Of a DNA stretch of 64,000 nucleotides, positions 1-64,000 are shown one piece after another; the first letter of the stretch is position 1; each line of letters begins with the position of its first letter. The notes below the pieces were generated by a model that ran no database searches, was not told the DNA's origin, and saw only the letters and a program-made list of their open reading frames with translations. Origin of the DNA: Gammaproteobacteria bacterium HGW-Gammaproteobacteria-1 (GTDB lineage Bacteria; Pseudomonadota; Gammaproteobacteria; Thiohalomonadales; Thiohalomonadaceae). The stretch is taken from the NCBI GenBank assembly GCA_002840095.1, contig PGZL01000003.1:1-64000 (forward strand). The letters are read 5' to 3'. The translations under genes and the position numbers were made by a program.

Positions 1-165
1 CACTGTGCTTGATGGGTTTCACGTTGTTCTACCCATCCTACCTATGTATTTAGGCAGGACTGAAGGCCTGTAGAGGCAAGACCGTAGGATGGGTAGAGCG
101 CAGCGAAACCCATCATGGGTTTGCACTGTGCTTGATGGGTTTCACGTTGTTCTACCCATCCTACA
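1..165. repeat. Dispersed hairpin repeat, family A
   Basis: A 41-base direct duplication (1-41 and 124-164) flanks an inverted copy around 91-114. The shared core is GATGGGTTTC...CTACCCATCCTAC. Related hairpins recur at about 18,900-19,024 and 38,798-38,883, so this is a dispersed repeat and not a local accident. No gene is visible in 1-207. Confidence 0.85.
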
Positions 166-207
166 TGGATGTCCGCGCCGGGTTGCTCCAGAGCCCATCT
201 CCTTGCC

Positions 208-3200
208 TTAATGAAAATCCCGCGATGATGTCTGCAATTGCCCGAGCAGCTCCGTGCGGTCGATGAGCCGTGCGGCGATGAGATGTATCACGCCGCTTTC
301 CTTCTGCAAACGCCCGCGCACTTCCAACAGCCGGCTTTGCAACACTTCGCGCCGGTAACGCTCCACGCGATCCTTCCACACGATGACGTTGGCCACGCCG
401 GTTTCGTCTTCCAGGGTGATGAAGACCGTGCCGCCGGCGCCGGGATGCTGGCGTGAGGTGACCAGGCCGGTGAGGCGCACCAGGCGGCCGTCGTCGAGTA
501 CCGCCAGCTGTTCCGCGGCGACGTTGCCGCTGCGGCGCAGGCGTTCGCGCAGCAGGGCCAGCGGATGGCGGCCGAGGGTGAGGCCGGTGCTGGCATAGTC
601 TTCGACGATATCCTCCGCCTCACTCGGTGTGCGCAGCGCGGGTTGCTCCTCGTCGAAGTGCAGCTGCTCGAACAACGGCAGCGTCGGCTCGCTGCCCAGG
701 GCCTGCCAGCGCGCCTGGCGCCGATGCCCAGCGAGGGAGGCGAGGGCGCCGGCGGCGGCGAGGGCGTCCACGTCGCGTCGCGTCAGCTGCGCGCGCTGCG
801 CCAGATCGGGGACGGAGGAAAACGGGCGCGCGCGGCATGCAGCGGCGATGCGTTCGACGCCGGAGGCGGAAAGCCCCTGCACCAGGCGCAGGCCGAGGCG
901 CAGGGCGAGGTGTGCTTTCATTCCCTCTCCCTCAGGGAGAGGGTTAGGGAGAGGGGGGGGGAAGCCGTTGCTCTCCCCCTCATCCTGGCCTTCTCCCTGG
1001 GGGAGAAGGAATGGCTGCGCTGCATCCGGTTCGCCGGTAGCCTCCAGCGTACAGTCCCACTCGCTGTGCAATACGTCCACCGGCCGTATCTCGACGCCGT
1101 GACGCCGTACGTCCTGCACGATCTGTGACGGCGCATAGAAACCCATCGGCTGGCTGTTGAGCAGGGCGCAGGCAAAGGCCGCCGGTTCGTGGCACTTGAG
1201 CCAGGCGGAGACGTAGGCGAGCAGGGCGAAGCTGGCGCTGTGCGATTCGGGAAAACCGTATTCGCCGAAGCCGAGGATCTGCTGGTAGATGCGCTCGGCG
1301 AAGTCGTCGCTGTAACCGCGCTCGCGCATGCCGGCCTTGAGCTTGCGCTCGAACGGTTCCATGCCGCCCTTGCGTTTCCACGCCGCCATGGCGCGGCGCA
1401 GGCCGTCGGCCTCGCCGGCGGAAAAACCGGCGGCCACCATCGCCAGTTTGATCACCTGTTCCTGAAAGATCGGGATGCCCAAGGTGCGCCTGAGCACCTC
1501 TTCCACCGCCGCGCTGGGATAGGTCACCGGCTCCAGCCCCTGCCGCCGCCGCAGATAGGGATGGACCATGTCGCCCTGGATCGGGCCGGGCCGCACGATG
1601 GCCACCTCGATCACCAAGTCGTAAAAACAGGCCGGCTTGAGCCGCGGCAGCATGGTCATCTGCGCGCGCGATTCGATCTGGAACACGCCGACGGTGTCGG
1701 CCTGCTGGATCATGGCGTACACCGCCGGATCCTCGGCGGGGATATCGGCCAGGCCCAGACGGCGGCCGCGGTGCCGGGCCAGAAGATCGAGACAGCGCCG
1801 CACCGCCGACAACATGCCCAGCGCCAGCACGTCCACCTTGAGCAGGCCCATGGCGTCGAGGTCGTCCTTGTCCCACTGGATCACCGTACGCGCCACCTCA
1901 AGGGGCCGCAGCCCGGCGGACTCATCCGCCACCGGGTCCGCATCGGCATGCCCCAGCGCACCGGCCGGACCCGCTTCCATGGCGGCATTCTCGATGGGCA
2001 CCAGCCGCGCCAGCGGCCCGCGGCTGATGACGAAGCCGCCCACATGCTGCGACAGGTGGCGCGGAAAGCCGCGCAATTCGTCGGCCAGCCACAACACCTG
2101 CTGCACCACGGGACTGTCCGGGTCCAGCCCCGCCTCGCGCACCCGTTCCGGCGGCAGGCCCCGGTCCCACCAGGCCAGCACCGAGGAGAGGCGATCGATC
2201 TGATCGAGGGAGAGCCCCAGCGCCTTGCCCACATCGCGCAATGCGCTGCGACGGCGGTAAGTGATTACTGTCGCCGTCAGCGCGGCGCGCTCGCGGCCGT
2301 AGCGTTGGTAAATGTATTGAATGACCTCCTCGCGCCGCTCGTGCTCGAAATCCACGTCGATGTCCGGCGGCTCGTCGCGCTCCTTGGACACGAAGCGCTC
2401 GAACAGCATTTCGGAGCGCGACGGATCCACCGCGGTAATACCCAGGCAGTAACACACCGCCGAGTTGGCCGCCGAACCGCGACCCTGGCACAGAATGTCG
2501 CGGCTGCGGGCAAAGCGCAGGATGTCGTGCACGGTGAGGAAGTAGGGCTCGTAGCGCATCGCTCCGATGATCTCCAGCTCGTGCTCCACCAGATCGATCA
2601 CCTTCTGCGGCACGCCCTCCGGCCAGCGCTGCCCCATGCCGTCGTAGGTGAGACGGCGCAGATACGCCCCGGCCGACTCGCCGGGCGGCACGTCATCGTC
2701 TGGATAGTCATAGCGCAGCTCGTCCAGTGAAAAGGTGCAGCGCGCGGCGACGCGCAGCGTTTCCGCCAGCCACTCGGGCCGATACAGCCGCGCCAGATCG
2801 TCCAGCGACCGCAGATGCCGCTCGCCGTTGGCAAACAGCGCAAAGCCCGCGTCGGCCACGGTGCTGCCGATCCGGATGGCTGTCACCGCATCCTGCAAGG
2901 GTCGCCGCTCGCGCACGTGCATGTGCACATCCCCCGCCGCCGTCAGCGGCAGGCCGCCGTGCTGTGACAACTGCTCCAGCCATGCCACGTGCTCGCGGTC
3001 GTGCGGCCCGCGATGCAGCTCCACCGCAATCCAGGCGCGACCGGGAAAGTTATCGCTGAGCCAGCGTGCCGTCGCCAGCGCCCCCTCCCGGCCTCCCCCA
3101 CCGTCGTGGGGGAGGGAACATGCCTTCTCCCCAGGAGGAGGGGCAGGAAGAGAATATTCCCTCCCCCTGCAAGGGGGAGGGTTAGGGAGGGGGCTGCCAT

Positions 3201-3582
3201 ACTCCGGCACCCACAACACCAGGCATCCCGCGATCCCGTCGGCGAGATCCTCCCGCACCAGCGCATATTCCCCCTTGGCGCTGCGCCGCCGCGCCAGCGA
3301 AATCAATTGCGACAGATTGCCGTAGCCGTCGCGGTCCATGGCCAGCAGCACCAGCCGGGTACCATCCCCCAGCGTCACCTCGCTGCCGACGATCAGCTTC
3401 ACGCCATGTTCTTTCGCCGCCACATGCGCCCGCACCACCCCCGCCAGCGAACACTCGTCGGTGATCGCCAGCGCGGCATAGCCCAGCTCCATCGCGCGCG
3501 TCACCAGCTCCTCCGCGTGCGAAGCTCCCCGTAGGAAAGTGAAGTTGCTCAGGCAGTGGAGTTCGGCGTAGGAATGCGACAT
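208..3582 (-). CDS. dnaE2: Error-prone DNA polymerase III alpha subunit DnaE2 (ImuC)
   Basis: C-family polymerase of 1124 residues that performs SOS-induced translesion synthesis with ImuA/ImuB. The N-terminal PHP domain begins near residue 5 ([16 protein letters not shown]). The polymerase core carries [11 protein letters not shown] and the acidic motif [13 protein letters not shown]; a helix-hairpin-helix and OB-fold region follow. The protein is about 70 residues longer than typical DnaE2, and the excess is explained by two low-complexity inserts encoded by dispersed repeats (residues about 130-167 and 857-887), both in frame. ATG at 3582 starts the conserved PHP sequence. No CTGT-N8-ACAG box is visible directly upstream. 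Its partners imuB and imuA lie 7-10 kb away. Confidence 0.95.
918..1016. repeat. Family E repeat inside dnaE2 (C-terminal insert)
   Basis: The stretch is built from CCCTCTCCCTCAGGGAGAGG-type inverted units. It reads through as about 31 Pro/Gly/Glu-rich residues of DnaE2 without breaking frame. The same family occurs at 3082-3195, 12,700-12,850 and 19,886-19,978. Confidence 0.8.
3082..3195. repeat. Family E repeat inside dnaE2 (PHP-domain insert)
   Basis: Units such as CCCTCCCCCTGCAAGGGGGA and GTGGGGGAGG encode roughly 37 residues rich in Pro and Gly (for example [15 protein letters not shown]) between conserved PHP-domain segments ending WVPEYG and starting LATARWLSD. Confidence 0.8.
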
Positions 3583-4020
3583 AAGAGATAAGTCTTGTGA
3601 AAGTGACGTTCAGCGGGCGATAGGCAGGGGCGGTCCGACGCCGCGGTCGCGAATGCGATTCGCTCCTACGCAACAATGGCCCCTGTAGGAGCGGACCGTG
3701 TCCGCGATAGCGCATCGACATCAGCGCCCGTAGGGGACCGCCCAGGCGAAATGCCGAATCCAGTAGAGATAAGCCTGCTCAGTACGGTAGCTGTAGTGCT
3801 TGCACCGCAATACGTCACGCACCCGCTCCGAGAGTCGTTGTCCAGTCGTGGCCGTGGGGGTGTCCCTCCTGAGTCATGTCTGAGCCTCCCTGTCGTATAT
3901 CGCCATATGGTGTATAAATATACATGCATGAAGCGGTCACGCAAGGGATATCAGTGAGAATCACGGCAGGCTCGTATAAGGTGTTGATTCTTATGAGAGC
4001 CCGAACCGGGCGACTCCACC

Positions 4021-4062
4021 GATATCACGCCATATCGGTCAATCGACCGATATGGTTGATAT
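4021..4062. promoter_or_regulatory. Nested palindrome, possible operator
   Basis: Perfect 11-bp arms CCATATCGGTC / GACCGATATGG (4030-4055, 4-base spacer) are enclosed by outer arms GATATCA / TGATATC. The outer right arm overlaps the -35 box of the promoter at 4056-4083, as a repressor site would. The binding protein is unknown. Confidence 0.6.
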
Positions 4063-4083
4063 CCGGTAATTTTGCGGTATATT
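4056..4083 (+). promoter_or_regulatory. Sigma-70-like promoter facing the cassette array
   Basis: TTGATA (4056-4061), 16-base spacer, TATATT (4078-4083), about 160 bases upstream of the first cassette gene and pointing into it. It is the best candidate for a Pc-type promoter that expresses the captured cassettes. Confidence 0.5.
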
Positions 4084-4245
4084 CGCCCATGGGCTCCCGC
4101 CAAAGCAGGATGCAACCGCCCGGAATCAAAGGTGTTTCTATGAAATGGAACAATTCATCGGCCGCGATATCAGTCATATGGCCGTCTAATCATCGTTAGA
4201 GCCTTACCGAAACCGAACAATCCGCAGAAATTTTGGAGAAACATC

Positions 4246-4491
4246 ATGGGCGAATGGTCCGATTACTTCGAAGACTTCCCTGAGGAAAACCCGGCCAATT
4301 GGGTTGACGGTAGGTTTGACCCAGCTGCAGCTGCACGGCAACGCGAAATTGAGAGCGCCAATCGCAAAGTCGCCAAAGACTCAGCTGCATTGCAGAAAGA
4401 AATGTTCAAGATGGCTGAGGACGCAAAGAAAAAAGTCAAGGAGAGGCAAGAGGGTAATGGCACTCAATCCACCAAAGACTCAGGGCTCTAA
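4246..4491 (+). CDS. Hypothetical protein (gene cassette 1)
   Basis: 81 residues, soluble, acidic at the N-terminus (MGEWSDYFEDFPEENPANW), with a basic helical Lys/Glu-rich C-terminal half that may form a coiled coil. No family recognised. TTTTGGAGAAACATC gives a good ribosome-binding site before ATG 4246. The stop codon lies inside the attC R'' box, as is usual for integron cassette genes. The cassette begins at GTTAGAGC (4195-4202), the exact reverse complement of its own R'' box GCTCTAAC. Confidence 0.7.
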   Translation: MGEWSDYFEDFPEENPANWVDGRFDPAAAARQREIESANRKVAKDSAALQKEMFKMAEDAKKKVKERQEGNGTQSTKDSGL

Positions 4492-4572
4492 CATTGCGCT
4501 CAACCTCGCTCCCTCGGTCGCTGGACGCTGCGCGATGAAGCCGCGCAGCGCCGGTTAGCTCTACGTTACGTT
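4485..4572 (+). repeat. attC recombination site 1
   Basis: R'' GCTCTAAC (4485-4492) and terminal core GTTACGTT (4565-4572) flank an imperfect palindrome with inner arms GCTGCGCG/CGCGCAGC. The R'' box is complementary to the start of cassette 1 (GTTAGAGC, 4195), the signature left by site-specific capture of a circular cassette. Confidence 0.8.
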
Positions 4573-4594
4573 CACTAATGAATCAGAGTGTTGA

Positions 4595-4957
4595 ATGAAC
4601 TGGGAATTAATAAACGGGATCACAGGGATAGTAAGCGCTGTATGCGCGGTTATTGGTATTGGGTATTTTGGTTTTCAAAAAGATAAGCCAGCTCAAGAGG
4701 CCGCCATATTAAGCGTGCGAAAGTTGATGTCATTTGTTGTTGCATGCTCAGGTTGGGCACTATGTTGCCTTAGTTTCCTCTGGGTTGCAGAACCCTATGG
4801 CTGCTGTCCAATGTCATCGGACTACCAGCATTTCTTTGGTGTAATACTGGGGTTTCCGGCAATAGTAATATTTATGTTTGGCCTTAGCTTGCTGCAAGAC
4901 CCAAAACGTAACAAGTCAAGCAAGAAGGACGCGCAAACAACGCGCGCCTCTTCTTGA
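4595..4957 (+). CDS. Small membrane protein (gene cassette 2)
   Basis: 120 residues with three likely transmembrane segments: about residues 7-26 (GIVSAVCAVIGIGYFGF), 45-66, and 82-99 (FFGVILGFPAIVIFMFGLSL), ending in a Lys/Ser-rich tail. Orphan membrane proteins are common cassette cargo. No function can be assigned. The stop codon falls within attC site 2. Confidence 0.7.
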   Translation: MNWELINGITGIVSAVCAVIGIGYFGFQKDKPAQEAAILSVRKLMSFVVACSGWALCCLSFLWVAEPYGCCPMSSDYQHFFGVILGFPAIVIFMFGLSLLQDPKRNKSSKKDAQTTRASS

Positions 4958-4968
4958 GGCGTTATGTT
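4905..4968 (+). repeat. attC recombination site 2
   Basis: A compact 64-base attC. R'' AACGTAAC (4905-4912) is the exact reverse complement of the cassette 2 start GTTACGTT (4565-4572). The inner stem CAAGAAG...GCGC / GCGCGCCTCTTCTTG closes on a short loop. The core GTTATGTT (4961-4968) begins cassette 3. Confidence 0.8.
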
Positions 4969-5002
4969 GTAAGAGCTCTAGATTCTCGACAAGGAACACG
5001 AA

Positions 5003-5764
5003 ATGGGAAGAGTTAAAGAAGACTGGATGCGGCATCAAGAGCTGGAGCCAATGCACGAATGGATCGAAGAAAACTACGGTGATGACGCTGGTGAAGAGGG
5101 TTCCGAAACCTGGGAAGAAGCAGTTCAAGCATATGATAAGTATTGCGAAAATCTACAACAACAAGAAGATAAACGGCGCTTTGAGGAAGAGACTGAGTGG
5201 TATATCCACACTCAAACCCAAATAGGAAAATTTGACACACAAATTCGCAGTGTTCATGAGCTTTTAGAGGTCGGAGTCAGTAGTGAAGCTCAGTTTAGTC
5301 TGCTTGTCATGTTGCATGGCCACATCGTGGCGGCAGTAGAATCTTACTTAGCTTCAACATTTATTCGAGAAGTTACTAACTCAGAAGATTTGATCAGAAA
5401 ACTTATTGAGACAGATCCTGTGTTTTCAGAAAGGACAATTACATTAAAAGAAATATATGAGAAGCATGAAACTCTGAAACTAACAGTTGCCACGTATTTG
5501 CGCGATCTTATCTTCCACAATATCGCGAAAGTCAAGCCGATGTATAAAAGTGTTTTGAACTGTGATTTTGGCGATATTTCTTGGCTCTTCGAGGCGGTGA
5601 ACATTAGGCATCATTGCGTGCATCGTGCTGGACTTGATAAGGATGGAAACAAAGTTGAGCTTTCAAAAGATTCCGTAAGGGAACTGGCAGCTCGCTCTAG
5701 TAAGCTCGTACACTTTATCGAAGTAAGAGTCGATAAAATACTTTTTCCTAATGAAAGCTTCTAA
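5003..5764 (+). CDS. HEPN-like protein, possible RNase (gene cassette 3)
   Basis: 253 residues. The N-terminal third is acidic and Glu-rich; the C-terminal two thirds are helical. Near residues 197-205 it has IRHHCVHRAG followed by D-K-D-G, matching the R-x4-6-H motif and flanking pattern of RiboL-PSP-type HEPN domains. HEPN proteins of this group often act as RNases in abortive infection or toxin systems, but activity here is inferred. AT-rich codon use differs sharply from the chromosome. It starts at the ATG 42 bases after the cassette boundary and ends one base before the R'' core of attC site 3. Confidence 0.65.
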   Translation: MGRVKEDWMRHQELEPMHEWIEENYGDDAGEEGSETWEEAVQAYDKYCENLQQQEDKRRFEEETEWYIHTQTQIGKFDTQIRSVHELLEVGVSSEAQFSLLVMLHGHIVAAVESYLASTFIREVTNSEDLIRKLIETDPVFSERTITLKEIYEKHETLKLTVATYLRDLIFHNIAKVKPMYKSVLNCDFGDISWLFEAVNIRHHCVHRAGLDKDGNKVELSKDSVRELAARSSKLVHFIEVRVDKILFPNESF

Positions 5765-5852
5765 ACATAACAATTTGTTCAAGTCGTTCGCGTTGCTCAC
5801 TGGGACGCTCCGCCGCGATGCGGCTCCAACCCCCCTTGACAATGCGTTGGGC
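5764..5852 (+). repeat. attC recombination site 3
   Basis: R'' AACATAAC (5764-5771) is the exact reverse complement of the cassette 3 start GTTATGTT (4961-4968). The arm pair TTGTTCAAG / CTTGACAATG and the inner CGCCGC/GCGG stem lead to the canonical core GTTGGGC (5846-5852). Confidence 0.85.
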
Positions 5853-5865
5853 GTCATGACCGGGA

Positions 5866-5953
5866 GATCAATGGGGTCAGAGTCATTGAATTTTTCGGAC
5901 CACTGATTTCGTGATGTTATGGGCCTAGGCAAATGACTCTGACCCCATCGATT
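5866..5953. mobile_element. MITE/REP-like inverted-repeat element in the cassette array
   Basis: Perfect 17-bp terminal arms ATGGGGTCAGAGTCATT (5871-5887) and their complement (5932-5948) enclose 44 bases with no coding capacity. A short direct duplication CATCGATTCACCC follows. It separates the core of attC site 3 from the next cassette boundary (5977), where no intact attC partner exists, so it is an insertion or the remnant of a lost cassette. Confidence 0.6.
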
Positions 5954-6007
5954 CACCCCATCGATTCACGCACAACGTTATGTGTAAAAGAATATCGAGA
6001 AATACAA

Positions 6008-6355
6008 ATGGCATTTAGTGAATTCGAATTAAAAAGATATGAGAAGGTGTTAAAGGCATATATCGAAAGACACAGGCCGCCCGCACACATCCGAAATGAG
6101 CTTGATCTCGATTACAGGCAAAAAGGACAAAGCGTAGAAATTTTTGAAATTCGACAGCGCTGGGATAGCAAGAAAGAGAAAATAGAGAATCCTGTTGCAA
6201 AAGCAACGTACGTCAAAACTCAAGATGTCTGGAAAATATACTGGCAAAGGGCAGATTTGAAGTGGCATTCCTATGAGCCTCATCCTACTGCCAAGAGCCT
6301 AGAGGAGTTCTTGAGGGTTGTTGAAGCAGATGAGTATGCTTGCTTTTACGGTTAA
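6008..6355 (+). CDS. DUF3024 family protein (gene cassette 4)
   Basis: 115 residues. The layout and C-terminal signature (WKIYWQRADLKWHSYEP, ending DEYACFYG) match the DUF3024 family of small soluble proteins of unknown function, often found on mobile DNA. I chose ATG 6008 because the frame further upstream runs through the insertion element and across the cassette boundary. The following R'' box CACATAAC is an 8/8 complement of this cassette's start GTTATGTG (5977-5984). Confidence 0.75.
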   Translation: MAFSEFELKRYEKVLKAYIERHRPPAHIRNELDLDYRQKGQSVEIFEIRQRWDSKKEKIENPVAKATYVKTQDVWKIYWQRADLKWHSYEPHPTAKSLEEFLRVVEADEYACFYG

Positions 6356-6357
6356 AA

Positions 6358-6446
6358 CACATAACAAGTCACTCCAGCCGACCCAGTGCCGCGTCGCTCC
6401 TATCGTCGCTATGCGGCACCGGTCGTCTGAGTTCAATCGTTAGGAT
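6358..6446 (+). repeat. attC recombination site 4
   Basis: R'' CACATAAC (6358-6365), outer stem CCGACC/GGTCG, inner stem GTGCCGC/GCGGCAC, core GTTAGGAT (6439-6446). R'' pairs perfectly with the start of its own cassette at 5977. Confidence 0.85.
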
Positions 6447-6460
6447 GCTCAGGAAAAATC

Positions 6461-6868
6461 ATGAAATTGGAAATTAGCAATGCCAGTGAGGTCATCAACC
6501 CTTCAGCGGCACAAATCGCCGATGCCTTGGCAAATCTTCCCGGCGGCAATGAGTCATTTGCCATCCTGTCAATTGATCCACAAACTTACGTGCAGGTTGC
6601 CGGCTCGCCTGTGGATGGCTTCACCCTTGAGTATCGTGACGGCAGCGAGGAGAAGCACTTTGAGGCCATCGGATCGCCCATTGACCTCAGGTTGGTCACA
6701 AGCGTCTTCCAAAAATACGCAGCTGGAGATGCCAGTTGGCAAAGCCTCGTCTCTTGGCAGCCGTGGACTGCTGGTTCCCTTGGCAGTACGTCGCTTTCCC
6801 GAATCACTCTCTTCATTGTTGGCGTTGTGGTTTTGATCGGGGGGCTGTACCTGGCATTTGCCGCCTAA
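6461..6868 (+). CDS. Hypothetical protein with C-terminal membrane anchor (gene cassette 5)
   Basis: 135 residues. A soluble N-terminal domain contains FTLEYRDGSEEKHFEA and a later YAAGDASW...SW segment, faintly reminiscent of Imm1-type immunity proteins. One transmembrane helix (about 115-134, ITLFIVGVVVLIGGLYLAFAA) ends the protein. The stop codon lies in CGCCTAAC, a plausible R'' box (6 of 8 complementary to the cassette start GTTAGGAT), but no complete attC follows, so the array seems to decay here. Confidence 0.6.
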   Translation: MKLEISNASEVINPSAAQIADALANLPGGNESFAILSIDPQTYVQVAGSPVDGFTLEYRDGSEEKHFEAIGSPIDLRLVTSVFQKYAAGDASWQSLVSWQPWTAGSLGSTSLSRITLFIVGVVVLIGGLYLAFAA

Positions 6869-7016
6869 CCAGAAAAGGCGGCAGAACAATTTATTTCCGG
6901 GTCAGTCGACTGAAAATAGATCTGTCAATTTTTACGTTTGGGTCTGGGTCGGTGGGTAAGCGGCTTTCCTTTCTCGGAGGCCGAGTTTGGTCACTATACA
7001 ATAAGAGAAAATTGAG

Positions 7017-7355
7017 ATGGATAATGCGAATAATATCTATAGCCCACCAAAATCTGAATTGACGGTAGACGCAACTATCAGACCAAGTATTTGGGTTGTT
7101 TTGGTGGTCATTTTTCTTACATTGCTCTTATGCTTGATTCTCCTCCTTGAATCTTCTCTAAGTGCTGGTGTTCCCACGCTGATACCTAGCATATTTGCAT
7201 CAGTTGTGCCGGCATTTGTTTTTGTTCTTGTTTTTCAAATTTGGAAACGATTTCGAAATTCCCGTTCTAGGTGGAAAATTTATGCGTGGTGTCAATTTTT
7301 ATTTGTCCTAGGGCAAATCTCGAATTTATTGCAGACGATTGGATCAACTGCATAA
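7017..7355 (+). CDS. Small membrane protein
   Basis: 112 residues. The N-terminus MDNANNIYSPPKSEL resembles the NPY-PP-xx-EL leader of small cassette-borne membrane proteins. Two or three transmembrane segments follow (about 24-45, 52-75 and 89-105). AT-rich codon use matches the preceding cassettes, so it may be a sixth cassette whose attC has decayed; I found no clear attC after it. Function unknown. Confidence 0.6.
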   Translation: MDNANNIYSPPKSELTVDATIRPSIWVVLVVIFLTLLLCLILLLESSLSAGVPTLIPSIFASVVPAFVFVLVFQIWKRFRNSRSRWKIYAWCQFLFVLGQISNLLQTIGSTA

Positions 7356-7421
7356 ACAAAACAGGACAAAAGGGGCGGAACAAAAGGGGGGCGAGGGATT
7401 AAAAAAAAGACCAGTAGTCGT

Positions 7422-7501
7422 GGTTGGTTAAAGTTTAATCCCTCCGTCCCCTTATGCTCATTGGTTGGTTAAAGTTTATCCCTCCGTCCCCTTATGCTCA
7501 T
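7422..7501. repeat. Tandem duplication of about 40 bp
   Basis: Two adjacent copies (7422-7462 and 7463-7501), each containing GGTTGGTTAAAGTTTA and CCCTCCGTCCCCTTATGCTC, differ by a single-base indel plus a two-base spacer. The second copy supplies the first possible ATG (7494) of the next gene. Confidence 0.85.
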
Positions 7502-7526
7502 CGTCCGTTTTATCGGGGGGCGTCAA

Positions 7527-8363
7527 ATGCGGATTTGTTACTTGAGTGTCGTGTGTTGGAAAAGACGTTATGACAGGGGTTGCAGAACGTCTATCTGTTT
7601 TTTATTAACAGCGATATTGCTCGCTACGGTAGTGCCCTACGCAATGGCAGATGTTAGGTCTTCCTATAATGAAGACATTAGGATGGTTTTTATGTTGGAG
7701 CAAAGTGGGCGTGTGCAGGAGGCTATAACGCTGTGGGAAAAAATGGATAACAAGTACTCCAGCGTAAGTGATGGAAGATATGAGGATGAGCTTGGGAAGC
7801 TATATGCTCGGCACAGCAATTATGAGGCTGCCGAGAAAGTTTTTCACAAAGGTTTAAGCAAATCCACAAAATACACAGGAGTGTATTACTCTCTTTTTCT
7901 TTTGTTGCTCCAAAGCGAACGTCTTGATGAGGCGATTGCTTTGGTAGACAAAGGGTTTGTAAGGTTCGGGCGATGGCCCGAAGGTCACTTGGCTAAAGCT
8001 CAATTGGCGCTTAAAAAAGGAGAGTACGAAAAGAGTATAGTGGAGGCGAAAGAGGCACTTAAATATGCTGAATATTTCCCGGCTATATATAACGTAGCCT
8101 ACGCGAATTTTAAGCTTGGCCGATACGGTGATTCAGCAGAGGTTTATGGGGATTTGCTTAAAAAAGATCCCGCCTTTTCTATTGATCGAGACGGGGTGGT
8201 TATGTATGCACTATCACTTGCTCACACGCGTCGATACAAAGAGGCCATTGATGCCCTAAAGAATCTAGAAAAACATGGTGTAACTGATGGTGATATTAAG
8301 ATACTAACGAGTGAGATAGAAGATTTTATGGCAAAAGCCGAGAAACGGGGGCAGTACCCTTAA
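7527..8363 (+). CDS. TPR-repeat protein with N-terminal signal/anchor
   Basis: About 278 residues. A hydrophobic segment (ICFLLTAILLATVVPYAMA) suggests export or membrane anchoring. The rest is helical with at least four tetratricopeptide-like repeats, including YEAAEKVFHKGLSKSTKYTG and RYKEAIDALKNLEKHG, so protein-protein scaffolding is likely. I prefer ATG 7527 after a G-rich ribosome-binding site over ATG 7494, which lies in the tandem repeat. Low GC content groups it with the accessory island. Confidence 0.65.
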   Translation: MRICYLSVVCWKRRYDRGCRTSICFLLTAILLATVVPYAMADVRSSYNEDIRMVFMLEQSGRVQEAITLWEKMDNKYSSVSDGRYEDELGKLYARHSNYEAAEKVFHKGLSKSTKYTGVYYSLFLLLLQSERLDEAIALVDKGFVRFGRWPEGHLAKAQLALKKGEYEKSIVEAKEALKYAEYFPAIYNVAYANFKLGRYGDSAEVYGDLLKKDPAFSIDRDGVVMYALSLAHTRRYKEAIDALKNLEKHGVTDGDIKILTSEIEDFMAKAEKRGQYP

Positions 8364-8506
8364 ATTGACCCCTTAAATTTGTGAGGAAGGGGGGCGATAC
8401 CGGTGGACAACATTTCGGAGCGCCTAATTAGGGAATCGGCTCATTTCAAGTAGGCAGCGGGCGCCTGCGAATTCATCGCAAGCAGGTTTGGATTGGGTGT
8501 CCAGGT

Positions 8507-9547
8507 ATGGGGTTCCTCGTGAGGTTGTTGTGTATGCGTTCTGTAATTCTATTTCTGTGCATGGCCGGATTCATGCCGGTTCTGGGGGCGTCCGAAGGGG
8601 GCGATACGCTGCGGCAGCGGCTGAAGGAGCGGGTGTTGGAGCGGCAGCAGGAGCGGGCAGATGCCGGGGCCCGTTCAGATGCCGGCGGCTCGATTGCCGG
8701 GGCGGGTGATTACGCGTTCAACATGAAACACGGCGGCCTGGAGCGCATGTATCGGGTTCACGTGCCCAGGAGCTATGTTCCGGGTAAGCCGGTGCCGCTG
8801 GTGTTTGCCTTGCACGGCGGCGGCGGAAACATGGATTACCAGGCCACCGACGAGTACTACGGTCTCATCAGCAAGTCGGAGCGCGAGGGTTTTGTCGTCG
8901 TGTTCCCCAACGGCTACAGCCGGTTGCGCAGCGGCAAGTTTGCGACCTGGAACGCCGGCAATTGCTGCGGCGGGGCGCGCGACGAGAATGTGGACGACGT
9001 CGGGTTCATTCGGCAGGTTGTGGACGACGTGGCGGGCCGGGTGAATGTCGATCGCGGGCGGATTTACGCCACCGGCATGTCGAACGGCGGCCTGATGTCC
9101 TATCGCTTGGCCTGTGAGATGTCCGACGTGTTTTCCGCCATCGCGCCGGTGGCGGGTACCGACAACACGCGGGCATGCAGCCCCGCTCGTGCCGTGTCGG
9201 TGCTGCATATCCACGCCAGGAACGATACGCACGTGCTGTTCGACGGCGGCGCCGGTCCGGGGGCGCGCGACAAGTCCAAGGTGACGGATTTTACGTCGGT
9301 GCCTGCCACGGTGGCCAAATGGGTCGGGCTGAACGGCTGCAACTCCACGCCGCGCCGTGTTCTGGACAAGCACGGTGTCTATTGCGAGGTGTATGCGCCG
9401 TGCAGGGACAAGGCGGAGGTCCAGTTGTGCGTCACCGAGAGCGGCGGCCATTCCTGGCCCGGCGGCCACAAGCCGCGCGGCGACGAGGCACCGTCGCAGG
9501 CCATCTCGGCCAACGACGTGATGTGGGAGTTCTTTACCCGCCATTGA
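8507..9547 (+). CDS. Secreted PHB depolymerase/feruloyl esterase-like hydrolase (LpqC family)
   Basis: 346 residues. An N-terminal signal peptide (VILFLCMAGFMPVLGA) precedes a low-complexity Arg/Gln/Gly linker and an alpha/beta hydrolase domain. The oxyanion motif VFALHGGGGN, the nucleophile elbow GMSNGG and a late His in ESGGHSWPGG form the expected catalytic set of the polyhydroxybutyrate depolymerase/esterase group. The substrate is not decidable from sequence: short-chain polyester or acylated polysaccharide. An internal ATG at 8534 is an alternative start. GC content is back to chromosomal level. Confidence 0.85.
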   Translation: MGFLVRLLCMRSVILFLCMAGFMPVLGASEGGDTLRQRLKERVLERQQERADAGARSDAGGSIAGAGDYAFNMKHGGLERMYRVHVPRSYVPGKPVPLVFALHGGGGNMDYQATDEYYGLISKSEREGFVVVFPNGYSRLRSGKFATWNAGNCCGGARDENVDDVGFIRQVVDDVAGRVNVDRGRIYATGMSNGGLMSYRLACEMSDVFSAIAPVAGTDNTRACSPARAVSVLHIHARNDTHVLFDGGAGPGARDKSKVTDFTSVPATVAKWVGLNGCNSTPRRVLDKHGVYCEVYAPCRDKAEVQLCVTESGGHSWPGGHKPRGDEAPSQAISANDVMWEFFTRH

Positions 9548-9652
9548 GGCATGCGGCGGCATGCTCTTTCATGGCCCCATCCCTGTAACCTTTCCCTGAA
9601 GCGGCTACATTTGCTGTGAACGGCGCCCGGCAATCGGGGCCGGACTGGGGGC

Positions 9653-10048
9653 ATGGCGATGAGCATGGGGCTGGAACTGTATGAATCGCGCGTCAACCGG
9701 GTGGACCATGCCGACGGCGTGGTGACGCTGCATTTTTCCCACGCTGCCATCTATAACGCCAAGGGGGCGCCGGGGCAGGACCCGGGCACCACCTGGAGCC
9801 AGGAGGCGGTGATGTCGCTGGCCGATGCGACGGTAAGCTCGCCGGGGCCGACGCTGCCCAATATGATCGCCGACGGCTTTCTGGAGACGGACGGCGAGCG
9901 TTACGAAGTCATTCCGCTGCCGCTGGGGGAGCGGAGGGCCGGGCATATACACCTGGAGTTCGCCGACGGCAGCGTGCTGGATGCACACGGCAGCCATCCT
10001 GCCGTCGCCCTGCTGGGCAATGCCATCCGGTTGGAGGATTTCCAGTAG
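9653..10048 (+). CDS. Conserved hypothetical protein
   Basis: 131 residues, no signal peptide or membrane segment. It contains HFSHAAIYNAKGAPGQDPGT and a second conserved-looking block GHIHLEFADGSVLDAHG. Several in-frame ATG codons (9653, 9659, 9665) leave the start uncertain. No functional family recognised. It stands alone between the esterase gene and a repeat-rich gap. Confidence 0.6.
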   Translation: MAMSMGLELYESRVNRVDHADGVVTLHFSHAAIYNAKGAPGQDPGTTWSQEAVMSLADATVSSPGPTLPNMIADGFLETDGERYEVIPLPLGERRAGHIHLEFADGSVLDAHGSHPAVALLGNAIRLEDFQ

Positions 10049-10384
10049 GCCTGGAAAATGTGGGTCGGGCTTCAGCCCGACGACGCGGCCTAATCCTGCC
10101 GCCATTGTCGGGCTGAAGCCCGCCCCACGATACGGTGTTTCTGCGCGCCAGGAGCAAGTGGCAGGCGCGGCGGGCACGGCCCGCCCTATGGCTGGGTGCA
10201 TAGCTGTGGAGGCACACGGCCGGGATATGGGAAAACCTTGCTCTCGCCAAGCACGCCAAGTGCGCCAAGAAAACCACCCTGGTTTTGACTTCTTTGCGTG
10301 CTTCGCGTCTTGGCGAGAGCCCACTTCTTCAATCGGGCGGCCCCGGCAGGCGCGGCGGGCACGGCCCGCCCTATGGCTTACTCT
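10049..10384. repeat. Repeat-filled intergenic region
   Basis: 10,060-10,126 is a hairpin of GTCGGGCTTCAGCCCGAC-type units. A 34-base direct repeat (core GGCACGGCCCGCCCTATGG) ends near 10,192 and again near 10,378. 10,240-10,320 forms an inverted pair CTCTCGCCAAGCACGCCAAG / CTTCGCGTCTTGGCGAGAG. No gene seen. Confidence 0.75.
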
Positions 10385-11791
10385 TCAGCTGAATATTCCC
10401 TGCATCCACCAGCGTCCGTCGGCGCTGTCCCGATAGATCCACAGGCGCTGTCCCGCCGCCGTGGCGGCGACGAAATAATCGCGCACGGCATCGCGGCCGT
10501 CCCACCAGCCGGTTTCGATACGCTCCGGCCCGCGCAGCAGGCGCAGATTGTGTGCTTCCTGCGCCTGCGGTGCGGCCAGCAGCGCGAGGGGGCGATTGCC
10601 GTCGGCAGCGGCGGGCGGGGATGACGGGGCGCCGGGCGTTGTCTCCTGCCAGCGCTGTTCCGGGCGGTGGTCGGCATTCAGCTGTACACCGATCACGGCA
10701 TCGCTGCCGAGGCGGGCGCGCAGGCGTTCGACGAGGACGGCCCAGTCGCCGCTCCCGCGGGTTGCGTCGCCGAACAGTTCGGGTTCGGTCCTGTCGAGGT
10801 CGGGGAAACGTTCGGCGTACAGGGCGAGGGCTTCCGCCGGTGCGGGCAGTTCAAAGCGGTCCAGGCGTTCGCGCAGCAGCGCGAGCAGATGGGCGGCGTC
10901 GCGCGAGGCCTGCACCAGGCCGAGGCTGATCAGGCTGGCTGCACGTCCGTGATGCTCCAGGTGCAGACGCAGTTCCTGCACCCCGGCGTTTTTGGCGCGC
11001 AGCAGGCCGGTCAGTTCCAGCAGCAGGCGGCGGATGGGAAACAGCAGGGCTTCTATGTTTTCCACGTCCGCCGGCAGCGCGATGCGCGCGGCGAAGCTTG
11101 CCGGCGGCGTGTAGCCCGGGCGCGGATCGGGCAGCAGGCCGAAGGCGCGATCCAGCTGGATGAGGAGGTCCGGCGTCAGGCGGCGGGCGAGGCCGCCGCG
11201 CGGCAGGCGCAGGCAGTCGCCGAGAGTGGCGAGGCCGAGGCCGTGCAGGGCGTGCAGGGTTTGCTCTTTCACTTCCAGCAGTTCGATGGGCAGCGGGTGC
11301 AGGCGGCGGGTCAGTTCCGCGCGATCCGGCGCCGGCCGTGCATCGCCGGCACGGGCCAGCAGCCAGGCGCCTAGGGGCGTGGGAGCGATGCCGAGTTTCG
11401 GGTGATAGCCGAGGTCGCGCAGGCCGGCGGCGATGGCTTCCTGCAAGGCGGCGAGGCCGCCGAACAGGTTGAGGCTGCCGCCGATCTCCAGCAGCAGGCC
11501 GGTGGGCGCGTGCAGGCTGATCTGCGAGGTGTACTGGCCGGCCCAGGCGGCGAGGTTTTCCAGTGCCGCCTGTTCGGCGGCAGGGTCGCGCGGCTGTGTC
11601 GCCAGTTCGCCGCAGAGCGAGCGGGCCGCGCTCAGGGGCATGCCGCGCTTGATGCCGGCCGCGGCGGCAGCGCGGTTGCGGGCATGCACGACGGGACGGT
11701 TGGCGGGGCCGTCGACCACTATGAAGGGCTGCACGCTGGGGCCGAACAGCTCCAGGGCGAGGTGGGGGAGGTGGATGGCGAGCCAGAGCAT
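10385..11791 (-). CDS. imuB: ImuB, Y-family polymerase homologue lacking catalytic acids
   Basis: 468 residues with Y-family polymerase architecture. The catalytic acidic motifs are replaced: the first is WLAIHLPHLAL and the second LLLEIGGSLNLFGG. This is typical of ImuB, which bridges DnaE2 to the beta clamp and does not synthesise DNA itself. It starts at ATG 11,791, just below a LexA-like box at 11,806-11,821. In most genomes imuA-imuB-dnaE2 are adjacent; here imuB is separated from imuA by a CBS-domain gene and a repeat block. Confidence 0.9.
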   Translation of the reverse strand: MLWLAIHLPHLALELFGPSVQPFIVVDGPANRPVVHARNRAAAAAGIKRGMPLSAARSLCGELATQPRDPAAEQAALENLAAWAGQYTSQISLHAPTGLLLEIGGSLNLFGGLAALQEAIAAGLRDLGYHPKLGIAPTPLGAWLLARAGDARPAPDRAELTRRLHPLPIELLEVKEQTLHALHGLGLATLGDCLRLPRGGLARRLTPDLLIQLDRAFGLLPDPRPGYTPPASFAARIALPADVENIEALLFPIRRLLLELTGLLRAKNAGVQELRLHLEHHGRAASLISLGLVQASRDAAHLLALLRERLDRFELPAPAEALALYAERFPDLDRTEPELFGDATRGSGDWAVLVERLRARLGSDAVIGVQLNADHRPEQRWQETTPGAPSSPPAAADGNRPLALLAAPQAQEAHNLRLLRGPERIETGWWDGRDAVRDYFVAATAAGQRLWIYRDSADGRWWMQGIFS

Positions 11792-11805
11792 GGGTATATC
11801 CGAAA

Positions 11806-11821
11806 GTGTACGGATATACAG
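11806..11821 (-). promoter_or_regulatory. Probable LexA box upstream of imuB
   Basis: On the minus strand this reads CTGT-ATATCCGT-ACAC, one mismatch from CTGT-N8-ACAG. It lies 15 bases before the imuB start, where it would block transcription. Confidence 0.65.
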
Positions 11822-11991
11822 TATAGCCGGTATTGGTAAGGGCCGCCCTGCCCAGGGTCATCATGCCTGCGGGAAGAAAGGCGAAGGGGGGCACCGCGCT
11901 CCGCCCCTCCTGCGGATTCGCGTCCAGGCAAAACAAAACCGCCGCCCCGGTTACCCGGAGCGGCGGTCAGGGAATCGCGGTGAACAGGTGC

Positions 11992-12453
11992 TTATTCGGG
12001 GGTGCAGCGCATCTTGGCAACGCTGGAGTGGAAGATTGCCTTGTGGATGTCGCCCAGGCTGAGCATGCCGACCAGCTTGTCGCCCTCGGCCACCGGGATG
12101 CGGCGGAAGCGGTGGCGCACCATCAGGGCGGCGGCACGCAGGGCATGCATGTCGGGGGAGACGGTGATGACGTTGCGGGCCATCAGATCGGAAACCTTAA
12201 GCTTCACCAGATCCTTGTACTGCCCCTGCATGTCGTCCAGCTTCATGGCGGCGGTGCCTTCCATGTATTCCTCGATGGAGGGAAACAGACGATCCAGCAC
12301 GTCCTTCTCGGCGACGAAGCCGACCAGCTTGCCGTCTTCCACCACGGGCAGGCCGCTGAAACGGTAGAGGCACATCAGCGAGGAGACTTCCAGCATGCTT
12401 GTCTCCGGATCGACGCTACGCACGGTACGGCTCATGACATCTTTGACCAGCAT
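11992..12453 (-). CDS. CBS-domain protein
   Basis: 153 residues made of two tandem CBS motifs: MLVKDVMSRTVRSVDPETSM at the start and VSDLMARNVITVSPDMHAL near the middle, each followed by a conserved RFSGLPVVEDGKLVGF / RFRRIPVAEGDKLVGM strand pair. Stand-alone CBS pairs bind adenine nucleotides and sense energy state; the partner is unknown. ATG 12,453 is preceded by GGAGAG. It interrupts the usual imuA-imuB adjacency. Confidence 0.85.
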   Translation of the reverse strand: MLVKDVMSRTVRSVDPETSMLEVSSLMCLYRFSGLPVVEDGKLVGFVAEKDVLDRLFPSIEEYMEGTAAMKLDDMQGQYKDLVKLKVSDLMARNVITVSPDMHALRAAALMVRHRFRRIPVAEGDKLVGMLSLGDIHKAIFHSSVAKMRCTPE

Positions 12454-12949
12454 GTTCTCTCTCCGCAATTTTGCTACGCCCAGTGTGGTAATTGGCGTTG
12501 TTGATGGGGTGAATCGAGTTTGCACAGGCGCACGGTGCAGGCGCAAGGGGCATTTGTGTATGGGGTTATAAAAGGGAATGCGAGTTTCGGGTTGCGAGTT
12601 TCGGGTTTCGAAGCAGAGACGGCAGCGGTAACGTCGCGCCTCTTGCCCGTCATGTTTCCGTTCATAGGTTAGTTCTTAAGCAGGATGTGTAGAGGAAAGT
12701 CCCCTCGCCCTCCGGGAGAGGGACAGGGTGAGGGGATTTAAACAGGCAAATGCATGATATTTTGATCCCCTCACCCCAGCCCTGGGTCGAATGTTCCCGA
12801 CACGACCAACCGACTACATCCATGTAGTCGTCTCCCTAGGGTAGAGGGGGCAAAAACGTTAAGAACGAACCCATGTATTTGCGTTAAATCAGTTTGGCGT
12901 TCCACACACGCCATCATTCCCGAAACCCGCAACTCGCAACTCGAAACTC
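12454..12949. repeat. Repeat-rich gap between imuA and the CBS gene
   Basis: Contains family E units (about 12,700-12,850) around a GACTACATCCATGTAGTC hairpin, and an outer inverted pair: GAGTTTCGGGTTGCGAGTTTC near 12,582-12,610 against its near-complement at 12,916-12,948. The outer pair brackets the block. No gene seen. Confidence 0.7.
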
Positions 12950-13612
12950 CTAACGGGCGAGCAGGAGCGGGGCAGTGTTCCAGCCGCCGCGGCGTTTGAG
13001 TGCGTGTATCCGCAAGCCGCCGGCGGCGGGTGCGAGTTCCAGGCGCAGGGCGGCGGGGGAGGCGTCGGCGGCGGCGCGGCGCGGGCGATAGAGCACGGCG
13101 AGGGCGTTACCGGTTTCGGCGGCCAGTTGCAGGCGGCGCAGGGCGCGGTGGTCGGCGCGGGTGGGCCAGCCGAGCACGGCGCCGCAGACGCCGGAGCGCA
13201 GGCTTTGCTCCATGGCCCACAGCGCGTCGGCTTCGTTGTCCGGGCGCAGCCATAGGAAACGGGCCAGATCGATGCCGGCGGCGGCCAGGGCCGGGGCGTA
13301 GGGGATGTGGGGCGGGGCGACGAAGGCGATCCAGCGTTCTCGCGACAGGGCGGCGAGGGAAGGCAGCAGCAGGCTGACCTCGCCGATGCCCTGGCTGTCC
13401 GTCAGCAGTTCGGTGAGGGCGCCTTGCGGCCAGCCGCCGATGGCTGCGTCCAGGGCGGCATGGCCGGTGGGCAGCACGTGATCGGATGCGGCGTGGGTGC
13501 CGCCGCGCCAGATATCGCTGCGTTGCAGCAAATCATCCAGCCCGCCGGGCCTGCCGCCGTCTGCGCGGACGGCCGGCGGTTCGGTGGCGGGGCGGTGAAG
13601 GACGTGGGCCAT
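12950..13612 (-). CDS. imuA: ImuA, RecA-like translesion synthesis accessory protein
   Basis: 220 residues with a RecA/SulA-like fold (LPTGHAALDAAIGGWPQG). The P-loop is degenerate (TDSQGIGEVS lacks the Walker Lys), as in ImuA proteins, which support the DnaE2/ImuB mutasome. It starts two bases after the lexA stop, so both are almost certainly one transcript driven from the lexA promoter. Confidence 0.85.
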   Translation of the reverse strand: MAHVLHRPATEPPAVRADGGRPGGLDDLLQRSDIWRGGTHAASDHVLPTGHAALDAAIGGWPQGALTELLTDSQGIGEVSLLLPSLAALSRERWIAFVAPPHIPYAPALAAAGIDLARFLWLRPDNEADALWAMEQSLRSGVCGAVLGWPTRADHRALRRLQLAAETGNALAVLYRPRRAAADASPAALRLELAPAAGGLRIHALKRRGGWNTAPLLLAR

Positions 13613-13614
13613 GC

Positions 13615-14220
13615 TTACAGCGATCGGCCGTTGCGGATCACGCCGACGGCGATGCCCTCCAGCGTCAGTTCGTCCTGTTTCAGATCCACCTCGATGGGTT
13701 CGAAGTCCGGGTTCTCGGCGATGAGGCTGACCTTGTTGCCGCGGCGGCGGAAACGCTTCACCGTCACCTCGTCGTTGATGCGCGCCACCACCACCTGGCC
13801 GCTGCGCGCCTCGTGGGTGCGGTGCACGACGAGCAGGTCGCCGTCGAGAATGCCGATGTCCTTCATGCTCATGCCGCGTACGCGCAGCAGGTAGTCGGCG
13901 GGGGGGCTGAACATGCGCGGGTCGACGCGGTAGTGATCGTCGACATGCTGTTCGGCCAGGATGGGCGAGCCGGCGGCGACGCGGCCCACCACCGGCAGGC
14001 CTTCGATGTTTTGTTTGAGGCGGATGCCGCGCGAGGCGCCGGGCACCATTTCGATCGCTCCCTTGCGGGCCAGGGCGCGCAGGTGTTGCTCGGCGGCGTT
14101 GGGTGAGCTGAAGCCGAAGGCCTCGGCAATTTCCACCCGGGTGGGTGGCATGCCGGTTTCTTCCAGCGTCTGACGGATCAGGTCCAGGATTTCGGCCTGG
14201 CGGGGGGTAAGGTCACTCAT
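13615..14220 (-). CDS. lexA: SOS repressor LexA
   Basis: 201 residues. The N-terminal winged helix ([19 protein letters not shown], recognition region [13 protein letters not shown]) is followed by the S24 autoprotease domain with the Ala-Gly cleavage site ([11 protein letters not shown]), the nucleophile Ser in RGMSMKDIG and the general-base Lys in [13 protein letters not shown] 14,220 gives the standard N-terminus; further upstream codons would cross its own operator. It heads the lexA-imuA operon. Confidence 0.95.
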
Positions 14221-14242
14221 GGGTATGCCTCGCTCGGTTCTG

Positions 14243-14258
14243 CTGTGATTATATACAG
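14243..14258 (-). promoter_or_regulatory. LexA box of the lexA-imuA operon
   Basis: CTGT-GATTATAT-ACAG matches the gammaproteobacterial LexA consensus at all eight fixed positions and lies 22 bases upstream of the lexA start, indicating autoregulation. Confidence 0.9.
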
Positions 14259-14377
14259 CAAAGGGACGGAATGCGCGAGTGTGTTTCCCGTGGGAATGGC
14301 TCTGCCGCGACAGGGGCTCCGCCTGATTCGGCATCCATCGCGCCACAGGCGCTCCCGCAGATAGGGAGGGGCGCGCT

Positions 14378-14393
14378 TGTCGCGTTTGCGACA
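14378..14393 (+). promoter_or_regulatory. NifA upstream activator sequence for nifV
   Basis: TGT-CGCGTTTGCG-ACA, an exact TGT-N10-ACA site about 80 bases ahead of the sigma-54 promoter. Confidence 0.8.
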
Positions 14394-14465
14394 ATCGTCC
14401 TGCCACCGTCCCACATGCCCGTGGATGCGCATTCTTAAGTTATTGAAATAACACAAAACTCACGC

Positions 14466-14481
14466 TGGCACAGGGCTTGCT
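14466..14481 (+). promoter_or_regulatory. Sigma-54 promoter of nifV
   Basis: TGGCAC-AGGGC-TTGCT, a consensus -24/-12 element, 26 bases before the nifV start codon. Confidence 0.9.
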
Positions 14482-14506
14482 CAAGCACTAATAACAGGAG
14501 CAAGCC

Positions 14507-15628
14507 ATGAACCCACGCCCCCTCATCATCGACGACACCACCCTGCGCGACGGCGAACAGACCGCCGGTGTGGCCTTCTCCCTGGAGGAGAAGCTGGCCA
14601 TCGCCCGGGCGCTGGACGGCATCGGGGTGCCGGAGCTGGAGGTGGGCATCCCTGCCATGGGCGCCGAGGAGCGTGCCGGCATCAGCGCCCTGGCGTCGCT
14701 CGGGCTGGCGGCCCACCTGCTGGTGTGGGCGCGCATGCGCGACGATGACCTCGGACTGTGCCGCGACCTCGGCGTGCACATGGTCGATCTCTCCATCCCG
14801 GTCTCCGATCAGCAGATCGCCCGCAAGCTGGGCCGCGACCGCGCCTGGGTGCTGGCCAACATCGAACGCTGCGTGCCGCGTGCGCTGGAGCTGGGGCTGG
14901 AGGTGTGCGTCGGCGGCGAGGATGCCTCGCGTGCCGATGACGAATTCCTGATTCAGGTGGCGGAGACGGCGCAGGCCGCCGGCGCGCGCCGCTTCCGCTT
15001 CGCCGACACCCTCGGTGTGCTTGATCCCTTTGCCGTGTACGAGCGCATCGGCCGTTTGAGCCGTGCGGTGGACCTTGATATCGAAATGCACGCCCACGAC
15101 GACCTGGGGCTGGCCACCGCCAATACTCTCGCCGCGGTGCGCGCCGGTGCCACGCATGTAAACACCACCGTCAACGGCCTCGGCGAGCGCGCCGGCAACG
15201 CCGCGCTGGAAGAGGTGGCGGTGGCCCTGCGCTGCCTGCACGGCATCGACAGCGGCGTCGAGCTGCGCGGCATCGGCGCGGTGTCGCAGCTGGTGGCCGA
15301 AGCCTCGGGCCGGCCACTGCCCTGGCAGAAGAGCGTGGTGGGCGAGGGCGTGTTCACCCACGAGTCCGGCATCCACGTCGACGGCCTGCTCAAGGACCCG
15401 CGCAACTACCAGGGATTCGACCCGGCGCTGCTCGGCCGCGTCCATCGCCTGGTGCTGGGCAAACATTCCGGCAGCCACGGCGTGATGCGCGGCTACGCCG
15501 AGATCGGCATCCGTCTGAGCGAGGAACAGGCCCAGCAGCTGCTGCCGCAGATTCGCGCCTTCGCCGTGCAGTACAAGCGTGCGCCGGAAGCGGTGGAGCT
15601 GGAACAGATTTACCGCGCTTGCATGTAG
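14507..15628 (+). CDS. nifV: Homocitrate synthase NifV
   Basis: 373 residues, a TIM-barrel acyltransferase that condenses acetyl-CoA with 2-oxoglutarate to homocitrate, the organic ligand of FeMo-cofactor. The signature DDTTLRDGEQTAGVAFS is at residues 9-25; the metal-binding HAHDDLG and NTTVNGLGERAGNA follow. GGAGCAAGCC precedes ATG 14,507. It is the first gene of the nifV-cysE-orf-nifWZM operon. Confidence 0.95.
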   Translation: MNPRPLIIDDTTLRDGEQTAGVAFSLEEKLAIARALDGIGVPELEVGIPAMGAEERAGISALASLGLAAHLLVWARMRDDDLGLCRDLGVHMVDLSIPVSDQQIARKLGRDRAWVLANIERCVPRALELGLEVCVGGEDASRADDEFLIQVAETAQAAGARRFRFADTLGVLDPFAVYERIGRLSRAVDLDIEMHAHDDLGLATANTLAAVRAGATHVNTTVNGLGERAGNAALEEVAVALRCLHGIDSGVELRGIGAVSQLVAEASGRPLPWQKSVVGEGVFTHESGIHVDGLLKDPRNYQGFDPALLGRVHRLVLGKHSGSHGVMRGYAEIGIRLSEEQAQQLLPQIRAFAVQYKRAPEAVELEQIYRACM

Positions 15629-15638
15629 CTGAATAAAT

Positions 15639-15765
15639 GTAGGGTGCGCACCGCGCACCGGCGATGTCGAGCGAAGGCAATGGTGCGCAATGCGCACCCT
15701 AAGTTGAAGCCGGTGCATGGGTCATAGATCGAAGGGCAGTTGTAGGGTGTGCACCGCGCACCAGG
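15639..15765. repeat. Family B hairpin repeats
   Basis: GTAGGGTGCGCACCGCGCAC (15,639-) pairs with GGTGCGCAATGCGCACCCTA (15,681-15,702). A further half-copy stands at 15,741-15,763, directly before cysE. Other copies: 19,441-19,505, 24,281-24,365 and 41,991-42,055. Confidence 0.85.
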
Positions 15766-15787
15766 CGCTAGCAAAACGGAGGCAACG

Positions 15788-16564
15788 ATGAACAGTGCAG
15801 AGTTGGCCATCAACGAAGTCGTTGTACCCGCACCGGGTCTGTTCGCCCTGTGGCGCGAGGACATCGCCTGCGTGTTCGAGCGCGACCCGGCGGCGCGCAA
15901 CCGCTTTGAAGTATTGACCACCTATCCCGGCGTGCACGCCATCATGCTGCACCGCGTGGCGCACCGGCTATGGTCTCGCGGTTGGCGCTACGCGGCGCGC
16001 CTGCTGGCCTTCATGGTGCGCCTCACCACCAACATCGACATCCATCCCGGCGCGCAGATCGGCCGCCGCTTCTTCATCGATCACGGCGCCGGTGTGGTCA
16101 TCGGCGAGACCGCCATCGTCGGCGACGACTGTACGCTGTACCACGGCGTCACCCTGGGCGGCACCAGCTGGAACAAGGGCCGCCGCCATCCGCAGCTGGG
16201 CAACGGCGTGCTGGTCGGCGCCGGCGCCAAGATCCTCGGCGCCATCCACCTGGACGACGGCGTGCGCGTCGGCGCCAATTCGGTGGTGGTGCAGGACGTG
16301 CCGGCGGGGCGCACCGTGGTGGGCATTCCCGGCCGCATCGTGCGGGCGCGCACCACGCGTAGCCGCAACGTCTACGGCATCGACCTCGATCATCACCTGA
16401 TCCCCGATCCGGTGGGGCGCGCCATCGGCTGCCTGATGGAGCGCATCGATTTCCTGGAAAAGAAGCTGGCCGCCATGCCCGACGGCGCCTGCGGCGACTG
16501 CGCCGACGGCGGCAGCTGCGAAGCCCATGTATTCGACAACGACGGACCCAACGCAAAGCTCTGA
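15788..16564 (+). CDS. nifP: Serine O-acetyltransferase, nif-linked paralogue (CysE/NifP)
   Basis: 258 residues. A short helical N-terminal domain precedes a left-handed beta helix of hexapeptide repeats with the catalytic region [12 protein letters not shown] and GVTLGGTSW. It makes O-acetylserine for cysteine, boosting sulfur supply for Fe-S clusters during nitrogen fixation. Its place between nifV and nifW matches the Azotobacter nif-specific cysE1/nifP. The Cys-rich tail ([10 protein letters not shown]) is unusual. ATG 15,788 is chosen because the upstream frame is repeat B. Confidence 0.9.
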
Positions 16565-16565
16565 C

Positions 16566-17072
16566 ATGGACCTGCTCGAATTCAACGAACACAGCCTGTA
16601 CTTCGACGCGCCGCTGCCGGAGCGCGTCGAGGGCCTGCTCAACGAGGCGGCCGACGGCTATGCCGACGGTACGGCGGAGTTGCCGCTGCTGCGCGCCTAC
16701 GTGCTGGCGCCCGGCAATCTCACCGTGCTGGTCGCGCTGTACCGCTACATGTATTACCAGCACCGCCTGGACGAGGCGCTGAAGGTGGCGGAACAGGCGC
16801 GGCTGGCGGCGGGCGATCCGCTGCACTTCCCGGTCGACTGGCGCAGCCTGGACCTGCGCTACCTGGGCAGCGCGGTGCGCAAGTCCATGGGCCTGGTGCG
16901 CTTCTGCCTGCTCGCCCTCAAGGCGGAAGGCTTTCTGCTGCTGCGCATGGGCAGGCTGGATGAAGGGCGCGCCCGCCTGCAAAAGGTACGTGAACTGGAC
17001 GAAGCCGATCGGCTGGGCGCCGGCGCCCTGCTGGCGGTATGTGAGGCGGCGACGCTGCCGCTGGCGGTGTAG
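16566..17072 (+). CDS. Conserved nif-cluster protein with TPR-like helices
   Basis: 168 residues, soluble, all-helical. The segment AYVLAPGNLTVLVALYRYMY followed by HRLDEALKVAEQA resembles one TPR unit, and a second appears at LLRMGRLDEGRARLQKV. It starts one base after the cysE stop codon, so it is translated from the nifV operon. I know no name for it; an assembly or stabilising role near NifW/NifZ is only inferred from position. Confidence 0.7.
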   Translation: MDLLEFNEHSLYFDAPLPERVEGLLNEAADGYADGTAELPLLRAYVLAPGNLTVLVALYRYMYYQHRLDEALKVAEQARLAAGDPLHFPVDWRSLDLRYLGSAVRKSMGLVRFCLLALKAEGFLLLRMGRLDEGRARLQKVRELDEADRLGAGALLAVCEAATLPLAV

Positions 17073-17277
17073 TGATTCGAGATACAAGAGTAAAGGGGAA
17101 AGATGCAAGGGGATGAGTGCGCTGTGCGCACGGTTGTTGGAACTTGGAATCAGTACGAGCACAGCGAGTTCATCCCCTTGTATCTTGTCACTTGTAACTT
17201 GTATCTCTTGTTCGGGTGGATGCACTGCGTTTATCCACCCAGCGGCTGAACAAGCCAACACAAATGAGGAACCAACC
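17073..17277. repeat. Inverted repeat between nif operon genes
   Basis: GAGATACAAG (17,080-) and CTTGTATCTC (to about 17,209) form the outer arms of a 130-base imperfect hairpin that includes AAGGGGATGA / TCATCCCCTT. A family C half-copy (GGTGGATGCACTGCG) follows. Confidence 0.7.
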
Positions 17278-17592
17278 ATGAGCACACTGGACGACGACAT
17301 GCAGGACCTGGAGAGCGCCGAGGATTTTCTCGATTACTTCGCCGTTGCCTACGAGCGCTCCGTGGTGCAGGTGAACCGGCTGCACATCCTGCAGCGCTTT
17401 CACGACTACATGCAGCGCGTGGCGCTGCCGGACGACGAAGACGGGCAACGTGCGGCCTACCGCGAGGCGCTGACCGCCGCTTATCAGGATTTCGTGCTGT
17501 CCGACGCCATCACCGAGAAGGTGTTCAAGGTGTTCCAGGCCGCGCAGCCGCGCAAGGTGACGGTGGCGCTTACCGACATGAGGCGCTTCTGA
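17278..17592 (+). CDS. nifW: Nitrogenase-stabilising/protective protein NifW
   Basis: 104 residues. It carries the family pattern SAEDFLDYFAVAYERSVVQV and NRLHILQRFHDYM. NifW associates with the MoFe protein during maturation and protects it from oxygen. ATG 17,278 is used; its stop overlaps the nifZ start by one base (TGATG). Confidence 0.9.
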   Translation: MSTLDDDMQDLESAEDFLDYFAVAYERSVVQVNRLHILQRFHDYMQRVALPDDEDGQRAAYREALTAAYQDFVLSDAITEKVFKVFQAAQPRKVTVALTDMRRF

Positions 17593-18044
17593 TGCGACCG
17601 CAATTCGACTACGGCGACCGGGTGCGCGTGGTGCGCAACGTGCGCAACGACGGCACCTATCCGGGCATGGCCACCGGCGACCTGCTGGTGCGGCGCGGCA
17701 GCGTCGGCTTCGTGCGCCAGATCGGCACGTTTTTGCAGGACCAGATCATTTACGAGGTGCACTTTCTCGACGACGAGCGCGTGGTTGGCTGCCGCGAGGA
17801 AGAGCTCATCGATGCCGAGCAGCCCTGGGTGCCGAGCCGTTACGAGAGCCGCGAATACGTAATCGCCGCCGTCACCCTGGCCCATCAGGGCAAGGTGCTG
17901 GTGCAGGCCGGCGAGCGTGGCCAGATCCTCAAGGTGTGGCGTGACGATGCGAAGGGCGTCAGCTACGACGTGATCTTCGGCGCCATGACGCTGTGTGTGC
18001 CGGAGCCCGGCCTGAAGCCGCTGGAGGAAGGAGAGGGGGCATGA
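17592..18044 (+). CDS. nifZ: NifZ, P-cluster maturation protein
   Basis: 150 residues with the NifZ SH3-like motif twice: YGDRVRVVRNVRNDGTYPG with VRRGSVGFVRQIGTFLQ near the N-terminus, and a weaker second copy (LAHQGKVLVQAGERGQILKV). NifZ works with NifH in forming the second P-cluster of NifDK. It overlaps nifW at the start and nifM at the end, consistent with translational coupling. Confidence 0.9.
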   Translation: MRPQFDYGDRVRVVRNVRNDGTYPGMATGDLLVRRGSVGFVRQIGTFLQDQIIYEVHFLDDERVVGCREEELIDAEQPWVPSRYESREYVIAAVTLAHQGKVLVQAGERGQILKVWRDDAKGVSYDVIFGAMTLCVPEPGLKPLEEGEGA

Positions 18045-18862
18045 CCGCGGACAACTACCTGCGCCTGCGCACCGCGCTGGCAGGATTTCAGCGCACCCCG
18101 GCGCAGCTGTCGGACGAGGAGCGCCAGGCACTGGAGGCCCAGGTCGCCCGCGCCTCGGCGCTGGAGCGCAAGGTGCTGGCCAGCCCGGCGGCGCAGGATG
18201 TCCACGTACCCGCCGCCGTGGTGGAACAAGCGGTGCAGACCATAGCCTCACGCTACGACAGCGTCGATGCCTTCACCGAAGACATGGCCTGCAACGGCCT
18301 CGATCAGGTTTCGCTGCGCAGCGCCCTGGAGCGCGAGCTGAAGGTGGAGGCCGTGCTGGACCGCCTTACCGCCGCCCACTGCGCCGTCAGCGATGACGAG
18401 GCCGCCATTTACTACTACCAGCATCCGGAACGTTTCACCCGCCCGGAAATCCGCACCGCGCGCCACATTCTCATCACGGTCAATGCGGCCTACGCCGAGA
18501 ACCGCCCCGAACGTGCGTTGCCGCGCCTGCAACAAATCCGCCGCGAGCTGACCGATCCGGCGCAGCAGTTCGAGGCCATGGCCCGGCGACATTCCGAATG
18601 CCCCAGCGCCATGGAAGGCGGCCGCCTCGGCCGCGTCAAACCCGGCATGCTCTATCCCGCCCTCGATGCCGAGCTGTTCGCCATGGCCGTCGGCGAGGTG
18701 AGCGATGTGGTCGAATCGGAGATCGGCCTGCACGTGCTGTGGTGTGAAGCCATCGAACCGGGCGGCGTCGTTCCCTTCGCCGAAGTATGCGGCAAGATCA
18801 TCGACCACCTCAGTGAGCGCAAGCGCAAGCAGTTTTTGCGGGAGTGGTTTGCCAATCCGTAG
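18041..18862 (+). CDS. nifM: NifM, parvulin-type peptidyl-prolyl isomerase
   Basis: 273 residues. A helical N-terminal region precedes a C-terminal parvulin domain (TARHILITVNAAYAEN, then HSECPSAMEGGRLGRVKPGM and VVESEIGLHVLWCEAI). NifM is needed to fold the Fe protein NifH. ATG 18,041 overlaps the end of nifZ by four bases (ATGA). It is the last gene of the operon. Confidence 0.9.
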   Translation: MTADNYLRLRTALAGFQRTPAQLSDEERQALEAQVARASALERKVLASPAAQDVHVPAAVVEQAVQTIASRYDSVDAFTEDMACNGLDQVSLRSALERELKVEAVLDRLTAAHCAVSDDEAAIYYYQHPERFTRPEIRTARHILITVNAAYAENRPERALPRLQQIRRELTDPAQQFEAMARRHSECPSAMEGGRLGRVKPGMLYPALDAELFAMAVGEVSDVVESEIGLHVLWCEAIEPGGVVPFAEVCGKIIDHLSERKRKQFLREWFANP

Positions 18863-20071
18863 CGCGGTTTTCGTGTATTAATCCGCGACGACGCGGATTG
18901 ATGGGTTTCGCTGCGCTCTACCCATCCTACGTAAATGACTCGGACTCAACGCTGGTCCGACGGCATCTTTACCGCATTCATATTCTTCGTAGGATGGGTA
19001 GGGCAACGCGAAACCCATCGAGGGTGGGCTACGCGGGCTTGTTTTGGCGGGGCGTCTCTTGCGTCGGGTTGGTGCGCGCTGTCGCGCGGATTGATTTTGA
19101 CGGGGGATTCCGTCCCCCTACTCCGGGTTACTTTTCTTTGTTCGGCCAAAGAAAACTAACGAAAAGAAAGGCCGCCCGATTGCCGCGCCCTGCGGGTCCC
19201 CTGCGCGTCATTCGGCACATCCCTGTGCCTCACCCTTCGGGCAGCCTGCGGCTGTGCAAATCGGCAGTCCTGCCGCTTTGTCTCGCCCGAATCGGCGCTC
19301 GCCTACGCGTCTTCCTGACGCGAAGGCGAGGACCCGCCCTCCCTGGCGGGTCCCCTTCGGGCTGCGATGCTCGGCGCGGCAGACGGGGGAACGGCGGAAA
19401 GTCAAAAGACAAACCCAAAGTCAAAACCGCTCCACTTCCCGTAGGGTGCGCACCGCGCACCATTCTTCCGGTAGGCACGGCATTGGTGCGCAATGCGCAC
19501 CCTACATTTTTTGTGTGCGCGTAGCGCACACCATCCAGCGCGATGCCGTCAGGCGAGCCGTCTTTGACTTTCTAACCCCTTTGTCTCGCCGAGCAACGCA
19601 GCCCGGGGCGGAATAGCCCGCAGGGGGCGCGCCATGGATGGCGCGCATTTCTCCGTCGGCACACGGACGTGCCGTCGGAGAAACCCGCTCCGGGCGAGTA
19701 GCGCAGGGAACCGCGATAGCGGCGAGACATCGGGGCGGCCTTTTCTTTCGTTAGTTTCTTTTGGTAACACGTCGTACGGGGGCGGAACCCCGACTCAATT
19801 AACCAGCGCGATAGCGCGCACCAAAGTGGAGTAGGGGGACGGAATCCCCCGCCTAAATTAGCGCGCGTAGCGCACCACCCCACGCGCCCCCTCCCGGCCT
19901 CCCCCATGTTCATGGGGGAGGAGTAATCCCCCTCCCAGCGTCCCCAGTTCCGTGGGGGAGGGGCGTAATGTCACTTCCCCTCCAACACCCCCACCCGATC
20001 CACGTAGCCTTTGCCACAAACAACCCCCGAGCGCACAGTTATATGTAAGGTAATTCAACAAGTTACAGTTC
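18863..20071. repeat. 1.2-kb repeat-only intergenic region between nifM and nifB
   Basis: No credible gene. Family A hairpins lie at 18,900-18,931 and 18,991-19,024. A large inverted pair (about 19,064-19,180 against 19,733-19,862) shares GGGGGATTCCGTCCCCCTAC and a CGAAAAGAAAGGCCGCCC segment. Between the arms are a family B hairpin (19,441-19,505) and GC-rich sequence. Family E units fill 19,886-19,978. The arms face each other like the ends of a composite or shared repeat unit. Confidence 0.75.
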
Positions 20072-20087
20072 AGGCACGGCCCTTGCA
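20072..20087 (+). promoter_or_regulatory. Sigma-54 promoter of nifB
   Basis: AGGCAC-GGCCC-TTGCA fits the -24/-12 consensus and ends 33 bases before the nifB start. No exact TGT-N10-ACA site was found in front; the closest candidate (20,044-20,060) has an 11-base spacer. Confidence 0.8.
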
Positions 20088-20120
20088 CTGCAATAGGCAA
20101 AGACCTAAGGGAGCAATGCG

Positions 20121-21608
20121 ATGGCCACCACCACCCCCATTGAAATCGGCAAGAAAAGCGGCTGCAGCGCCTCCTCCTGCGGCAGCACGTCGGACCAGAT
20201 GTCCCACCTGCCGGAGCACATCCGGGAGAAGGTATTCAACCACCCCTGCTATTCCGAGCAGGCCCATCACCACTTCGCGCGTATGCACGTGGCGGTGGCG
20301 CCGGCCTGCAACATCCAGTGCAACTACTGCAACCGCAAGTACGACTGCGCCAACGAGTCGCGCCCCGGCGTGGTCTCCGAGCTGCTGCACCCGGACCAGG
20401 CCATCAAGAAGGTCATCGCCGTCGCTGCGGCCATTCCGCAGATGACGGTGGTGGGCATCGCCGGTCCGGGCGATCCGCTGGCCAATCCGGAGCGCACCTT
20501 CGCCACCTTCCGCGGCATCGCCGAGTACGCGCCGGACATCAAGCTGTGCGTGTCCACCAACGGCCTGTCGCTGCCGCAGCACGCGGAAGAGCTGTCGCGC
20601 CACAACATCGATCACGTCACCATCACCATCAACACCCTGGACGAGGAGATCGGCGCCGAGATCTATCCCTGGGTGTTCTGGAACAACCGCCGCATCCGCG
20701 GCCGCGCCGCGGCGCGCATCCTCATCGAGCAGCAGCAGCGCGGCCTGGAGATGCTCACCGAGCGCGGCGTGCTGGTGAAGGTCAACTCGGTGATGATCCC
20801 CGGCGTCAACGATGAACACCTGAAGGAAGTCAGCCGGGTGGTGAAGTCCAAGGGCGCCTTCCTGCACAACGTGATGCCGCTCATCGCCGAGCCGGAGCAC
20901 GGCACCTATTACGGCACCATGGAGCAGCCGTCGCCCACCGCGCAGGAGTTGCAGTCCCTGCAGGATGCCTGCGCCGGCGACATGAACATGATGCGCCATT
21001 GCCGCCAGTGCCGCGCCGACGCCGTCGGCCTGCTGGGCGAGGATCGCGGCGCCGAGTTCACCATGGAAAAGATCGAGGCCATGGAATTCGATTACGACGA
21101 GATCCGCGCCCGCCGCGCTGCGGTGCAGGCATCCATCGCCGAGGAGATGGCCAAGCCCAAGGTACAGGTGGCCACGGTTTCCCTGTCCTCGCTCAAGCGC
21201 CGCGTCGCCGCCACTCCGCCGGTGCTGATGGCCGTGGCCAGCAAGGGCGGCAACGTGGTCAACCAGCATTTCGGCCACGCCACCGAGTTCCTGGTGTACG
21301 AGGCCTCGGCGTCCGGCGTGCGCTTCATCGGCACCCGCCGCACCGATCAGTACTGCGTCGGTTCGGACCATTGCGACGAAGGCGAGGACAAGCTGGCCCT
21401 GGCCATCACCGCCCTGGACGGCTGCCGCGCGGTGCTCTGCGCCCGCATCGGCATCACGCCGTGGGAGGCGCTGGAAGCGGCGGGCATCAAGCCCGACAGC
21501 GACCACGCCATGGAGCCCATCGAAGAGGCGGTTGCCGCGTTGTATACCGCCATGGCCGAGGCCGGCGAGCTGGAAATAGCCGGCAGCGTCGACGCCAGCG
21601 TCGCCTGA
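20121..21608 (+). CDS. nifB: FeMo-cofactor biosynthesis protein NifB (radical SAM)
   Basis: 495 residues. The N-terminal radical SAM domain has the cluster motif at C63-x3-C67-x2-C70 (ACNIQCNYCNRKYDC); the domain fuses two 4Fe-4S clusters with carbide and sulfide into NifB-co (8Fe-9S-C). From about residue 365 a NifX/NafY-like cofactor-carrying domain follows (ASKGGNVVNQHFGHATEF). This two-domain form is typical of proteobacteria. Its operon appears to continue through fdxN and the nifO-like gene. Confidence 0.96.
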   Translation: MATTTPIEIGKKSGCSASSCGSTSDQMSHLPEHIREKVFNHPCYSEQAHHHFARMHVAVAPACNIQCNYCNRKYDCANESRPGVVSELLHPDQAIKKVIAVAAAIPQMTVVGIAGPGDPLANPERTFATFRGIAEYAPDIKLCVSTNGLSLPQHAEELSRHNIDHVTITINTLDEEIGAEIYPWVFWNNRRIRGRAAARILIEQQQRGLEMLTERGVLVKVNSVMIPGVNDEHLKEVSRVVKSKGAFLHNVMPLIAEPEHGTYYGTMEQPSPTAQELQSLQDACAGDMNMMRHCRQCRADAVGLLGEDRGAEFTMEKIEAMEFDYDEIRARRAAVQASIAEEMAKPKVQVATVSLSSLKRRVAATPPVLMAVASKGGNVVNQHFGHATEFLVYEASASGVRFIGTRRTDQYCVGSDHCDEGEDKLALAITALDGCRAVLCARIGITPWEALEAAGIKPDSDHAMEPIEEAVAALYTAMAEAGELEIAGSVDASVA

Positions 21609-21623
21609 CCGGGGAGAGAAATC

Positions 21624-21884
21624 ATGGCACTGAAAATCGTTGCTGCATGCGTCAATTGCTGGGCCTGCGAGCCGCTGTGTCCGTCCAAGGCGATCTCCGC
21701 GGCGGTGCCGCACTTCGTCATCGACGCGAAGAAGTGCAGCGAGTGCGACGGCGACTATGCCGATGCGCAGTGCGCCAGCATCTGTCCCATCGAGTGCGCC
21801 ATCGTCGACGCCGCCGGCGTGCCGCTCAATCCGCCCGGTTCACTCACCAACATCCCGCCGGAAAAACTGGCGGCCCTGGCCTAG
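21624..21884 (+). CDS. fdxN: 2[4Fe-4S] ferredoxin of the FdxN type
   Basis: 86 residues with two cluster motifs: CVNCWACEPLCPSKAI and CSECDGDY...CASICPIECAI, the second with the longer spacing seen in nif-linked ferredoxins. FdxN supplies electrons for NifB-co synthesis. It begins 15 bases after nifB with GGGGAGAGAAATC as ribosome-binding site. Confidence 0.9.
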   Translation: MALKIVAACVNCWACEPLCPSKAISAAVPHFVIDAKKCSECDGDYADAQCASICPIECAIVDAAGVPLNPPGSLTNIPPEKLAALA

Positions 21885-21895
21885 GAGAAATCATC

Positions 21896-22015
21896 ATGTG
21901 GATGCACTGGTTGAGAATCTGTCTGCTGGGGCCTGAGGGCGGCGCCTACGGTTACCTGCCGCAGCGGGTGCGGGCGCGTCACAGCGCGCTGCTGCACTAC
22001 AGCCGCCTGCGCTGA
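21896..22015 (+). CDS. Small 39-residue ORF, function unknown
   Basis: A strong ribosome-binding site (AGGAGAAATCATC) precedes ATG 21,896. The peptide starts MWMHWLRICLLGPEGGAYGY and is rich in Arg/Leu with a hydrophobic, Trp-containing N-terminus, perhaps membrane-associated. It sits 11 bases after fdxN and 5 bases before the nifO-like gene, so it is in the nifB transcript. The signals argue for real translation; conservation has not been tested. Confidence 0.5.
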   Translation: MWMHWLRICLLGPEGGAYGYLPQRVRARHSALLHYSRLR

Positions 22016-22020
22016 GCGTC

Positions 22021-22428
22021 ATGCGCGTGCTGTTCTACGAAAAACCGGGCTGCGTCAACAATACGCGGCAAAAGGCCATGCTGCTGGCCGCCGGGCTTGA
22101 CGTGGAGGCACGCAACCTGCTCACCGAACCGTGGACTGCGGCGGCCTTGCGCAGCTTCTTCGGCGCCCGACCGGTGGCCGAGTGGTTCAACCGCAGCGCG
22201 CCGGCTGTCACCGGCGGGCGCGTCGACCCGGCGGCGGTTGAGGCGGAACAGGCGCTGGCGCTGATGCTGCAGGACCCTCTGCTGATCCGCCGTCCGCTGC
22301 TGGATGTGGATGGCGTGCGCTCGGTGGGGTTCGAGGCGCGGGACGTGATGGAACTGCTGGGAATCGATTTGAATACGGCACAGGCGGACGAGTCCTGTCC
22401 GCGTGGTGATGGGCATCGTTGCGATTAG
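22021..22428 (+). CDS. ArsC/Spx-like nitrogenase-associated protein (NifO-like)
   Basis: 135 residues with the thioredoxin-like ArsC fold (MRVLFYEKPGCVNNTRQKAM, then VAEWFNRSAP and PLLIRRPLLDVDG). This branch is known as the nitrogenase-associated or NifO group, found beside nifB/nifQ and linked to molybdenum use. The Cys in KPGC is kept. The Cys-containing tail (DESCPRGDGHRC) is not part of the fold. It is the last gene before a family C hairpin. Confidence 0.8.
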   Translation: MRVLFYEKPGCVNNTRQKAMLLAAGLDVEARNLLTEPWTAAALRSFFGARPVAEWFNRSAPAVTGGRVDPAAVEAEQALALMLQDPLLIRRPLLDVDGVRSVGFEARDVMELLGIDLNTAQADESCPRGDGHRCD

Positions 22429-22476
22429 AACCTGTCCCTGTTCCTTCCCCGCGCGCGAGGAAGGCCGGAGGGAGCA

Positions 22477-22551
22477 TGTAGGGTGGATAAGCGCAGCGCA
22501 TCCACCTTGGTACAGAGTGTCGGTGGATGCGCTGCGCTTATCCACCCTACA
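22477..22551. repeat. Family C perfect hairpin
   Basis: Two 30-base arms (22,477-22,506 and 22,522-22,551) are perfect complements around a 15-base loop; core GGTGGATAAGCGCAGCGCAT. A near copy lies at 26,058-26,127. It may end or stabilise the upstream nifB transcript. Confidence 0.9.
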
Positions 22552-22601
22552 TATCTGAAGTACACCCCGCAGATGCGATTCGTACCGGTGGAGGACTTGT
22601 C

Positions 22602-23183
22602 ATGATGGCGATGATGATGAATGAAGCGGCGACGCTGGACGTGCGTGACCTGCATGCGGAATTGAAGTCGCAGGCCGCCGGCCTCGGTAATGACGATACC
22701 CTGGCGCGCATGCTGGCCAGCCGGCGTGCCGGTATCGGCGCCATGCCCTATTGCCTGGGGCTGTCGCAAAAGCAGTTTGCCGCCATGATGCGGCTGCACT
22801 TTCCCGGTACCGAGGCGGAGCAGTGGATGCACGGGCCTGAACTGGATCTGGAGCGTGCGCCGGAGCGCGACGATTTACGCACCCTGTTTCTCGCCAACTG
22901 CCCCAAGGTGACGCCGGAAAAGGAATGGATGGCCGACATCCTCGTTGCCGGCTGCATGGGCGACGATCACCTGTGGCAGGACCTGGGACTGTGGTCGCGG
23001 CAGGATCTTTCCGCCCTCATCGAGACCAACTTCCCGGTGCTCAAGGCGCGCAACGACCGCGACATGAAATGGAAGCGTTTCTTCTACAAGCAGCTGTGCA
23101 ACCAGGAAGGCGTCTACACCTGCCGCTCGCCTTCGTGCGAAGTATGCGCCGACTACGTGCGCTGTTTCGGGCCGGAAGACTGA
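22602..23183 (+). CDS. nifQ: NifQ, molybdenum donor for FeMo-cofactor
   Basis: 193 residues. The C-terminal metal motif is C-x4-C-x2-C-x5-C (CRSPSCEVCADYVRCFG); the middle carries the family segment MPYCLGLSQKQFAAMM. NifQ holds a Mo-Fe-S cluster that passes molybdenum to NifEN/NifH. ATG 22,602 follows GGAGGACTTGTC. A hairpin separates it from the nifB operon, and no sigma-54 promoter of its own was seen. Confidence 0.92.
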   Translation: MMAMMMNEAATLDVRDLHAELKSQAAGLGNDDTLARMLASRRAGIGAMPYCLGLSQKQFAAMMRLHFPGTEAEQWMHGPELDLERAPERDDLRTLFLANCPKVTPEKEWMADILVAGCMGDDHLWQDLGLWSRQDLSALIETNFPVLKARNDRDMKWKRFFYKQLCNQEGVYTCRSPSCEVCADYVRCFGPED

Positions 23184-23197
23184 AAGGAAACACCTGT

Positions 23198-23333
23198 CGC
23201 GGACGCAGAGGCGCAGAGATATGGAATGCAAGGATCCAGGCGGATGGATGGCTTTGATGTCTGACTTCGCCAGCCCCTTTGTCTGGTGCCTACATGAAAA
23301 TGTAATAACCTCTGCGCCTCTGCGTCTCTGCGG
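23198..23333. repeat. Family D hairpin (nifQ-draG gap)
   Basis: Left arm GGACGCAGAGGCGCAGAGA and right arm CCTCTGCGCCTCTGCGTC are complementary. The same family recurs between nifH/D, nifD/K, nifK/T, nifE/N, before the DUF683 gene and between recA/recX. Confidence 0.85.
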
Positions 23334-23336
23334 CAA

Positions 23337-24311
23337 ATGTCTATGTCGGACTTAGCCGTGCCAGACAATCATGTCGAAGACCGTGCCGTCGCCGCCTATC
23401 TGGGGCTCGCCATCGGCGACGCCCTGGGCGCCACGGTGGAGTTCATGACGCCGCGCGAGATACGCGCCGAATACGGGGTGCACGACACCATACGCGGCGG
23501 CGGCTGGCTGAATCTGCGCTGCGGCGAGGTCACCGACGATACCACCATGGCGCTGGCCCTGGGCCGGTCGATCCTGGAGCAGGGGAAGGTGGATGCCGTG
23601 GCAGCGGCGCGTGCCTTCGACGGCTGGATGCGCGCCAAACCGGTGGATATCGGCAATACCGTGCGGCGCGGCATCCTGCGCTTCCGTCAGAGCGGCGAGC
23701 TCGTCGCGCCACCCAACGATCACGACGCCGGCAACGGCGCCTGCATGCGCGTCCTGCCTGTGGCGCTGGCTACCTTCGGCTATGATCGGACCCGGGTGCG
23801 CGCGGACACCCTGGCCCAGGCCCGCATCACCCACAATCATCCGCTGTCCGATGCCGGAACCCTGTGCGTCGTCGAAATGGTGCAGGCCTTTCTGGCGGGG
23901 CGCAGCCGTGTCGAGGTGTTGCACGAGCACGTGTACCGGCTGATCGAACAGCATTCGCCATTCCGCTTTCGCGGCGGCAAGCCGCGCGAGAATCCCAGCG
24001 GCTACATCGTGGACACCCTGCAGACGGTGTTCCAGTGTTTCTTCGATACCGACAGTTTTGCCGACTGCCTGGTGGAGACGGTCAACCGCGGCGGCGATGC
24101 CGACACCACCGGCGCCATCGCCGGCATGCTGGCCGGCGCCTGTTTCGGGCTGAAGGCAATACCTGACGAATGGATCGATGCGCTGGCGCAGCCGGTGCGG
24201 GAGGCCTGCGCGGCGCAGGCACGGGCGCTGGTGGGTTTGAGCCAACAGACGGTTGCCTGTTGTGGCGCGCCCCACGCCGCCATGGTGCGCGGTGCGCACC
24301 CTACGGTTTGA
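23337..24311 (+). CDS. draG: ADP-ribosyl-[dinitrogen reductase] hydrolase DraG
   Basis: 324 residues of the ADP-ribosylglycohydrolase fold. It removes ADP-ribose from NifH Arg101 and reactivates nitrogenase. Di-metal site motifs are present: GDALGATVEF, EVTDDTTMALALG, GNGACMRV and NRGGDADTTGAIAGM. The last residues (MVRGAHPTV) are encoded by a family B repeat that also supplies the stop. The partner draT lies 3.5 kb downstream on the other strand. Confidence 0.94.
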   Translation: MSMSDLAVPDNHVEDRAVAAYLGLAIGDALGATVEFMTPREIRAEYGVHDTIRGGGWLNLRCGEVTDDTTMALALGRSILEQGKVDAVAAARAFDGWMRAKPVDIGNTVRRGILRFRQSGELVAPPNDHDAGNGACMRVLPVALATFGYDRTRVRADTLAQARITHNHPLSDAGTLCVVEMVQAFLAGRSRVEVLHEHVYRLIEQHSPFRFRGGKPRENPSGYIVDTLQTVFQCFFDTDSFADCLVETVNRGGDADTTGAIAGMLAGACFGLKAIPDEWIDALAQPVREACAAQARALVGLSQQTVACCGAPHAAMVRGAHPTV

Positions 24312-24365
24312 AACCGAAGCGCCGACCCTCCTCACACACCCTGTAGGGTGCGCAATGCACACCAT
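24281..24365. repeat. Family B hairpin overlapping the draG 3' end
   Basis: GGTGCGCGGTGCGCACCCTA (24,284-) opposes GTAGGGTGCGCAATGCACACC (ending about 24,363). The left arm is coding (end of draG); the right arm lies between draG and the convergent EAL gene, where it could act as a terminator for both. Confidence 0.8.
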
Positions 24366-24381
24366 TCCCGGGACGGTGGAT

Positions 24382-25737
24382 TCAGGCGCCGTGCAGGGGA
24401 TGGCGGATATCGCAACACACCACCAGCAAGGCTCCGTTCTGCTCGATGGCCATGGACAGCGTAATGTTCATGGCGGCATCGGTGACGGAGAAATAGGGGC
24501 GTGTCACCTGCACGGTGCCGGGCTCGCTGACGGCGCGGCGGAAGTATGAGCGTCCGCTCCAGTCGCAGCCCGCAGTTTCGCACAGCGGTGCGAAGCGGGG
24601 CTGGGGCGTGGTATCCGCCGTGGGCGCCACGGCGTTGCTGCCGACCTGGATGCCGTTGCCGTCGAGGACGTAGCAGCGCAGTACGTCCGCGGCGGTGAAC
24701 AGCGCTGCCGACGCGGCGGTGATTTCGTCGCCAGCGGCAAGGTTGCCGGCACATTGCCTGAAGGCGTCGATGCAGGGTTGCAGCGCCGCGGCGTGGCGCG
24801 CGGCGCGGTCATGCAGCCGAGCCCGTGCCGTGTCGTTGAGCGTAGCGAAAGCGGAGGCGGAGGCGTGGGTGAGCAGTTCAGCCGCCGCGGGGCGGGCGAA
24901 GAAAAAGCCCTGGGCGAAATCCGCATCGGCCTCGATGGCCAGCAGCGCCTCGGCTTCGTCCTCGATGCCTTCCATCACCACCAGGCAGCCCGCCTCGTGC
25001 AGCAGCGTCACCAGTCCGGGCAGCATGCGGCGCGCGGCGGGATTGTGTCGCGCGTGCTGCATCAGACCGCGATCCAGTTTCACCATGTCCGGTGCCAGGC
25101 GCAGGATGCGATCGAAGTTCGAGTGGCCGGCGCCGAAATCGTCGATGGCCACCAGACAGCCCAGATCCTTGTAGTAGCTCACCGCATCGGCCAGCAGGCC
25201 TTCGTCGGTAATTTCGTTTTCCAGTATTTCCACCACCACTTGGGACGGGCGCAGCGCGCTGCGCGTCAGCAGCTCGGCGAAAAACGGGCCGTACAGACTC
25301 CCTTCGACGACCACCCGGGGGTTGATGTTGAGAAACAGCCAGCGATCCGGTGCCGCCAGCGGCCGGTAGTTCTGAGTGTGCAGGATGCGGCAGGTGCGGT
25401 CGAGATGAACGATGCCTTCGGTGGTTTCGGCACTGGCGAATACCTGCAGCGGCGATACCGCGGCGCCGGACGCGTCGGTGGCTCGCAGCAGCGCCTCGTA
25501 GCCGACGGGGCGGCGGTGGACCAGGCCGAAGATGGGTTGATAGGCGCTGGTCAGTTGATAGCCTTTGAAGGTGGCGGTGGCGCGGCCGCCGTCATCGCGC
25601 ACGGCGTCGTGCAACATCTGTTCGAGAAACGACGCGCGCGTCTGTTCCGCTGTCGGGTGCGACAGCTCCGGGAGCGCCTCGCGGCGGCGGGTATCGCTCA
25701 GTGCCATGGACGGGGTGAATTCAGCGGGGGCGTTCAT
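24382..25737 (-). CDS. EAL-domain c-di-GMP phosphodiesterase with C-terminal sensor domain
   Basis: 451 residues. An EAL domain occupies about residues 60-310 with the expected catalytic set: EALLR, the Asn in FLNINPRVV, EILENEIT, IDDFGAGHSNFD, the Lys in VKLDRG and VMEGIEDEAEA, so hydrolysis of c-di-GMP is likely. The C-terminal third resembles a Cache-type ligand-binding domain (YVLDGNGIQVGSN, WSGRSYFRRAV). No GGDEF domain or membrane segment is evident. Its start overlaps the end of the Cys-rich gene, so the two are coupled and may belong to the NifA-driven SIR2 transcript. Confidence 0.88.
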   Translation of the reverse strand: MNAPAEFTPSMALSDTRRREALPELSHPTAEQTRASFLEQMLHDAVRDDGGRATATFKGYQLTSAYQPIFGLVHRRPVGYEALLRATDASGAAVSPLQVFASAETTEGIVHLDRTCRILHTQNYRPLAAPDRWLFLNINPRVVVEGSLYGPFFAELLTRSALRPSQVVVEILENEITDEGLLADAVSYYKDLGCLVAIDDFGAGHSNFDRILRLAPDMVKLDRGLMQHARHNPAARRMLPGLVTLLHEAGCLVVMEGIEDEAEALLAIEADADFAQGFFFARPAAAELLTHASASAFATLNDTARARLHDRAARHAAALQPCIDAFRQCAGNLAAGDEITAASAALFTAADVLRCYVLDGNGIQVGSNAVAPTADTTPQPRFAPLCETAGCDWSGRSYFRRAVSEPGTVQVTRPYFSVTDAAMNITLSMAIEQNGALLVVCCDIRHPLHGA

Positions 25738-25948
25738 TGCGTGCGGAGGCCACTTTCTTGCTTACCTTGGAAGCCAGGTAGTTGAGGAAGTCGTCCATGT
25801 TGTCGTAGTCCATGTCGAGGGCGAAGGCGGTGACCGTATCGGTGAGCTGACGCAGGCGCGCGATTTCCTCGTGGGAGCGGCCGCAGGCACGGCAGTGGGT
25901 GCCGTCCTCGGTGCAGGCGGTGCGGTTGACGCAGGTGGTGAATTTCAT
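25721..25948 (-). CDS. Small Cys-rich protein, DUF1289-like
   Basis: 75 residues. The N-terminal half has a possible zinc knuckle (CVNRTACTEDGTHCRACGRS) resembling DUF1289; the C-terminal half is helical. ATG 25,948 is preferred; the frame upstream runs into repeat F. It overlaps the start of the EAL gene by 17 bases and follows the SIR2-like gene after a repeat-filled gap. Function unknown. Confidence 0.7.
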   Translation of the reverse strand: MKFTTCVNRTACTEDGTHCRACGRSHEEIARLRQLTDTVTAFALDMDYDNMDDFLNYLASKVSKKVASARNERPR

Positions 25949-25973
25949 GGTGTTCCGGTTCCAATCTTTCTTT

Positions 25974-26127
25974 GCAGGAGCGAATCGTATTCGCGAGGGG
26001 TTGTGCATCTACAGGCAAATCGCGAATACGATGCGCTCCTACATAATATCGGCTGTTGTAGGGTGGATAAGCGCAGCGCATCCACCAAATGCCAAGTCGG
26101 TAGATGCGCTGCGCTTATCTACCCTAC
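25974..26127. repeat. Family F and family C hairpins
   Basis: 25,974-26,042 pairs GCGAATCGTATTCGCGA with TCGCGAATACGATGCGCTCC. 26,058-26,127 is a near copy of the perfect family C hairpin at 22,477. Both lie in the gap between the SIR2-like gene and the Cys-rich gene. Confidence 0.85.
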
Positions 26128-26140
26128 GAGAACTCTGCTC

Positions 26141-26998
26141 CTACACGGCAGCAGATTTTTCCTGTTGCGGCCAGACCCCGTCGAGCAAGGCGCTGTAATC
26201 GGCATCGATCACCTCGATGCCGAGCTTGGCGCAGAAGCGCCGCTCCTTCGCCGTCGCGTTGGGGATCAGCGCCCAGCCGGCGGGCTGCGCCGCGTCGTAA
26301 ACGATATTGGACAGCACCATGCGCTCGGTGTCACGGGTCAGCGACAGGCCGACCAGCAGGTAGCGCATGCCCTTGCGCTGCTGCTTGAGGAAGGAGGGAA
26401 TGGCGAAGCCGCCCATCAGCTCGGTGATGTAATCGACGTAGTCGGCGTCGGCGGCGATATAGCTGGCCTCCGGCTGCGGGCAGCCCATGGGCTTGAACAG
26501 CACCGGCAGCGAGGCGTCGGCTTCTTCCTGCGTCACCTCGCGGTAAGCGCTGCTGTCGTATTGATAGATACGGAAACGGAAGCCGCCGACCATGCGGGCG
26601 AAGCCCTGGATGAGCAAATGCGGTGTGTTGCGGTAGCTGTCCAGCAGCTGCGTATCGCGGTTGATGTCCACCACGTAGCGCGGCTTGATGGCGGCCAGCC
26701 AGTCGTGCAGCGGCGCGCGCGTCCACTGGGTGTCGCCATAGGTGCGGGTGAGAAAGCGGTTGACGAAGCTGCGACCTTTTTTCAGTTCCAGGTTCATGGC
26801 GGCGCGGGGGAATTCGTACATCAGCTTGGGTGCCATGGGTTTGCCGCCGTTCATGGCCAGGATCAGGCTTTCGCCGTCGGCGGGGATGGGGGCGCCGGCT
26901 GCGTCGACGGCGCCGCGCAGGGCGCCGGGGCCGAGGTAGGCGGCGATGCTGCCGTCTTTCAGGCCGGCAACGATTTCATCGAGGTGCAGAGTGGTCAT
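26141..26998 (-). CDS. SIR2-like protein, predicted member of the NifA regulon
   Basis: 285 residues. The layout fits SIR2-like NAD-binding proteins: an N-terminal glycine loop (SIAAYLGPGALRG), RYVVDINRDTQL in place of the usual TTNYD segment, and RYLLVGLSLTRDTERM like the FIGYSLSD strand. The catalytic His-Gly region appears altered (FKPMGCPQPE), so hydrolysis is uncertain. ATG 26,998 has AAGGAG at ideal distance; an upstream ATG (27,037) would lie in the promoter. Sigma-54 and NifA sites precede it, and draT and nifH are neighbours, hinting at an NAD-linked role in nitrogenase control. Confidence 0.75.
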   Translation of the reverse strand: MTTLHLDEIVAGLKDGSIAAYLGPGALRGAVDAAGAPIPADGESLILAMNGGKPMAPKLMYEFPRAAMNLELKKGRSFVNRFLTRTYGDTQWTRAPLHDWLAAIKPRYVVDINRDTQLLDSYRNTPHLLIQGFARMVGGFRFRIYQYDSSAYREVTQEEADASLPVLFKPMGCPQPEASYIAADADYVDYITELMGGFAIPSFLKQQRKGMRYLLVGLSLTRDTERMVLSNIVYDAAQPAGWALIPNATAKERRFCAKLGIEVIDADYSALLDGVWPQQEKSAAV

Positions 26999-27032
26999 GG
27001 AAGGCTCCTTGCGTGCATGTATGCGTAAGCAT

Positions 27033-27048
27033 TGCAATTAGCGGGCCT
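27033..27048 (-). promoter_or_regulatory. Sigma-54 promoter of the SIR2-like gene
   Basis: Read on the minus strand: AGGCCC-GCTAA-TTGCA, with the invariant GG and GC ten bases apart. Start codon 26,998 is 35 bases downstream, leaving a short leader containing AAGGAG. The first base A matches the nifB promoter. Confidence 0.7.
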
Positions 27049-27110
27049 AACCGTGAAATGAGCGTTTTACTTGGGTTTGCGGCGGTGCGGTGTCTGTTCG
27101 CGCACTACAT

Positions 27111-27126
27111 TGTCGCGAACGTGACA
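27111..27126 (-). promoter_or_regulatory. NifA upstream activator sequence for the SIR2-like gene
   Basis: TGT-CGCGAACGTG-ACA on the plus strand, an exact TGT-N10-ACA site that starts TGTCGC like those of nifV, nifH and nifE. It is about 70 bases ahead of the sigma-54 promoter. Confidence 0.75.
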
Positions 27127-27152
27127 AATCTGGTGCAGGCGGCGCAAGACAT

Positions 27153-27563
27153 TCATTGCGCCCAGTTTTCCACCCGCAGCCCGTCGATACGCTTGAATTC
27201 GCGGCCGTTGTTGGTGACCAGGGTGAGGTCTTCGGCCAGGGCATGGGCAGCAATCCACAGGTCGTTGTTGCCGATGGGAGTGCCGGATTTTTCGAGCTTG
27301 GTGCGTATCACGCCATAGATTTGCCCGGCCGTCTTCGGCAAGGCCTTGACGTTGATGATTTCCGTCATCTGGTTCAGTGCCGCCAGATTCTGCTCGTGGT
27401 GCAGGCTGCGCTCCACACCTCGCCGGAGTTCTCCATAGGCGATCACCGACATACTCACCGCATCATCCGGCAGGGCGGCGATGCGTTCCGCTACTGAGGC
27501 AGGATGGCGTTTGATGAAGTAAATGCAGATGTCCGTATCCAGCAAATAGCGTGATTCCTTCAC
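27153..27563 (-). CDS. vapC: VapC-type PIN-domain ribonuclease toxin
   Basis: 136 residues. The acidic PIN active-site residues are visible in YLLDTDICIYFIK, YGELRRGVE and GNNDLWIAAHAL, followed by LVTNNGREF. VapC toxins cleave tRNA or rRNA when VapB is lost. It overlaps vapB by four bases. Confidence 0.92.
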   Translation of the reverse strand: MKESRYLLDTDICIYFIKRHPASVAERIAALPDDAVSMSVIAYGELRRGVERSLHHEQNLAALNQMTEIINVKALPKTAGQIYGVIRTKLEKSGTPIGNNDLWIAAHALAEDLTLVTNNGREFKRIDGLRVENWAQ

Positions 27564-27790
27564 AGTTCTTCCCTCTCCTGCGGTGGCTGATCCTCGCGGC
27601 CGTCAGCCATGAAGTCGTCGGAAAAGCTCTCGAATATCTTGAGAATGTCCGCCGCCGAGCGCTTTTTCTCGCGTAGCACGATTTCGTCGCCGCGACGGAA
27701 TATCTCCACTTCAGTGGCGTCGAAGCGGAACTCCTTGGGCAGCCGGATCGCCTGGCTGTTGCCGGATTTGAATACGCGGGCGGTGGCCAT
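27560..27790 (-). CDS. vapB: VapB-type antitoxin
   Basis: 76 residues with an N-terminal AbrB/SpoVT swapped-hairpin domain (ARVFKSGNSQAIRLPKEFRF) and an acidic C-terminal tail that would wrap the toxin. It lies first in the operon, as usual. The pair sits inside the nif island between the SIR2-like gene and draT. Confidence 0.92.
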   Translation of the reverse strand: MATARVFKSGNSQAIRLPKEFRFDATEVEIFRRGDEIVLREKKRSAADILKIFESFSDDFMADGREDQPPQEREEL

Positions 27791-27809
27791 GGGCTGGCAC
27801 TCCTCTGGA

Positions 27810-27833
27810 TGTATATACGCCGAAGTATATACA
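27810..27833 (-). promoter_or_regulatory. Operator of vapBC
   Basis: Perfect 9-bp inverted repeat TGTATATAC-N6-GTATATACA centred 31 bases upstream of the vapB start; the expected site for autorepression by VapBC. Confidence 0.8.
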
Positions 27834-27862
27834 TTGGGTGCCGGCTTGTCACCGTGTGGCGT

Positions 27863-28705
27863 TCAGGCCGCGATACAGACCTCATACACCCCGCCGATGA
27901 CTATGTACTCGTCCTCGCCCTTGAGCCGGCCCGGCAGCAGGCGGCTGTAGGCGAGGATCTTCGGCAGCGGCACGTCCACCTCCAGGATGCGGTCGCCGAA
28001 TTCGTCGGCCCGTTCGCGCTGGTCGGTGAAGGAGTTGGCGCTATTGAGGATGAGGATCTGCCGGCCCTTGTCGGGGCTGGCCAATACGTCGTGTTGTTCC
28101 AGGCGGTTCACCCCGCGGTACAGGCGCAGGTGTTGCGTGTCCGGATGCTGCCGCGCCAGTTCGTATTGGCAATAGGCATAGAGCAGGTCGAGCTGGGCCT
28201 CCAGGGCGTTGGTGCTGTACAGGCCTTGGGCGCGTGATTCCATATAGGCGTGATAGGCCGCGTCGTTGACGTCGCGGATCGGCGCGCCGTGATGGCGCGG
28301 CAGCAGGCCGAAGCGCGATTCCACCCAGCCTTTTACTACCGCCCCCTCGCGGCCGTCGGCATCGAAGGACCAGCCGCGCAGCACGCGCAGGTAGTCCGCC
28401 TTGTCGCGGTGCAGCCGCGAGGACGGATCGAAGCCCGCCTCTTCCGGTGCATCGAGCAGGAAGTGCGCGGCGAGGTAATCCATGAACAGGTGGGCGCGGT
28501 GTTCGGCGCGCTCCAGCGGCGCCAGGCGGCGGAACAATTCACCGTGCAGTTCGGCCACGCCGTCGATGTGCAGCGCGGCGGGGTGGCGCTGAAAGGTGAG
28601 GCTGCCGAGGATTACCGCCGGCAGGTTGCAGCGGTTGATGGGCAGGCGCGCGCAGGCCGGCAGCGAGGGATTTTTTCCGGTGTCGGGTGCTTTGTCGCTA
28701 ACCAT
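27863..28705 (-). CDS. draT: NAD+-dinitrogen-reductase ADP-D-ribosyltransferase DraT
   Basis: 280 residues. DraT transfers ADP-ribose from NAD+ to NifH Arg101 under ammonium or darkness/energy stress. Family segments include LPINRCNLPAVILGSLTFQ near residue 22, LRLYRGVNRLEQHD, the STS-like NSANSFTDQRERADEFG, and the acidic EDEYIVIGG near the C-terminus. It is transcribed away from nifH; its first codons overlap the NifA site of the nifH promoter. It is not next to draG, unlike most draTG operons. Confidence 0.93.
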   Translation of the reverse strand: MVSDKAPDTGKNPSLPACARLPINRCNLPAVILGSLTFQRHPAALHIDGVAELHGELFRRLAPLERAEHRAHLFMDYLAAHFLLDAPEEAGFDPSSRLHRDKADYLRVLRGWSFDADGREGAVVKGWVESRFGLLPRHHGAPIRDVNDAAYHAYMESRAQGLYSTNALEAQLDLLYAYCQYELARQHPDTQHLRLYRGVNRLEQHDVLASPDKGRQILILNSANSFTDQRERADEFGDRILEVDVPLPKILAYSRLLPGRLKGEDEYIVIGGVYEVCIAA

Positions 28706-28708
28706 ACA
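28693..28708 (+). promoter_or_regulatory. NifA upstream activator sequence for nifH
   Basis: TGT-CGCTAACCAT-ACA, about 100 bases before the -24 element and overlapping the start codon of the divergent draT. Confidence 0.75.
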
Positions 28709-28742
28709 GCTGCCGCGCCTTTGTCGTACATGACACCGCTGA

Positions 28743-29753
<1,011 letters not shown>

Positions 29754-29763
29754 AAGGAAAATC

Positions 29764-29841
29764 CGACGCAGAGACGCAGAGGCGCAGAGAAAAGATCCAA
29801 GTGTTCTCCGCGTCCTCTGCGAACTCAGCGCCTCTGCGTTG
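29764..29841. repeat. Family D hairpin (nifH-nifD gap)
   Basis: GACGCAGAGACGCAGAGGCG opposes CAGCGCCTCTGCGTTG. A stem here could slow 3' decay and raise NifH relative to NifDK. Confidence 0.85.
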
Positions 29842-29900
29842 GGCTTGTATCTGTATCCAACTCAGTCGTCCGCCGGATTAGGCGGCGATAGGAGATAGAC

Positions 29901-31373
29901 ATGACGACGATGACCCGTGAAGAGACCGAGGCCCTCATTAATGAGGTGCTCGAGGTCTATCCCGCCGACTCGAAGGAGGAGCGCGCCAAGCATTTGATGG
30001 CCAACGATTCCAGCCTCGAAAAGGCCAGCAAGTGCATTACCTCCAACCGCAAGTCGCTGCCCGGCGTGATGACCATCCGCGGCTGCGCCTACGCCGGCTC
30101 CAAGGGCGTGGTGTGGGGTCCGATCAAGGACATGATCCACATCTCCCACGGCCCGGTGGGCTGCGGCCAGTACTCCCGTGCCGGCCGCCGCAACTACTAC
30201 GTCGGCACCACCGGCGTGGACACCTTCGGCACCATGAACTTCACCTCCGATTTCCAGGAGAAGGACATCGTGTTCGGCGGCGACAAGAAGCTGGCCAAGC
30301 TGATTGAGGAAGTGGAGACGTTGTTCCCGCTCAACAAGGGCATCTCCGTGCAGTCCGAGTGCCCCATCGGCCTCATCGGCGACGACATCGAGGCCGTGTC
30401 CAAGAAGGCCGCCAAGGAACTCAACAAGCCGGTCGTGCCGGTGCGTTGCGAAGGTTTCCGCGGCGTGTCCCAGTCCCTCGGCCATCACATCGCCAACGAC
30501 GCCATCCGTGACCACATGCTGGAAGGGGTGGAGAAGAAGGAAGGCGGTCCCTACGACGTCTCCGTCATCGGCGACTACAACATCGGCGGCGACGCCTGGT
30601 CCTCCCGCATCCTGCTGGAAGAGATGGGCCTGAACGTCGTGGCACAGTGGTCCGGCGACGGTACCGTGGAAGAGATGAAGGCCTGCCCGCAGGTCAAGCT
30701 CAACCTGCTGCACTGCTACCGCTCCATGAACTACATCTCCCGCTTCATGGAAGAGAAGTACGGGATTCCATGGCTGGAGTACAACTTCTTCGGCCCCACC
30801 AAGATCGCCGAGTCGCTTCGTGCCATTGCGGCCCACTTCGACGACAAGATCATGGAAGGCGCCGAGCGCGTCATCGCCAAGTACCAGCCGCTGATGCAGG
30901 CGGTGGTCGACAAGTACAAGCCGCGTCTGGAAGGCAAGAAGGTGATGCTGTACGTCGGCGGCCTGCGCCCGCGTCACGTCATCGGCGCCTACGAAGACCT
31001 CGGCATGGAAGTGGTCGGTACCGGCTATGAATTCGCCCACAACGACGACTACGACCGTACCGTCAAGGAGATGGGCAACGCGACCCTGATCTATGACGAC
31101 GTCACCGGCTACGAGTTCGAAGAGTTCGTCAAGAAGATCAAGCCCGACCTGATCGGCTCCGGCATCAAGGAAAAGTACATCTTCCAGAAGATGGGCATCC
31201 CCTTCCGCCAGATGCACAGCTGGGATTACTCGGGTCCGTACCACGGCTACGACGGCTTCGCCATCTTCGCCCGCGACATGGACATGGCCATCAACAGCCC
31301 CACCTGGAGCGGCATGAAGGCTCCGTGGCTGGCTGGTGCCGAGGCCCCGGCAGCGAAGGCGGTGAACGAGTAA
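29901..31373 (+). CDS. nifD: Nitrogenase MoFe protein alpha chain NifD
   Basis: 490 residues. P-cluster ligands are Cys62 ([10 protein letters not shown]), Cys88 ([10 protein letters not shown]) and Cys154 ([11 protein letters not shown]). FeMo-cofactor ligands are Cys272 ([10 protein letters not shown]) and the late His in [17 protein letters not shown]. It is preceded by GGCGATAGGAGATAGAC. It forms the catalytic heterotetramer with NifK. Confidence 0.98.
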
Positions 31374-31387
31374 GGCAAAGATAACAG

Positions 31388-31482
31388 CCCAACGCGGAGG
31401 CACAGAGACGCGGAGAAAAAAACAGAGGGGATCAAGCAATGAAGTTCTCTGCGTCCTCTGCGTCTCAGCGCCTCTGCGTTGG
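31388..31482. repeat. Family D hairpin (nifD-nifK gap)
   Basis: CCAACGCGGAGGCACAGAGA opposes TCAGCGCCTCTGCGTTGG; third copy of this family inside the nif island. Confidence 0.85.
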
Positions 31483-31537
31483 ATTCTGAAATTCCAAAAC
31501 CGCTGCCACAGATGAGTGGCGCGGCAGGAGAAATGAC

Positions 31538-33109
31538 ATGAGCCAGTCTGCTGAAAAAGTGAAGCCGTGCTATCCCTTGTTCCGTGAGCCGGAATACAAG
31601 GATTCCCTCGCCAACAAGCGGGCGAAGTATGAAAACGTCGTGCCGCAGGCCAAGATCGACGAAGTGTTCCAGTGGACCACCACCAAGGAATACCAGGACC
31701 TCAACTTCCAGCGTGAAGCCCTGACCGTCGATCCGGCCAAGGCCTGCCAGCCCCTGGGCGCCGTGCTGTGCGCGCTGGGTTACGAGAAGACCCTGCCCTA
31801 CGTGCACGGTTCGCAGGGTTGCGTGGCCTACTTCCGCAGCTACTTCAACCGCCACTTCAAGGAGCCGGTCGCCTGCGTATCCGACTCCATGACCGAAGAC
31901 GCGGCAGTGTTCGGCGGCCAGAAGAACATGCACGCCGGCCTGGAAAACGCCAAGGCGCTGTACAAGCCTGACATGATCGCCGTCTCCACCACCTGCATGG
32001 CCGAGGTTATCGGTGACGACCTGAACGCCTTCATCGGCAACGCCAAGAAGGGCGGCAGCATTCCCCAGGAATTCCCGACCCCGTTCGCGCACACGCCGTC
32101 CTTCGTCGGCTCCCATGTGACCGGCTGGGACAACATGGAAGAGGGCATCCTGCGCTACTTCACGCTGAACGACATGGAAGGCAAGGCTCCGGGCAAGAAC
32201 GGCAAGATCAACTTCGTGCCAGGCTTCGAGACCTACCTGGGCAACTACCGCGTCATCAAGCGCATGATGAAGGAAATGGGCGTCGACGCGACCCTGCTGT
32301 CCGATCCGACCGAAGTGCTGGATACCCCGGCCGACGGCCAGTTCCGCATGTACGCCGGCGGCACCACTCAGGCCGAGATCAAGGATGCGCCCAACGCCAT
32401 CACCACCGTGATGTTGCAGCCGGCACAGTCGGAGAAGACCAAGAAGTACGTGGAAGGCACCTGGAACCACGAAGTCCCCAAGCTCAATATCCCCATGGGC
32501 CTGGCCTGGACCGACGAGTTGCTGATGAAGGTTTCCGAGCTGACCGGCAAGGCGATTCCGGACTCCCTGACCCTGGAACGCGGCCGCCTGGTGGACATGA
32601 TGACCGACAGCTATGCCTGGCTGCACGGCAAGAAGTTCGCCCTGTACGGTGACCCGGACTTCCTCATGGGCCTGACCAAGTTCCTGCTGGAGCTGGGCGC
32701 CGAGCCGACCGACATCGTCTGCAACAACGCCAACAAGAAGTGGGGCAAGGCGATGAAGAAGATGCTGGACGAGTCCCCGTACGGCAAGGAAACCCAGGTT
32801 CACGTCGGTGCCGACCTGTGGCACATGCGTTCCCTGTGCTTCACCAACAAGCCGGACTTCCTCATCGGCAACAGCTACGGCAAGTTCATTCAGCGCGACA
32901 CCCTGTACAAGGGTGAGGAGTTCGAGGTTCCGCTGATTCGCCTCGGCTTCCCGATCTTCGATCGTCACCACCTGCACCGCATGACCACCATGGGTTACGA
33001 GGGCGCGATGTACATCCTCACCACCCTGGTCAACGCCGTGCTGGAGCGTCTCGACGAAGAGACCATGGGCATGGGCACCACCGACTACAACTTCGACCTG
33101 GTGCGCTAA
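31538..33109 (+). CDS. nifK: Nitrogenase MoFe protein beta chain NifK
   Basis: 523 residues. P-cluster ligands are Cys70 (AKACQPLGA), Cys95 (HGSQGCVAYFR) and Cys153 (STTCMAEVIGDD). The long N-terminal extension (about 60 residues before the first ligand) is of the Azotobacter/proteobacterial group I type. ATG 31,538 follows GGCAGGAGAAATGAC. Confidence 0.98.
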   Translation: MSQSAEKVKPCYPLFREPEYKDSLANKRAKYENVVPQAKIDEVFQWTTTKEYQDLNFQREALTVDPAKACQPLGAVLCALGYEKTLPYVHGSQGCVAYFRSYFNRHFKEPVACVSDSMTEDAAVFGGQKNMHAGLENAKALYKPDMIAVSTTCMAEVIGDDLNAFIGNAKKGGSIPQEFPTPFAHTPSFVGSHVTGWDNMEEGILRYFTLNDMEGKAPGKNGKINFVPGFETYLGNYRVIKRMMKEMGVDATLLSDPTEVLDTPADGQFRMYAGGTTQAEIKDAPNAITTVMLQPAQSEKTKKYVEGTWNHEVPKLNIPMGLAWTDELLMKVSELTGKAIPDSLTLERGRLVDMMTDSYAWLHGKKFALYGDPDFLMGLTKFLLELGAEPTDIVCNNANKKWGKAMKKMLDESPYGKETQVHVGADLWHMRSLCFTNKPDFLIGNSYGKFIQRDTLYKGEEFEVPLIRLGFPIFDRHHLHRMTTMGYEGAMYILTTLVNAVLERLDEETMGMGTTDYNFDLVR

Positions 33110-33122
33110 GAAGGAAAACATC

Positions 33123-33217
33123 TGACGCGGAGACGCAGAGGCGCAGAGAACGGCAAGAGAGAGATATTGAACTTGGTTTTCTCCGCGTGCTCTGCGTCCT
33201 CGGCGCCTCTGCGTTGA
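33123..33217. repeat. Family D hairpin (nifK-nifT gap)
   Basis: TGACGCGGAGACGCAGAGGC opposes CGGCGCCTCTGCGTTGAG. Confidence 0.85.
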
Positions 33218-33238
33218 GATTATCTTGAGGAAACAGCT

Positions 33239-33448
33239 ATGCCCAGTGTGATGATTCGACAGACGGCGGACGGCAAGCTTTCCTTCTACGTCGCCAAGAA
33301 GGACCTGGAAGAGACCATCGACACGATGGAATTTTCCACGGCGGAGAAGTGGGGCGGCGAGGTGAAGCTGACGGATGGATCGTTGTTTTACATCGATCCG
33401 ATGCCGGCACCGAAGCTGCCGACCACCATACGCGCAAAAAAAATGTAG
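33239..33448 (+). CDS. nifT: NifT/FixU family protein
   Basis: 69 residues, small beta-rich protein with the family pattern MPSVMIR...LSFYVAKKDLEETI and EKWGGEVKLTDG. Commonly placed right after nifK; its role is unclear and mutants usually have little phenotype. AGGAAACAGCT precedes ATG. Confidence 0.9.
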   Translation: MPSVMIRQTADGKLSFYVAKKDLEETIDTMEFSTAEKWGGEVKLTDGSLFYIDPMPAPKLPTTIRAKKM

Positions 33449-33459
33449 GAGATACCATC

Positions 33460-33660
33460 ATGGCCTTGTATATCGTTAAAGAAGAGTGCACTTCCTGCGG
33501 CGACTGCGAACCCATCTGTCCGACCCAGTCCATCGTGAAGAAGAAGGGTTTGTACGCCATCAATGCCGACACCTGCACCGAGTGCGAAGGTGATTTTGAC
33601 GATCCGCAGTGCGTCGATGTATGTCCCATCGACAACTGCATCCTGCCGCTGGAGGCATGA
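33460..33660 (+). CDS. 2[4Fe-4S] ferredoxin, nif-linked
   Basis: 66 residues, motifs CTSCGDCEPICPTQSI and CTECEGDF...CVDVCPIDNCI with the long second spacing of nif-associated ferredoxins. Likely an electron donor for nitrogenase or cofactor assembly. It starts 11 bases after nifT with TAGGAGATACCATC and is followed by nafY. Confidence 0.9.
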   Translation: MALYIVKEECTSCGDCEPICPTQSIVKKKGLYAINADTCTECEGDFDDPQCVDVCPIDNCILPLEA

Positions 33661-33664
33661 CATC

Positions 33665-34375
33665 ATGGGCGCCCAGGGACTTTCCCGTGAGGCGGCGCTG
33701 CGTATCGGTCTGGCGGCACGGATGCTGCCGGATACCGACAGCGCAGAATTGATGCAGGTGCTGGTGCAGGCCCTCGGCTTGCCGCTCACCGAGGACAAGC
33801 TGGCCCAGATCACCGTGCGCACCCTGCGCAGCGCGGCCGACAGCCGCTACGGCAACGTGGCGATGCCCGCCATGAAGGCCGCCATGGACTGCCTGTGGGG
33901 CAAAACCACGCCCACCGTGGATGACCCGGACGTACCCAAGCCGGTGCCTTACAAGGCGGGCGACATGCCCGGTTCAATCCGCGTCGCCATCGCTTCCAAC
34001 AGCAGCGAAAACCTGGACGGCCACTTCGGCAGCTGCCTGCGCTTTCTGATCTATCAGGTGGCGGCGGACGAACTGCGCCTGGTGGACGTGCGCCGCGCCA
34101 GTACCGACGGCGAAGGTATCGACAAGAACGCCGACCGGGCGACGCAGCTCGACGATTGCCAGCTGCTGTGCGTGGTGTCCATCGGCGGCCCGGCGGCGGC
34201 CAAGGTGGTCAAGGCCGGCGTGCATCCCATCAAGTATCCGCACCGCGGCGAGGCGCAGGCGATCCTCGCCGATCTGCAACAGGTGCTGGCCGGTTCGCCG
34301 CCGCCCTGGCTGGCCCGCATCATGGGCCATCGTGCCGATCTCGAACGCTTCATGGCCGACGCCGAGGAAGCCTGA
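33665..34375 (+). CDS. nafY: NafY/NifY, nitrogenase gamma / FeMo-cofactor-binding protein
   Basis: 236 residues. The helical N-terminal domain (about 1-95) binds apo-NifDK. The C-terminal NifX-like domain (from about 105) carries the cofactor-binding region SSENLDGHFGSCLRF. It escorts FeMo-cofactor to the apo-dinitrogenase. NafY and NifY cannot be separated with certainty from sequence alone. Confidence 0.82.
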   Translation: MGAQGLSREAALRIGLAARMLPDTDSAELMQVLVQALGLPLTEDKLAQITVRTLRSAADSRYGNVAMPAMKAAMDCLWGKTTPTVDDPDVPKPVPYKAGDMPGSIRVAIASNSSENLDGHFGSCLRFLIYQVAADELRLVDVRRASTDGEGIDKNADRATQLDDCQLLCVVSIGGPAAAKVVKAGVHPIKYPHRGEAQAILADLQQVLAGSPPPWLARIMGHRADLERFMADAEEA

Positions 34376-34378
34376 GCC

Positions 34379-34648
34379 GTGGCCCTGCAGCCGGGACAGC
34401 TGGATCTCATCGCCGCCGCGGTCGATGACCCGGCGGCGCCCGATCTGGCGGCGCGGCTGCGGGCACAGTTCCCCGGCCTGAGCTTCACCGTCTGTGCCGA
34501 TGACGACATCATCGGCGGTCGTCCGGCGTTGGAGCGGGAGCGCTTCAATCTTTACCTGGTCGACGGCAGCAGCCATTGCATGAGCCTGACCCGCGATGCG
34601 GACGTGGCCTGCGGGGTGGTGGTGGCGGAGGTCACGACGGAGGAATAA
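34379..34648 (+). CDS. Small conserved nif-cluster protein (possibly DUF6129)
   Basis: 89 residues, GTG start 3 bases after the nafY stop. It contains FPGLSFTVCADDDIIGGRP and FNLYLVDGSSHCMSLT. The position after nafY and the length suggest DUF6129, but I recall that family only loosely. Function unknown. Confidence 0.65.
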   Translation: MALQPGQLDLIAAAVDDPAAPDLAARLRAQFPGLSFTVCADDDIIGGRPALERERFNLYLVDGSSHCMSLTRDADVACGVVVAEVTTEE

Positions 34649-34692
34649 GCAGAATAGCGGGAAGGCCACCCAATAATAATAAGGAGGAGTCA

Positions 34693-35109
34693 GTGGTACC
34701 CATCAACATGTCCATGGACGCGCGCATGATGCTCACGCGCATGAGCCTCATCTACGAGCGTGAACAGGGGCGGCGGGTGCGGATGAGCCGCGACGAGGAT
34801 CTCGTCGCCATCATCAATTTCGCCCTGCAGTCCCTGAACAAGGAATACCGGCGTTATTACGACGCCTTTGTTGCACTGCTGAGCGCCGGCGAGATTCGCG
34901 AGCTGGTGGCGCAGGGGGCGCAGATCTATCGCGGCGCAAAGGTGATTGACGGGCCGGATGCACCGGCTGGTGCGGTGCCCGTGACCACGCGCACCTATCG
35001 CGGCGTGGCGCAGGAGGTTCCGGCCGCGGCGCCGCGGCAGGAGTCCGGCATGCGGGCGGAGGCGGCGAAGCCCAAACGCATCTATCGCGGTCGCGTGGTC
35101 GAGGATTGA
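34693..35109 (+). CDS. Unknown protein encoded downstream of nafY
   Basis: 138 residues. AAGGAGGA at 34,681 fits a GTG start at 34,693, with ATG 34,708 as alternative. The N-terminal part is helical (MMLTRMSLIYEREQGRRVRM). The C-terminal part is Ala/Pro-rich and holds a repeated short motif: IYRGAKV, TYRGVAQE, IYRGRVVED. No family recognised. It ends just before modE and may be the last gene of the nifH transcript. Confidence 0.6.
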   Translation: MVPINMSMDARMMLTRMSLIYEREQGRRVRMSRDEDLVAIINFALQSLNKEYRRYYDAFVALLSAGEIRELVAQGAQIYRGAKVIDGPDAPAGAVPVTTRTYRGVAQEVPAAAPRQESGMRAEAAKPKRIYRGRVVED

Positions 35110-35161
35110 GGCGGTAACAAGGCGGGGGGCGGCCCGGATGGGTTGCCTTTTCGCTTCGGCT

Positions 35162-35189
35162 ACCGTTATATAAAAGAAGATATAACGGT
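35162..35189 (+). promoter_or_regulatory. ModE operator upstream of modE
   Basis: Perfect 10-bp inverted repeat ACCGTTATAT-N8-ATATAACGGT, matching the ModE consensus CGTTATAT-N-ATATAACG, 15 bases before the modE start; autoregulation is expected. Confidence 0.9.
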
Positions 35190-35204
35190 GGCGAGGTTGG
35201 GAGT

Positions 35205-36020
35205 ATGGCGCGGCGCAAGGGCGGCAAGGTGGGGATTTCGGGGCGGTTCTGGCTCAACCGGGGCGAGCAGCCCTTCCTGGGCCACGGCCGCATCGAGCTA
35301 CTGGAGCAGATCGTGACCACGGGCTCCATCTCCCAGGCGGCGCGCGCCATGGGCATGAGTTACAAGGCTGCGTGGGATGCGGTGGACTCCATGAACAACG
35401 TCTCCGAGGAGCCCCTGGTGCGGCGCAGCACCGGTGGCCGCCACGGCGGCGGCACCCAGCTCACCGACCACGGCCGCAAGCTGATTGAGGTGTACAAGGC
35501 GGCGGAGCAGGAGTACCAGCTGTTCCTGCGCCGCCTTGGCATGGGCGTGGACAACTTCGACCATTTTTACCAGCTGATGAGGAGGCTTTCCATGAAGACC
35601 AGTGCACGCAACCAGTTCCAGGGGCGCATCACCCGGCTGACCACCGGACCGGTCAACGCCGAAGTGATCATCGGCCTGCCCGGCGGCGACGAACTGGTGG
35701 CCATCGTCACCAACGAAAGCGTGAAGGGCCTGGGCCTGGAGATCGGCAGCGAGGTGTTCGCCCTGATCAAGGCATCCTGGGTGATCCTCACCGCCGGCGA
35801 TGAAACGCTGCGCACCAGCGCCCGCAACCGCCTGTGCGGCACCGTGGCGCGGCTGCAGGAAGGGCCGGTGAACTGCGAGGTGGTGATCGAGCTGCCCGGC
35901 GGCAAGTCCATCGCCGCCATCGTCACCCATGAGAGCGTCAAGAGCCTGGGCCTGCGCGTCGGCGTGGCGGCCTGTGCCCTGATCAAGGCCTCGCACATCA
36001 TTCTGGCGGTGAGCGAATGA
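35205..36020 (+). CDS. modE: Molybdate-responsive regulator ModE
   Basis: 271 residues. The N-terminal winged helix (GRIELLEQIVTTGSISQAARAMGMSYKAAWD) is followed from about 127 by two Mop/TOBE molybdate-binding repeats, each starting TSARN and ending ALIKAS (about 127-195 and 204-269). With molybdate bound, ModE dimers repress modABC. The full-length two-Mop form is present. Confidence 0.95.
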   Translation: MARRKGGKVGISGRFWLNRGEQPFLGHGRIELLEQIVTTGSISQAARAMGMSYKAAWDAVDSMNNVSEEPLVRRSTGGRHGGGTQLTDHGRKLIEVYKAAEQEYQLFLRRLGMGVDNFDHFYQLMRRLSMKTSARNQFQGRITRLTTGPVNAEVIIGLPGGDELVAIVTNESVKGLGLEIGSEVFALIKASWVILTAGDETLRTSARNRLCGTVARLQEGPVNCEVVIELPGGKSIAAIVTHESVKSLGLRVGVAACALIKASHIILAVSE

Positions 36021-36041
36021 CCTAACAGTCATTTTGCTTAT

Positions 36042-36882
<841 letters not shown>

Positions 36883-36897
36883 CTACGGAAACACACC

Positions 36898-37581
36898 ATG
36901 GGCTTTAGCGACGCCGACCTTGCCGCCATCTGGCTGACCCTGCGCCTGGCCGGCATCACCACCGTGCTGCTGCTTATCATCGGCACGCCCATCGCCTGGT
37001 GGCTGGCGCGCACGCGCTCCAACTGGAAAGGGCCGGTGGGGGCGGTGGTGGCGCTGCCCCTGGTGCTGCCGCCCACGGTGCTGGGCTTTTACCTGCTGTT
37101 GGCGATGGGGCCGAACGGCCCCGTCGGCCAGTTCACCCAATGGCTGGGGATCGGCACCTTGCCCTTCACCTTCTGGGGCCTGGTGGTCGCGTCGGTGTTC
37201 TACTCCATGCCCTTCGTGGTGCAGCCGATCCAGAACGCCATCGAATCCCTCGGCGAGCGGCCGCTGGAAGCAGCCGCCACCCTGCGCGCCGGTCCTTGGG
37301 ACACCTTCTTTACCGTGGTGCTGCCGCTGGCGCGGCCCGGCTTCTTCACCGCCGCCATCCTCGGCTTCGCCCATACCGTCGGTGAATTCGGCGTGGTGCT
37401 GATGATCGGCGGCAACATTCCCGGCGTCACCCGCGTGGTGTCGGTGCAGATCTACGACCACGTCGAGGCGCTGGAATATGCCGAGGCGCACTGGCTCGCC
37501 GCTACCATGGTGATCTTCTCCTTCCTGGTGTTGCTCGCGCTCTACACCCTCAACCCGGCGACGCGGCGCAAACAAGCATGA
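36898..37581 (+). CDS. modB: Molybdate ABC transporter permease ModB
   Basis: 227 residues, five to six transmembrane helices beginning at [20 protein letters not shown], with the ABC-contact loop [20 protein letters not shown]. Overlaps modC by four bases (ATGA). Confidence 0.95.
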
Positions 37582-38660
37582 GCAGCGCCATACACGCCCG
37601 CTTCAATCTCCATTGGCCCGGCTTCACCCTGGATGTCGACCTCACCCTGCCTGGCCGCGGCGTCACGGCGCTGTTCGGCCACTCCGGTTCGGGCAAGACC
37701 ACGCTGCTGCGCTGCGTCGCCGGACTGGAGCGTGCGCCCGGCGGCTATCTCGCCGTCGGCGGTGAGGAATGGCAGGACGGCAGCCATTTCCTGCCCACTT
37801 ACCGCCGTTCTCTCGGCTATGTGTTTCAGGAGGCCAGCCTGTTTCCGCACCTCAGCGCACGGGGCAATCTCGAATACGGCATGAAGCGCGTGCGCGACGC
37901 CATGGCAGGCTCCGCGCTCGATCACGCCGTCGAACTGCTCGGCATCGGCACGCTGCTCGACCGCCGTCCCGATCAGCTCTCCGGCGGCGAACGCCAGCGC
38001 GTCGCCATCGCCCGCGCCCTGGCGCTCAAGCCGCGCCTGCTACTGATGGACGAACCGCTTGCGGCGCTCGACCTAAAGCGCAAGCAGGAAATCCTGCCCT
38101 ACCTGGAACGCCTGCACGACGACCTGGAAATCCCGGTGCTCTACGTCACCCACTCGCCCGACGAAGTGGCGCACCTGGCCGATCACCTGGTCCTGCTGGA
38201 AGAGGGCGCCGTGCGCGCCGCCGGACCGCTCGGCGAACTGATGACGCGCCTCGATTTGCCCCTGGCCCGCGACGAGGCCGCCGAGTCGATCATCGAAACC
38301 GTCGTCGCCGGCCACGACGACAACTACAAGCTTACCTACCTCGACTTCCGCGGAGGCCGCTTCGCCGTCGGCCGCCTGCAACGCAAGATCGGCAAGCCCG
38401 CCCGCGTCCGTATCCATGCCCGCGACGTCAGCATCTCTCTCAAGGAACACCGCGACAGCAGCATCGTTAACATCATCGCCGCGCAGGTACAGGAACTCGC
38501 CCCCCTCAACGACTGGCAGATGGTCGTCCGCCTCGGCCTCGGCCCGGAAGCCACCGTGCCCCTGCTGGCCCGCATCACCCGCCGTTCCGCCGACATGCTC
38601 GAACTGACGCCGGGGAAAAACGTTTTTGCCCAGGTGAAGAGCGTCGTGCTGGCGGATTGA
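37578..38660 (+). CDS. modC: Molybdate ABC transporter ATPase ModC
   Basis: 360 residues. Walker [10 protein letters not shown] (about 36-44), signature [15 protein letters not shown], Walker [13 protein letters not shown], and a C-terminal TOBE/Mop regulatory domain (about 290-355). Powers molybdate uptake. Confidence 0.96.
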
Positions 38661-39000
38661 TGCCGTCTCTCTTCTTCTCCCTCTGATAGCAGGTTGGGCT
38701 GAGGAACGAGGCCCGACGTGGCATGCCGATGCGTTGGGCTTATTGCGTCAGCCCAACCTACGGGAACTGCGATTGTCACCAGTTTGTTCAGTTCAAAGTA
38801 GGATGGGTAGAGCGCAGCGAAACCCATCATTTCTGTGGCTGATATAGGCGCGATGGGTTTCGCTTTGCTCTACCCATCCTACGGGACGAGCGTGGTTCAG
38901 GCCCCTTCCGGCATGACGGAAAATCGGCGGCAGGATATGGTTTTCGCTAGTATTCTGAAAGGCCTGTATTCGACCCCGTTTTGCAGCGGAGCCCACCCTC
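38661..39000. repeat. Intergenic region with family A hairpin
   Basis: 38,798-38,883 is an inverted pair GTAGGATGGGTAGAGCGCAG / CTTTGCTCTACCCATCCTAC separated by about 25 bases. A related AGGTTGGGC pair precedes it (38,690-38,762). No gene seen. Confidence 0.8.
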
Positions 39001-39561
39001 ATGAAGACACAATACTACGCGGCAGCGAGTCTCGACGGATTCATCGCCACCGAAGACGATTCCCTGGACTGGCTATTCCCGCTGGGCAATGTGAACGATA
39101 CGAGCTATCCGTCCTTTATCGCCGAAGTCGGCGCAATGGCGATGGGCTCGGCAACCTACGAGTGGATGCTGCATCATGTCGTTGAGGTGGCTGCCGAAAC
39201 GGGATCAGCCTGGCCCTATGCCCAGCCGGTGTGGGTATTCTCCAGTAGAGAGCTTCCCGCGATAAAGGGTGCGGACATTCACTTCGTCCAGGGCGACGTG
39301 CGGCCGGTTCATGCGGAAATGCGCAAGGCGGCGGGGACGAAGAATATCTGGATAGTGGGCGGCGGTGGGCTTGCCGGCCAGTTCTTTGACGCGGGCTTGT
39401 TGGACGAACTGATTGTCCAGGTCTGTTCGGTTACCCTGGGGAAGGGCAAGCCGCTGTTTCCGCGTCAACTGATCAGTCCTCCGCTACGCCTGATCGGCGT
39501 GCAACAGTTCGGCCCGGGCTTCGCGGAGCTGTGCTATCAGGTACCGAAGAGCGTGGATTGA
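39001..39561 (+). CDS. RibD C-terminal/dihydrofolate reductase-like protein
   Basis: 186 residues with the bacterial-type DHFR fold of the YyaP/RibD_C group (MKTQYYAAASLDGFIA, MGSATYEWML, IWIVGGGGLAGQFFDAG). Such proteins are NAD(P)H-binding reductases of unknown substrate; this one lacks the rest of RibD. It is not obviously related to nitrogen fixation. Confidence 0.85.
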   Translation: MKTQYYAAASLDGFIATEDDSLDWLFPLGNVNDTSYPSFIAEVGAMAMGSATYEWMLHHVVEVAAETGSAWPYAQPVWVFSSRELPAIKGADIHFVQGDVRPVHAEMRKAAGTKNIWIVGGGGLAGQFFDAGLLDELIVQVCSVTLGKGKPLFPRQLISPPLRLIGVQQFGPGFAELCYQVPKSVD

Positions 39562-39624
39562 TACGGCACTCGATTGGCCGAATCCGTGGCGGGCTTGTTT
39601 CCCGATTTCAGGAGGGCTTCCAAT

Positions 39625-39873
39625 ATGTTGGAATTAAGGCCAAATTGCGAATGCTGTGACAGGGATTTGCCGCCGGATTCTACCGAGGCACGTATTTGTA
39701 CGTATGAGTGCACGTTTTGCGCGGAGTGTGCTGAAGGCGTGCTCGGTGGGCAGTGTCCAAATTGCGGTGGCGAGCTGGTTGTGAGGCCGCGTCGGCCGGC
39801 GGCAATGCTCGCCAAAGACCCTGCGTCCACAAGGCGCGTGCTCAAGCCTGCGGGCTGCAATAAGTCGGCCTAG
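39625..39873 (+). CDS. DUF1272 zinc-ribbon-like protein
   Basis: 82 residues; paired Cys motifs (CECCDRDLP, CTYECTFCAECAE, CPNCGGELVVRPRRP) identify the DUF1272 family of small metal-binding proteins. ATG 39,625 starts the conserved MLELRPNCE. A 14-residue longer or shorter start is excluded by the family N-terminus. Confidence 0.85.
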   Translation: MLELRPNCECCDRDLPPDSTEARICTYECTFCAECAEGVLGGQCPNCGGELVVRPRRPAAMLAKDPASTRRVLKPAGCNKSA

Positions 39874-39933
39874 GGAGTTGGAGCTTCTGGCCAGCCGTTG
39901 TTAACGTAGTGCTACATCAAATGGGGGGAAATA

Positions 39934-40311
39934 ATGAAAATTTTTATCAGGGCGATGCCGTTGCTGACGGTAATGATGTTTCCGTACTCCTTGCACGCGG
40001 CGGAGGTAAGCAAGAGCGACTGGATAAGTGCGATGACTACCGTACTACCGACGGCGTTTTGCAATTCCAGCCAGTACTTCAGGCAGTGTTTCAACGTCAC
40101 GGCCCAGGAGTGCGAAGAGACGGCGGCGTCTGCAGCACGGGTCTGCCTGAACAAGAACAAGGACCAGATCCCGGAGGTGTTGCATCAGCCCCAGGATGGC
40201 ACGCACTGGGGCACGGTAGTCGGCGCCTGCGCCGGCGAGGCCTACGAACTGGCCCTGGTCAAGAAACGCATCAGCAACAGCAAGTGCGACGATCCGGCCA
40301 ATTGGCAATAG
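39934..40311 (+). CDS. Secreted Cys-rich hypothetical protein
   Basis: 125 residues. The signal peptide MKIFIRAMPLLTVMMFPYSL-HAA precedes a mature domain with six cysteines, probably disulfide-bonded in the periplasm (FCNSSQYFRQCFNVTAQECE). AATGGGGGGAAATA serves as ribosome-binding site. No family recognised; it lies between two nif operons without visible nif control. Confidence 0.65.
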   Translation: MKIFIRAMPLLTVMMFPYSLHAAEVSKSDWISAMTTVLPTAFCNSSQYFRQCFNVTAQECEETAASAARVCLNKNKDQIPEVLHQPQDGTHWGTVVGACAGEAYELALVKKRISNSKCDDPANWQ

Positions 40312-40384
40312 CTGTGTCCATGTAGGGATGGTCGTGCTCCGATGCGCACAAGAGGCGGCCGGAATGTCGCCTTAGCCACCCCAT

Positions 40385-40400
40385 TGTCGCGTTTGTTACA
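40385..40400 (+). promoter_or_regulatory. NifA upstream activator sequence for nifE
   Basis: TGT-CGCGTTTGTT-ACA, exact TGT-N10-ACA, almost the same spacer as at nifV, about 55 bases ahead of the -24 element. Confidence 0.8.
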
Positions 40401-40444
40401 CACGACAATTCATAAAACCATAATAAATACAATGAAGTAACACA

Positions 40445-40460
40445 TGGCACGGCGGTTGCT
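40445..40460 (+). promoter_or_regulatory. Sigma-54 promoter of nifENX
   Basis: TGGCAC-GGCGG-TTGCT, same 16 bases as the nifH promoter. It shows that the ATG at 40,444 cannot be the nifE start. Confidence 0.95.
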
Positions 40461-40497
40461 GAAGGAATATCAAACCTTCAGCCCCCAAGGTGCCGCC

Positions 40498-41883
40498 ATG
40501 CAGCCGAAAGACATCGCCGCCCTGCTCGACGAACCGGCCTGTGCCCACAACACCAAGGAAAAGTCCGGTTGTGCCCGGCCCAAGCCCGGCTCCACCGCCG
40601 GCGGCTGCGCCTTCGACGGCGCGCAGATTGCCCTGCTGCCCATCGCCGACGTGGCCCACATCGTCCACGGCCCCATTGCCTGTGCCGGTTCTTCCTGGGA
40701 CAACCGCGGCACCCGTTCCACCGGGCCGACGCTGTACCGCATCGGCATGACCACCGACCTTACCGAGCAGGACGTGATCATGGGCCGCTCGGAGAAGCGG
40801 CTGTTTCACTCCATCAAGCAGGCCATCGACAGCTATTCCCCCGCGGCGGTGTTCATCTATAACACCTGCGTGCCTGCCCTCATCGGCGACGACGTCGACG
40901 CCATCTGCAAGGCGGCGGCGGAGAAGTGGGGCGTGCCGGTGGTGCCGGTGGACGGCGCCGGCTTTTACGGCACCAAGAATCTGGGCAACCGCATCGCCGG
41001 CGAGGCGATGGTGAAGCACGTCATCGGCACCCGCGAGCCCGATCCGCTGCCCGCCGGCAGCGAGCGGCCCGGCATCACGGTGCACGACATCAACCTCATC
41101 GGTGAGTACAACATCGCCGGCGAGCTGTGGCACGTGCTGCCGCTGCTGGACGAACTGGGCCTGCGCGTGCTGTGCACGCTGTCGGGCGACGCGCGCTTCC
41201 GCGAGGTGCAGACCATGCATCGCGCCGAGGTGAACATGATGGTCTGCTCCAAGGCCATGGTGAACGTGGCGCGCAAGCTGGAGCAGAAATACGGCACGCC
41301 GTGGTTCGAGGGCAGCTTCTACGGCGTGCGCGACGTCAGCCAGGCGCTGCGCGACTTTGCCCGCCTGATCAATGACCCGGATCTGACCGTCCGCACCGAG
41401 CAGGTGATTGCCCGCGAGGAGGCCAAGGCCGATGCCCTGCTGCAGCCGTGGCGCGAACGCCTCGACGGCCGCCGCGCGCTGCTCTACACCGGCGGCGTGA
41501 AGTCCTGGTCGGTGATCTCGGCCCTGCAGGACCTCGGCCTCAAGGTGGTGGCCACCGGCACCAACAAGTCCACCGAAGAGGACAAGGCGCGCATCCGCGA
41601 GCTGATGGGACCGGACGTGAAGATGCTGGACGAGGGCAGCCCGCGCGCGCTGCTCGACACCGTGCGCGACTACCAGGCCGACATCCTCATCGCCGGCGGC
41701 CGCAACATGTACACCGCGCTCAAGGCGCGCATCCCCTTCCTCGACATCAACCAGGAACGCGAATTTGGCTACGCCGGTTATGCCGGCATGGCGGAACTGG
41801 CACGTCAGCTGGCGCTCACCATCGAAAACCCCATCTGGCCGGCGTTGCGCAAGAGCGCGCCGTGGGAGGGGCCGGCGGAATGA
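40498..41883 (+). CDS. nifE: FeMo-cofactor scaffold subunit NifE
   Basis: 461 residues, NifD paralogue that with NifN holds the cofactor precursor while Mo and homocitrate are added. Conserved Cys positions are seen in [35 protein letters not shown] and [14 protein letters not shown] 40,498 is 37 bases after the sigma-54 promoter. Confidence 0.96.
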
Positions 41884-41889
41884 AGTACG

Positions 41890-42146
41890 GACGGAAAACA
41901 CATCTGCCGCAGAGGCGCGGAGACGCAGAGGACGCAAAGATAGGCGTCCATTGCATTCCTCATCACGGCGGCTGCGCGTTGACCATGCGTATGGTGCGCA
42001 CTGAGCATCGTGCGTGGCATACCAAGGCGATTGGTGCGCAATGCGCACCCTACGGTGTCGAATACATCCACCGCAGAGACGCAGAGGTCGCAGAGCAATT
42101 AAGGCATTCCTTCTTCCGCGCCTCTGCGTCTCTGCGGCAATCTGGT
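41890..42146. repeat. Composite repeat in the nifE-nifN gap
   Basis: Family D arms (41,904-41,939 and 42,070-42,139) surround a family B hairpin (41,991-42,055), i.e. one repeat nested in another. Confidence 0.8.
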
Positions 42147-42159
42147 TTTGGAGGCTGAC

Positions 42160-43509
42160 ATGGTTACGGTACTCAAACGCAACAAGGCGCTGACGGTCAA
42201 TCCTCTCAAGACCAGCCAGCCGCTGGGCGCCACCCTGGCCTTTCTCGGCCTGAACAAGGCCATGCCGCTGATGCACGGCTCGCAGGGCTGCACGGCCTTT
42301 GCCAAGGTGATGTTCGTGCGCCACTTCCGCGAACCCATTCCCTTGCAGACCACGGCCATGGATCAGGTCAGCACGGTGATGGGGGCCGACGACAGCGTGG
42401 TGGAAGCGCTGGCGACCATTTTTTCCAAGAACAAGCCGCAGGTGATCGGCCTGATGACCACCGGCCTGTCGGAGACGCAGGGCGCCGATATCCTGCGAGC
42501 GGTAAAGATGTTCCGCGCCGCCCACCCCGAGTTCGCCGAGCGTCATGTGGTGCCGGTGAATACGCCCGACTACACCGGCGGCCTGGAGAGCGGCTTTGCC
42601 CTGGCGGTGCAGGCCATGGTGGAAACCCTGGTGCCCGAGTCGAACCGTGCCGGGCTGCGCCAGCGTCAGGTCAACGTTCTGGCCGGCGCACACCTGACGC
42701 CGGGTGACATCGAGGCGCTGAAGGAGATGATCGAGGCATTCGAGCTGCGCCCGGTGGTGTTGCCGGACATCGCCGATTCCCTCGACGGCCACCTGACACC
42801 CAACGACTTCACACCGCATACCGTGGGCGGCACGCTGCTGTCCGATATCGAACTCATGGGCGAGTCGGCGGCGACGCTGGTGATCGGCGCCGCACTCGGC
42901 CAGGCCGCCGACGCGCTCAAGGCGCGTACCGGCGTGCCGGATTATCGCTTCGACCATCTGCTCGGCCTCGATGCGGTCGACGGATTTGTGCACACCCTGA
43001 GCCGTATCGCCGAACGCCCGGTGCCGGAGCGCATCGTGCGCCAGCGCGCGCAGTTGCAGGATGCGCTGGTTGACGGCCACTTCATGCTTGGCCTGCGCCG
43101 TGTCGCCGTCGCCGCCGAGCCGGATCAGCTGCTGGCCCTCACCGAGATGCTGCAGGGTCTGGGTGCCGAGGTGGTGGCCGCCGTAGCGCCCAGCCGCGGC
43201 CCGGCGCTGGAGAAGCTGGCACTGGCCGAGGTGAAGATCGGCGACCTGGAAGATCTGGAACACATGGCGCGGGAAGGCCATGCCGAACTGCTGCTCGGCA
43301 ACTCCCACCTGGGACAGGCGGCGCACCGCCTCGGCCTGCCGTTGCAACGCATCGGCTTCCCACTGTACGACGTGGTGGGCGGCTACCAGCGCGCCGCCAT
43401 CGGCTATCGCGGTACGCGGGCACTGTTGTTCGACCTGGCCAACCTGATGCTGGAACACGGTCATCACGAGATCGAGCCGTACCATTCTGTATACAAGGTG
43501 GGGGACTAG
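42160..43509 (+). CDS. nifN: FeMo-cofactor scaffold subunit NifN
   Basis: 449 residues, NifK paralogue (NPLKTSQPLGATLAFLG, MPLMHGSQGCTAFAK, GLMTTGLSETQGAD). ATG 42,160 follows GGAGGCTGAC; a longer frame starts in the repeat. It lacks the usual ligand at the NifK Cys153 position (TTGLSET), as is normal for NifN. Confidence 0.95.
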   Translation: MVTVLKRNKALTVNPLKTSQPLGATLAFLGLNKAMPLMHGSQGCTAFAKVMFVRHFREPIPLQTTAMDQVSTVMGADDSVVEALATIFSKNKPQVIGLMTTGLSETQGADILRAVKMFRAAHPEFAERHVVPVNTPDYTGGLESGFALAVQAMVETLVPESNRAGLRQRQVNVLAGAHLTPGDIEALKEMIEAFELRPVVLPDIADSLDGHLTPNDFTPHTVGGTLLSDIELMGESAATLVIGAALGQAADALKARTGVPDYRFDHLLGLDAVDGFVHTLSRIAERPVPERIVRQRAQLQDALVDGHFMLGLRRVAVAAEPDQLLALTEMLQGLGAEVVAAVAPSRGPALEKLALAEVKIGDLEDLEHMAREGHAELLLGNSHLGQAAHRLGLPLQRIGFPLYDVVGGYQRAAIGYRGTRALLFDLANLMLEHGHHEIEPYHSVYKVGD

Positions 43510-43511
43510 CC

Positions 43512-43991
43512 ATGGCCATGCAACGTCAACTGCGGGTACTGGAAAACGAGACTGCCGGTGACGGCGCCGCTGCCTTGCAGGTGGCCTTCGCCACCTCCGA
43601 CCTCAAGCACGTGGACCAGCATTTCGGCTCCGCCGAGCGTTTCGCCATCTACCGGGTCGAGGCGGAGCGGGTGACGCTGTCGCAGGTGGCCGAGTTTGGC
43701 TCGCTGGAAAAGGACGGCAACGAAAACAAGTTGTTGGAAAAATTCGTGCTGCTCGACGGTTGTGCTGCCGTGTACAGCCAGGCCATCGGCCCGTCGGCCG
43801 TGCGCCAGCTGCTCGGCCTCGGCATCCAGCCCCTGCGCGTACCGGAAGGCAGTGGCATCACCGCGCTGCTCACGGCGTTGCAGCACGAGCTGGCCGCCGG
43901 CAACACCGGCTGGATCAGCCGGGCACTGGAACGCCAGCGGCGCGACCGCAAGCGCTTCGACGCCATGGAGGCGGAGGGCTGGGAAGACTGA
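43512..43991 (+). CDS. nifX: NifX, FeMo-cofactor/NifB-co carrier
   Basis: 159 residues with the cofactor-binding region TSDLKHVDQHFGSAERFAIY. Shuttles NifB-co and the VK cluster to and from NifEN. It starts 3 bases after the nifN stop codon. Confidence 0.94.
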   Translation: MAMQRQLRVLENETAGDGAAALQVAFATSDLKHVDQHFGSAERFAIYRVEAERVTLSQVAEFGSLEKDGNENKLLEKFVLLDGCAAVYSQAIGPSAVRQLLGLGIQPLRVPEGSGITALLTALQHELAAGNTGWISRALERQRRDRKRFDAMEAEGWED

Positions 43992-43994
43992 TCG

Positions 43995-44090
43995 ATGCGA
44001 GTATCGTCCGGGATGCGGGACATGGAGTTGAGCGGTAATTCGGGGGCGAGTTACAGCGTCTGTGTACCGCATCCCCGACGATATTCGACT
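43995..44090. repeat. Long hairpin between nifX and the DUF269 gene
   Basis: CGAGTATCGTCCGGGATGCG opposes CGCATCCCCGACGATATTCG with three mismatches; loop about 50 bases. Not a member of families A-F. Confidence 0.7.
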
Positions 44091-44098
44091 GAGGGAGC

Positions 44099-44569
44099 AT
44101 GACGATGAGCAGTGTAATTGCAGAGAAAGATCCGATCCTGGGGACCGACTTCATCAAGGAAATGCTGCGACAGATACGTGCACTGGACAGCTATGGGGTG
44201 TGGGAAGGCAAGGACGCCCTGGCGGTGCTCGATCCGCTGGTGCTGACGCCGGAGCGCAAGAAGGAGATTCCGGTCATCGGCGATCCGGACGAGGAGACCA
44301 TGGCGCGGGTGAAGGCGTTCTACAACGCCATCGCCACCATGATCGAGGCCGAGTGCGGCCTGATGGCGGTGCCGATGATGGTACTGAGCCACGAGGGCTT
44401 CGGTCGGGTAGTGATCACCGTGGGCAAGCTGGTGGTACTGGATCGCAGCCTGCGCGACGTGCACCGCTTCGGCTTCGCCAGCCTGTCCAAGATGAAGGAC
44501 GAGGCCGACAAGCTGCTGTCCATTGCGCTGGAACTGGTCGGTACCCATTCCAAGGTGGCCGGGCTTTGA
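44099..44569 (+). CDS. NifX-associated nitrogen fixation protein (DUF269)
   Basis: 156 residues; family segments DPILGTDFIKEMLRQIRALD, SYGVWEGKDALAVLDPLV and GFGRVVITVGKLVVLDRSLR. Always found beside nifX; exact role unknown. A second in-frame ATG at 44,105 is an alternative start. Confidence 0.9.
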   Translation: MTMSSVIAEKDPILGTDFIKEMLRQIRALDSYGVWEGKDALAVLDPLVLTPERKKEIPVIGDPDEETMARVKAFYNAIATMIEAECGLMAVPMMVLSHEGFGRVVITVGKLVVLDRSLRDVHRFGFASLSKMKDEADKLLSIALELVGTHSKVAGL

Positions 44570-44582
44570 TGAAGGCAACATC

Positions 44583-44670
44583 CAACGCAAAGGCGCAAAG
44601 ACGCAAAGGACGAAAAGGAGTTTTTTCCTCTAGCATCTTTGCGTTCTCTGCGTCTTTGCGCCTCTGCGTT
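44583..44670. repeat. Family D variant hairpin
   Basis: CAACGCAAAGGCGCAAAGAC opposes GTCTTTGCGCCTCTGCGTT, an A-for-G variant of family D between the DUF269 and DUF683 genes. Confidence 0.8.
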
Positions 44671-44690
44671 AGATTTGGGGGTTTTCAGTG

Positions 44691-44903
44691 ATGAACGGAG
44701 ACGAATTGAAGGAATTGGAGAAGGAAGTGCGCAAGCGCAAGCGCATCGCCTCGGAGTGGGCGTCGCAGCTGCACGACCTGGTCGAGGACAAACTGCCGGC
44801 GGCCTATGACGAGCTGCCCGGCATCGCACAGTCCACCTATGAAGCCTGCGTGGCGTGGGCCGAGGCCAACAAGGCCTGGCAGTCGGCGCAGTCCGGTCAG
44901 TAA
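44691..44903 (+). CDS. CCE_0567/DUF683 family nif protein
   Basis: 70 residues, two helices forming a likely coiled-coil hairpin (LKELEKEVRKRKRIASEWAS, LHDLVEDKLPAAYDELP). This family binds metal and is fixed next to the DUF269 and FdxB genes in nif operons. ATG 44,691 or 44,688 are both possible. Confidence 0.88.
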   Translation: MNGDELKELEKEVRKRKRIASEWASQLHDLVEDKLPAAYDELPGIAQSTYEACVAWAEANKAWQSAQSGQ

Positions 44904-44919
44904 CACCTGGAGAAATGAA

Positions 44920-45219
44920 ATGAGCGACATGATTACCGGCCTCACCCGGGGCGGCGCCAGCTGGACTCCCGAGTTCATCGTGGCCATCAACCAGCAGGAA
45001 TGCATCGGCTGCGGCCGCTGCTACAAGGTGTGCCCGCGCGAGGTGTTCGAACTGGTGGAGCGCGAGGCGGGCGAGGACGATGACGACGACGATTTTTCCG
45101 ACGACGTCGCCATGGTGATGACCGTCGCCAACGCGCTGGACTGCATCGGCTGCGGCTCCTGCGCCCGCGTCTGCTCCAAGAAGTGCCACAGCCATGCGGC
45201 CGCGGCACTGAGTGCCTGA
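44920..45219 (+). CDS. fdxB: Ferredoxin III, FdxB type
   Basis: 99 residues, two 4Fe-4S motifs CIGCGRCYKVCPREVF and CIGCGSCARVCSKKC separated by an acidic insert with seven Asp/Glu in a row, as in nif-specific ferredoxin III. CTGGAGAAATGAA precedes ATG. Confidence 0.92.
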   Translation: MSDMITGLTRGGASWTPEFIVAINQQECIGCGRCYKVCPREVFELVEREAGEDDDDDDFSDDVAMVMTVANALDCIGCGSCARVCSKKCHSHAAAALSA

Positions 45220-45240
45220 TCACTAATAGCCGGAGACATC

Positions 45241-45567
45241 ATGCCGAAACCTGAAAAACATCTGTTTGTTTGCACCCAGGCCCGTCCCGACGGCCATCCG
45301 CGCGGTTCGTGTCAGAACAAGGGCTGTGCGGCCATTGCCGAGGAGTTCTGGTATCAGTTGCAGGAACGCAATCTCTTCGGGCGCATCCAGCTGACCAATA
45401 CCGCCTGCATCGGCCCCTGCGGCGTCGGTCCCAATGTGCTGGTCTATCCCGACGGCGTGATGTACAGCGGCATCGCCAAGGGCGACGTGGGCGCCATCAT
45501 CGAGCAGCACCTGCTCGGCGGCACCCCGGTGGACTCCCTGCTGGCCCCGGCGGACATGTGGAGCTGA
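45241..45567 (+). CDS. Thioredoxin-like [2Fe-2S] ferredoxin (Shethna type)
   Basis: 108 residues. Cluster ligands are visible as CTQARPDGHPRGSCQNKG and CIGPCGVGPNVLVYPDG, the pattern of the thioredoxin-fold 2Fe-2S ferredoxin first found in Azotobacter. Likely electron carrier or cluster donor in the nif operon. Confidence 0.9.
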   Translation: MPKPEKHLFVCTQARPDGHPRGSCQNKGCAAIAEEFWYQLQERNLFGRIQLTNTACIGPCGVGPNVLVYPDGVMYSGIAKGDVGAIIEQHLLGGTPVDSLLAPADMWS

Positions 45568-45568
45568 C

Positions 45569-46000
45569 GTGCAGGCTGCGCGGCTGATCGTCTATCACAA
45601 GCAGGCGACCAGCGCGCGGCTGCGCTTCCTGCGTTTCGCCGACAACACTGTATGCGGTTTCGGCGCCCTGCCGCGCCTGGCGGCGGTGGTGGAGCGTGCG
45701 GAGATGGCGCGTTTCGATCCGGCGGTGGTGCCCCATCCCGCGCCCCTCAGCGGACGCATGGAGAAAAATCTGGGCCTGACGGCGGGCAGTATCGAAATCG
45801 ACGGCGAGCTGCTGGCGCGGGTCGACGTGCCGGACGGACCGCTTACCGTCTATCTCGCCCGTTTCACCACCATCGATCCGCCCTTCGACGCCGCCTCAGC
45901 GCACGGCGGCGCTTTCATCGATCTGACCCAGGCCCGCGATCTGCCGGCGCCGGAGCTGGAACTGCTGCGCCGCGCCTACCAGCGCGTGATGGGCGGCTGA
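45569..46000 (+). CDS. Conserved nif-operon protein, unknown function
   Basis: 143 residues. GTG start one base after the upstream stop (translational coupling). Segments include VCGFGALPRLAAVVERAEMA and LTVYLARFTTIDPPFDAA. No domain recognised. Its place at the end of the nifENX operon implies co-expression with nitrogenase. Confidence 0.65.
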   Translation: MQAARLIVYHKQATSARLRFLRFADNTVCGFGALPRLAAVVERAEMARFDPAVVPHPAPLSGRMEKNLGLTAGSIEIDGELLARVDVPDGPLTVYLARFTTIDPPFDAASAHGGAFIDLTQARDLPAPELELLRRAYQRVMGG

Positions 46001-46002
46001 CC

Positions 46003-46452
46003 GTGTCCTGCATCGTACGCACCGCGAACAGGGGCGACCTGCCTGCGCTGTGCGCCCTGCTGGGCGAACTGTTTTCCATTGAGGCGGATTTCAGACCGGA
46101 GCCGGCGCGGCAATGGGTGGGGCTGGAGCGCCTGCTGGACAGGCCGCAGGAGGCCGTCGTTCTGGTTGCCGAGCGCCAGGGCGAGGTCATCGGCATGTGC
46201 ACCGCCCAGGTTCTGATCTCCACCGCCGAAGGCGGCGAGGTGGCCTTGGTCGAGGACGTGGTGGTGCGCGGCGACCAACGCGGCGGCGGGAGCGGCAGCG
46301 CGCTGCTGGCGGCACTGGAGGCATGGTGCAGGCAACGTGGCATCCGCCGCATGCAGCTGTTGGCCGATCGCGCCAACACGCCGGCCCTGGAGTTTTACCG
46401 CCGCAAGGGTTGGCAGCCGACGCAGCTCATGGCATGGCGGCGCTACCCTTGA
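46003..46452 (+). CDS. GNAT-family N-acetyltransferase
   Basis: 149 residues, GTG start 2 bases after the previous stop. The acetyl-CoA site is GDQRGGGSGSALLAALE, followed by the C-terminal ANTPALEFYRRKGWQPT. Substrate unknown. It is the last gene of the nifENX transcript and converges on, and overlaps, the DUF4166 gene by 26 bases. Confidence 0.85.
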   Translation: MSCIVRTANRGDLPALCALLGELFSIEADFRPEPARQWVGLERLLDRPQEAVVLVAERQGEVIGMCTAQVLISTAEGGEVALVEDVVVRGDQRGGGSGSALLAALEAWCRQRGIRRMQLLADRANTPALEFYRRKGWQPTQLMAWRRYP

Positions 46453-47050
46453 GTCTGAACGTACCTTTATAGCCGAAGGTCCGCCCCCAAAGCGGATGCC
46501 GGATGACAAAGTCCAGCATGACCGTGTCGTCATCGACGCCATATTCGACTATGCGTGCCTTGCCCAGCAGCAGCCAGTCGGGGATACGAATATGGAACGA
46601 ACCAATACGCCAAAGGTAGCCGTTGCTGGTGTAACACAACGCGCCATCGATCTCCGACAGGTGCATGCAGATCCCCAGATTGAGGCGCACGAATTCAACG
46701 ATTTCGCGGCCCTCCAGATGTTCCATGCGTGACTGAAATACGTAGGGCTTGCGCCCCTGAAACCGGAATGTCCGGTGCCAGAACATGGCAGGGCGATCAC
46801 GATAGGTGCGGTTGAGCACCTCCACGGGTACGTTTTGTCCCCGGTAGGGCACCAGAGCCCCAAACATCCGGCCGAAAAGGATGAATGGTTTGGCCAACGG
46901 AGAATGGGTTATTTCTTCCATATTGCCGGCAAGAGTGCATGACTGCTCCATGCCCGGTGTCAGGTCGTAGTGACGGCGCACGGCCGCATGCAGTTTTTCC
47001 CATTCTTCACCCAATGCGCGCTGCATGACGGGCTTTTGATCCGCTTCCAT
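46427..47050 (-). CDS. DUF4166 domain protein
   Basis: 207 residues; aromatic-rich beta protein with MFWHRTFRFQGRKPYVFQSR and a C-terminal KGTFRLKG, matching the DUF4166 family often fused or linked to SDR proteins. Last gene of the GbsR-controlled operon; starts 11 bases after the membrane protein gene. Confidence 0.75.
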   Translation of the reverse strand: MEADQKPVMQRALGEEWEKLHAAVRRHYDLTPGMEQSCTLAGNMEEITHSPLAKPFILFGRMFGALVPYRGQNVPVEVLNRTYRDRPAMFWHRTFRFQGRKPYVFQSRMEHLEGREIVEFVRLNLGICMHLSEIDGALCYTSNGYLWRIGSFHIRIPDWLLLGKARIVEYGVDDDTVMLDFVIRHPLWGRTFGYKGTFRLKGSAAMP

Positions 47051-47061
47051 GTCCGCTCTCC

Positions 47062-47529
47062 TCACAACGTGGGTTTGAGTACCATCAACACAACGGCCAG
47101 TATCATCGCGGCAAAGGCCGGCATGCCCAGCCATGTCCATATGCGCGCCTGGCGGTGATATTCGACAGGCAGCGAGGTGCCGGCACGCAATGCATCGACG
47201 CTGCTGTCCCGCATGCGGATCTGCAGCAACACCACCGGCAACCAGCATGCCCCGGCCAGCAGATACAATCCAAGCGCTGCCATCAGCCACGGTGTCGTCG
47301 GCGGCCAGCCGGCCAGGTAGACCATGGCATATCCGGTAAGCGGTTGCAGGATCACCGTCGGCGTGGTGAACAGCCAGTCCGCCCAGACCACCAGGCGGTT
47401 GGTTGTGGCTATGGATTCAACGGAACCGGTGCGGTCGGTGAAGAACTTGTAGAAGGCACTGCCGAAACCGGTGCCGAAGAGAAAAATTGCGCTGAGAATA
47501 TGCAGCGTCTTGAGCACTGTGTAGTCCAT
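47062..47529 (-). CDS. DUF2269 family integral membrane protein
   Basis: 155 residues, four transmembrane helices (LKTLHILSAIFLFGTGFGSA at the N-terminus; the last is AFAAMILAVVLMVL). His in the first helix is conserved in the family. Its start overlaps the SDR gene stop by one base. Confidence 0.82.
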   Translation of the reverse strand: MDYTVLKTLHILSAIFLFGTGFGSAFYKFFTDRTGSVESIATTNRLVVWADWLFTTPTVILQPLTGYAMVYLAGWPPTTPWLMAALGLYLLAGACWLPVVLLQIRMRDSSVDALRAGTSLPVEYHRQARIWTWLGMPAFAAMILAVVLMVLKPTL

Positions 47530-48812
47530 TAGCGTCGCTCCATTGCGTACATGGTTAAGATCGCGGCAAGCAACGGCACGTTCTTGGTCAGCGGGCCGAA
47601 GGGATGCAGCCAGTATTCGGGCAGCGCCCAGGAAATGATCAGCATGTAGCCGATGATGACGGCTATTTGCGGCCACACGGTTTCCCGCAGTCGATAGCGG
47701 GTCAGGACGGCGATGCCGAGCGCCAGGTCGAGCGCAGCGGCGCCGTACAGGGTGAGCGGCGCATAAATGCCCTGGATGCCGGTCTGGGCCAGCAGGGCGT
47801 AACTGTCGGCGGCCGGATACAGCAGCGCGGAGACAATGGCGGTGCCGATCCAGGTGAAGGCGATGCTCAGTCGCAGCAGAGGCCGCAACCAGTACAGGCG
47901 CGCATGCCATCGATCCGCCTGGGTGGCGGGCGTGCCGTCGAGCACCTGCACAAAGCCCGTAGGATTGATGCCGAAGCGCTCGATCAGCGCTTGCACCGGC
48001 GCACAGTTGCCGCGGCGCAACATGGCGGCAGTCTCCGGGGTAATCGGCGCGTTGCCGAGAAATCCGCCGATGCGGGCGAGGGGCAGCAGAAGCGCGTAGG
48101 GAACGTGCAGCACCCGCGGGCGGGACAGCCCCAACCAGCGGCGCATCTGCAGCAGCATATCGAGGAAGGTGATGGGTTCCGGACCGACCAGGTCGATGCG
48201 CGGGCAACCGGCTTCCGGCTTGGCAATGCTGGCAAGAACCACCCGAACCAGATCGTCGATGTGAATGGGTTGCAGCAGTTGCCGGCCATCATCTGGTACG
48301 GGTATGAAAGGAAGCGCGGCGAGGGCGCGGAACATTTCGCTGCTCTTGGCACCTGCACCATGAACAATGGAGGGACGCAGGATGACGCAGTCCAGGCCCA
48401 GGCCGGCAAGCACATCGTCGGCGGCGCGCTTGGTCAGGTGGTATCGGCTTTCCGCCTGATCGTCGGCGCCGAGGGCGGAGATCTGGATCACCTTTTTCAC
48501 CCCCGCCTCGGCCGCGGCCAGGAACAGCGCGCGCGGGGCGGCGAAGTGGAGTGCGTGAAACGTTTGCGCGCCGCTTTCGCGGATGATGCCCACGGCATTG
48601 ATTATCACCTCGACGCCGGCCAGGCGGTCGCGCCACGACGCCACGGTATGGTCGCGGGTGAAGTCGCACGTGATATAGCGTGGGCCGGGGAACTGACGCG
48701 CCGCGCTCGCCGGATCGCGCACACACGCCGTGACCTGGTGTCCCTGCGCCTGGAGGGCGCGCAGCAGGTGGCTGCCGATGAATCCGGTGGCGCCGGTCAA
48801 TAGAATGTTCAT
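47529..48812 (-). CDS. NAD-dependent SDR/epimerase with C-terminal DoxX-like membrane domain
   Basis: 427 residues. The Rossmann domain opens with NILLTGATGFIGSHLLRALQ; the middle resembles NDUFA9/NmrA-like SDRs. The last 130 residues form four transmembrane helices of DoxX-like type. This fusion is known in proteobacteria but its substrate is not. Confidence 0.85.
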   Translation of the reverse strand: MNILLTGATGFIGSHLLRALQAQGHQVTACVRDPASAARQFPGPRYITCDFTRDHTVASWRDRLAGVEVIINAVGIIRESGAQTFHALHFAAPRALFLAAAEAGVKKVIQISALGADDQAESRYHLTKRAADDVLAGLGLDCVILRPSIVHGAGAKSSEMFRALAALPFIPVPDDGRQLLQPIHIDDLVRVVLASIAKPEAGCPRIDLVGPEPITFLDMLLQMRRWLGLSRPRVLHVPYALLLPLARIGGFLGNAPITPETAAMLRRGNCAPVQALIERFGINPTGFVQVLDGTPATQADRWHARLYWLRPLLRLSIAFTWIGTAIVSALLYPAADSYALLAQTGIQGIYAPLTLYGAAALDLALGIAVLTRYRLRETVWPQIAVIIGYMLIISWALPEYWLHPFGPLTKNVPLLAAILTMYAMERR

Positions 48813-48813
48813 G

Positions 48814-49176
48814 TCAACCCGCTCCCGACTGGAGAGCGCCTGCCGGCGCCACGGGGGGAATGCTGCGGCGGATCACCAGTCCCATGCTGCCAAGGCCGAG
48901 GAACAGTCCCAGAACGATGTGCCACAGCCCGTCGCGCAACAGGCGCAGCGCGTCGACGGGCGCCTGGTCCAGGCTGTGGGTTCCATGCAGCATCAGCAAT
49001 AGGGGCGAGATGAACAGCATCAGGTAGGTAAAGCGGGCCCAGAAGGCCGCCCGTGACGATGTGCCGCACAAGTCCACCAGCAGAGGCACCAGCACCGCCC
49101 GCAGGCTGGCGACGACGAGGGCGCTCAACGACAGGCACAGGCCAATTTCGAGCATGAATACGGTCAGGTTGTTCAT
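48814..49176 (-). CDS. Small integral membrane protein
   Basis: 120 residues with three or four transmembrane segments (LTVFMLEIGLCLSLSALVVA, FTYLMLFISPLLLMLHGT, LWHIVLGLFLGLGSMGLVI). First structural gene of the GbsR-controlled operon; function unknown. Confidence 0.7.
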   Translation of the reverse strand: MNNLTVFMLEIGLCLSLSALVVASLRAVLVPLLVDLCGTSSRAAFWARFTYLMLFISPLLLMLHGTHSLDQAPVDALRLLRDGLWHIVLGLFLGLGSMGLVIRRSIPPVAPAGALQSGAG

Positions 49177-49200
49177 GGGGTTCTCCCTGCTGTTGCAGTA

Positions 49201-49220
49201 ATTTCAGTAATTACAGAAAT
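49201..49220 (-). promoter_or_regulatory. Operator 1 of the GbsR-like regulator
   Basis: ATTTCAGTAATTACAGAAAT, a near-perfect palindrome 24 bases upstream of the 49,176 start; 18 of 20 bases equal operator 2. Confidence 0.75.
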
Positions 49221-49236
49221 GTCCAGGTAAAAAAAC

Positions 49237-49767
49237 TCAGCCCTTCTTTCCCAACAGGTTTTGAATCTTGGCGCCGAGACTCATCACCTTGACCAGGGTG
49301 CCGTGATCCAGGTGTTTCATCTGTTCGTACCATCCCATCAGCTGTTCCAGAAACTCCAGCGTATTGCCTATGCGGGCCTTGATTTCCGGATCGGTCGCGC
49401 GATCCTCTTCACTTTCCAGCACGCATTCGCGCAGCGTGGTGAGGGTGGGGTCGAGCTCACGCCGTTTGCGTTGTTCGGCGATGACCAGAAAGATGTCCCA
49501 TACATCCTTCATCGATTCAAAATGGTCACGACGGTCACCCAGGGTGTGTACCACCTTGATCAGGCCCCAGGACTGCAACTCGCGCAGGCTGGTACTGACA
49601 TTGGAGCGCGCCACGCCGAGGGTATCGGTGATGTCTTCCGCAGTCAGCGGCTCCTTGGCCAGGTAGAGCAGGGCATGGATCTGCGCCACCGTGCGATTGA
49701 CGCCCCAGCGCGACCCCATTTCCCCCCAGTGGAGGACGAACTTCTGCATGACCGGGGTGAGCTTCAT
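49237..49767 (-). CDS. GbsR/MarR-family transcriptional regulator
   Basis: 176 residues. The winged helix-turn-helix is LTAEDITDTLGVARSNVSTS followed by LQSWGLIKVVHTLGDRRDHF; the C-terminal helices form the GbsR dimerisation region. Two matching operators flank the gene, one before itself and one before the downstream operon. Confidence 0.9.
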   Translation of the reverse strand: MKLTPVMQKFVLHWGEMGSRWGVNRTVAQIHALLYLAKEPLTAEDITDTLGVARSNVSTSLRELQSWGLIKVVHTLGDRRDHFESMKDVWDIFLVIAEQRKRRELDPTLTTLRECVLESEEDRATDPEIKARIGNTLEFLEQLMGWYEQMKHLDHGTLVKVMSLGAKIQNLLGKKG

Positions 49768-49782
49768 TAAGTTGTTTCCGTA

Positions 49783-49802
49783 ATTTCAGTTAATACAGAA
49801 AT
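49783..49802 (-). promoter_or_regulatory. Operator 2, upstream of the GbsR-like gene
   Basis: ATTTCAGTTAATACAGAAAT, 15 bases before the gene start; suggests autoregulation. Confidence 0.75.
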
Positions 49803-49885
49803 TAGTGCCGCTGGCACCGGGTGTCAAGGTGTGGAGTGAAATTTATTGCGGAAGCAACGACGCTCGAAGCCGTGGGAGTGTTCAT

Positions 49886-52471
49886 TCACTCCGACGCCAG
49901 CAGCCCCTTCAGGTAGTAGATCAGTTCCAGCGCGCCGCGCGGGGTGAGGGCGTCGGGGTCCAGCTGGCGCAGTTCCACCACCACCGGCACGTCAGGCGGC
50001 GGCGGCAGGGACAGGGCCATCTGGTGGGCCGGGTTGTCGTAGTCGCGGTGGGCGGCGTTGTCGGTTTCCAGTTCGATCAGCTTGCGCCGTGCCGCCTCGA
50101 TCACCGCGCGCGGCACGCCGGCCAGCTGCGCCACCTGCAGGCCGTAGCTCTGGCTGGCGGGGCCGTCCTTGACCGCGTGCAGGAAGACGATGGAGTCGCC
50201 GTGCTCCACCGCGTCGAGGTGGACGTTGACCACGCCGTCGACCAGTTCGGGCAGGGCGGTGAGTTCAAAGTAATGGGTGGCGAACAGGGTGTAGGCGCGG
50301 ATGCGCTCGGCCAGATCCTTCGCCACCGCCCAGGCCAGGGACATGCCGTCGAAGGTGCTGGTGCCACGGCCGATTTCATCCATCAGCACCAGGCTCTGGT
50401 TGCTGGCGTTGTGCAGGATGTTGGCGGTTTCGGTCATTTCCACCATGAAGGTGGAGCGGCCGGAGGCGATGTCGTCGGAGGCGCCGATGCGGGTGAAGAT
50501 GCGATCCACCGGGCCGATGACGGCGCGCGTGGCCGGCACGCAGCTGCCGATGTGGGCCAGCAGCACGATGAGTGCGGTCTGGCGCATGTAGGTGGACTTG
50601 CCGCCCATGTTGGGGCCGGTGACGATGAGCATGCGGCGGCCGTCGCCGAGGCGGATGTCGTTGGGCACGAAGGGCGCGTCGCTGAACTGCTCCACCACCG
50701 GATGGCGGCCGCCCTCGATGTCGAGGCCGGGGGTGGCGCTCAATTGCGGCGCTACCCAGTCCAGCGTTTCGGCGCGTTCGGCGAGATTGGCCAGCACGTC
50801 GGTCTCGGCCAGGGCGGCGGCGCAGTCCTGCAGGCCGCCGAGGTCGGCGCAGAGGGTGTCGAGCAACTCTTCGTACAGTCCCTTCTCCCGCGCCAGGGCG
50901 CGCTCGGCGGCGGACAGGGCCTTGTCCTCGAACTTCTTCAGCTCCGGCGTGATGTAGCGTTCCGCCCCCTTGAGGGTCTGGCGGCGGATGTAGTCGTCGG
51001 GCACCTTTTCGCTCTGGGCGCGGGTCACCTCGATGTAATAGCCGTGCACGCGGTTGTAGCCCACCTTGAGGGTGGGGATGCCGCTGCGGGCGCGTTCGCG
51101 CGTTTCCAGGTCGATGAGGTACTGGCCGGCGTTTTCGCGGATGGCGCGCAGTTCGTCCAGTTCGGCGTCGTAGCCGGCGGCGATGACGCCGCCGTCGCGG
51201 ATCAGCAGCGGCGGCGCCTCGATGATGGCCCGTTCCAGCAGCTGGTGTAGTTCGGGCCAGGCGCCGCTGCGCTCGGCGAGGGTGCGCAGCAGCGGGGCGT
51301 CAAGCAGTTGCAGTATCTGGCGCAGTGGCGGCAGGCGGCCGAGGGCGGTGCGCAGCTGCACCAGATCGCGCGGGCGGGCGGATTTGAGCGCCACGCGGGA
51401 GAGGATGCGCTCGATGTCGCCGATGCCGCGCAGCAGTTCGCCCAGGGTCTGCCAGCTGCGTCCTTCCATCAATGCGGCGACCGCCTGCTGGCGCGCGCCG
51501 AGCACGGCGTGGTCGCGTAGCGGGCGGTGCAGCCAGCGGCGCAGCAGGCGGCTGCCCATGGGGGTGGCGGTGTGGTCGAGGACGCCGGCCAGAGTGTGCT
51601 CGGCGTTGCCGCCGAGGGCGTGTTCCAGTTCCAGGTTACGGCGGCTGGCGGCGTCGAGCAGCACCGCCTCGTCGCGCCGCTCCAGGGCCAGGCCGCGCAG
51701 GTGGGGCAGGGCGGCGCGCTGGGTTTCCTGTACGTATTGCAGCACGGCGCCGGCGGCGCCGAGGGCCGTGGTCAGGTGGTCGCAGCCGAAGCCGGAGAGG
51801 TCGCGGGTGCCGAACTGGGCGGTGAGCAGGCGGCGTGCGGTGTCGGGCTCGAAGCGCCAGGGCGGCAGGCGTTGCAGGCCGCGGCGTTCCTGCCACAGCG
51901 GATGGGACGGCAGGTCGTCGGGCAGCAGCAGTTCCGCCGGCCGCAGCCGCTCCAGTTCGCCGGCCAGGGCCTCGTCGCCGCTGATTTCCATGACGGTGTA
52001 ACGGCCCGAGGTGAGGTCCAGGGCCGCCAAGCCCCAGGTATCGCCGCTGCGGGCCAGGCCGCACAGCAGGTTGTCGCGCCGCTCCTCCAGCAGGGCCTCG
52101 TCGGTGACGGTGCCGGGGGTGACGATGCGCACCACCTTGCGTTCCACCGGGCCCTTGCTGGCGGCCGGGTCGCCGATTTGTTCGCAGATGGCCACCGATA
52201 CGCCCAGCCTGACCAGCCGCGCCAGGTAGCCCTCGACGGCGTGGTAGGGCACGCCGGCCATGGGGATGGGCGCGCCGGCGGAGGCGCCGCGGGCGGTGAG
52301 GGTTATGTCCAGCAGCTGGGCGGCCCGCCGGGCGTCGTCGTAGAACAGCTCGTAGAAATCGCCCATGCGATAGAACAGCAGCAGGTGGGGATTTTCCGCC
52401 TTGATGCGCAGGTACTGCTGCATCATCGGCGTGTGGGCGGTGGGAGCGTCGGGTGCGGTGGGTCGGGCCAT
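49886..52471 (-). CDS. mutS: DNA mismatch repair protein MutS
   Basis: 861 residues. The mismatch-binding motif [15 protein letters not shown] is near residue 33 (Phe and Glu present). The ATPase domain has [13 protein letters not shown] and [13 protein letters not shown]; the late helix-turn-helix segment is [18 protein letters not shown] 52,471 begins the family sequence; an upstream ATG (52,555) adds a non-conserved, basic extension. Confidence 0.96.
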
Positions 52472-52572
52472 GGTGCGGGAAGGATAACGAAAAAGCCGTC
52501 TGGCCGCGAAGGCTTGCATGATCCGGCGCCGGTCTGTTATGTCTGCGGCAGACAAAAAAGAGGAGCGGGAGC

Positions 52573-52866
52573 GTGAGCAGAGACTACGACGAGAAGCGTA
52601 ACTTCATCCGCATGTGCATGGAGTGCCCGATGACCTTCACCCGCTACGGCGGCAGCGTCCACACGGCCACGGCGCGCGACCTGAGCGGCAGCGGACTGGG
52701 TTTCGTCACCGATCAGGCGCTGACCCTGGGCGAGGTGCTGTCGGTCAAGGTGGTGCCGGGACAGGCAGTGGTGGCGCCGCTCCAGGCCGAGGTGGAGGTG
52801 GTGCGGGTGCAGCCGCACGACGTCGACCGTTACGAAATCGGGGTGACCATCCGGCGGTTTCTTTAA
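52573..52866 (+). CDS. PilZ-domain protein
   Basis: 97 residues, single PilZ domain with the RNFIR and DLSGSGLGF pattern; the c-di-GMP-binding Arg and DxSxxG are present. GTG start 52,573 after AGGAGCGGGAGC. A probable c-di-GMP effector; partner unknown. Confidence 0.8.
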
Positions 52867-52924
52867 TTCTGAAAACTGCACTTAACTTTTGCCAAGGCGC
52901 TCAAGCGCGCCAGGAAACACGCAA

Positions 52925-53005
52925 TAACCACGGGGGACACGGGGCAACAGGATAAAGACTGGTTATCCCTGTGACCCCCCCCGTGTTCCCCGTGGTTAAA
53001 TCCTT
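52925..53005. terminator. Strong hairpin, possible bidirectional terminator
   Basis: ACCACGGGGGACACGGGG opposes CCCCGTGTTCCCCGTGGT around a loop of about 33 bases between the converging PilZ gene and the gene at 53,035-53,391. No T-run follows, so it may be a repeat instead. Confidence 0.5.
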
Positions 53006-53034
53006 GCGCTTTGGATCTTTGAGATAGTTTCTAG

Positions 53035-53391
53035 TTAAACCAGCTCGTCCAGCCCCTGGTGGGGGCCGGCGGTGGGCGTTCCTGTATTGGACTGGTAGGC
53101 GGAGAGGGCGCGGGCGACATAGGGTGAGGTGGTCCCGTTTCCGCTGCCGGGGCTGGTCTGCAGGGTATCCGCCCGCTGCTGCCGGGCCGCCCGAATCAGT
53201 TCGCGGTAGTCGGTGCTATCGTTTTCTTCCAGCAATTCGCCGCGGGCGATGTATTCGGTCAGGCCGCCGTCGCGGCGAGCCTGTTGCAGCCCTGTGGTGG
53301 GCGCCGCCTCCTGTTGCGCCGGCGTGCGCGCCGTCTGCTGCGCCGGCGGCAGCGGCATGTGCAGGGGAATGGGGGCGTGGCGGATTTCCAT
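53035..53391 (-). CDS. Hypothetical protein
   Basis: 118 residues, no signal or membrane segment, Gln/Ala/Thr/Gly-rich and probably disordered (PLPPAQQTARTPAQQEAAPT), with a short helical centre. It starts 27 bases from the divergent pncC. No family recognised. Confidence 0.55.
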   Translation of the reverse strand: MEIRHAPIPLHMPLPPAQQTARTPAQQEAAPTTGLQQARRDGGLTEYIARGELLEENDSTDYRELIRAARQQRADTLQTSPGSGNGTTSPYVARALSAYQSNTGTPTAGPHQGLDELV

Positions 53392-53418
53392 GGCGATTCA
53401 ACTATAACGGATCTTGCG

Positions 53419-53916
53419 ATGACGGATCAGGAACTGGATACAGTGGCGGAACAGGCGGCGGCGGCCCTGCTGGTGCGGGGCTGGATGCTGGCCACGGCCG
53501 AATCCTGCACCGGCGGCTGGGTGGCCAAGGTGTGCACCGACCTGGCCGGCAGTTCGCACTGGTTCGAGCGCGGTTTCGTCACCTATACCAACGAGGCCAA
53601 GCAGGAGATGCTGGCCGTGGCCGCAGAGACCCTGGCGGCGCAGGGCGCGGTGAGCGAGGCCACGGCGGCGGAAATGGCCCGCGGTGCCCTGGCGCGCAGC
53701 CGCGCCCAGGTGAGTCTGGCCATCAGCGGCATCGCCGGTCCGGGCGGGGCGACAGCGGGCAAGCCGGTGGGCACGGTATGTTTTGCCTGGGCACGGCAAG
53801 CCGGCGGTGTCGTCACCCGCACCCTACATCTGGCCGGCGACCGTGAGGCGGTACGGCGCCAGGCGGTGGCGCAGGCCCTGGCCGGGCTGCTTGAGTTCCT
53901 CGCCGGCGATGGCTGA
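53419..53916 (+). CDS. pncC: Nicotinamide-nucleotide amidase (CinA C-terminal type)
   Basis: 165 residues. PncC converts NMN to nicotinate mononucleotide and ammonia in pyridine nucleotide recycling. Conserved blocks: LATAESCTGGWVAK, GFVTYTNEAKQEML, AISGIAGPGGATAGKPVGTV. Typical neighbour upstream of recA. Overlaps thpR by eight bases. Confidence 0.94.
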   Translation: MTDQELDTVAEQAAAALLVRGWMLATAESCTGGWVAKVCTDLAGSSHWFERGFVTYTNEAKQEMLAVAAETLAAQGAVSEATAAEMARGALARSRAQVSLAISGIAGPGGATAGKPVGTVCFAWARQAGGVVTRTLHLAGDREAVRRQAVAQALAGLLEFLAGDG

Positions 53917-54433
53917 GCGCCTGTTCTTTGCCCTGTGGCCGGACGAGGCCCAGCAGCGGACCCTGTATAAACTGGGCCGGTCCATCGCGCCGCCGGGCGG
54001 CAAGCCCATGGCGGCGCAGAATCTCCACATCACTCTCGCATTTCTCGGCACGATCGATGCCGATAAACGCAACTGCATGGAAAAGGCGGCCGATGCCATT
54101 CAGTTGCCGTCCTTTGAACTGGTGCTGGACAGCGCCGGCTACTGGCCACGGCCACAGGTGGTGTGGCTGGGGTGCTCGGCGGTGCCGGAACCTTTGCTGG
54201 CCCTGGCCGCCCGCCTGAACGGCGCCATGGCCGCCTGTGGCCTGGCAGCTGAGACGCGTCCCTATAGCCCGCACCTCACCGTATTGCGCAAGGCGCGGCA
54301 GGGACCGCGACAACTGGATATGGATACAGTACACTGGCCCGTGGGCGACTTCGTGCTGGTGCAGTCCTTGACCCTGCCCGAAGGGGCCCAATATCAAGTG
54401 GTGCGGCGCTGGCCGCTGGCGGGACAACTGTGA
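53909..54433 (+). CDS. thpR: RNA 2',3'-cyclic phosphodiesterase ThpR (LigT-like)
   Basis: 174 residues of the 2H phosphoesterase fold; the two HxTx motifs are HITLAFLG and HLTVLRK. Opens cyclic phosphates on RNA ends. ATG 53,909 overlaps pncC. Confidence 0.9.
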
Positions 54434-54503
54434 AATAATCCGGGTCCTGAACATGAGCGGCGGGGCATGGATGGTCCCGCCCTATGCATTTTTGGAGGCA
54501 GGA

Positions 54504-55535
<1,032 letters not shown>

Positions 55536-55549
55536 CGTTCTTTATTTCA

Positions 55550-55625
55550 CCGCAAAGGCGCAGAGAACGCAGAGATTTCATTAGTGGTTTTCTCTGCGGC
55601 CTCTGCGTCTCCGCGCCTCTGCGTT
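55550..55625. repeat. Family D hairpin (recA-recX gap)
   Basis: CGCAAAGGCGCAGAGAACGC opposes GTCTCCGCGCCTCTGCG. It lies where many bacteria have an attenuating hairpin between recA and recX. Confidence 0.85.
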
Positions 55626-55656
55626 GAGAGTTTGGATTTTTGCATAGGGCTTTGTC

Positions 55657-56103
55657 ATGCCGCAGCCGGATGACCCCTATCCACGGGCGATAGCGCTGCT
55701 GGCGCAGCGTGAGCATTCCGCGCGCGAGCTGGAACGCAAGCTGCGCGACAAGGGCTTTGACGGCGCACGGGTCGCCGGCTGCATTGCGCGGCTGCAGCAG
55801 GAACGCCTGCAAAGCGACGCGCGCTACGCCGAGAGCTATGTGCACATGCGCAGCGGCAAGGGGTACGGCCCTTTGCGCATCCGCGCCGAACTGGCCGAGC
55901 GCGGCGTGGCCGACGAGCTCATCGAGCCGCCGTTGGCCGAGATGGACGGGCAGTGGCACGCGCTGGCCGAAGAGGCGCGGCGCAAGCGTTTCGGCAGCAG
56001 GCTGCCGAGGGATTTTCAGGAGCGGGCCCGTCAGGCCCGCTTTTTACAGTATCGCGGTTTTGCCACGGAGCACTTCCGCAACGTGTTCAGCGGCGATGAA
56101 TAA
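55657..56103 (+). CDS. recX: RecA inhibitor RecX
   Basis: 148 residues; three-helix repeats starting [20 protein letters not shown] and [20 protein letters not shown]. Limits RecA filament growth. Follows recA as usual. Confidence 0.93.
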
Positions 56104-56168
56104 AAAATAGCGTCCGCAAATGGGTTTTGGGGCACTCGGCAGAAAATATCGTCTTGAGTAAGGTAACG

Positions 56169-58769
<2,601 letters not shown>

Positions 58770-58851
58770 GCCGCTCTCCCCTTTAATTTCCGGCCAAATT
58801 GGTGTTTAATCTGCGCCCTTTATGCCCTTCCGGGTAACTACTTCGGCAATC

Positions 58852-60081
58852 ATGGCTCTAATCGTCCAAAAATACGGCGGAACTTCGGTCGGCAGCATCG
58901 AGCGCATCGAGAACGTTGCCAACAAGGTGGTCGCATTCCGTGAACGCGGCGACGACGTGGTGGTGGTGCTGTCCGCCATGAGCGGGGAGACCAATCGCCT
59001 GATCGAGCTGGCCAAGGCCATCCAGAGCCCGCCCGATCCGCGCGAGCTGGACATGCTGGTGGCCACCGGCGAGCAGGTGACCATCGCGTTGCTGGCCATG
59101 GCGCTGAAAAAGCGCGGCCAGGACGCCCGTTCCTACACCGGCGGCCAGGTGCGCATCCTCACCGACAGTGCCTTCAACAAGGCGCGGATTCTGGGGATCG
59201 ACGAAGAGAACATGCGCCGCGATCTGGCGGCGGGCCGCGTGGTGGTGGTGGCGGGCTTCCAGGGCGTGGACGAGCAGGGCAATATCACCACTCTGGGCCG
59301 CGGCGGTTCCGATACCACGGGCGTGGCCCTGGCGGCGGCGCTCAAGGCCGATGAATGCCAGATTTATACCGATGTGGACGGTGTCTACACCACCGACCCG
59401 CGCGTGGTTCCGGACGCGCGTCGCCTCGATCGCATCACCTTCGAGGAAATGCTGGAGATGGCCAGCCTCGGTTCCAAGGTTTTGCAGATCCGCTCGGTGG
59501 AATTCGCCGGCAAATACAACGTTCCGCTCCGTGTACTGTCCTCCATGCAGGACGGTCCGGGCACCCTGATTACCTATGAGGATGAAGGAATGGAAGACGC
59601 GCTCATTTCCGGTATCGCCTTCAACCGGGACGAGGCCCAGATTATGGTGCGTGGCGTACCCGATCAGCCGGGCGTCGCCTACCGCATACTCGGCCCCGTC
59701 GGCGAAGCCAATATCGAAGTCGACATGATCGTGCAGAACATCAGCGCCGACGGCAGCACGACCGATTTCACCTTCACCGTGCACCGCAACGATTTTGACA
59801 AGGCGCTGGCGCTGCTGCAGAAGCATGCCGGCGACATGGGGGCCCGCGAGGTGAAGGGCGACAGCAAGATCGTCAAGCTGTCCCTGGTCGGCGTCGGCAT
59901 GCGATCCCATGCCGGGATCGCCAGCACCATGTTCGAGGCCCTGGCCAAGGAGGGGATCAACATCCGCATGATCTCCACCTCCGAAATCAAGATTTCCGTG
60001 GTAGTGGATGAGAAGTACCTGGAGCTCGGCGTCCGCGCCCTGCACTCGGCCTTCAAGCTGGATCAGGCGCCCGCCGCCTGA
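58852..60081 (+). CDS. lysC: Aspartate kinase LysC
   Basis: 409 residues. Kinase domain with IVQKYGGTSVGSIERI and GRGGSDTTGVALAAAL; two ACT domains (about 265-409) for lysine/threonine feedback. First step of the aspartate family pathway. ATG 58,852 fits the family start. Confidence 0.96.
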   Translation: MALIVQKYGGTSVGSIERIENVANKVVAFRERGDDVVVVLSAMSGETNRLIELAKAIQSPPDPRELDMLVATGEQVTIALLAMALKKRGQDARSYTGGQVRILTDSAFNKARILGIDEENMRRDLAAGRVVVVAGFQGVDEQGNITTLGRGGSDTTGVALAAALKADECQIYTDVDGVYTTDPRVVPDARRLDRITFEEMLEMASLGSKVLQIRSVEFAGKYNVPLRVLSSMQDGPGTLITYEDEGMEDALISGIAFNRDEAQIMVRGVPDQPGVAYRILGPVGEANIEVDMIVQNISADGSTTDFTFTVHRNDFDKALALLQKHAGDMGAREVKGDSKIVKLSLVGVGMRSHAGIASTMFEALAKEGINIRMISTSEIKISVVVDEKYLELGVRALHSAFKLDQAPAA

Positions 60082-60229
60082 TACCGGTATTATTGGTTCA
60101 GTCTGCCGACGGAACAGGGGAACGCGGTAAGCTGGTTATTTATTGATGGTCTATTATTAGTCAGCGCCCCGGGCCGGGACAGGCCAAGACCGCGTTGGCA
60201 TTACTGAATTAATTTGAGGAGACGGAGAG

Positions 60230-60418
60230 ATGTTGATTCTAACTCGCCGCGTTGGTGAAACGCTCATGATTGGTGAAGAGGTGAGCGTGACCGTGCTGGG
60301 TATCAAGGGTAATCAGGTGCGTATCGGCGTCAACGCGCCGAAGGACGTGTCCGTTCATCGCGAAGAGATTTACGAGCGCATTCAGCGTGAAAAGCAGGAG
60401 CCGGGCAATCAGGCTTAA
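60230..60418 (+). CDS. csrA: Carbon storage regulator CsrA
   Basis: 62 residues; [15 protein letters not shown] and the RNA-binding [17 protein letters not shown] are canonical. Binds GGA sites in mRNA leaders. TTTGAGGAGACGGAGAG before ATG is itself GGA-rich, consistent with autoregulation. Confidence 0.97.
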
Positions 60419-60479
60419 GACGTTTTTCGTCTTTACGCAAATAGCCCGGGCAGGTATCCTTAGCGCCTGCTGAAGTTCA

Positions 60480-60570
60480 GGAGAGATGGCCGAGTGGCCG
60501 AAGGCGCGCCCCTGCTAAGGGCGTATGGGTCAAAAGCCCATCGAGGGTTCGAATCCCTCTCTCTCCGCCA
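60480..60570 (+). tRNA. tRNA-Ser (GCT)
   Basis: 91 bases including encoded CCA. Acceptor stem GGAGAGA/TCTCTCC, long variable arm, anticodon loop CTGCTAA with anticodon GCT, T-arm GGGTTCGAATCCC. Position after csrA is conserved in gammaproteobacteria. Confidence 0.97.
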
Positions 60571-60626
60571 TATGACAGTGTTTTCTTGACAGCCTATAGT
60601 CGTATCAAGATAATACGCGTCCTCAA

Positions 60627-60703
60627 GCGCCCGTAGCTCAGTTGGATAGAGTACCTGGCTACGAACCAGGTGGTCGGGAGTTCGAATCTCTCCGGGCGCG
60701 CCA
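60627..60703 (+). tRNA. tRNA-Arg (ACG)
   Basis: 77 bases including CCA. Acceptor GCGCCCG/CGGGCGC, D-arm AGCTCAGTTGGATAGAGT, anticodon ACG (read as ICG), T-arm GGGAGTTCGAATCTCTC. Confidence 0.97.
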
Positions 60704-60710
60704 AACAAAT

Positions 60711-60742
60711 AAAAAAGCCCACCCTTTGCGGTGGGCTTTTTT
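60711..60742 (+). terminator. Rho-independent terminator after the tRNA pair
   Basis: Stem AAGCCCACC / GGTGGGCTT with loop CTTTGC, flanked by A-run and T-run; eight bases after tRNA-Arg. Confidence 0.9.
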
Positions 60743-60868
60743 ATTTGGCTGTTCCTGTCAGGGATTCGAACTGCCGGCAAATATGCATGGCAGGCTCGGC
60801 AACATGGCCGTCGGGCCGGCCCGCAGGGGAGGCGCGTCGCGCGCATAATCTCCTGCGTGCCCATAAAC

Positions 60869-60900
60869 AAAAAGGGCTCACCGGAAGGTGAGCCCTTTTT
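60869..60900. terminator. Bidirectional terminator before the PilB/GspE gene end
   Basis: AAAAAGGGCTCACC / GGTGAGCCCTTTTT with a GGAA loop; A-run and T-run on both sides. It would end the minus-strand ATPase transcript. Confidence 0.9.
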
Positions 60901-60946
60901 GCTTGGCGTGGCACGGAATGGCCGTGACGGTGGCGGGGCTGCCGGC

Positions 60947-62692
60947 CTATTCCAGGCGCACGCTGAATACCTCCTCCAGCGAGGTCTTGCCGCTGCGCGC
61001 CAGGGCGATGGCGTTTTGGGTGAGGGTGGTCATGCCCTGCTGCACGGCGGCGTCCTTGATGGTCTGCGTGTTGCCGCCGCCGTTGACCAGCGCCGTGATT
61101 TCCGGCGTGATGGGCAGCAGTTCCGTGACCGCGACGCGACCGTGGTAGCCCGTGTAGTTGCAGGCGCTGCAACCGCTGCCGCGGTAAAACACTTCGTCCG
61201 CCGCGATCTGCAGCGCGCTGCGCATTTCCTCATCGACGGCCTCTTCCTGCAGGCACTGGGGACAGTTCAGGCGGATCAGCCGCTGCGCCATGACGCCCAG
61301 CAGGGTCGAGCTGAGCAGGTAGGGTTCGATGCCCATGTCGAGCAGGCGGGTGACGGTGCTGGCGGCATCGTTGGTGTGCAAGGTGCTCAGAACCAAGTGG
61401 CCGGTGAGCGCGGCCTTGTTGGCGATGCGCGCCGTTTCCAGGTCGCGGATCTCGCCGATCATCACCACATCCGGGTCGTGGCGCAGGATGTGGCGCAGCG
61501 CTTCGGCGAAGGTGTAGCCGGTGGCCGGGTTGATCTGGATCTGCTCCACCCCCTCCATGTCGTATTCCACCGGGTCTTCGACGGTGATGATGTGCGGGTC
61601 GCGTGCCCGCACCTCGTTGAGCAGGGCATAGAGGGTGGTGCTCTTGCCGGAACCGGTGGGGCCGGTGACCAGCAGCATGCCGTAACTGCGGCTCAACATG
61701 CGGCGCATCTGCGCCAGCTCCCAGTCGCCCAGCCCCAGACCGTCCAGTGGCTTGAGGCCTGCCTTCTTGTCGAGGATGCGTATCACCACGCTCTCGCCGT
61801 TGACGGTCGGGATGCATGAGATGCGCAGATCGATGGAGTTGCCCTCGCGGGTGAGGCGGGCGTGGCCGTCCTGCGGCAGGCGCCGTTCGGAGATGTCCAT
61901 GCGGCCGGTGATCTTGATGCGGCTGACCAGCGGCGCCAGCAGGCTTTTGTTGAGCGAGCGGGAGAAGCGCAGCTTGCCGTCGATGCGATAGTAGATGTTG
62001 ACCCGGTTCCGCTCCGGCCTGATGTTGATGTCGGAGGCACCGTGCAGTATGCCCTGCATGATGATGGCGTTGACCAGTCGGACGACGGGTTTTTTCTGTG
62101 CTTCCTGCTCGATGAGATGGACCGCGATGTCGTCGTTCTTGTCCTGTTCCGGGCTCAGGTCGATGACGTCGGCCATGTCGCTGATTTCGCGATCCTCGCG
62201 CAGGCGGTAGTGCTTGCTCAGCGCCTGGCTGATGTCCTTGCCGGAGGTGATGACGGGTTCGACGCTGTGGTTGGTATTGAAGCGCAGGACTTCCAGCGCC
62301 TCCCAGTCCATGGGGTTTTCCATGGCCACCACCAGATGGCCACCGTGCAGCATGAGCGGCAGCACGCCGTATTGCAGGGCGATGTCCGGCGGCACCAGCG
62401 CGAGCACTTCCGGTTCAATATCGAACTCGCCCAGTTTGATGAAGGGGATGCCCAGTTTGTGGGCCAGGGCGGAGTGGATGTGTTCCTTGGAGACCAGGCC
62501 CTGTTCAATCAGGATATCGCCCAGGCGGCGCCCCGGGGCCTTGCGTTGCTCCAACAGGGCATCGTCGAGCACGTCTTCGTGCAGATGCCGCTCGTTGACC
62601 AGAATCTCGCCCAGGTGCATTTCCGACAGGGGACGGGTTTCTGCAAACACCTGCTGCAGATCTTCAGCGGTGTTGATTTCGTGTTCCTTCAT
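60947..62692 (-). CDS. GspE/PulE/PilB-family secretion or type IV pilus ATPase
   Basis: 581 residues. N-terminal MshEN-type domains (LGEILVNERHLHEDVLDDAL, LGDILIEQGLVSKEHIHSAL), which bind c-di-GMP in relatives. The C-terminal ATPase has Walker A VTGPTGSGKSTTLYALLNE, Walker B region DPDVVMIGEIRDLETARIA, and a tetracysteine zinc site (CPQC, CSAC). Type II secretion and type IV pilus versions cannot be told apart without neighbours. Confidence 0.9.
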   Translation of the reverse strand: MKEHEINTAEDLQQVFAETRPLSEMHLGEILVNERHLHEDVLDDALLEQRKAPGRRLGDILIEQGLVSKEHIHSALAHKLGIPFIKLGEFDIEPEVLALVPPDIALQYGVLPLMLHGGHLVVAMENPMDWEALEVLRFNTNHSVEPVITSGKDISQALSKHYRLREDREISDMADVIDLSPEQDKNDDIAVHLIEQEAQKKPVVRLVNAIIMQGILHGASDINIRPERNRVNIYYRIDGKLRFSRSLNKSLLAPLVSRIKITGRMDISERRLPQDGHARLTREGNSIDLRISCIPTVNGESVVIRILDKKAGLKPLDGLGLGDWELAQMRRMLSRSYGMLLVTGPTGSGKSTTLYALLNEVRARDPHIITVEDPVEYDMEGVEQIQINPATGYTFAEALRHILRHDPDVVMIGEIRDLETARIANKAALTGHLVLSTLHTNDAASTVTRLLDMGIEPYLLSSTLLGVMAQRLIRLNCPQCLQEEAVDEEMRSALQIAADEVFYRGSGCSACNYTGYHGRVAVTELLPITPEITALVNGGGNTQTIKDAAVQQGMTTLTQNAIALARSGKTSLEEVFSVRLE

Positions 62693-62762
62693 GGCAGCCC
62701 CTTACCGACCGGCGTATTGCCGATACATTACGTGCAGCGCACGGCGGATACAATGGCCGCGG

Positions 62763-64000
62763 TCAGGCCGACGGCACGGCCGCGGCCAGCGGGCGGTATT
62801 GCAGGCCATAGAACATTTCCAGGTAGCGACGGGTTTCATCCCGCTCCAGGTTGGTCACGTATTTCCAGAAGCCGTAAATGCAGGAGAGGGTCAGCATGCG
62901 CTCGGCGTGTATCTCCCAGGTGTAACGGCTGCGCACCCGCTCGATGCCGGCGCGGGAGATGCTGTCCCAATAGCCGGCGTCATCCCGGCAACGGCGAAAG
63001 AACCCGGCCATGAGCTGGGCCGCGATGGCGCCGTGATTGGGGTCGATATGGAAGCCGGAAATCCCGTCCTTGATTATTTCCAGGGGGCCGCCGTAACAGG
63101 TGGCGAAGGTAGGCAGGCCGGAAATCATCGCCTCGATGACGGTCAGGCCGAAGGCCTCGAACAGGGCGGGCTGCACGAAGGCGCCCCGGCGGTCGGCGAC
63201 ATAGCGGTACAGTTCGCCGGCCAGGGGCTTGTCCAGATGGATGCCGAGCCAGCGTACCTGGCCGTCCAGGCCGTATTGATCGAACAGCGCGTGCATGCGT
63301 TCGATCTGGCGCTGTTCCTCCACGTCGCCGGACTGGGTGGGGTCGGTATGTCCGGCGATGACCAGCAGGTTGGCGGCATCGCGCAGTTCGTCGCTGGCGC
63401 CATACCACTCCACCAGTCCGGCGATGTTCTTGATGTGATCGAGGCGGGCCATGGTGAACAGCAGCGGCTTGTCCCGTGTTTCGAGTTCACCGCGGGAGCT
63501 GGCGTCTGCCGGTCCGAACAGGATGGACTCGATTTCCGGATGCAGGCTGCGCAGGCGCTGCTCCGTGTCGCTGCAGGGGAAATACACCGCGGCGTCGGCG
63601 CCGGGGGAGACGATGTTGAACTTCGGATCGAAAACGTCGATGCCGTTGACCACCCGATACAGCTCCGGCAGGGTGAATGCGCCGTAGCTCTCATACTGGC
63701 CCACGCTGTCGGCGGTGCCGGCAATCTCCTGATAGGTGCTGGTGATGATGAAGTCCGCGGAGTTCATGGCGATCAGATCGGCGGTGAACTGGCAGGAGAA
63801 GTGGTACTGGGGGTCGTTTTCCTTCCAGTACAGGTCGGAGTACAGATATTTGGTTTTCTCCAGGGCATGGGCGATGCCGCACTGGGTCACGTGCAGTTGC
63901 TGGGACAGCAGGGTGGCGACGAGATTGCCGTCGGAATAGTTGCCGATGATCAGGTCCGGGCGGTTGCCCAGTTCGGCAAGTATGGCTTTCTCCGCTTCCT
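62763..64000 (-). CDS. Sucrose synthase, C-terminal part (runs off the window)
   Basis: The frame stays open through 64,000, so the start lies outside. About 412 residues are seen: the GT-B glycosyltransferase core with [56 protein letters not shown] and the nucleotide-sugar motif [19 protein letters not shown], diagnostic of sucrose synthase and not sucrose-phosphate synthase. It interconverts sucrose plus NDP and NDP-glucose plus fructose. Bacterial examples occur in nitrifiers, methanotrophs and some sulfur oxidisers. Confidence 0.88.

Follow-up and report, generated by a model that had tools for sequence, protein, structure and literature searches.

In the published work that we found, nitrogen and c-di-GMP are linked either through protein binding by PII or through global sigma-54/Rsm circuits, as far as the available parts of the two sources describe (PMC7646526, PMC8249394). 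In Azospirillum brasilense, the PII protein GlnZ controls c-di-GMP enzymes, and the available part of that account extends the connection to aerotaxis and flocculation (PMC7646526). The operon proposed here would likewise connect nitrogen status to c-di-GMP, but through NifA-driven transcription rather than the protein binding described for PII in the accessible sections of the source (PMC7646526). In Pseudomonas stutzeri, an RpoN/Gac/Rsm network in which c-di-GMP is involved governs the nitrogen-fixing biofilm, so that there, too, sigma-54 couples nitrogen fixation to biofilm; in contrast to our proposal, the portion of the source available describes no c-di-GMP enzyme within a nif operon (PMC8249394). 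The same portion reports that biofilm is unchanged in a nifA mutant, which argues that a link between NifA and lifestyle is not general (PMC8249394). The nif cluster of Zymomonas mobilis contains a SIR2-like hypothetical gene, ZMO1821, as the cluster studied here does, although the accessible text mentions no EAL gene and the likeness is one of description (PMC8594446). In the open literature searched, we found no report of an EAL gene or cyclic di-GMP phosphodiesterase within a nif cluster.

Among proteins of known structure, YkuI of Bacillus subtilis (PDB 2bas, 2w27) is the nearest full-length relative of the EAL protein of our locus, with which it shares an EAL domain and, after it, a cytosolic domain of Cache/PAS-like type. 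However, YkuI reads EVL and AVDN where the EAL family of the window reads EAL and DD, and thus lacks the Asp pair that the window protein keeps. We know of no nif linkage for YkuI. It is described as inactive (PMC5422440), and as a putative receptor, in the available parts of two sources (PMC5422440, PMC11357230). The structurally closest EAL domain is that of a stand-alone EAL protein of Vibrio cholerae (6ifq, 6ij2; Z 24.9 to 6ij2, rmsd 2.2 over 223 residues), which has the same catalytic residues as the window protein but no C-terminal Cache domain in its total of 257 residues. Here we compare these systems with a locus in the window, the whole stretch of 64,000 nucleotides that was analysed. 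As the best explanation, to which we assign a probability of roughly 0.6, we propose that the locus is a NifA operon that encodes an active, ligand-gated phosphodiesterase lowering c-di-GMP.

Three genes in line between draT and draG

The SIR2-like, Cys-rich and EAL genes form one line on the minus strand, between draT (27863-28705, minus strand; PF07357, 343 bits) and the convergent draG (23337-24311, plus strand; TIGR02662, 410 bits against a cut-off of 337), which bounds the proposed operon. The SIR2-like gene (26141-26998, minus strand), putatively the first of the operon, encodes 285 residues that match Pfam SIR2_2 (E 3.1e-07, 31 bits, cut-off 24.5). It is followed by the Cys-rich gene (CVNRTACTEDGTHCRACGRSHEEIAR...; 25721-25948, minus strand), whose 75-residue product has four Cys and matches no Pfam family at E 1e-3; a likeness to DUF1289 lies below the Pfam cut-off, the ortholog in locus L052 scoring 16.2 bits against 27. 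The EAL phosphodiesterase-like gene (24382-25737, minus strand), encoding 451 residues with a C-terminal Cache (YkuI_C-like) domain, is the last before draG. The preliminary description had placed the three genes in line, with the last two overlapping by 17 bases, and the open reading frames bear out both points; the overlap measures 17 nt in the genome of the window (G000), and its length is exactly the same in the two congeners G001 and G003.

The toxin-antitoxin genes vapC and vapB (27153-27790, minus strand) occupy the interval from draT to the predicted SIR2 promoter and fall outside the proposed operon; this pair is present in G000, G003 and G013, and absent from G001, G016 and G103. Beyond draG lie nifB, fdxN, an ArsC/NifO-like gene and nifQ, and beyond draT lie nifHDK, several of these names being presumed from nif order.

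A SIR2-like family linked to nif

Among 114 related genomes, 14 have a strong match to the SIR2-like protein and all 14 carry nifH, 13 of them with a match over the cut-off and one, G098, with a gene cut by a contig end. There are 17 nifH genomes, the three without a strong SIR2-like match being G076, G087 and G032, and no strong match occurs in the other 97 genomes, which are without nifH. G032 has a distant SIR2-like match near its nif genes: the divergent gene at locus L055 (G032:C3), which is 24% identical, is close to nifB and nifH, suggesting that the link between SIR2 and nif may predate the aligned family.

The family is strongly conserved and, in an alignment of 14 orthologs, reads LGP.AL and KPMG. 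Sirtuins carry an NAD-binding GAG[AI]S motif and a catalytic His. As the nif-linked SIR2-like protein has LGP.AL and KPMG in place of these motifs, its sequence suggests that it probably differs from ordinary deacylases. When it was searched against the PDB with E up to 1, only one match was returned, at E 0.26.

Searching genome contigs yielded 439 SIR2-like relatives, of which the best 80 were kept. The 14 loci from the related genomes and 76 from named contigs, drawn from these best 80 of 439, make up a set of 90 after removal of duplicates; the promoter and downstream-gene counts omit L071, L072, L088 and L148, which duplicate G003, G004, G098 and G010, and the divergent L055 enters none of them.

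The EAL gene and other genes that follow SIR2

This EAL gene lies downstream on the strand of SIR2 at six of the 90 loci (from the relatives and the best 80 of 439), and the remaining 84 are without it at that place. Ten of the 14 SIR2-bearing relatives have no such EAL protein; in all four that have both, the two genes are clustered on one strand. G000 and its congeners G001 and G003 share the gene order SIR2, Cys-rich, EAL, draG. G005, from the same family but another genus, has no Cys-rich gene at this position, and the first 8 nt of its EAL gene overlap the end of SIR2; in L073, a Chromatiales MAG, the two genes are separated by 7 nt. This abutting or overlapping of EAL with SIR2 is the strongest sign of a shared transcript. 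At locus L094, from a gammaproteobacterial MAG, SIR2 is followed by a dCache-GGDEF protein, a diguanylate cyclase (L094:10932-12743), and then by EAL, with draG further along.

A general association of this EAL subfamily with nif was dismissed because the subfamily is found mostly outside nif clusters. Of 369 genomes of the class, 14 have a strong match to the EAL C-terminal domain (>75 bits), only G000 and G001 among these 14 carry the SIR2-like gene (E 1e-40), and no nif genes were found within the stretch viewed around the 12 other loci. The alternative that survives best is that one recombination event in a single lineage placed the EAL gene between SIR2/Cys-rich and draG, and that the gene then spread with the whole nif cluster, in which case its linkage would say little about its function. 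A single clade of nif-linked EAL proteins is indeed not rejected (p-AU 0.067); however, no single clade of them is supported and the tree needs four changes, the gene occurs in three arrangements (after the Cys-rich gene, directly after SIR2 and after a diguanylate cyclase), and at L076 the slot holds a diguanylate cyclase alone. We consider such a single origin unlikely.

The slot after SIR2 also holds genes of other kinds. A hemerythrin-like gene follows SIR2 (and the Cys-rich gene) at 19 of the 90 loci (from the relatives and the best 80 of 439; assigned by Pfam at two), a count that misses L054 owing to wrong frames chosen for some loci. Such genes were seen after SIR2 at L052, L054, L074, L080, L081, L084, L086, L095, L104-L106 and L109, and further at L112, L113, L119, L128, L136, L138, L147 and L150. 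In the Zetaproteobacteria loci L080, L096 and L137, superoxide dismutase, rhodanese-ankyrin and glutaredoxin-like genes come after SIR2, one dismutase being assigned by Pfam and the other names by eye. The L076 slot, in a Comamonadaceae MAG, is filled by a PAS-GAF-GGDEF protein, a diguanylate cyclase without EAL (L076:10847-13435), and that of L089 holds, as judged by eye, a Cache protein whose tail resembles CheW. Because lineages were unweighted, these slot counts do not represent independent events. The variety of genes after SIR2 suggests a NifA-driven operon with exchangeable oxygen, redox and signalling cargo.

A predicted NifA promoter and dispersed palindromes

Ahead of the SIR2-like gene, on the minus strand, lies a NifA upstream activator-like site of the form TGT-N10-ACA (TGTCACGTTCGCGACA, 27111-27126), 78 nt before the -24 element of a sigma-54 promoter-like sequence of the form GG-N10-GC (AGGCCCGCTAATTGCA, 27033-27048; score 13.5 of 15.5). 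This arrangement is that of the NifA/sigma-54 regulon, and expression is predicted to depend on it. The same pair of sites precedes the SIR2-like gene at 67 of 83 assessable loci, compared with 9 of 1660 dinucleotide shuffles; seven of the 90 loci were set aside, five without an anchor motif and two too short. All five direct EAL loci are among those with the pair, and at the sixth, L094, which stood outside the scripted count, both sites are visible by eye. The 64-kb window contains seven NifA/sigma-54 pairs, one of them ahead of nifH, against a mean of 0.8 in shuffled windows. A strong pair at 40300-40617 (plus strand; score 15.5 at 40445) probably marks the start of another nif operon. The gene for NifA itself lies on another contig (TIGR01817; the main stretch scores 629.6 bits, or 706.7 with its neighbour, against a cut-off of 528.85).

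A separate promoter for the Cys-rich/EAL pair, which the preliminary description had named as a possible objection to a shared transcript, did not emerge from our scans. They revealed neither a second NifA site ahead of the pair nor a minus-strand sigma-70-like site separating it from SIR2; in the gap between SIR2 and the Cys-rich gene, NifA sites and sigma-54 sites scoring at least 12 are both absent. Inside the SIR2 gene of the window lies a single weak sigma-54-like match, which has no accompanying NifA site. An own NifA promoter for the pair was likewise rejected at L041, L042, L043, L045 and the scanned part of L073, where the stretch from the start of SIR2 to that of EAL yielded no NifA site; weak sigma-54-like matches without a NifA site, scoring 12 and 12.5, fall inside the SIR2 genes of L041 and L042.

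The hairpins that had been noted at 25974-26127 are real, the gap between SIR2 and the Cys-rich gene folding very stably (RNA fold z-score -10.1). Both are dispersed palindromes on the minus strand: with up to three mismatches, hairpin 1 (26062-26123) has 19 matches in the 4.2 Mb genome and the REP-like hairpin 2 (25974-26042) has 100, while reversed-pattern controls gave none for either. With so many copies genome-wide, both resemble REP/BIME palindromes. No T-tract follows the stem, no run of four or more T occurs in the G000 gap, and the scan found no terminator-like site on the minus strand at 25974-26127. Since they are dispersed palindromes without a T-tract, the hairpins are unlikely to be dedicated terminators, and that assignment was rejected; palindromes of this strength could possibly attenuate transcription, trigger Rho or alter RNA stability differentially. 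In the same gap, G001 carries a different dispersed palindrome (17 matches in its own genome, with one TTTT inside the gap) and G003 a hairpin of another sequence. The differences between genomes at one gap suggest that it collects repeats. Outside the window on the same contig, a dense array of hairpin-2 palindromes lies at G000:C59:220197-233467.

The very stable hairpins, the palindrome of G001 and the hairpin of G003 in the same gap and the predominance of the EAL subfamily outside nif clusters could be read to mean that the Cys-rich/EAL pair rides along as a passenger and has weak or constitutive expression of its own, the palindromes ending or cutting the NifA transcript, in which case no nitrogen-dependent change in c-di-GMP would be expected. 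We judge this quite improbable, given that the gap offers neither a minus-strand sigma-70-like, NifA or sigma-54 site (of score 12 or above) nor a T-tract, and that EAL overlaps or abuts SIR2 in G005 and L073. The sequence comparisons thus leave it likely that the SIR2-like, Cys-rich and EAL genes are co-transcribed. The earlier suggestion that the EAL gene is read from a NifA-driven transcript has gained comparative support from the promoter and from the adjacency in G005 and L073, whereas the passage of transcription through the palindromes is a step that we infer.

An EAL protein with a complete catalytic set and a Cache-like domain

The EAL domain of the window protein scores above the family cut-off (PF00563, 165 bits against 31.3, E 2.3e-48). 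The preliminary description had recognized all the catalytic EAL motifs, and E81, N137, E170, E173, D199, D200, K220, E256 and Q276 prove invariant in a nine-sequence family alignment; the metal-binding and general-base residues are among them. The catalytic residues align with those of the Vibrio cholerae EAL protein 6ifq. Between congeners, the EAL gene shows dN/dS of 0.27-0.36, indicating purifying selection.

A Cache-like domain had also been proposed to follow the EAL domain, and the fold model and its structural matches agree. Folded alone, the C-terminal domain gave a pLDDT of 89, and a Foldseek search ranked YkuI first. The domain aligns with the C-terminal domain of YkuI at Z 11.3 (rmsd 3.1, 142 residues) and, at Z of about 12-13, with Cache domains that bind ligands in chemoreceptors, several of which are receptors for amino acids. 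The Pfam YkuI_C model scored 11.1 bits, below its cut-off of 26. YkuI was likewise the best Foldseek match of the full EAL model. Searched against the PDB with phmmer at E 1e-20, the window EAL protein returned no matches, whereas a profile search did find structures. On inspection of the sequence and the fold model, no transmembrane segment is apparent.

The EAL and DD residues that are absent from YkuI are kept here, which makes an active phosphodiesterase the better reading, and from its sequence the protein is quite probably active on c-di-GMP. The least likely of the alternatives is that it serves as a c-di-GMP-binding effector acting on a partner such as the SIR2-like or Cys-rich protein, as its two-domain architecture, shared with a protein that the accessible parts of the sources present as inactive and as a putative receptor, might suggest (PMC5422440, PMC11357230), but EAL and DD in place of the EVL and AVDN of YkuI, with the full catalytic set in nine of nine family members, point to an enzyme.

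Discussion

In the reading that we prefer, a NifA-activated sigma-54 promoter (27126-27033, minus strand) would drive an operon of the SIR2-like, Cys-rich and EAL genes, in which the EAL gene would be a lineage-specific 3′ cargo whose translation is coupled to that of the preceding gene. Its product would be a soluble c-di-GMP phosphodiesterase, with a small molecule on the cytosolic Cache domain probably gating its activity. Produced alongside nitrogenase, this enzyme would reduce c-di-GMP either locally or throughout the cell, and we hypothesize that c-di-GMP is lower during nitrogen fixation, which may favour motility or release from biofilm in nitrogen-fixing cells. Given the 38 EAL matches in the G000 genome, 35 of which cover at least 160 of 236 model positions, a global effect on c-di-GMP is doubtful. 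A measurable effect of the EAL gene on lifestyle is conceivable, though somewhat less than an even prospect.

The genes that follow SIR2 in other diazotrophs place the EAL gene in a broader setting. Tentatively, the NifA-driven SIR2-like operon beside draT and draG may be a response module tied to nitrogenase, with a 3′ slot whose content is exchangeable, so that oxygen defence and lifestyle switching would be alternative answers to one need. Depending on the diazotroph, the slot would perhaps be filled by an oxygen-binding hemerythrin, by superoxide dismutase and glutaredoxin, by a diguanylate cyclase or by an EAL phosphodiesterase.

The recurrence of the arrangement in a few other nitrogen fixers suggests that the making of nitrogenase may be coupled to a change in motility or biofilm state. 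If true, the nitrogenase regulator would be connected with motility or biofilm state directly and in a single step, through a c-di-GMP enzyme encoded in a NifA operon. How diazotrophs match their lifestyle to nitrogenase thereby becomes testable, and the locus points to a widespread, little-studied SIR2-like operon linked to nif.

Follow-up and report, generated by a model that had tools for sequence, protein, structure and literature searches.

The window, the whole 64-kb stretch of DNA that was analysed, contains a nif island in which a gene for a SIR2-like protein lies in the opposite orientation to nifH and is preceded by a ribosome-binding site, a sigma-54 promoter, and a NifA upstream activator sequence (UAS). 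The positions of these features and of the neighbouring genes are given in Table 1.

Table 1. The pnfA-type gene, its control elements, and its neighbours in the window
Feature	Position	Strand	Description
pnfA-type pseudo-SIR2 gene	26141..26998	-	285 aa, 31.5 kDa; ATG at 26998
NifA upstream activator sequence (UAS) TGTCACGTTCGCGACA	27126..27111	-	sequence and conservation upstream of orthologues
Sigma-54 -24/-12 promoter AGGCCCGCTAATTGCA	27048..27033	-	GG-N10-GC spacing
Ribosome-binding site AAGGAG	27005..27010	-	read from sequence
DUF1289-like small Cys-rich protein gene	25721..25948	-	Pfam DUF1289 match weak, under cut-off
EAL-domain protein gene	24382..25737	-	Pfam EAL 165 bits; begins within the 3' end of the DUF1289-like gene
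VapC (PIN) toxin gene	27153..27563	-	NCBIfam VapC NF047863, 146.5 bits; between draT and the promoter
draT	27863..28705	-	Pfam DRAT 343 bits
nifH	28872..29753	+	divergent from the pnfA-type gene

A scan of named genomes for relatives of the protein yielded at least 528 matches, of which the best 80 were retained. The DUF1289-like gene is probably the second gene of the pnfA-type transcript, and the EAL gene could be the third if the genes are co-transcribed; a homologue of the former is found downstream of the pnfA-type gene at 21 of 80 compared loci, mostly at a distance of 45–180 bp, and EAL homologues are present at seven. If both genes are read from the same NifA promoter, c-di-GMP turnover may be tied to nitrogen fixation. 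The VapC gene, which is preceded by a probable antitoxin gene, lies outside the pnfA-type system; among the 80 loci, VapC occupies this place only in the window and at one other locus (L013, 90% identical). At a locus of the same genus (L003), draT directly precedes the pnfA-type gene. The distance of three genes between draT and the pnfA-type gene, reported in the earlier note, results only from the vapBC pair that intervenes in the window.

Two further peculiarities of the window were observed. The element GGTGGATGCGCTGCGCTTATCCACC is present in five near-identical copies, where none would be expected by chance, at positions 17215, 22482, 22522, 26062, and 26099; the copies form inverted pairs at two places, and one pair lies between the pnfA-type and DUF1289-like genes. 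The G+C content of positions 4001–8000 is about 46% versus 60–70% elsewhere, which suggests that this stretch is inserted DNA outside the nif region.

NifA site and sigma-54 promoter

In the window, the centre of the UAS lies about 84 bp from the GC of the -12 element. Neither the pattern TGT-N10-ACA alone nor a loose -24/-12 pattern alone was accepted as proof, both being at chance level in the window; TGT-N10-ACA, for example, was seen eight times versus 7.4 expected. The extended form TGTCGC-N7-ACA occurs at four sites versus 0.57 expected (a count reached in 0 of 100 shuffles), including those preceding nifH (28693) and nifE (40385), in agreement with the earlier observation that TGTCGC is common to this site and the nifH and nifE activator sites.

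The promoter call was settled by conservation among orthologues rather than by rarity of the pattern. We surveyed 350 bp of upstream sequence at each of the 89 orthologous loci for which it was available in full, with random windows from the same loci as the control. A UAS was found upstream of 77 of the 89 orthologues (random mean 9.0, maximum 16), and a UAS combined with a properly spaced -24/-12 promoter upstream of 70 (random mean 3.2, maximum 8). The NifA site and sigma-54 promoter read in the window are therefore kept across orthologues, and NifA/sigma-54 control is a property of the whole gene family.

Distribution of the family and its relation to draT

Ten further genomes of the genus, family, and class contain orthologues that are 58–90% identical. 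The class sample comprised 303 genomes of Gammaproteobacteria, 28 of which carry nifH (26 over the cut-off and two with truncated copies); strong family matches were obtained in 24 of these 28 genomes and in none of the 275 others (p = 9e-32). Of the 398 genomes sampled across the phylum, 17 had strong family matches, and nifH was present in 14 of them. Among the three family-positive genomes without a nifH match, G354 has a nifD match over the cut-off, while G378 and G558 have only weaker nifD-family matches under it; the latter two genomes likely, but not certainly, carry nif genes. DraT was found in 13 of 36 family-positive nifH genomes versus 20 of the 24 family-negative nifH genomes searched (Fisher odds ratio 0.11, p = 5e-4, relatedness not being corrected for). 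It was found in none of the 19 family carriers belonging to one Pseudomonadaceae-like bacterial family, a search in which the control genomes also had no match, while the same profile found DraT in other searches. The family tracks nifH and not draT.

Of all neighbouring genes, nifH accompanies the family most consistently. Divergent nifH is located upstream in 50 loci, and draT intervenes in 24 of them, while in 25 nifH is directly adjacent without draT. Several group I genes are preceded by nifQ. The members of group II, which share about 28% identity with the window protein, are located behind nifB-fdxN-nifZ-nifT on rhizobial plasmids and in other genomes; the rhizobial relatives belong to nifA-nifB-fdxN-nifZ-nifT operons, with draT absent from their listed neighbours, and those of R. 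etli and Mesorhizobium sit behind nifZ-nifT. With five canonical SIR2_2 proteins as a small outgroup, the two groups come together in a single clade (support 0.996). One group II member (L102; G032:C3:2697-3464), enclosed in an open frame of 590 aa, scores highly both with SIR2_2 (2e-14) and with the nif family (1e-75, the query alignment having included its sequence), and so may be an early-branching form.

The earlier note had proposed a possible role in DraT/DraG control and suggested a survey of nif clusters for orthologues beside draT. Such an arrangement is seen at the loci with draT between nifH and the pnfA-type gene, which make up about half of the loci with divergent nifH. We consider it very unlikely that the protein works with DraT/DraG by tuning the NAD supply or the ADP-ribosylation of NifH: draT does neighbour the gene in the window, and both proteins have NAD-related folds, but DraT is rarer among family-positive than among family-negative nifH genomes and missing from the Pseudomonadaceae-like carriers, and Pseudomonas stutzeri A1501, which needs the related gene pnfA, is reported to lack both DraT and DraG (PMC2820453). 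On–off switching of nitrogenase without DraT/DraG has been reported for P. stutzeri in the same work (PMC2820453). The draT gene is a neighbour in the lineage of the window and is dispensable for the family.

Fold and active site

The protein matches Pfam SIR2_2 (PF13289) with 31.0 bits, above the gathering score of 24.5, while NCBIfam contains no specific model for it. A sequence search of the PDB with the single protein gave no meaningful match, and one with the family profile gave only weak matches to KomC; since these searches were uninformative, a fold search was needed. An AF2 model built from 54 sequences (pLDDT 92.9, pTM 0.91) folds as SIR2, and its best matches by Foldseek and VIA were KomC (chain 9v0g_E, Z 18.1, 3.4 Å over 238 residues), ThsA (BcThsA, Z 18.1), and DSR2 (Z 17.8). 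Profile and structure prediction, by which the earlier note proposed to check its description of the gene as SIR2-like, thus both returned the SIR2 family.

The altered His-Gly region pointed out in the same note is also real. The window protein has K-P-M-G where canonical relatives have K-x-H-G, with Met 171 at the position of the catalytic His, which was aligned via canonical SIR2_2 proteins of other genomes (TTNYD, K-x-HG), the hhalign comparison with the incomplete KomC sequence being ambiguous there. The catalytic His is kept in only one of 91 group I and one of 10 group II members; the residues found at position 171 are Met (80), Leu (7), Thr (2), and His (1) in group I and Leu (7), Tyr, His, and Trp (one each) in group II. 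At the position of the catalytic Asn (TxN motif; residue 113 of the window protein, where it is Asn), 90 of 91 group I members have Asn, while all 10 group II members have Trp. Most members retain GxG, but not the Ser that usually follows it. Judging from these alignments, the active site is decayed, while the DADYVDYITELMGGF.IP block stays conserved, being near-invariant within group I. Loss of the catalytic His would most likely leave the protein capable of neither NAD hydrolysis nor protein deacylation, contrary to the role in NAD consumption considered earlier.

The alternative that the protein is an active enzyme, either a deacetylase, as the authors of a Zymomonas mobilis study proposed for ZMO1821 (PMC8600466), or a NADase using another residue, is unlikely. 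The SIR2_2 profile match, the retention of Asn 113 and the GxG loop in group I, and the conservation of H98 and H127 in the same group speak for it; however, of the 90 group I members in which the His position is occupied, 89 have Met, Leu, or Thr, and nine of 10 group II members have Leu, Tyr, or Trp, with Asn additionally replaced by Trp in group II. H98 also occurs in canonical SIR2 proteins and therefore looks structural. Cys 173 and Cys 256 are the only cysteines of the window protein, so the four-Cys zinc site of sirtuin deacylases is absent. The protein of Marinobacterium lacunae (L080, 10001-10804) is the sole group I member in this set with both K-P-H-G and the catalytic Asn; since group I keeps the Asn and this member has the His as well, activity is possible in some members.

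A phage-defence SIR2 effector present in the nif island by chance would be an extremely improbable explanation. The nearest solved folds are indeed those of defence NADases, and one group II member has a weak match to ThsA, but PADLOC gives no match for the window protein, the family is confined to nif genomes and equipped with a nif promoter, and the catalytic His is lost. KomC, ThsA, and the SIR2 domain of DSR2, SIR2_2 NADases that share the whole-length fold with the window protein (VIA Z 17–18, rmsd about 3.5 over 236–243 residues), are phage-defence proteins with the catalytic residues of TTN and HG, whereas the nif family is without the His.

PnfA and other nif-linked SIR2-like proteins

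The closest described counterpart is pnfA (PST1325) of P. stutzeri A1501, which adjoins nifH in the opposite orientation and has TGT-N10-ACA and -24/-12 elements (Yan et al. 2010, PMC2820453). Its expression was shown by RT-PCR to depend on NifA and RpoN, and the 31.7-kDa product was assigned to a family with two subfamilies, present in diazotrophs only (PMC2820453). The window gene resembles pnfA in its place in the nif island opposite nifH, its promoter elements, the mass of its product (31.5 versus about 31.7 kDa), its restriction to diazotrophs, and the existence of two groups; it differs in that draT and vapBC lie between it and nifH and that the DUF1289-like and EAL genes follow it. The window protein is 53–60% identical to Pseudomonadaceae-like orthologues with the pnfA layout, PnfA of A1501 itself not being among the aligned sequences; identities of 49–55% were given in the PnfA paper for members from outside Pseudomonas and Azotobacter (PMC2820453). 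That paper does not mention a SIR2 fold and compares residues 176–240 with UspA/ETF-alpha (PMC2820453), while PST_1325 is annotated as a SIR2 family protein in a 2024 paper (PMC11332353). The evidence that the window gene is an orthologue of pnfA is thus strong but indirect, coming from its location, promoter, product size, and annotation and from close relatives rather than from a direct alignment.

The statement in the earlier note that such a protein has no described role in nitrogenase regulation is outdated. A non-polar pnfA mutant retained 23% of nitrogenase activity with unchanged nifH mRNA and was complemented, a result from one paper on one strain; the mutant was normal anaerobically without nitrate but failed with nitrate, and it still grew on N-free semisolid medium (PMC2820453). 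The loss of activity at a constant nifH mRNA level would also suit a nitrogenase maturation factor that helps to assemble the Fe-S or Mo cofactor, its SIR2 fold being purely structural and free of any ligand, and the location of group II behind nifB-fdxN-nifZ-nifT and of several group I genes after nifQ is in line with such a role. We nevertheless find this alternative less likely, since the normal anaerobic phenotype without nitrate and the growth on N-free medium point to a protein that helps under certain conditions rather than to a step in assembly.

Taken together, the data make it likely that the window gene is a pnfA orthologue encoding a non-catalytic SIR2-fold aid to nitrogenase, driven by NifA and sigma-54 and without need of DraT/DraG. 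NifA would bind the UAS and activate sigma-54 RNA polymerase at the promoter, as predicted here and established experimentally for pnfA in P. stutzeri, so that the protein would be made together with nitrogenase. Its SIR2/Rossmann fold would derive from NADase-like SIR2_2 proteins, with the catalytic His missing. As shown for pnfA, the protein would act post-transcriptionally, keeping nitrogenase active during respiration with nitrate or with little oxygen. It would most likely do so without catalysis, by binding a nucleotide, for example NAD(H) or ADP-ribose, and it may contact nitrogenase or its electron supply, with DraT/DraG not needed. A non-catalytic, possibly nucleotide-binding accessory protein of nitrogenase is the most likely description. 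Of the initial reading, the nif-promoter-driven SIR2-fold protein with a disrupted catalytic motif has stood, while the tie to DraT/DraG or NAD consumption has not. More tentatively, one could hypothesise that a nif-specific pseudo-enzyme arose a single time from a fold of the SIR2 NADase type and that, by sensing NAD(H) or ADP-ribose, it regulates the electron supply or the protection of nitrogenase in respiring cells, providing DraT-independent post-translational control across proteobacterial diazotrophs. With the fold and the lost active site of this conserved, NifA-controlled, nitrogenase-supporting protein now recognised, its function becomes directly testable. The SIR2 name alone is insufficient to call such nif-island genes deacetylases.

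Similar genes have been described in other diazotrophs. In Azoarcus BH72, azo0536 is located two genes from nifH (azo0538) and has predicted RpoN and NifA sites (PMC3916325). Rcc03262 of R. capsulatus was found in the wild type but not in the nifA1-A2 mutant (PMC6925177); like the window gene, it and the 'SIR2 family protein' genes behind nifT in Rhodovulum and rhizobia are nif-linked, and its place beside nifT suggests that it belongs to group II, whose rhizobial members differ from the window protein in their low identity (about 28%) and in the change of the catalytic Asn to Trp. ZMO1821 of Z. mobilis, which is more abundant under N2 fixation (PMC8600466), is comparable by its description, rather than by sequence, as a SIR2-like protein encoded in a nif island; Z. 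mobilis is reported to lack draT/draG, unlike the window (PMC8600466, PMC8594446). In the open-licence full-text literature, we found no paper linking PnfA to a SIR2 pseudo-enzyme. It was already known that pnfA depends on NifA and RpoN and that its loss affects nitrogenase, and genes of this kind are known but neglected; what seems new here is the joining of PnfA to a SIR2 fold with lost catalytic residues.
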